IMG/VR virus record: IMGVR_UViG_3300021962_000758 | Coordinates: 1-21,422 of that record | Source of the DNA: a virus | DNA length: 21,422 nucleotides | Reading direction: 5' to 3' (one strand) | Shown here: positions 1 through 21,422 of the stretch, piece after piece | How positions within the stretch are numbered: the stretch's first letter is position 1 | Layout: each line of letters begins with the position of its first letter | Notes under the pieces: generated by a model | Database searches by the model: none | Seen by the model: the letters and a program-made list of their open reading frames with translations, nothing else | What the model was told of the DNA's origin: nothing | Translations under genes and position numbers: made by a program

Positions 1-432
1 AAGATAACCAATATTCTTGTTTGCCAGACATGCTGGGAGCCAGATCAGCCTCAGTTGCAGCTTGGGATGTATCCGATCAATGACCCACAGGCAGTTAGGA
101 ACCCTCGCCCTGATACGAGCTATAATTCGTCAGGAACCAGTGGGTTACAGTTAGTTCCGGGAAGCACCGGGTACCCAGAAGGCGGAAGTAGAACTTATCA
201 GTGGGGTTGGAAGCCCGTTGGTGGTAGTTCTTCAGAAGATATAGGGCTTACTCCTAACTACTTAACCTCTGCCGGGGAAGTGGGAACGGTTATGTTTAAC
301 GTAGCGGCGTGGAGTGCTTCGACCAACTATGCTGTAGCTGATTCTGTTTCTTACAGTGGTGGGTATTATCTAGCAACTAAAGTGAACATAAACCATGCTC
401 CAACAGATGTAACGTACTGGGAATCTAACTAG
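1..432 (+). CDS. Virion-associated protein with CxxC knuckle and CBM5/12-like C-terminus (5' end missing)
   Basis: The frame is open from base 1, so the gene starts left of the window; at least 143 residues are present. The visible N-terminus reads KITNILVCQTCWEPDQPQ, a CxxC pair that could bind zinc or lie close to the true N-terminus. It is followed by a Pro/Asn-rich stretch (PINDPQAVRNPRPD) that I associate with small conserved phage proteins in structural modules. The last ~45 residues have the spacing of aromatic and glycine residues seen in CBM5/12 chitin/cellulose-binding modules: AW, then NYAVADSVSYSGGYYLA, and a terminal YW. Role is unknown. A carbohydrate-binding decoration or tail protein is an inference. 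A TTG at 55 is not needed as a start because the frame is open upstream. Confidence 0.7.
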   Translation, partial: KITNILVCQTCWEPDQPQLQLGMYPINDPQAVRNPRPDTSYNSSGTSGLQLVPGSTGYPEGGSRTYQWGWKPVGGSSSEDIGLTPNYLTSAGEVGTVMFNVAAWSASTNYAVADSVSYSGGYYLATKVNINHAPTDVTYWESN

Positions 433-441
433 GAGATTTAA

Positions 442-606
442 ATGAATCCGAAACAAGTAAAGATCATTGCTGATGTTGAAGTTAAGAAAGGCGTAAAAGG
501 GCATGAAAAGGCTATGCATAAAATGAGTAAGGGCGGCCCTACGGGTATGGCTATGAAAGCTGTAGGTCGTAACATGGCTCGTGCGAACAATCAGAGGGGC
601 AAATAA
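442..606 (+). CDS. Small basic phage protein, 54 aa, unknown function
   Basis: ATG at 442 has a strong ribosome binding site (AGGAG at 431-435) and the stop TAA shares its last A with the ATG of the next gene at 606. The 54-residue product is rich in Lys/Arg, Gly and Met (for example KKGVKGHEKAMHKMSKGG and a C-terminal GRNMARANNQRGK), with no hydrophobic segment and no cysteine. Charge and size would fit a nucleic-acid-binding or scaffold-like accessory protein, but nothing in the sequence shows that. It appears co-translated with the next small basic protein, whose C-terminus carries a similar MAR tripeptide. I do not recognise a named family. Confidence 0.75.
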   Translation: MNPKQVKIIADVEVKKGVKGHEKAMHKMSKGGPTGMAMKAVGRNMARANNQRGK

Positions 607-842
607 TGGCTGATAACAAACCTGCTTCTGCCTACGCTAAACCTCACACGATGCGTGGTGGGTCTGTGACGGTAAGCAACAACCCCGGTTCCGGTAATGA
701 TATGAGTCAGCTTAAAAACCGGGTTATGAGTACTGGCAATGTCAGCACTTCAATGAACAACGAGATCAAGACCTCTGGCATTCAAGTGCGCGGTGGTAAG
801 GCGCAGACCAAAGGTCGTATGGCTCGTGGCCCAATGGCGTAA
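606..842 (+). CDS. Small Gly/Met/Lys-rich phage protein, 78 aa
   Basis: The start overlaps the preceding stop by one base (TAATG), which suggests translational coupling. The protein is polar and low in complexity, with SerThrAsnGly-rich central residues and a basic tail (GGKAQTKGRMARGPMA). I have an unverified memory of similar GxxTKGxxxRGPMA-like tails in small proteins near head-tail genes of environmental phages. No catalytic motif, signal peptide or membrane segment is visible. The stop lies 3 bases before the adaptor gene, so it belongs to the same head-tail operon. A role as a minor structural or morphogenesis factor is inferred from position only. Confidence 0.75.
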   Translation: MADNKPASAYAKPHTMRGGSVTVSNNPGSGNDMSQLKNRVMSTGNVSTSMNNEIKTSGIQVRGGKAQTKGRMARGPMA

Positions 843-845
843 GCA

Positions 846-1562
846 ATGAATTACTCCGAGCTATTCATAGCCGTAAAGGGCTACCTTGAGAACGATTTCC
901 CAAGCACTGTCTTTACCGATAGTGCGGGGTCGTCTTCGTCTAGTGCGGCTACCCTGACTAGCAAAGAGCAGGTTAATACGTTCATCACTCAAGCAGAGCA
1001 GCGGATATATAACACCATTCAGTTCCCTTCGCTTCGTAAGAATGTGACGGGTACGTTGAGTACCAATAACAAATATCTTTCTTGCCCCACTGATTTCTTG
1101 GCTGTCTATTCGATGGCGGTTGTAAACACAGATGGCTCCTACTCTTTTCTTTTGAACAAGGATGTGAACTTCATTCGTGAGTCATATCCGATTCCTACTG
1201 ATACAGGGGTTCCTGCCTACTACGCATTGTTTGGGCCAGTATCCACCAATGAAGCAGAACTAACCTTTATCCTTGGGCCAACACCTGATTCTACCTACAC
1301 GATGGAACTGCATTACTTCTACTACCCAGAGAGCATCACAACCACCGCTTCAGGCACCACATGGATTGGGGACAATATTGACTCTGTTCTCCTCTACGGC
1401 TCGTTGGTCGAGGGCTACACCTTTATGAAAGGTGAAGCTGACATGATTGGCCTCTATGAGAAGAAGTATCAAGACGCCATGATGTTGGCTAAACGCCTTG
1501 GCGATGGCATGGAGCGCAGGGATGCTTACCGTTCTGGTCAGGCTAGGGTTCCTGTGCAATGA
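846..1562 (+). CDS. Head-tail adaptor, P22 gp4-like tail accessory factor
   Basis: This 238-residue protein has the features of podovirus adaptors related to P22 gp4: an N-terminal helix (ELFIAVKGYLENDF), a second helix (QVNTFITQAEQRIYNTIQFPSLRKN), then a beta-rich part with LSCPTDFLAVYSMAVV and a proline/aromatic strand region, and a C-terminal helix (LYEKKYQDAMMLAKRLGDGMERR). In P22 the gp4 ring sits between portal and gp10 nozzle and stabilises packaged DNA. The best partner here is the 706-residue protein at 8678. The 4-base ATGA overlap with the next gene indicates coupling. Family assignment rests on sequence pattern, not on a search. Confidence 0.72.
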   Translation: MNYSELFIAVKGYLENDFPSTVFTDSAGSSSSSAATLTSKEQVNTFITQAEQRIYNTIQFPSLRKNVTGTLSTNNKYLSCPTDFLAVYSMAVVNTDGSYSFLLNKDVNFIRESYPIPTDTGVPAYYALFGPVSTNEAELTFILGPTPDSTYTMELHYFYYPESITTTASGTTWIGDNIDSVLLYGSLVEGYTFMKGEADMIGLYEKKYQDAMMLAKRLGDGMERRDAYRSGQARVPVQ

Positions 1563-1990
1563 TCGCTCAAACTCTCACGACTTCTTTTAAAACGCAGCTT
1601 CTGACGGCTACGCATAATTTCACTGCGTCCACAGGGGATACGTTTAAGATAGCGTTGTATTTGTCTACAGCATCTCTGGGCGCGGACACGACTGTTTACA
1701 CGGCTACAGGTGAAATAACAGATACTGGATATACTGCGGGCGGAATAGCTTTAACGGCAATCACACCTACGTCATCCGGCACTACGGCGTATACATCGTT
1801 TAGCGCAGCTACGTTTACAGGCGTTGTGTCTTCAGTGATTGCGGGGGCATTGATATACAACAGCAGTAAATCTAATAAATCGGTAGCGGTGCTAGACTTT
1901 GGGAGTATGAAAACCTCTTCTGTGGCTACCCCGCTGGTTATTACATTCCCGACAGCTTCAGCTACAACAGCCATTATTCGGCTCCCCTAA
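1559..1990 (+). CDS. Beta-rich phage structural protein, 143 aa
   Basis: ATG overlaps the adaptor stop by 4 bases. The protein is almost wholly predicted beta: alternating Thr/Ser/Val stretches with conserved-looking blocks TFKIALYLSTASL, TGYTAGG, AGALIYNSS, KSVAVLDFGSMKTS and TFPTASATTAIIRL. I associate this pattern with a widespread family of small virion proteins in environmental phages whose role is not settled (tail tip or decoration are possibilities). There is no signal peptide or cysteine. The following gene looks like a distant relative with the same order of blocks. Being a phage structural protein is likely; a precise role is not supported. Confidence 0.68.
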   Translation: MIAQTLTTSFKTQLLTATHNFTASTGDTFKIALYLSTASLGADTTVYTATGEITDTGYTAGGIALTAITPTSSGTTAYTSFSAATFTGVVSSVIAGALIYNSSKSNKSVAVLDFGSMKTSSVATPLVITFPTASATTAIIRLP

Positions 1991-1999
1991 GAGGTTATT

Positions 2000-2578
2000 A
2001 TGACTATTGAGAAAGCAAAATCTACCGATACTGTGAGTAGCGGCCTTGTGGCTGGTACTAAATCTGGTGAGTCTGCCGTGGCGCTTGGGCGGTTTGATTT
2101 TGAATGTATTGGTGCAGATGGCAAGGTTAAGTGGACTGGGTCTGCTCCAAATCTGGTGGTGAACGTAGGTTTGGCGTATATGGCTGGTTCTGCGCTGACT
2201 AGTGTTACTGCAATAACCACTTGGTATGTTGGCCTGTATGGTGCGGGCGCGTCTAACACCCCTGCTGCTGCGGATACCATGTCGAGTCATGCTGGTTGGA
2301 CTGAGAATGTTGGCTACAGCAATGCTACTCGTGTGGCTTGCACGTTTGTCACAGCGACAACTGCCAACCCCTCTGTTGCGACAAACACAGCTTCACCTTC
2401 GTCGTTTACCATCAATGCAACTTCTACAGTTGGTGGCGCGTTCCTGACCAGTGGCAGTGCTAAGAGCGGCACGGCGGGAACACTGTTTTCAGCAGCGGAC
2501 TTTTCTTCTCCGGGGGATAGGTCTGTGACTTCGGGTGACACATTGAACGTGACCTACACTATGAGTTTGGCGGGGTAA
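2000..2578 (+). CDS. Beta-rich phage structural protein, 192 aa
   Basis: ATG at 2000 is preceded by GAGG at about 8 bases, and its stop shares one base with the next ATG (TAATG). After a polar 30-residue leader the sequence reads FDFECIGADGKVKWTGSAPN, followed by LVVNVGLAYMAG and WYVGLYG, a pattern I link to conserved but uncharacterised phage virion proteins. The rest is Thr/Ser/Ala-rich beta strand (VGYSNATR, TVGGAFLTSGSA, DTLNVTYTMSLAG). Block order matches the preceding gene, so a shared fold is plausible. There is no enzymatic motif, signal peptide or helix-rich segment. A tail or tail-fibre-network role is inferred from position before two tail-like proteins. Confidence 0.68.
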   Translation: MTIEKAKSTDTVSSGLVAGTKSGESAVALGRFDFECIGADGKVKWTGSAPNLVVNVGLAYMAGSALTSVTAITTWYVGLYGAGASNTPAAADTMSSHAGWTENVGYSNATRVACTFVTATTANPSVATNTASPSSFTINATSTVGGAFLTSGSAKSGTAGTLFSAADFSSPGDRSVTSGDTLNVTYTMSLAG

Positions 2579-3108
2579 TGGCTGGATGGAGTTCAGGCAC
2601 ATGGGGTGAATCTGGCTGGGGCATGTCTGTCTATGCCAGTGATCTAGCTGAGACAGGAACGGCAACAGAGGCGGTAAGTAGTACGCAGACGTTTATAAGT
2701 GCAGTAGCAGAAACAGGAACATCGACTGATGCATTTACCGTAGCAGCAAGTATATTCAACGCACCTGTAACTGAAACAGGAACCAGCACAGACGCAGTAA
2801 GCGCGGCGCAGATATTTATAAGCACAGTAGCAGAAACAGGGACAAGCACTGACTCGGTAAGTAGCAAACAAATATTTGCAAGTACGATAGCGGAGACTGG
2901 AACAGCAACAGACGCGGTAAGTAGTAACCAGACGTTTGTAAGTGCAATTTCTGAAACAGGGACAGCGACTGATTTATTTGCGTGTGTGTTTCTCTGGAAC
3001 GTAATTGACGATACGCAGACTCCAAACTGGACAGGTATCAGCACTACACAAACTCCAAGCTGGGGAGCGATAAGTAATACGCAGACACCCAACTGGACAA
3101 ATATTTAA
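2578..3108 (+). CDS. Repeat-rich tail protein with 20-aa ETGTxTDAVS and 11-aa TQTPNW repeats
   Basis: The 176-residue protein opens with a Trp/Gly stretch (GWSSGTWGESGWG). Five full and one partial copy of a ~20-residue unit (consensus AETGTATDAVSSxQxFxSAV) span residues 24-134. The protein closes with three 11-residue units containing TQTPNW or TQTPSW. Trp/Gly starts and SQTPxW/TQTPxW ends are, as far as I recall, typical of small tail proteins encoded before phage tail fibres. The regular repeat and lack of charged core suggest an elongated beta structure, but the function is unknown. The gene lies 13 bases before the tail fibre. Frame and stop are unambiguous. Confidence 0.72.
   Translation: MAGWSSGTWGESGWGMSVYASDLAETGTATEAVSSTQTFISAVAETGTSTDAFTVAASIFNAPVTETGTSTDAVSAAQIFISTVAETGTSTDSVSSKQIFASTIAETGTATDAVSSNQTFVSAISETGTATDLFACVFLWNVIDDTQTPNWTGISTTQTPSWGAISNTQTPNWTNI
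2647..2979 (+). repeat. Tandem 60-base coding repeat (ETGT units)
   Basis: There are five complete units (60, 63, 60, 60, 60 bases) and a 30-base partial sixth. All keep the peptide core ETGT(A/S)T(D/E). The DNA differs mostly at third positions between units, so the repeat is old enough to have drifted at the base level while the peptide was kept. Confidence 0.85.
3007..3105 (+). repeat. Three 33-base units coding TQTPxW repeats
   Basis: Three consecutive 11-residue units end the protein: DDTQTPNWTGI, STTQTPSWGAI and SNTQTPNWTNI. The stop codon follows directly at 3106-3108. Confidence 0.85.
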
Positions 3109-3121
3109 TTAGGGAAACAAC

Positions 3122-6100
3122 ATGGCCTCTACGTATTCGACAAATCTCGCGCTGGAGCTTATTGGCACAGGCGAACAATCTGGTACTTGGGGAACCACAA
3201 CCAATACCAACCTTGGCACTCTGTTGGAGCAAGCCATCAGTGGCTATGTAACCCAAGCCATTACTGACGGATCGGGTGCGAACACTACGATTACGATCCC
3301 CAATGGCGCTACGGGTGTAGCTCGTAACATGTTCATTGAGATGACGGGTGCTTTGTCGTTCTCCACGACTAGCCTGATTGTCCCCGCCAACAAGAAGATG
3401 TATTTCGTCTACAACAACACTTCCGGTGGTTTTGCTGTAACCGTGAAGGTGTCCGGTCAGACTGGGATACTTGTTCCTACAGGCAAGAAAGTCGTTCTGA
3501 CCTGCAACGGCACGGACATCGTAGAGGCACATACCGCTATCGTTGGTAACGCCACAATGGGCGGAACGCTGGGTGTAACCGGAACCACCACCGCAGCGGC
3601 AATCAACGCCTCTGGCACGGTAGCGATGGCAGGAGCAGCTACCGTTGGGACTACCCTCGGTGTAACGGGCGTAGCCACGTTAGGCAACGGCGCAATTCTC
3701 GGCACCCCCGCCTCCGCGACACTTACTAACGCAACCGGACTGCCAATCTCTAGCGGTGTTTCAGGTCTGGGGACGGGCGTAGCTACTGCGCTGGGAGTTA
3801 ATACAGGCTCCGCTGGCGCGATGGTGTTGTTTAACGGTGCGCTTGGAACTCCGACATCCGGCACAGTAACCAACCTAACCGGCACTGCCTCAATCAATAT
3901 CAACGGCACCGTAGGCGCTACGACTCCTGCTGCGGGTGCGTTTACCTCACTCACTGCATCCACAACCCTGACTGTAACGGGGGCGGGTTCCATTGAAGGT
4001 CTAACAGTAGGCCGTGGTGCAGGTGCTGTAGCGACGAATACGGCGGTGGGTGTTAGTGCTTTGGCGGCTAATACTACTGGCAACAATAGCGTGGCTGTAG
4101 GCTATCAAGCATTAAAAGCAAACACAACTGGTGAGTTCAATGTTGCTGTTGGTACTGACTCACTAAAAAGCAATACAACAGGCGGTTACAACACAGCGGC
4201 TGGCAGAGAGGTAATGGCGACAAATACAACAGGAGCCAATAATTCTGCTTTTGGGTATACCGCTCTTGTATTAAATACAACAGGTGGAAATAACACAGCA
4301 ATGGGCTATCAAGCCCTTCTATCCAACACCACAGCATCAAACAACACTGCTGTAGGTTATCAGGCGGGTTATGCAAATACTACTGGACTTCAAAATACCG
4401 CGCTTGGTTATTTGGCGATGTATAGCAACACTACTGCTACTCAAGGGTTGGGTGTTGGCTCTCAGGCTTTATACAGCAATACAACAGGCGCTAACAATAC
4501 AGCCGTTGGAGCGGCTTACCCTCTTTACTACAACACGACTGGAAGCAACAATACCGCAGTAGGTATGCAGGCTCTTGGCTCCAACACCACAGCATCAAAC
4601 AACACTGCTGTAGGTTATCAGGCGGGGTATACGAATACAGCGGCAAACCAAACTTTTGTTGGTTATCAGGCGGGACTTAACACAACTACAGGACAACAAA
4701 ATACTGCCGTAGGACAAGAGTCGCTAAAAGCAAACACAACGGGTATTGGCAACGTTGCAATGGGTGCGGGAGCGCTTCTTTCTGCAACAACGGCTAGTAA
4801 CAACACTGGTCTTGGTTATGGCGCACTTCAGTCCAACACCACAGCATCAAACAACACTGCTGTAGGTTATCAGGCGGCTTACACAAACAGCACGGGCACA
4901 AACCTCACAGCTATTGGTATTCAGTCTGGTTATTTGTTTGTTGGTTCTGTCTCCGAAGCATACGGAAGCACGTTTTTGGGTCGCCAAGCGGGTCAATCAA
5001 CATCAAGCGGATATGACAATGCTTTTGTTGGCGCAAGGGCTGGTAACTTAAACACAACAGGCGCAACAAACGTAGCTGTAGGCGCTGCCGCCCTCTACTC
5101 CAGCACCACAGCATCTAACAACACCGCTGTAGGTTATCAGGCGGGGTATACAGGAACTACTGCGGCAAACAATGTGTGGGTTGGCTACCAAGCGGGTAAA
5201 TCTGCAACAGGAAATTACAATGTTGGTGTAGGTGACAGAGCACTTACTGCAATGACAAGTGCCGAAAAGAATTCAGCATTTGGCATGATAGCATTGTTTT
5301 CAAATACAACAGGTTCATACAACACGGGTATAGGAAGTTCTGCATTAGAAGGAAATACTACAGGCGGTAACAATACTGCTGTTGGATTGCAAGCACTCCA
5401 AGCAAATACCACAGCATCTAACAACACTGCTGTAGGTTATCAGGCGGGGTATAGTGGCACTACCGCAACTCAAGTGGTTGCAATTGGTGGCGGGGCTTTA
5501 TACGCAAACACAGTCGATTACGGCACTGCTGTCGGTTTTCAAGCGTTGACTGCCAACACAACTGGTGCGGGAAATGCCGCTTTTGGTGCAACTGCTTTGG
5601 CAGGTAATACAACTGGTTCGGGAAATAGTGCGTTTGGTACATTTGCGTTTGCGGTATCAAATAGTCCATTACAAGCTAACACTACAGGCAGTAACAATTC
5701 CGCATTTGGTTTGGGTGCGTTGGCTGCCAACACCACAGCATCTAACAACACTGCTGTAGGTTATCAGGCGGGGTATAGCAACACGACTGGTGCTGGTAAT
5801 ACATTTGTTGGTTACACAGCAGGAACAGCAGTAACTACAGGGTCAAATTTAACTGTTATTGGTAATGCTGCCGTAGCATCTGCTGTTGGTGCAACAAATG
5901 AAATTACTTTAGGCAACAGTTCTATTGCTACATTGCGTTGCCAAGTAACTACCATAACGGCTCTATCTGATTCTCGTGATAAAGAAAACATACAAGAATT
6001 GCAAGCAGGATTAGATTTTGTAAGCAAATTAAAGCCCGTATCATTTGACTGGAATATGCGTGATGGCGGTAAAGTTGGAATTGCAGATACTGGTTTTATT

Positions 6101-6286
6101 GCACAAGACCTTAAACAAGTCCAAATTGATACTGGAATAACTATTCCTGATTTGGTTTACGAAGAAAACCCAGAAAGACTTGAAGCTGGTTATGGCAAGT
6201 TATTGCCTGTAATAGTCAAAGCCATCCAAGAACAACAAGCAATTATTGAATCACTCAAGGCACGTTTGGATGCCGCTAATCTTTAA
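3122..6286 (+). CDS. Tail fibre: phage anchor, YadA-like head repeats, peptidase S74 chaperone
   Basis: This 1054-residue receptor-binding candidate has three parts. Residues 1-140 are a phage-type N-terminus (NLALELIGTGEQSGTWG, TNTNLGTLLEQAI). Residues 140-300 are Gly/Thr-rich beta units (LGTPASATLTNATGLP, LGTPTSGTVTNLTG). Residues 305-940 hold about 37 degenerate 15-17-residue units of the type NNTAVGYQAL(x)3NTTG, as in YadA/Hia trimeric adhesin heads. The C-terminus from Ser949 (SDSRDKENI) is a peptidase S74/endosialidase-type chaperone, ending in a helical tail (LLPVIVKAIQEQQAIIE). In the family, the Ser/Lys-containing SDxRxK motif mediates self-cleavage after trimer folding; both residues (Ser949, Lys954) are present. 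The start has GGGAA upstream. Base composition drops sharply after about 4100. Confidence 0.9.
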   Translation: MASTYSTNLALELIGTGEQSGTWGTTTNTNLGTLLEQAISGYVTQAITDGSGANTTITIPNGATGVARNMFIEMTGALSFSTTSLIVPANKKMYFVYNNTSGGFAVTVKVSGQTGILVPTGKKVVLTCNGTDIVEAHTAIVGNATMGGTLGVTGTTTAAAINASGTVAMAGAATVGTTLGVTGVATLGNGAILGTPASATLTNATGLPISSGVSGLGTGVATALGVNTGSAGAMVLFNGALGTPTSGTVTNLTGTASININGTVGATTPAAGAFTSLTASTTLTVTGAGSIEGLTVGRGAGAVATNTAVGVSALAANTTGNNSVAVGYQALKANTTGEFNVAVGTDSLKSNTTGGYNTAAGREVMATNTTGANNSAFGYTALVLNTTGGNNTAMGYQALLSNTTASNNTAVGYQAGYANTTGLQNTALGYLAMYSNTTATQGLGVGSQALYSNTTGANNTAVGAAYPLYYNTTGSNNTAVGMQALGSNTTASNNTAVGYQAGYTNTAANQTFVGYQAGLNTTTGQQNTAVGQESLKANTTGIGNVAMGAGALLSATTASNNTGLGYGALQSNTTASNNTAVGYQAAYTNSTGTNLTAIGIQSGYLFVGSVSEAYGSTFLGRQAGQSTSSGYDNAFVGARAGNLNTTGATNVAVGAAALYSSTTASNNTAVGYQAGYTGTTAANNVWVGYQAGKSATGNYNVGVGDRALTAMTSAEKNSAFGMIALFSNTTGSYNTGIGSSALEGNTTGGNNTAVGLQALQANTTASNNTAVGYQAGYSGTTATQVVAIGGGALYANTVDYGTAVGFQALTANTTGAGNAAFGATALAGNTTGSGNSAFGTFAFAVSNSPLQANTTGSNNSAFGLGALAANTTASNNTAVGYQAGYSNTTGAGNTFVGYTAGTAVTTGSNLTVIGNAAVASAVGATNEITLGNSSIATLRCQVTTITALSDSRDKENIQELQAGLDFVSKLKPVSFDWNMRDGGKVGIADTGFIAQDLKQVQIDTGITIPDLVYEENPERLEAGYGKLLPVIVKAIQEQQAIIESLKARLDAANL
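4034..5940 (+). repeat. About 37 YadA-head-like units in the tail fibre
   Basis: Successive units of mostly 16-17 residues share N(N/S/T)(T/A)(A/F)(V/F)G in the first half and (N)TT(G/A) at the end. This is the register of left-handed parallel beta-roll head domains of trimeric autotransporters. Two longer units interrupt the period (around YLFVGSVSEAYG and FAFAVSNSPLQ). The count is by eye and may be off by one or two. Confidence 0.8.
4325..5772 (+). repeat. Six near-identical 44-base cassettes coding NTTASNNTAVGYQAGY
   Basis: Copies start at 4325, 4583, 4835, 5102, 5405 and 5729 and run about 44 bases. The first three share TCA in the Ser codon and the last three TCT; otherwise only scattered bases differ, for example AGC at 5102 and AAT at 5405. 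Spacings are 258, 252, 267, 303 and 324 bases, all multiples of three. The intervening head units are much more divergent at DNA level. Confidence 0.88.
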
Positions 6287-6301
6287 ACTGAAAGGTAAAT
6301 C

Positions 6302-6619
6302 ATGACAACTTTCACCACAACCATCACCCGCATGTACACCCTGCAACAGCCTGACCCAGACTATGTCGTCAACGCTTTGTGGGAAGTCACTGGCGTAGAT
6401 GGCACTAACACTGCCTCTATCGGTGGCAACACGCAGTTCAACTCTGCTGACCAAGAGGGTGCATTCATCCCCTACGCCAGCTTGACTCAAGCGCAGGTCA
6501 TTGGCTGGATTCCTGAGTCAGCCATTACAAGCGCACAGCAGTGTGTGCAGGGACAGATCGACAGCATGATCACGCCCCCTGTTAGTCCGGCAAATACACC
6601 GTTGCCGTGGGGCGCGTGA
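6302..6619 (+). CDS. Small conserved protein downstream of tail fibre, 105 aa
   Basis: ATG at 6302 follows AAAGG by about 6 bases. The protein begins with a beta strand run (TTFTTTITRMYTLQQPDPDYVV), then ALWEVTGVDGTN and GGNTQFNSADQEGAFIPYASLT, and an amphipathic helix (QAQVIGWIPESAITSAQQCV) before a proline-rich end. I associate this with a conserved phage family found directly after tail fibres, possibly a fibre assembly or capping factor, but I cannot name it with confidence. There is one cysteine and no signal or membrane segment. Its stop overlaps the next ATG by one base (TGATG), so it is coupled to the lysis cassette. Confidence 0.7.
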   Translation: MTTFTTTITRMYTLQQPDPDYVVNALWEVTGVDGTNTASIGGNTQFNSADQEGAFIPYASLTQAQVIGWIPESAITSAQQCVQGQIDSMITPPVSPANTPLPWGA

Positions 6620-6801
6620 TGAACCTGCTTAAAAGCAAAACAGTCTGGTATGCGATTCTAATCGCAGTCTTGTCCATCGTTCAGGGCTATATAGGTTTGC
6701 TGCCGATGACGCCGGTAGCACAGATGGTTATCGGGATAGGTATCTCGGTGGGCATCGTTATTTTGCGTCTACTCACCACTCAACCGATAGGGGATAAGTA
6801 A
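6619..6801 (+). CDS. Two-helix membrane protein, holin-like candidate, 60 aa
   Basis: ATG at 6619 shares one base with the preceding TGA, which favours it over the in-frame GTG at 6607. The product has two hydrophobic helices: about residues 9-29 (VWYAILIAVLSIVQGYIGLL) and 34-53 (VAQMVIGIGISVGIVILRLL), with a short polar loop (PMTP) and a basic N-terminus. Size and topology fit a small class II-type holin or an antiholin. A separate 3-TM holin lies at 7723, so this one may be the partner or regulator. The stop overlaps the next ATG by one base. Membrane location is well supported; lysis function is inferred from neighbours. Confidence 0.75.
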   Translation: MNLLKSKTVWYAILIAVLSIVQGYIGLLPMTPVAQMVIGIGISVGIVILRLLTTQPIGDK

Positions 6802-6965
6802 TGATTAACTTAGAACTCGATGTAAATGAAGTGAACGGCATCCTGCAAGCACTGGGTAACATGCCTTTTGCTCAAGTAGCACCGCTGATACAGAAAATAC
6901 AATTACAAGCGCAGCCACAGGTGAAAACCAACGGCGCAGACGGTATCGAAGCACCGATTCAATAA
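6801..6965 (+). CDS. Tiny hypothetical protein, 54 aa
   Basis: ATG at 6801 overlaps the previous stop (TAATG), and the TAA ends at 6965, 9 bases before the next start. The sequence begins MINLELDVNEVNGILQALGN, followed by MPFAQVAPLIQKIQLQAQPQ, an amphipathic helical region, and a polar tail. There is no membrane segment, cysteine or catalytic motif. I have an unverified impression that similar short proteins with LDVNEVNxILxALGxxPF occur near tail fibre and lysis genes in environmental phages. Function is unknown. The tight fit between two genes and the conserved-looking helix make it likely to be real. Confidence 0.72.
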   Translation: MINLELDVNEVNGILQALGNMPFAQVAPLIQKIQLQAQPQVKTNGADGIEAPIQ

Positions 6966-6968
6966 GGA
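6964..6968 (+). promoter_or_regulatory. Ribosome binding site deciding a GTG start
   Basis: AAGGA at 6964-6968, overlapping the previous stop, sits 6 bases before GTG at 6975. It supports the GTG as the start of the membrane-anchored coiled-coil gene, since no ATG precedes the hydrophobic segment. Confidence 0.65.
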
Positions 6969-6974
6969 TTTACT

Positions 6975-7208
6975 GTGGATAACCAGCATCTCATAAACGC
7001 GCTTATCGGTGGCGGCTTTGCAATCCTCGGCTGGTTTGCGCGTGAGTTGTGGGGCGCGGTCAAGGAGCTACGAGCCGACCTCGCCGCGCTGCGTGAAGAT
7101 TTACCGAAAGAATATGTTGCGAAAGACGATTACCGCGAGGACATCAAAGAAATCAAAGCAATGCTTGAGAAGATATTTGAGAAACTTGAGAACAAGGCCG
7201 ACAAATGA
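6975..7208 (+). CDS. Membrane-anchored coiled-coil protein in lysis cassette, 77 aa
   Basis: The GTG start has AAGGA 6 bases upstream. Residues 6-22 are hydrophobic (LINALIGGGFAILGWFA). The rest is a charged heptad-like helix: KELRADLAALREDLPKEY, then REDIKEIKAMLEKIFEKLENK. A short N-terminal anchor followed by a coiled coil resembles an inner-membrane spanin or a XhlA-like lysis accessory. No lipoprotein partner is visible, so the spanin reading is tentative. The stop overlaps the next ATG by 4 bases (ATGA). Position between two membrane proteins and upstream of the endolysin supports a lysis or envelope role. Confidence 0.75.
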   Translation: MDNQHLINALIGGGFAILGWFARELWGAVKELRADLAALREDLPKEYVAKDDYREDIKEIKAMLEKIFEKLENKADK

Positions 7209-7726
7209 AAAAGATACTCCTCCTCGCTCTGCTGCCAGTAAGCGTATCTGCTGCTGACCTGATGATGTGCAACGGTGAGTATGCACTGTGCGCCGCCAGT
7301 GGCTCCACGCCTACAGGCAGGGCAATAACAGTTAAAGGTAAGGTGTTTCAAGAGGGGATGGCAGTCTGTCCGGTGCTGACAGGCCGAAGCGTAGCCAACG
7401 GTGCGCTGATGAATAACTCATGCGATGCTCCTGCCGGTAAAGTGTGGAGCCTGTTTTCCACTGTTAGCGAAGCGCCACAAGCGCCAAGCTGGGCAGTTGC
7501 GCCGTTGGTGAGTCGATCATTCACTCTCGGCAAAGATTCGGGTATGTCGAACCAGTGGTCATTCCTTTGCGACAAACAAGCCAAGCCAGTAAACGGTGTG
7601 CAGCTTGCCTCTTGCTACGGCCCGATAAACGAATCACCAGCCACCAACGGGCATATCAAGCCGGGTGCTAAAATTGTTACTGATGCTCCAGTTGGAGTGC
7701 TGAACCCTGTGGGCGGTAACTTTTGA
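7205..7726 (+). CDS. Secreted cysteine-rich protein in lysis cassette, 173 aa
   Basis: The N-terminus is a clear Sec signal peptide (MKKILLLALLPVSVSA) with a likely signal-peptidase-I site after VSA; LMMC is not a lipobox because Met precedes the Cys. The mature part has six cysteines (MMC, ALC, AVC, NSC, FLC, ASC), which could form three periplasmic disulfides, plus GEYALCAASG and a WSLFS block. I have a vague memory of bacterial secreted proteins in betaproteobacteria with a similar YALCAAS start, which would suggest acquisition from a host; this is unverified. It overlaps both neighbours by 4 bases. Possible roles are lysis accessory, superinfection exclusion or envelope modification. No enzyme motif is recognised. 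Confidence 0.75.
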   Translation: MKKILLLALLPVSVSAADLMMCNGEYALCAASGSTPTGRAITVKGKVFQEGMAVCPVLTGRSVANGALMNNSCDAPAGKVWSLFSTVSEAPQAPSWAVAPLVSRSFTLGKDSGMSNQWSFLCDKQAKPVNGVQLASCYGPINESPATNGHIKPGAKIVTDAPVGVLNPVGGNF

Positions 7727-8157
7727 ACCCGCTACTCATTTCAGGTTTGTTCTCTGCTGCTCAATCTTTAATCTCTAGGTTTTTTCCAGACCCGGAGAAA
7801 CAAGCAGAGGCCCAAAGAGCGTTGCTTCAGATGCAGCAGAACGGCGACCTAGCGCAGCTCGCTGCCGAGACTGACCTTGCAAAGTTACAGATTCAGGTAA
7901 ATGTAGAAGAAGCTAAAAGCACAAACTGGTTTGTAGCGGGGTGGAGGCCGGGTATCGGCTGGGTGTGCGGAGCAGGGCTGGCCTACGCCGCGCTGATTGA
8001 ACCGTTTGCTAGGTTTATTGCAAAGGTTTGGTTTGGGTATACCGGCGAGTTTCCGGTCATCAGCACTGACTTAACTTTGCAGATTTTAATGGGCATGTTG
8101 GGGCTTGGTGCTATGAGATCGGCTGAAAAAATCAAAGGCGCAGAAGGCAACAGATGA
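7723..8157 (+). CDS. Holin, 3-TM gene-transfer-agent type
   Basis: The start is TTG at 7723. An in-frame TAA ends at 7719, so no earlier start is possible, and TTG overlaps the preceding TGA by 4 bases. The 144-residue product has an N-terminal hydrophobic patch (LLISGLFSAAQSLISRFF), a charged helix (PEKQAEAQRALLQMQQNGDL), the motif NWFVAGWRPGIGWVCGAGLA leading into a transmembrane helix, and a last hydrophobic helix (LTLQILMGMLGLGAM). The WFVAGWRPxxGW signature is characteristic of the 3TM holin family first defined from gene-transfer-agent release. It would permeabilise the inner membrane to release the GH108 enzyme encoded next. Confidence 0.85.
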   Translation: MNPLLISGLFSAAQSLISRFFPDPEKQAEAQRALLQMQQNGDLAQLAAETDLAKLQIQVNVEEAKSTNWFVAGWRPGIGWVCGAGLAYAALIEPFARFIAKVWFGYTGEFPVISTDLTLQILMGMLGLGAMRSAEKIKGAEGNR

Positions 8158-8666
8158 AAGAGAACTTTGAAAAATCGCTAGAACTTGTTCTCGCTCACGA
8201 GGGGGGGTACGTCCACCACGCTTTAGACCCCGGTGGCAGGACGAATCTCGGCGTTACACAACGCGTGTGGGAGGATTATGTCGGACACTCAGTTGACGAG
8301 CAGGCAATGCGACAGCTCACGAAAGAAATGGTGGCTCCGCTCTACCGCAAGCAATATTGGGATGTTTGCCATTGCGACGATCTGCCTGCTGGGGTTGATT
8401 ATCTTGCCTTTGATTTTTCTGTTAATGCTGGGTCTTTCCGTAGCATTAAAACTATTCAACGTGCATTAAACATAACGGCTGATGGTGTCATTGGCCCCGT
8501 AACTATAAAAGCTATACAGGACGCAAATGCAGAAGAATTTATCAACAATTTTACAAACGCTAAAGAAGTGTTTTATCGCGGTCTGGCAAACTTTCCGACT
8601 TTTGGCAGAGGTTGGCTTAATCGCGTTGCAGAAAGCAAGAGAATTGCCGAAGAAATGATTGTTTAA
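8154..8666 (+). CDS. Endolysin, GH108 N-acetylmuramidase with peptidoglycan-binding domain
   Basis: The 170-residue protein carries the GH108 signature HEGGY with Glu16 as the expected catalytic acid, followed by DPGGRTNLGVTQ. Residues ~80-170 match the C-terminal helical peptidoglycan-binding (PG_binding_3) domain: LAFDFSVNAGSFRSIKTIQ and TADGVIGPVTIKAI. GH108 enzymes cut the MurNAc-GlcNAc bond. There is no signal peptide, so it needs the holin encoded directly upstream (ATGA overlap). Length matches the family. A run of seven Gs (8201-8207) lies exactly in the codons for the GluGlyGly motif, making this spot prone to slippage. Known family; assignment is strong. Confidence 0.93.
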   Translation: MKENFEKSLELVLAHEGGYVHHALDPGGRTNLGVTQRVWEDYVGHSVDEQAMRQLTKEMVAPLYRKQYWDVCHCDDLPAGVDYLAFDFSVNAGSFRSIKTIQRALNITADGVIGPVTIKAIQDANAEEFINNFTNAKEVFYRGLANFPTFGRGWLNRVAESKRIAEEMIV

Positions 8667-8677
8667 ACAGGTGCAAC

Positions 8678-10798
8678 ATGCCATTACAGAAGCTCCAATT
8701 TAAACCGGGTATCAACAGAGAAGGAACAAACTACTCTAACGAGGGCGGTTACTATTCCGGGGACAAGGTTCGCTTTCGTTCTGGCTACCCAGAGAAAATT
8801 GGGGGTTGGCAAAACATATCCTTTACCTATACCTACAAAGGTGTATGTAGGCAGATGTGGAATTGGATTCCGTTGGATGGAGCCAATTTAAACGCGTTAG
8901 GCACGAGCCAAAAGTTCTACGTGGAGAATGGCGGGTTCTACAACGACATCACACCACTGGCTGCGGCGGCTGCGGGCATTAACAATAACCCCTTCTCCAC
9001 AACATCAGGCAGCAGGTTAGTTACCGTTACAGACACAGCACATGGTGCGTCGGCGGGAACCTTTGTTACCTATGCGGGGGCTACTGACACAGGCGGGATT
9101 CTCGCTGCTACCCTGAACACTGCGTTTGAGGTCATTACCCTGATTGACGGGAACAGCTACACCATTATTAGTCCCACAACTGCTACCAGCACCGCTGTGG
9201 GTGGGGGCGCAAGCGTAACCGCAGCTTATGATATTTCCGCTGGTGGCTCCATTTACACAACAGGTGTGGGTTGGGGCGCGGGGCCGTGGAGCCGAGGCAC
9301 TTGGGGTTCTGCGTCCGCCGTAGGGGTGGGAAGTCAGTTACGGCTGTGGTCAATTGACAACTTCGGGCAAGATTTGGTTTTAGCTCCGCGCAACGGGGCG
9401 CTTTACTACTGGGCCAAGGATATAACGACCTATCCTAAAGCTATCACTTTAGCTGCTGCATCCACAACCGCTGGGTATGACGGAACCTATGTACCAAGCC
9501 AAACACTCCAGATATTGACCTCTGGGCTTCAACGGTTTGGTTTAGCATTTGGAGCCAATCCTTACGATCCAACTACGCCAAGCACCACGTTTGATCCAAT
9601 GCTTGTACGTTGGTCAGATCAGGAAAACATTTACGATTGGGTTCCGACAACCTTTAACCAATCAGGTGAACAGCGTCTGTCTAATGGATCAACCATCGTT
9701 ACAGCAGTTCATAGTAGGCAGGAAAATGTAGTGTTTACAGATACGGCTGTTTTTGTCATGCAGTATCTGGGGCCACCCTACATCTGGGGATTTCAGTTAA
9801 TAACTGACAACATCTCTGTAGCCTCCCCCAATGCGGTAGCTTCGGCAAACAACATAATTTACTGGATGGGTGCGGATAAGTTTTATACTTATTCGGGTAG
9901 GGTTGACACGCTGGACTGCACTATCTGGAAGTATATATACAACAACATCAACAAAGACCAACTGTATCAAGTTATGGCGGGTACGAATGCCGCATACAGT
10001 GAAGTGTGGTGGTTTTACCCGTCAGCAAATAGCTTAGTAAACGATAGCTACGCCATATATAACTACAGCGAACGTATCTGGTATTACGGGAGTTTAAGCA
10101 GAACGGCATGGTTGGACAGCGCGTTGAGACAGTATCCAATGGCGGCATTCAGTGTTCAGATAACTTATCTGGCGGCTGCTATAACCGCATCCGATACAAC
10201 CATACCGCTTCTCAATTCCGGGGCTTATCCCACTACGGGTTCTATTCAGATTGATTCTGAAATCATTTCTTACGCGAGTAACAGCAATAATGTTTTGACC
10301 GGGTGTATCAGGGGGTTATTAAACACCACCGCTGCATCCCATGTGCAATACACAATAGCTCCGTTATACACACCCAATCAAGTCATGTTCCATGAGTATG
10401 GTGTCGATGATGGTTCTTTATCAATTTCCACAGCGATTGCAGCCAACATACAGACCTCTGACTTTGATATTGGAGACGGGCATAACTTCGGGTTCGTGTG
10501 GAAAATGCTGCCGGATGTGACGTTTAACGGGTCTAATGTTAACGCGCCCAACCTATACTTGACACTCAAACCGAGGGTGAACTCCGGTACAGCTTACGGG
10601 GAGCCTGATCCAAACGCAGTGTTAAGTGCTGACAACTTTGCCGGTAATACTACATACACCATAGAAACCTACACCGGGCAAGTCTACACGCGGTTGCGCG
10701 GGCGGCAGATGTCGTTCAAGATTTCATCTACAGCACTGGGTGTGACTTGGCAGTTGGGTGCGCCAAGAATTGATATCAGGCAAGATGGACGACGGTGA
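8678..10798 (+). CDS. Large tail structural protein, P22 gp10 / T7 gp12-like nozzle candidate
   Basis: The 706-residue protein begins LQKLQFKPGINREGTNYSNE, followed by GDKVRFRSGYPEKIGGW, a start I link to a widespread podophage family placed near gp4-like adaptors. The body contains repeated Trp/Tyr-rich beta strands (LYYWAKDITTYP, VRWSDQENIYDW, YWMGADKFYTYSGR, VWWFYP), consistent with the beta-propeller of packaged-DNA stabilisation/nozzle proteins. Residues ~495-565 form a small Ser/Thr-Gly-rich insert (DTTIPLLNSGAYPTTGSI, then GCIRGLLNTTAASH) seen in many unrelated phage tail proteins. It would form the tail tube below the adaptor. Family link by pattern only; the structural role is likely, the exact homology uncertain. 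Confidence 0.65.
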   Translation: MPLQKLQFKPGINREGTNYSNEGGYYSGDKVRFRSGYPEKIGGWQNISFTYTYKGVCRQMWNWIPLDGANLNALGTSQKFYVENGGFYNDITPLAAAAAGINNNPFSTTSGSRLVTVTDTAHGASAGTFVTYAGATDTGGILAATLNTAFEVITLIDGNSYTIISPTTATSTAVGGGASVTAAYDISAGGSIYTTGVGWGAGPWSRGTWGSASAVGVGSQLRLWSIDNFGQDLVLAPRNGALYYWAKDITTYPKAITLAAASTTAGYDGTYVPSQTLQILTSGLQRFGLAFGANPYDPTTPSTTFDPMLVRWSDQENIYDWVPTTFNQSGEQRLSNGSTIVTAVHSRQENVVFTDTAVFVMQYLGPPYIWGFQLITDNISVASPNAVASANNIIYWMGADKFYTYSGRVDTLDCTIWKYIYNNINKDQLYQVMAGTNAAYSEVWWFYPSANSLVNDSYAIYNYSERIWYYGSLSRTAWLDSALRQYPMAAFSVQITYLAAAITASDTTIPLLNSGAYPTTGSIQIDSEIISYASNSNNVLTGCIRGLLNTTAASHVQYTIAPLYTPNQVMFHEYGVDDGSLSISTAIAANIQTSDFDIGDGHNFGFVWKMLPDVTFNGSNVNAPNLYLTLKPRVNSGTAYGEPDPNAVLSADNFAGNTTYTIETYTGQVYTRLRGRQMSFKISSTALGVTWQLGAPRIDIRQDGRR

Positions 10799-10814
10799 GT
10801 AAGGACTTACTAAC

Positions 10815-11000
10815 ATGTATAACATATTCCCCGCTAAATCCCCCAACCTACCCATAGGCGGGGATGAGTACGATCTTGGGTATCAGAACCAGCTTAATAA
10901 TGCCTTGCGTCTTTACTTTAACCAATTGGACAGCAATACACAGCAGTTCATTGAAGGAATAAATAGCGTAACGACCCTGCAATGGATGGGGAGTGACTGA
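10815..11000 (+). CDS. Small hypothetical protein, 61 aa
   Basis: ATG at 10815 follows AAGGA at about 10 bases, and the stop TGA shares one base with the next ATG (TGATG). The sequence starts MYNIFPAKSPNLPIGGDEYD, then continues LGYQNQLNNALRLYFNQLDSNTQQFI, an amphipathic helix, and ends GINSVTTLQWMGSD. There is no membrane segment or cysteine. The NQLNNxLRLYFNQLD pattern looks conserved among small proteins that accompany phage nozzle or tail genes, but I cannot name it. Tight packing between two structural genes supports that it is expressed. A minor virion component is the most likely reading. Confidence 0.72.
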   Translation: MYNIFPAKSPNLPIGGDEYDLGYQNQLNNALRLYFNQLDSNTQQFIEGINSVTTLQWMGSD

Positions 11001-11338
11001 TGGCTTTTCAGAACATCATAGGGAACGTGCTTATACCGGCAACTGCGGTTACAGGGGCTTTTGTTACGTTATATACTACCCCTGCGTCCACTCGTACATT
11101 CTTGAAATGTATAGACATTTGCAACACCACGGGCGGGGCGCTGACTGTGTTTGTTTCCTTGGTTGCTACGGGCGGGACAGCAGGAACGGCAAACGCCTTG
11201 TACTCAGGAATAAGTATCGCTGCAAATGCAGTTCTACAGTGGCGCGGGTTGCAGGTATTGGTTGCTGGGACGTTCATCAGCGTCAAAAGCACGACCACAG
11301 GTTTAACTATAACCGCCAGCGGCGGCGAAGCTACATAA
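11000..11338 (+). CDS. Small beta-sandwich virion protein, 112 aa
   Basis: The start is coupled to the previous stop. The whole sequence is beta-prone: NVLIPATAVTGAFVTLYTTP, TRTFLKCIDICNTTGGALTVFVSLV, then ISIAANAVLQWRGLQVLVAG and FISVKSTTTGLTITASGGEA. The pattern of two strands, a C-x3-C hairpin and the WRGLQVLxAGxFI block resembles the small beta-sandwich decoration or tail proteins common in environmental phages. Two cysteines lie at CIDIC. There is no signal peptide and no catalytic motif. An out-of-phase + frame over the same bases (10993-11352) is a shadow. Structural role probable, exact place in the virion unknown. Confidence 0.7.
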   Translation: MAFQNIIGNVLIPATAVTGAFVTLYTTPASTRTFLKCIDICNTTGGALTVFVSLVATGGTAGTANALYSGISIAANAVLQWRGLQVLVAGTFISVKSTTTGLTITASGGEAT

Positions 11339-11354
11339 TTCGGAGCGTATAGCT

Positions 11355-12524
11355 ATGAGCCTAAACCTTTATGACGCAAGCGGAAATATAATAGGGCAGC
11401 AAGGGGGTTTATTGGGTAGGCAACGCGAAACCCTGATGGAGCTGGGAATGGATAAAAGCCCTTTACAGCAACCATTAGGAACAACAACACTCCCCCCACA
11501 AATAGGGCAAATTCCGCAAACGCCTAATTTGAGCAGCTACGGTCAGGCTGGCGGGTTGCAAACGTTTGATGACTTGCGGTCTCAAGGCTTACAGATGGGC
11601 CATGGCGGTCTGGGGATGAATCGAAGCGCACAACCATCTAACCAGCCACCTAAATCTTATACAAATCCTTCTGATTTTGAAGGATTGAATTTTGCATCAG
11701 CAGACACGGCTTTTGGTGGCGCAAATTATCAACGAATGCCAATGTTTAGTTATGCTGCTGGGACTTCAAAAGAAGATGTGCTAAAAAGTCAAGCTCCGTA
11801 CATGACTCGTGAGAGCTATGAAAAACGGTTAGACAGTATAAGAGAAAATCAAACTCCGACACAAATGCAGCCACTCTCGCAGACGCCTTCAAATCAGCCA
11901 ACACTCCCCCCACAAATAGGGCAACAACAGTTTGGCAATAGTGGTATTGGTAGTCTAGGTGGTGGCGGCGGTGGCGGGCAAACTAACGTCAGTTTAAATC
12001 TTCAGGGAAGCGCCACGATGAATCCTCAAGGAGCAAATCAAAATAGAGGGTATCCCGGAATGAACTTTGCGTCCGCGCAGGATCAGAGTAGGGGGACGAT
12101 GATGTTTGCTGAAGGTGGCCCCGCCAAGCAAGGTGTAGGCAGTTTAGACCGTGGCAGGACTGGTATCCGTGAGATAGATATTATCAAGACTTATCTTTTG
12201 CATCTGGGTGTGAAGCAGGAACAGGTTCCGCAAATGATTCAGGCGGTGGTTAAGGATGGAGCGAAGTTTACCCGCGTTGGTAATACCATGATGTCTATGA
12301 AGCCTATTAGCCAGAATGCCGCGCAGGTTTATTTCTATACTGTTAGTAAGATGCCTGAGTTTATGGACGACGTTAAAGGCTTTATTAATAAGCTAAAGCA
12401 GAGTGGTATCAGCGTTATTTATATGAACAAAGAAGACCGAGATATCATGCAAGCAATTCAAGCTGCCGGTGCTAGTGTCCAGCCGTCTGACCGTCCTGAA
12501 TTCAAGATAATGGCTGGGATATGA
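11355..12524 (+). CDS. Internal/ejection module protein with AEGG motif and possible GNAT-like C-terminus
   Basis: This 389-residue protein has a low-complexity Gln/Pro/Gly/Asn-rich N-terminal two-thirds. It holds the twice-used phrase TLPPQIGQ, two NFASA motifs and a GlyGlyGlyGlyGlyGly stretch. It then has the block FAEGGPAKQGVGSLDRGRTG and a folded C-terminal ~120 residues (IREIDIIKTYLLHLGVKQEQ, YFYTVSKMPEFMDDVKGFIN, SVIYMNKEDRDIMQAIQAAG). The final helix-Ala-Ala-Gly-strand arrangement is reminiscent of the GNAT-like fold of T7 gp13-type proteins, but the match is weak. Bases 11640-11880 are AT-richer than the flanks. It overlaps the cupin gene by 4 bases. Likely a virion protein; function unknown. 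Confidence 0.65.
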   Translation: MSLNLYDASGNIIGQQGGLLGRQRETLMELGMDKSPLQQPLGTTTLPPQIGQIPQTPNLSSYGQAGGLQTFDDLRSQGLQMGHGGLGMNRSAQPSNQPPKSYTNPSDFEGLNFASADTAFGGANYQRMPMFSYAAGTSKEDVLKSQAPYMTRESYEKRLDSIRENQTPTQMQPLSQTPSNQPTLPPQIGQQQFGNSGIGSLGGGGGGGQTNVSLNLQGSATMNPQGANQNRGYPGMNFASAQDQSRGTMMFAEGGPAKQGVGSLDRGRTGIREIDIIKTYLLHLGVKQEQVPQMIQAVVKDGAKFTRVGNTMMSMKPISQNAAQVYFYTVSKMPEFMDDVKGFINKLKQSGISVIYMNKEDRDIMQAIQAAGASVQPSDRPEFKIMAGI

Positions 12525-12937
12525 ACACAGAAGTTACAGGGCAGAATCCTACCGGAGTTGCAACTGGGCGTTTAAACGCCCTTGCTCTGGAGGTATTAAA
12601 GCAACCACAGGTTGACTGCCCTGTAACGCATCACTTTGGCCCCAGTATATACATCCGGGAAGTTGTAATGCCAGCAGGAACTGTTGTTGTTGGTAAGCCC
12701 CATAAGACTGAGCATATGTGCAACATGATTTCTGGGCGCATGATTGTTGTTAATGAAGATGGGGATAGGATGGATGTAGTCGCGCCCTGTGTGTTTATGG
12801 CAAAGAAAGGCCGGAAGACTGCTTACATTATAGAAACAGTCCGGTTTCAAAATATTTTTTCAACGAATGAAACCGACATTGCGAAGCTAGAGGATATGCT
12901 AGTGGACAATACTCCGTTACTGGAAGAGGGAGAATAG
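12521..12937 (+). CDS. Cupin-like small protein in virion module, 138 aa
   Basis: The central region (residues ~35-110) shows the cupin pattern of short strands and turns: HHFGPSIYIREVVMPAGTVV, then GKPHKTEHMCNMISGRMIVV, then a ProCys turn and a closing strand (TAYIIETVRFQNIF). His61 and His65 lie where the metal-binding histidines of cupin motif 1 would be, followed by ISG; the usual Glu of motif 1 is not clearly placed, so catalysis is uncertain. An acidic tail (LEDMLVDNTPLLEEGE) ends the protein. Cupin-like proteins between ejection genes recur in podophages and are of unknown role; structural use of the fold is possible. It overlaps the preceding gene by ATGA. Confidence 0.72.
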   Translation: MNTEVTGQNPTGVATGRLNALALEVLKQPQVDCPVTHHFGPSIYIREVVMPAGTVVVGKPHKTEHMCNMISGRMIVVNEDGDRMDVVAPCVFMAKKGRKTAYIIETVRFQNIFSTNETDIAKLEDMLVDNTPLLEEGE

Positions 12938-12938
12938 T

Positions 12939-15491
12939 ATGTCTTTTATTGGCGCGGCAACAGCGATGGGTTTGACTGGCATTGGCGCTACAATTGGTGC
13001 TGGCGTGATGATGGGCGGCGCTACGACTATAGGCATGAACTTGATACGCGGGAAAGACCCGTTTGATAACATAGGTCAAGGGCTGTTGCTGGGTGGAATA
13101 GGCCAAGGAATATTTGGGTCTGCTGGCGCTGCTGCTGGAGTTGGTGAGGGCGCTGCGGCTAGTGCATCATTTGATGCGGCAGGGAATATGATACCCATAA
13201 AAGATATGGCTACTACGGCTTTTTCTGATAGCGCCGCTGCTAATCTTGGTTCTAAATATGGCGGAACAAATATGTTGCCGGGTATGCCGGTATCAGACCC
13301 ATATGGTCTAACTTCAGTTACAAATAATGCTAATTTAGCCCCTCATTCAATATATGGCGGTTCTAGTAGTCTGGCTGTACCAACGCCAGATGTTTATATT
13401 AATGACCAGCAATTTCTTGGCGACACAGAAGCGGCTATGCAAGCACGGCAATTAGGTGCTATGAAGCAAACTCAAGGGCTGGTCTCTATGCCGCCAGCGC
13501 GGGAAGCAGTAACTCCTGCAACAGTAGAGTCTTCCCCCGGCACTACAGCCATGCCGGTGCAGCCCGCAAATTACCTTGGCGGTTATCCTAAATCGTCATC
13601 TGGTACATCTTTTATGGATGATCCTCTTAAATGGATGAATGCCAACAAAGGAAAAACCGCGCTCGGTGCGGCTGCTGCTGCTGGCGCTATGGGTGCTTTC
13701 AACCGTAACACTGGTTTAAAGAACCTGCCTCCTCGCTCTTATCAGCGCGTCAACACTTCCTATAACCCCGGAACAGTTAATCCGAAATATGGTATGCCGG
13801 GAGAACCTTACTTCGTGGGTCAAGGCTATGGGCCAGAAACTCGTGAAACCTTCTATGGAGCGGCGGGTGGAGGTATCAGGGCTTTGAGTAGTGGCGGTGA
13901 GACTGCCCCCTATGTGCCGATGACTGCTCGTGGGCAGATGTCTTGGAGAGAAAACGTTCCTGATGATCTAGATGACTCTGCTGCGTTTAAACGGTATCTT
14001 AAATCTGACATCAATAAAAAAGAAGAAAAGGGTCAGGCAGAAATAGATAAGAACGTATCGTCGTGGCTAGAGCGCTATGCAAAAGCTGATGTTAAAGGTA
14101 TGGCTGAAGGTGGCCCCGCCCAGCAAGTAACCCCGTTCCAACCCACATTCTCTACCGCTCCACAAGGTATTGGGTCGCTACCGTATCAGGCACCCAATGT
14201 TCCTGCAATGCAGTCTTCTCCAACGGACTATAACCAGTCCCCGCAGTATGCCCCGACACAGCAGTATTCTGCCCCCGCAGCAAACCCTATGACAGCAGGT
14301 TTGGGTAGTTATTTGCAAGGGTTGCAATACAAAGCTCCTGTTACCCCTGCTCCCACCACTAGCACTACGTCACCTGCCGGATATAACCCAGCTACACAGA
14401 CCTATGGGACAACCCCAGCTACCCCCACCACTGCTCTTCCCGTCACTCCGAAAACACGACAAGTGCCACAAGGCGAGGATGAACCAGACAAAACGGAATA
14501 CCTACAGCCGGATGGTAGTTACTCCGATCTAAGCCCTGCGCTGACAGGTGTAACTACACGAACGATATCACGAGAGGCAGAGGATGGAGGAAACATATTG
14601 GAATACCAGTTGCCGGATAAAAGCTGGAGTTCCATCCACCCTGCGTTGGTAGGTCTAAATACACGACAAGTACAACAGGACGAGAAACCAGACATAACGG
14701 AATATCAGTCGCCGGATGGGAATTGGAGTTCCGCTAAAAATTTTGATTACGGGTCGCAAAACTCTAAACCCCCCGTTACTATTTACGACCCCAGCACACA
14801 GCGTTATATACCAAAACCTGTCTCACCTCCCTCAGATGAGTTGTTTTACACACAGCCCATCTCACCTGATGAATTTTACACACAGCCTGTCTCACCTCCC
14901 GCTTTTATGGGGGCAGGGAGAGAAGGATATTCCTCAGGAGACGACTCTGGTGGTGGATATGGCGATGGTGGTGGATATGGCGATAGTGGTGGCCCACCTC
15001 CCCCTCCTTCTTCTGGGTTCTTTGGTTATCCGGGTTCAGTTAATCCACCTGCCCCACCTCCCCCTCCTTCTTCTACTCCATATGGAACCTTTGACGACTC
15101 TGGTGGTGGATATGGCGATGGTGGCTTTAACTACGGTGGCGACGGTGGTGATGGAGACAAAGCTGGTGGGCCGATCAAGTCCAGAAGGTACGCTATGGGT
15201 GGTCTTGCGGCTCTACCTGAATACGCCGCTGGGGGTAAGTTGTTGAGCGGTGACGGTGACGGAATGAGCGATAGTATCCCTGCTGTAATAAAGGGAGCGC
15301 AGCCTCAACGTGCGGCACTGGCTGATGGAGAGTTTGTCATCCCGGCTGACGTAGTGTCTCATCTGGGGAACGGCTCAACGAAGGCTGGTGGCAAGCGGTT
15401 ATATGAGATGATGGCTAATATCCGCAAGGCGAGGACAGGCAACCCGAAACAGGGCAAGCAGATTAACCCGATGAAATTCATACCGGCATGA
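12939..15491 (+). CDS. Large internal virion protein candidate, glycine-zipper N-terminus, Pro/Gly-rich repeats
   Basis: ATG at 12939 has GGGAG about 6 bases upstream. The 850-residue product opens with glycine-spaced hydrophobic helices (GIGATIGAGVMMGGATTIG, GLLLGGIGQGIFGSAGAAAG), suited to membrane insertion. A disordered middle follows, with MAEGGPAQQ at ~388, three 34-35-residue repeats (507-602), and Pro-rich and GlyTyrGlyAsp-rich stretches (~640-750). The C-terminus (~760-850) is conserved-looking: LLSGDGDGMSDSIPAVI, ADGEFVIPADVVSHLGNGST, then ARTGNPKQGKQINPMKF. I recognise this C-terminal block from many environmental phage structural proteins. An ejected channel-forming protein is inferred. 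It overlaps the GNAT-like gene by ATGA. Confidence 0.68.
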   Translation: MSFIGAATAMGLTGIGATIGAGVMMGGATTIGMNLIRGKDPFDNIGQGLLLGGIGQGIFGSAGAAAGVGEGAAASASFDAAGNMIPIKDMATTAFSDSAAANLGSKYGGTNMLPGMPVSDPYGLTSVTNNANLAPHSIYGGSSSLAVPTPDVYINDQQFLGDTEAAMQARQLGAMKQTQGLVSMPPAREAVTPATVESSPGTTAMPVQPANYLGGYPKSSSGTSFMDDPLKWMNANKGKTALGAAAAAGAMGAFNRNTGLKNLPPRSYQRVNTSYNPGTVNPKYGMPGEPYFVGQGYGPETRETFYGAAGGGIRALSSGGETAPYVPMTARGQMSWRENVPDDLDDSAAFKRYLKSDINKKEEKGQAEIDKNVSSWLERYAKADVKGMAEGGPAQQVTPFQPTFSTAPQGIGSLPYQAPNVPAMQSSPTDYNQSPQYAPTQQYSAPAANPMTAGLGSYLQGLQYKAPVTPAPTTSTTSPAGYNPATQTYGTTPATPTTALPVTPKTRQVPQGEDEPDKTEYLQPDGSYSDLSPALTGVTTRTISREAEDGGNILEYQLPDKSWSSIHPALVGLNTRQVQQDEKPDITEYQSPDGNWSSAKNFDYGSQNSKPPVTIYDPSTQRYIPKPVSPPSDELFYTQPISPDEFYTQPVSPPAFMGAGREGYSSGDDSGGGYGDGGGYGDSGGPPPPPSSGFFGYPGSVNPPAPPPPPSSTPYGTFDDSGGGYGDGGFNYGGDGGDGDKAGGPIKSRRYAMGGLAALPEYAAGGKLLSGDGDGMSDSIPAVIKGAQPQRAALADGEFVIPADVVSHLGNGSTKAGGKRLYEMMANIRKARTGNPKQGKQINPMKFIPA
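14457..14744 (+). repeat. Three ~35-residue repeats in the 850-aa protein
   Basis: Units start at 14457, 14559 and 14664 (102, 105 and 81 bases, the last truncated). Each has an Arg-(Gln/Thr) start, an acidic stretch, (T/L)EYxxPD(G/K) and (S/N)(Y/W)S. The first two continue into (L/I)(S/H)PAL(T/V)G. Confidence 0.8.
14940..15124 (+). repeat. Direct DNA repeats in Gly-Tyr-Gly-Asp / poly-Pro region
   Basis: A 32-base segment is repeated exactly at 14940-14971 and 15093-15124 (coding DDSGGGYGDGG). Between them a 21-base Pro-coding segment is repeated exactly at 14994-15014 and 15054-15074, 60 bases apart. Such exact copies could recombine and change repeat number. Confidence 0.85.
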
Positions 15492-15943
15492 ACGAGAGAG
15501 AACTCAATACCACTGCAATACCTATAGGGTCATTGACACAGAATATACCTTTAATTCATAAGTATCTTGTAACAGCCGCTGAGTTGACGGACGGGCGTTG
15601 CCTTGTAGATGATTTAGTCAAATTTTTTTATACCGGACTTTTTACGTTATGGCTTATTTATTACGAAGACACCAAAGAAGTAATTGGGTTTTTTGCGCTG
15701 GAAGTTAAGGCGTACCCGCAATGCAAACTTATGTGTATTCAACATTGCACCACGGAGCCGGGAAGTATGAAAGATGGGTTTAACCAAAAGATGCAGGACA
15801 CCATAGAAGCCCATGCTAAAGGTAACGGCTGTTCTGGGATTGAATTTGTTGGGCGGTTTGGGTGGAAAAAATACACCGACGAGTTAGGTTATAAAAAATC
15901 TAGCCAGATATATCAGAAAGCATTATTAGAGGTAACGATATGA
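15488..15943 (+). CDS. GNAT-fold-like phage protein, 151 aa
   Basis: The protein has the layout of a small GNAT-like domain: an N-terminal helix (IHKYLVTAAELTDGR), strands TLWLIYYEDTKEVIGFFALE and CKLMCIQHCTTEPGSM, a helix (FNQKMQDTIEAHAKGNGC), the strand IEFVGRFGWKKYTDELGY and a last strand YQKALLEVTI. The Gly-Tyr-helix-Tyr end is typical of GNATs, but the acetyl-CoA loop (Q/RxxGxG/A) is not evident. It may therefore be a structural relative, as suggested for T7 gp13-like proteins encoded next to ejection proteins. ATGA overlaps on both sides tie it to its neighbours. There are four or five cysteines. Enzyme activity is uncertain. Confidence 0.68.
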   Translation: MNERELNTTAIPIGSLTQNIPLIHKYLVTAAELTDGRCLVDDLVKFFYTGLFTLWLIYYEDTKEVIGFFALEVKAYPQCKLMCIQHCTTEPGSMKDGFNQKMQDTIEAHAKGNGCSGIEFVGRFGWKKYTDELGYKKSSQIYQKALLEVTI

Positions 15944-17934
15944 AGCATAATTGGGAATTAGGGCCGGGATACGACCTCGACGCATTCCGTAGCGAAGGCG
16001 GAAAAATGAGGTTATATGGTAAAGGCGGTGGCTCCCCTGCTCCCGCGCCTTCTAGCCAGACGGTAAGCCAGACTAATATCCCCCCAGAGTTGATGCCGTA
16101 TGCCACAAAAGTTCTTGGGCGCGCGGAATCCCTGACAGATATAAACCAGAATCCCTACCAGCAATACCAAGGGAACCGCGTTGCTGATTTCAACCCGTTG
16201 CAAACCCAAGCATTTAGCAATATAGCCGGGATGACCACAAACGCCGGAACCGGCAATGCGATGAATCAGACGCAGGATGCCTATAATCGTTCCGCAAATG
16301 CAGGGCCATATAACGCGCAGAACTTTGGTAATCAGTATGGATCAGGGCCGCAGTTTCAAAACATGGGGCTGGGTTATTTGGCAGCAAACGCACCGCAGCT
16401 TAACCAATACCAGATGGGGCAAGCAAATCAGGTTAGCGGAAACAATGTTAATAACCAGAATATAAATGCTGCTCAGTCTAATTACAGACCTGATCTAGAC
16501 CAATACCAGATGGGGCCAGCAAGTCAAGTTCGCGGAAACAATGTTAGCAACCAAAATATAAATGCAGCACAGTCTGGTTACCAAGCAGATTTAAACGATT
16601 ACCAAATGGGGCCAGCAAGTCAGGTTCGGTCACAAAACTTCGGACAGCAGTTTGCACAAGACTACATGTCACCCTACCAACAGAATGTAACTGACTTCCA
16701 GAAACAAGAAGCGGTTAAGGACTATGGGCGTCAATTGCCGGGTATGGGCGCACAGGCGGCTGGTGCTGGAGCGTTTGGGGGGACTAGACATGCGCTGGTT
16801 GCGGCAGAGGGGCAAAGGAATTTGCAAACTCAGCTTGGCGGTATCCAAGCAGCGGGAAGCCAAAACGCCTACCAGAACGCGCAGCAGCAGTTCAATGCTG
16901 ACCAAGCACGGCGTCAGCAAGCGCAGATGTCTAACCAACAGGCAGGATTAACTGTTGGACAACAGAATCTCGCTTCTCAGCTTCAGACTCAAGGACTAAG
17001 GGCTGGTCAGAACTTACAAGTTGCCATGTCTAACCTGTCTAATCGTCAGCAAACAAACGTACAGAACGCGGCTAATAATCTGCAAGCTCAAGGAATGAAT
17101 GCTGATCAAGCGTTGAGGGCGGCATTAGCTAACCAACAGGCGGGGCTTACCACAGGACAGGCAAATCTTTCCTCCCAACTGCAAACCCAAGCACTGGGGG
17201 CTGGTCAGAACTTGCAAGTTGCCATGTCTAACCTGTCTAATCGACAACAAGCAAATGTCCAGAACGCGGCTAATAATTTGCAAGCCCAAGGGATGAATGC
17301 GGAACAGGCGATGAGAGCGGCGTTAGCTAACCAACAAGCGGGGCTAACGGTTGGGCAACAGAATTTACAATCACAGCTTCAGACCCAAGCACTGGGTTCA
17401 GGGCAAAGTATGCAAGCCCAACTTGCCAATCAAGGGGCGTATGGGCAGATGCAAGGTCTTGGTATGCAACAGAACCTTGCAAGCAACCAACAGGCGATGC
17501 AGAACGCTGCCCAACAAGCCCAGTACGGGTTGGCAGGACAGCAAGCTGGGGAAGCATCACGGCAGTTTGGTGCTAACTATGGGCTTCAGAATCGTCAGCA
17601 AGCACTAGCAGCGGCAGGGCAGTTAGGGAATCTGGGGATGCAGCAGTATCAGCAGAACATGGGTATTAATCAAGCACAGCAGTTAAGTGGAGCGCAAATT
17701 CAGGCACAGGAGCAACAGAAACTTAGCCAGCAGTATCAGGACTTCTTGAACCAGCAAAACTACCCGTATAAACAGCTTGGCTTTATGTCTGACCTGATCC
17801 GTGGAACACCGACATCCGGTGGCGCAGCAACAATGTATCAAGCCCCACCTAGCGCGATGTCTTCAACTGTCGGGTTACTGGGTGGATTAGGCAGTCTTGC
17901 TGGCGCGTATAGCGCAGCACAGCCAAGACAGTAA
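15940..17934 (+). CDS. Gln/Asn-rich internal virion protein with tandem repeats, 664 aa
   Basis: The start overlaps the previous stop (ATGA). After a short leader (RSEGGKMRLYGKGGGSPAPA) the conserved-looking N-terminal block reads PPELMPYATKVLGRAESLTD, then PYQQYQGNRVADFNPLQTQA. The body is extremely Gln/Asn/Ala-rich: three 32-residue units from residue 156 and three 66-residue units from residue ~331, both probably long helices. Near the C-terminus is FLNQQNYPYKQLGFMSDLIR followed by TMYQAPPS and a glycine-zipper end (LLGGLGSLAGAYSAA). I know the two end blocks from uncharacterised podophage and siphophage structural proteins beside ejection genes. A DNA-ejection or core protein is inferred. 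No enzymatic motif. Confidence 0.7.
   Translation: MKHNWELGPGYDLDAFRSEGGKMRLYGKGGGSPAPAPSSQTVSQTNIPPELMPYATKVLGRAESLTDINQNPYQQYQGNRVADFNPLQTQAFSNIAGMTTNAGTGNAMNQTQDAYNRSANAGPYNAQNFGNQYGSGPQFQNMGLGYLAANAPQLNQYQMGQANQVSGNNVNNQNINAAQSNYRPDLDQYQMGPASQVRGNNVSNQNINAAQSGYQADLNDYQMGPASQVRSQNFGQQFAQDYMSPYQQNVTDFQKQEAVKDYGRQLPGMGAQAAGAGAFGGTRHALVAAEGQRNLQTQLGGIQAAGSQNAYQNAQQQFNADQARRQQAQMSNQQAGLTVGQQNLASQLQTQGLRAGQNLQVAMSNLSNRQQTNVQNAANNLQAQGMNADQALRAALANQQAGLTTGQANLSSQLQTQALGAGQNLQVAMSNLSNRQQANVQNAANNLQAQGMNAEQAMRAALANQQAGLTVGQQNLQSQLQTQALGSGQSMQAQLANQGAYGQMQGLGMQQNLASNQQAMQNAAQQAQYGLAGQQAGEASRQFGANYGLQNRQQALAAAGQLGNLGMQQYQQNMGINQAQQLSGAQIQAQEQQKLSQQYQDFLNQQNYPYKQLGFMSDLIRGTPTSGGAATMYQAPPSAMSSTVGLLGGLGSLAGAYSAAQPRQ
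16405..16629 (+). repeat. Tandem 96-base repeat coding (D/N)xYQMGxAxQV
   Basis: Units start at 16405, 16501 and 16597. The first two are complete 32-residue copies; the third ends after MGPASQVR. The peptide cores are YQMGxAxQV and NNVxNQNINAAQSxY. Confidence 0.85.
16931..17409 (+). repeat. Tandem 198-base repeat in Gln-rich protein
   Basis: Units start at 16931, 17129 and 17327 with exact 198-base offsets checked at several anchors (for example 16990/17188/17386). Units one and two are full 66-residue copies with long identical DNA stretches. The third is cut after ~83 bases and then drifts into related Gln-rich sequence. Confidence 0.88.
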
Positions 17935-17943
17935 GGAGCTAAT

Positions 17944-20115
17944 ATGATCGGTCAACAAGGTAGTTTGGGGGTATCCCCCGCAGAGCTTCTGGCAGCTAAA
18001 AATATGGCTTCCGGGAAGTCCAACATGAATAAAGAGATTTCCCTTGGTGGTGATCTGACGCGACTGATGTTGGCTGCGATGCAACTGAAGAAATCTCAAG
18101 CGGAGCTAGAGAAGCTAAAACTCACGCGGGGAGCCAATCCCCAGACCACCGTGGCGCAGGATGTGCAGAAAGGCATAGCGCAGTTACAAGGACAGCCCGA
18201 AGAGCAGCCCCAGCAGCCCCAGCAGCCCCAAGGTCAGCCCCAAGGTCAGCAGCAGCAAATGGCGCGGATGGGTTCGGGTATCGGTGGTCTACCTGCTGGC
18301 GCGATAGACAATGAGGATGCGTTTGCTGGTGGTGGGATCGTTGCGTTTGCTGAAGGTGATCAGGTAGAGAGCAAACCGATTACCATAACACCTGACCGCG
18401 AGGCTTTTAACTATTTTATCTCTCAAGGTTGGACTCCTGCTGCTGCTGCTGGTTTTGTAAGTAACATACAAGCCGAATCTGCTTTCAATCCCAATTCACA
18501 GCATGACTTTGATAAAAAAACAAATACTTATATTGGAACCGGACTTGTTGGGTGGAATGCTGGGCGTAGACAACAGTTAGAGGCTATGTATGGCAGCAAG
18601 CCTACATACCAACAACAACTTGAGTATCTCCACAAGGAATTAAGTGGTGAAACAAAAGATGAGCCGGGGACTGCTGGCGTTGGTAAACGGCTCCGTGATA
18701 ATCCAAATATATCCGCAAACGATGCAGCAGCTATGTTATCTAGGGAAGGAATACGCCCCAAAGATAGAGAAGGACAGGCAAAATACAGAGGCACCCTTGC
18801 AGAGCAGTTGCTTACTGGCTTCACTGGTTCCGGTAATGCGAATGCCGCAGAGCCTCCAAGAGCCGCAGCCCCCACTGGTATAGCAGCAACACTTACGCCG
18901 AGTGAACTTCAGGCTAAAAGCGATAATGAAGCATTAAAAGCCGCAGGACGTGGAATCAAAGGTTTTGCTGACTCTGGTGTTGCCGCGCTCAAGGATTGGG
19001 CTACTGCAATTCCAAGGGCTGCATCAAGAGCGTATGGCGCTGTCACTGGTAATGAACCCCCGATGACTACTAATTCATGGACTCCGTATTCAGATGCGGA
19101 TAGTGCAAAAAAAGAAGATGCTACCAAAGATGGAGCGCCAAAAGGACACCCGCAAAGCCATGAGCGGGGTAAAGATGAAGGGGCTGACTTGCCGTCTGTA
19201 GTTGCTATACCAGCGCAGCAAAGAGTGCAGCCACAGGTGATTACTTCTGACCGAGAGCCTGATTATAGCAAATATTCTCCAAATGGGAGAACTGCGCCCG
19301 CTATAAAATCGTTAAAGGACATAGCTAATGATACTTTATATACAGGACTGACTACTCAACCTTTATCTAGAGAGGCTTATGATAAGCAAGTGAATGCTAT
19401 TGCAAAAAAAGAAGGCACTGACCCAGCGTCAATGAAAGAGTTTTTTGACAAACAATCAGCATCTTTTACCAATCAAGCAGTAGAAGCAAAGAAAAATAGA
19501 GATGTTGATCTATGGATGTCCGCCGCCCAAGGATTCTTTGCTATGGGAGCCGGTACTTCGCCAAGAGCCTTACAAAACTTCGCTATGGGTGCTGGGATAG
19601 GCGTTAAGCAAGCCCAATCTGCATTAAATGAATATGGGAAAGCTCAAAAAGAAATTAACGCCGCTCAACGAGACATTGCTAAATTTGAAATGTCTCATAG
19701 GGAGACACGCACAGCACAGCAAATTGCTTCTTATGATAAAGCACTTGCTCGTGCTGATCTTTTTGAAGCGAGGAAACTTGGTATTGCCGAAAAAGTTTGG
19801 GAAAGAATCATTAGACAAGATGAAATAAAAGAGAGTCGTTTAAACAGGGAATACACACAACGCAGAGATTTTGAAAGAAAACAATTAGATGATTTTAGAG
19901 ATACTTTAAATAAAGACCCTGAATATTCTTCAGCAAAAAAAGCGTTTGAAGGCTTAGATCAACTGGCAATATTGTATAAAGATAAGCCAGCAGAATTTGC
20001 TGCTGAAACTAGGAAGATACAAGAAAGAATGAAGCAAGCAGAGACGCGTGTCAAAAGTGGGTATCCTGCTTTGGGAGGTAATTCAGGTGGTGCAAAATTC
20101 TTAGGATATGAATAA
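17944..20115 (+). CDS. Internal virion protein with phage-tail-lysozyme domain, 723 aa
   Basis: AAGGAG lies 6 bases upstream of ATG. Domain order: an N-terminal helical part; a Pro/Gln tract (~85-107); GGGIVAFAEGDQ (~130); a murein hydrolase domain at ~145-285 (FNYFISQGWTPAAAAGFVSN, then IQAESAFNPNS, GTGLVGWNAGRR, SREGIRPKDR). The rest is a low-complexity linker and a long charged helical C-terminus (LWMSAAQGFFAMG, ALNEYGKAQKEINAAQRDIA). The lysozyme-like block matches the phage tail lysozyme family (PF18013-like), with Glu178 the likely catalytic acid. A wall-cutting domain in an internal protein parallels T7 gp16. Bases after ~19250 are markedly AT-rich. TAATG couples it to the next gene. 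Confidence 0.8.
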   Translation: MIGQQGSLGVSPAELLAAKNMASGKSNMNKEISLGGDLTRLMLAAMQLKKSQAELEKLKLTRGANPQTTVAQDVQKGIAQLQGQPEEQPQQPQQPQGQPQGQQQQMARMGSGIGGLPAGAIDNEDAFAGGGIVAFAEGDQVESKPITITPDREAFNYFISQGWTPAAAAGFVSNIQAESAFNPNSQHDFDKKTNTYIGTGLVGWNAGRRQQLEAMYGSKPTYQQQLEYLHKELSGETKDEPGTAGVGKRLRDNPNISANDAAAMLSREGIRPKDREGQAKYRGTLAEQLLTGFTGSGNANAAEPPRAAAPTGIAATLTPSELQAKSDNEALKAAGRGIKGFADSGVAALKDWATAIPRAASRAYGAVTGNEPPMTTNSWTPYSDADSAKKEDATKDGAPKGHPQSHERGKDEGADLPSVVAIPAQQRVQPQVITSDREPDYSKYSPNGRTAPAIKSLKDIANDTLYTGLTTQPLSREAYDKQVNAIAKKEGTDPASMKEFFDKQSASFTNQAVEAKKNRDVDLWMSAAQGFFAMGAGTSPRALQNFAMGAGIGVKQAQSALNEYGKAQKEINAAQRDIAKFEMSHRETRTAQQIASYDKALARADLFEARKLGIAEKVWERIIRQDEIKESRLNREYTQRRDFERKQLDDFRDTLNKDPEYSSAKKAFEGLDQLAILYKDKPAEFAAETRKIQERMKQAETRVKSGYPALGGNSGGAKFLGYE
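18204..18257 (+). repeat. Gln/Pro codon microsatellite
   Basis: Imperfect repeats of CAGCAGCCC and CAAGGTCAGCCC code a PQQPQQPQGQPQGQQQQ tract between the helical N-terminus and the AEG motif. It is likely a flexible linker that can vary in length in steps of three bases. Confidence 0.75.
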
Positions 20116-21422
20116 TGCCTATCGCTCGTTTTGCGATGCCCGATGGCAGGGTCGCTCGGTTTGAAGTTCCAGAGGGATTATCTCCTGAAGAGGCTCAGGA
20201 CTTAGTTTCCTCTTCTATTGCCAAACAGGAACAAAAATCTGAACCAGCAGTTGCCCCCACAGAAGCCGCCCCGGTTGAGAAACCTAAAGAAAGAACTTTT
20301 GGAGAGGCAGCTACCGATTTGGCTGCTGGTCTTACGTCTGGCATTGGTTCTGTAATTCAATTACCGGGGCAGCTTTATGGTTTGGCTACTGGTGATTTTG
20401 AAGACTCCGGGATACTTGGTTTTGGCAAACGTATTGCCAAATCCGGCGAAGACATGAAGTCTGAAGCATTGAAACAAAAAGAAAAGCAACGCTCACAAAA
20501 AATTCAAGATGCAGAAGATAAGGGACAGTGGGAGGCATTTAAAACCGCTTTTGGAGAAACCGTCAAAGACCCCGCTTTGTTTGCAAGTTTCCTCGCGGAG
20601 CAAGCGCCCCAAATGCTTGTTCCTTTTGGCGGGGCAAAGGTTATAAAAGGATTAACTCTTGCCAAAGGGTTACGTGCTGGACTTCCTGCAATCGAAGCTA
20701 CCCAAGCCGCTGGCACAGCCGGGACTCGCGCTGCTATTGGAGCGGGGGCAGTTCAACAAGGGTCAGATATTGGAGCGGGCGCATATGAGGAACTCTATAA
20801 AGCCTTGGTGCTTAAAGGCACACCAGAAGAGGAAGCTAAAAGCCAAGCCTTAAACTTAGCCCGCGCCGCAGGAGCTTCAGGTGCAGTAATTTCTCTGTTA
20901 GCTCAAAGACTGCCCGGAGCCAAAACGCTGGAGGAATCTTTTGCTGGGGTTCCCGGAACATCAGGTCGTTTGCTAGGCGCTGCAAAAGGCGCTCTTGGTG
21001 AAACAGCCAGTGAGATAGTGGAAGAAACCGGCGGAAAGTTTGCTCAAAACGTCGCCATGCGGCAAGTGAATCCAGAGCAGCAACTAGCTCAAGGACTTGG
21101 CGCTACAGCAGGTATGGCGGCAATTGGTGGCGGTACGCTTGGTGGCGTGGCTGGCGCTCTCAGGACGCCTCAATCAGATCAGGCTACCCAACCCCCACCA
21201 CCACCTCCGGAAGCGCCCCAGATCGATCCTGACAAGTATAGCGCGGTGATTAAGGGGCTTACCGCAGCCATCCCTGACTCCGGACTCACAGATTCTTCCA
21301 AACTGGGGGAAATCTTCAAAGCATCCGGCATTGAGAACGAAGCCGAGGTTTCGGCGTATCTCAACCAAGCGATCACTAGCGGTGAAATCGTTGCCAACTC
21401 CAACCCGGTTTTCAATGTTACC
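20115..21422 (+). CDS. N-terminal part of a very large virion/ejection protein (3' end missing)
   Basis: ATG at 20115 overlaps the previous stop (TAATG), and the frame stays open for 436 codons to the window edge. The start MPIARFAMPDGRVARFEVPE, followed by GLSPEEAQDLV, is a pattern I associate with giant internal proteins of environmental podophages. After a Lys/Glu/Pro linker come amphipathic and glycine-rich helices: AATDLAAGLTSGIGSVIQLP, FASFLAEQAPQMLVPFGGAK, AIGAGAVQQGSDIGAGAYEE, and GMAAIGGGTLGGVAGAL (~333). Then a seven-Pro run and a helical segment (SGIENEAEVSAYLNQAI). These hydrophobic helices fit envelope-spanning ejection proteins like T7 gp16. Catalytic domains, if any, lie outside. 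The region is GC-rich, unlike the gene before it. Confidence 0.7.
   Translation, partial: MPIARFAMPDGRVARFEVPEGLSPEEAQDLVSSSIAKQEQKSEPAVAPTEAAPVEKPKERTFGEAATDLAAGLTSGIGSVIQLPGQLYGLATGDFEDSGILGFGKRIAKSGEDMKSEALKQKEKQRSQKIQDAEDKGQWEAFKTAFGETVKDPALFASFLAEQAPQMLVPFGGAKVIKGLTLAKGLRAGLPAIEATQAAGTAGTRAAIGAGAVQQGSDIGAGAYEELYKALVLKGTPEEEAKSQALNLARAAGASGAVISLLAQRLPGAKTLEESFAGVPGTSGRLLGAAKGALGETASEIVEETGGKFAQNVAMRQVNPEQQLAQGLGATAGMAAIGGGTLGGVAGALRTPQSDQATQPPPPPPEAPQIDPDKYSAVIKGLTAAIPDSGLTDSSKLGEIFKASGIENEAEVSAYLNQAITSGEIVANSNPVFNVT

Follow-up and report, generated by a model that had tools for sequence, protein, structure and literature searches.

A short glycine-rich peptide recurring at the joints of predicted internal virion proteins in a phage group: a possible docking element

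The stretch of DNA analysed here (IMG/VR virus record IMGVR_UViG_3300021962_000758, 21,422 bases, hereafter the window) carries a row of genes, all those of concern lying on the + strand, in which a short AEGG-type peptide comes back several times, and the question that it raises is what this peptide does in successive proteins. A sequence-only reading of the window had placed FAEGGP at 12105-12122, AEGGP at 14103-14117, GGGIVAFAEGDQ near 18330-18365 (it spans 18328-18363) and an exact 18-mer, GCTGAAGGTGGCCCCGCC, at both 12108-12125 and 14103-14120, all of which hold, and had proposed a shared function such as processing, docking or membrane activity. Its central point, one short motif common to separate predicted internal virion proteins, is borne out in the window and in related contigs; indeed, it extends further than first noted, and the peptide recurs in hundreds of related phages. 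A further member that it had listed, SEGGK (15991-16005), was discarded as a motif copy: the nearest relative, contig L008, has FFRLSFGGGGGS there, and the 664-aa gene is free of [FYMLW][AS]xG[GD] sites. Three more sites in the 850-aa gene, GGGIRALSSGG, YAMGG and YAAGG, were absent from that reading. The features are collected in Table 1, in which the three motif-bearing genes are called A (723 aa), B (850 aa) and C (389 aa).

Table 1. Genes and motif-related features of the window.
Feature	Position	Strand	Remark
C gene, 389 aa	11355-12524	+	variable Pro/Gln-rich leader, FAEGGP joint, then conserved domain of ~130 aa (residues 257-389)
Joint motif FAEGGPAKQ in C	12105-12131	+	between L007-like stretch (ends 12067) and L008-like stretch (starts 12142)
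25-base repeat, copy 1	12108-12132	+	24/25 bases shared with copy 2, the first 18 without mismatch
138-aa gene	12521-12937	+	
B gene, 850 aa	12939-15491	+	tape-measure-like C-terminus
GGGIRALSSGG in B	13866-13898	+	weak relative of GGGIVAFAEGD, 2.7 bits
Joint motif MAEGGPAQQ in B	14100-14126	+	L008 homology ends directly after MAEGG
25-base repeat, copy 2	14103-14127	+	
Double joint motif YAMGGLAALPEYAAGGKLL (YAMGG + YAAGG) in B	15189-15245	+	other edge of variable region, leads into C-terminal element
Tape-measure-type element GDGDGMSDSIPAVIKG..LADGEFVIPADVVSHLGNGST in B	15249-15380	+	
151-aa gene	between B and 664-aa gene	+	
664-aa gene	15940-17934	+	weak DNA-ejection match
A gene, 723 aa	17944-20115	+	helices at the N-terminus, then a disordered joint holding the motif, Phage_lysozyme2, a disordered linker and long helices at the C-terminus
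Full A-gene element GIGGLPAGAIDNEDAFAGGGIVAFAEGD	18277-18360	+	
Giant gene (only its start in the window)	after A	+	virion-RNA-polymerase-like and DarB-like matches

Within the window, the number of AEGG copies is mildly surprising at most, the degenerate pattern GCNGARGGNGG occurring twice and 10 of 100 shuffles reaching two. The wider pattern [FYMLW][AS]xG[GD] has one site in the 389-aa gene (P 0.22, not significant alone) and five in the 850-aa gene (P 0.003). It is the DNA identity, together with the homologues, that goes beyond chance. The longest exact match between the 389-aa and 850-aa genes is 18 bases, codon-shuffled versions giving at most 17 in 500 trials, and the probability that all six codons agree, given the peptide and the codon usage of the window, is 7e-4. 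A third copy extends to 13 bases, TTTGCTGAAGGTG, common to the sites at 12105 and 18346. The 18-mer was rejected as a widespread sequence: elsewhere it was found in five other contigs only, in none of them reading AEGGPA, which suggests that it arose locally.

Comparison with the related contigs indicates that the motif is better written as [FYM]-A-x-G-G, its fullest form, [FYM]AxGGIVAFxxG[GD], being found in the 723-aa gene. A codon scan for GGIVAFA gave at least 120 stretches and at least 114 loci in frame, about 103 of these ORFs having the same context. Among the matches listed, the 103 GGIVAFA copies are encoded by 86 distinct 21-mers; codons thus vary freely, which argues that selection acts at the protein level and led us to reject a conserved DNA site as the main cause. 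An earlier 80-row alignment of A proteins had invariant GGIV.FA columns since its loci had been chosen by that pattern; it was replaced by an independent set of 80 related contigs, fetched by the C-terminal domain of B alone without use of the motif, which avoids this circularity. In the independent set, 31 of 36 clusters of genes lying before the giant gene have a match to GGIVAFA with two mismatches at most (0.9 expected), and three of the others are short non-A genes. Conservation at these positions in homologues, on which the sequence-only reading had staked its proposal, was indeed found, the element or a close variant being kept in all 33 true A clusters. Counted by column in these 33 clusters, GG is present in 33, I in 30, V or I in 33, A in 30, F in 30 and the following G in 25, with the flanking columns at about 0.5 bit each, and the element sits inside otherwise unconserved, predicted-disordered sequence. 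Its position is internal (residues 87-458, 5-95 percentile; beyond residue 350 in 23 of the 117 A proteins that have exact GGIVAFA). A double-glycine leader peptide was discarded as an explanation, the element not ending a short N-terminal leader.

The motif clusters in a single module, in three of its gene families. In the independent set the excess of [FYM]AxGG is 13- to 22-fold in A and B genes, with 46 sites observed for 2.1 expected in A and 44 for 3.5 in B without its C-terminus. The enrichment is weaker in the genes lying between B and A (8 vs. 1.9 expected), not seen in the five upstream tail genes taken together (1 vs. about 2.0) and not clear in the giant gene (9 vs. 5.8). With a threshold of 6 bits, a profile of the A element matches 7 of 69 B proteins (0.1 in shuffles) and none of 123 other tail genes. 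Five element matches in the "giant" class look like mis-sorted A genes of more than 900 aa, the four retained under a stricter pattern measuring 932-1173 aa. The third family is that of C, in which MAKGGL, FAKGGL or YAEGGL stands directly before the conserved domain in homologues of 29% identity; the nearest relative, L008, has no motif before its C-gene domain. The motif letters of A and B from the same genome do not covary significantly (P 0.11), which speaks against a direct A-B pairing, and direct co-adaptation of the two was rejected.

The C-terminus of B is related to elements of tape measure proteins. Profile comparison matches 39 of 52 members to the PHROG tape measure family 3547 (best 1.3e-4); in a library of solved structures, the profile of this B domain matches gp16 of mycobacteriophage Douge (PDB 8zdo, E 1.2e-4). 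The tape measure element (Douge gp16; PHROG 3547, 17300 and 6090) reads [YF]AxGG-[FL]-x-GPGTGxSDS-[IM]-x-A-x-[LV]-S-x-GEF[IV], and Douge gp16 has two copies of it, which begin YAGGGFLSGPGTG and YANGGFLSGAGTG, each starting with YAxGG. According to the 8zdo paper, residues 1658-1699 alone were assigned, so that the element is unseen in that structure; the fold prediction for the B C-terminus is of low confidence (pLDDT 55). Unlike in tape measure systems, the element here closes a protein of roughly 270-1350 aa whose gene shares its module with ejection-like and muralytic ones, and two further genes carry the AxGG part without the rest.

Concerning A, Pfam assigns residues 153-290 of the 723-aa protein to Phage_lysozyme2 (4e-17) and gives nothing outside this domain. 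The whole protein matches phrog_9570 (E 1.1e-10, residues 82-313, element included), a match that is lost once the lysozyme domain is left out, and N-terminal pieces of A proteins containing the element, scanned alone against PHROGs, gave no match below E 0.18. The family phrog_4287, annotated as DNA ejection proteins, matches the 664-aa protein at E 0.0022 and, over some part of their length, 18 of 80 A proteins (best 4e-26). A muralytic domain sits in one of several adjacent predicted internal-protein genes, with SLT or glucosaminidase in other members of the group. The gene order in GGIVAFA loci is often that of the window, namely a gene of 600-700 aa, one of ~110 or ~210 aa, B, one of 135-150 aa, an ejection-like gene, A and the giant gene. 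The same order of B-like, ejection-like, A-like and large genes is seen in Synechococcus phage MinM2, which has YAEGG and YADGG, and Caulobacter phage RW (proposed Riverwalkvirus) has MARGGYAV plus GPGTGRSDSI; the genes at the A position of both phages are without the full GGIVAFA form. In a tested case of a motif lying far into the A protein, contig L043, the part N-terminal to the motif matches the ejection-like gene that stands separately in MinM2 and RW, so that this gene is fused to A there. These MinM2-type and RW-type phages are the cultured relatives found. A scan of one genome per species over 84,980 species gave five matching contigs only, all metagenome-assembled, and the group therefore looks lytic and nearly uncultured.

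The motif sites also coincide with boundaries of domain swapping, different peptidoglycan hydrolases being an example of what is exchanged. Homology ends just after the motif 246 times in A (119 expected) and 144 times in B (68 expected), and plain GG sites give little or a smaller excess of homology ends, with some excess of homology starts in B (529 vs. 360); the contigs being related by descent, the z-scores of these boundaries are inflated. The A proteins of the window and of L008 have FAGGGIVAFA in common and different muralytic domains after it, and B follows L008 as far as MAEGG, departs from it, and rejoins it at AGGPI, from where the agreement runs on into YAMGGLAALPEYAAGG. At the DNA level the C gene is mosaic, being 99% identical to L004-L006 over 11505-11628, 90% identical to L007 over 11897-12067 and 92% identical to L008 over 12142-12524, and FAEGGP falls in the last of its junctions. 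L007 has the leader of the 389-aa protein linked via LAKGG to a B-type N-terminus; the earlier statement that the motif-bearing genes are otherwise unrelated thus needs amending, as modules are common to them.

Such mosaics are what a recombination seam could leave, short conserved DNA at domain joints promoting module exchange (linker homology) and the peptide being a by-product. The junction at FAEGGP, the exact end of the L008 homology after MAEGG, the identical codons across the 18-base identity and the local origin of the 18-mer are all in its favor. However, a DNA-level signal would conserve bases, whereas third codon positions are free between genomes, as the 86 distinct 21-mers attest, and the boundary enrichment is only about two-fold, so that we consider this explanation of the motif improbable. 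We tentatively favor another reading, in which the motif would serve for docking, as a short element placed in the flexible joints of virion proteins that are internal and probably ejected, in a large group of uncultured phages; it is from the computed features (protein-level conservation, predicted disorder, concentration in three families and coincidence with swap edges) that we infer such a role.

The flexibility of the joints is apparent in the AlphaFold model of A, where N-terminal helices are followed by the disordered motif joint (pLDDT about 40), the lysozyme, a second disordered stretch and long confident helices; the matches of this model in a PDB fold search were mainly to long helices and all had E above 0.001. 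Instead of docking, a conserved joint could have a structural role, the GG turn and a small hydrophobic patch forming a passive hinge for unfolding and threading through portal and tail with no specific partner. The location of the motif in predicted-disordered linkers, where domains join, and its richness in glycine agree with a hinge. On the other hand, a passive joint has no need of I in 30, V or I in 33 and F in 30 of 33 clusters, and the adjacent giant gene shows no enrichment of the motif; a mere hinge is, in our opinion, rather unlikely.

Two further roles for the motif had been put forward. The first is cleavage by a maturation protease, of the kind seen in T4-like or phiKZ-like phages. 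Such proteases often act on internal proteins, and FAE/GG and MAE/GG look like prohead sites of the Glu type. However, only 12% of sites have Glu as the residue x that precedes GG, about half having Gly, Ala, Asp or Ser, so that the invariant P1 Glu of the T4 and phiKZ type is missing; moreover, FAEGDQ of the window is replaced by FAAGDP in L008, and 16-17 related contigs, the records of which are possibly incomplete, gave no match to an S78, ClpP-type or S49 protease. Glu-type cleavage was rejected on these residue statistics and, together with the lack of such a protease in those contigs, processing is the least likely explanation on mechanism and a most improbable one. The second is a membrane-active patch, GGIVAFA inserting into the inner or outer membrane on ejection. 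A short hydrophobic stretch would suit proteins that probably cross the envelope, but it amounts to five or six hydrophobic residues only and weakly hydrophobic variants (MAEGGPA, YSDGGRLL) also occur, which makes this role very unlikely.

The module resembles podovirus ejection proteins of the T7 gp14-gp16 type in its adjacent genes, in the muralytic domain carried by one of them and in the long C-terminal helices of the model; it is not shown to be akin in sequence to T7 proteins. A review on podovirus ejection (PMC8954989) already describes the swapping of hydrolase domains between such proteins and, in the passages searched, mentions no repeated motif of this kind. As far as the literature was searched, the new element is the conserved joint peptide at the swap edge; text searches found none of the peptide strings of the motif, and no family model was found either.

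Under the docking reading, [FYM]AxGG would be a common tag in several different proteins, which would bind one partner inside the virion: the portal or adaptor lumen, the internal core, or each other. With one common partner, swapping of cargo domains behind the tag would leave packaging and the order of ejection intact. The 18 identical bases in the window are best read as something apart and local, left by recent recombination or copying between two joints of similar sequence. In a more general version, which we regard as unlikely, GGIVAFA/[FYM]AxGG would be an address tag of ejected phage proteins at large, with one receptor site in the virion interior and enzymes becoming cargo by fusion behind it, and the same tag would form the first part of the tape measure elements.

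The sorting of internal proteins into capsids and their ordered ejection are poorly understood, and we know of no general packaging signal that has been established. A seven-residue element, nearly invariant throughout a large group of uncultured phages amid hardly alignable sequence, is a concrete and mutable candidate for a packaging signal. Moreover, the motif marks sites of enzymatic cargo exchange and could therefore help to annotate hundreds of family-less proteins.

Between two close relatives, the window and L008 (its nearest relative), the muralytic domain of the A gene is exchanged, Phage_lysozyme2 in the window versus a transglycosylase-like domain in L008; the N-terminus and the motif are common to both genes. 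In L017, L020, L024, L033, L042, L043 and others, the A-gene N-terminus appears joined to an otherwise separate ejection-like gene, and GGIVAFA, part of the A-gene joint motif, lies close to the seam. Many B proteins (e.g. those of L136, L137 and L183) start with a second conserved element, GLASLGRGxDSMLVHMTPGEVxGLQxLAMAHGGSLTINPxTGLPEAGFL.

Repeated units occur within the 664-aa ejection-like gene, as two internal tandem duplications (81% identical), and within a tail-fibre-like gene, where NTTGxNNTAVGYQA recurs many times. The 138-aa protein encoded between the C and B genes matches short tail fibre PHROGs and is nearly identical to its L008 counterpart.

Coordinates of the features (window unless stated)
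Feature	Position
A gene, window	17944-20115
A gene, L008	4469-6625
Duplication, 96 bases	16392-16583
Duplication, 198 bases	16931-17326
Tail-fibre-like gene	3122-6286
NTTGxNNTAVGYQA units	4094-5812
138-aa protein	12521-12937
26-base direct repeat	11485-11510, 11899-11924
Stretch matching L004-L006	11505-11628

In the C gene, two exact copies of a direct repeat coding for TLPPQIGQ flank a segment that includes a stretch with 99.2% identity to part of the gene that encodes an otherwise different 791-aa protein in L004-L006. The segment between the copies is probably a recent insertion at the direct repeat.
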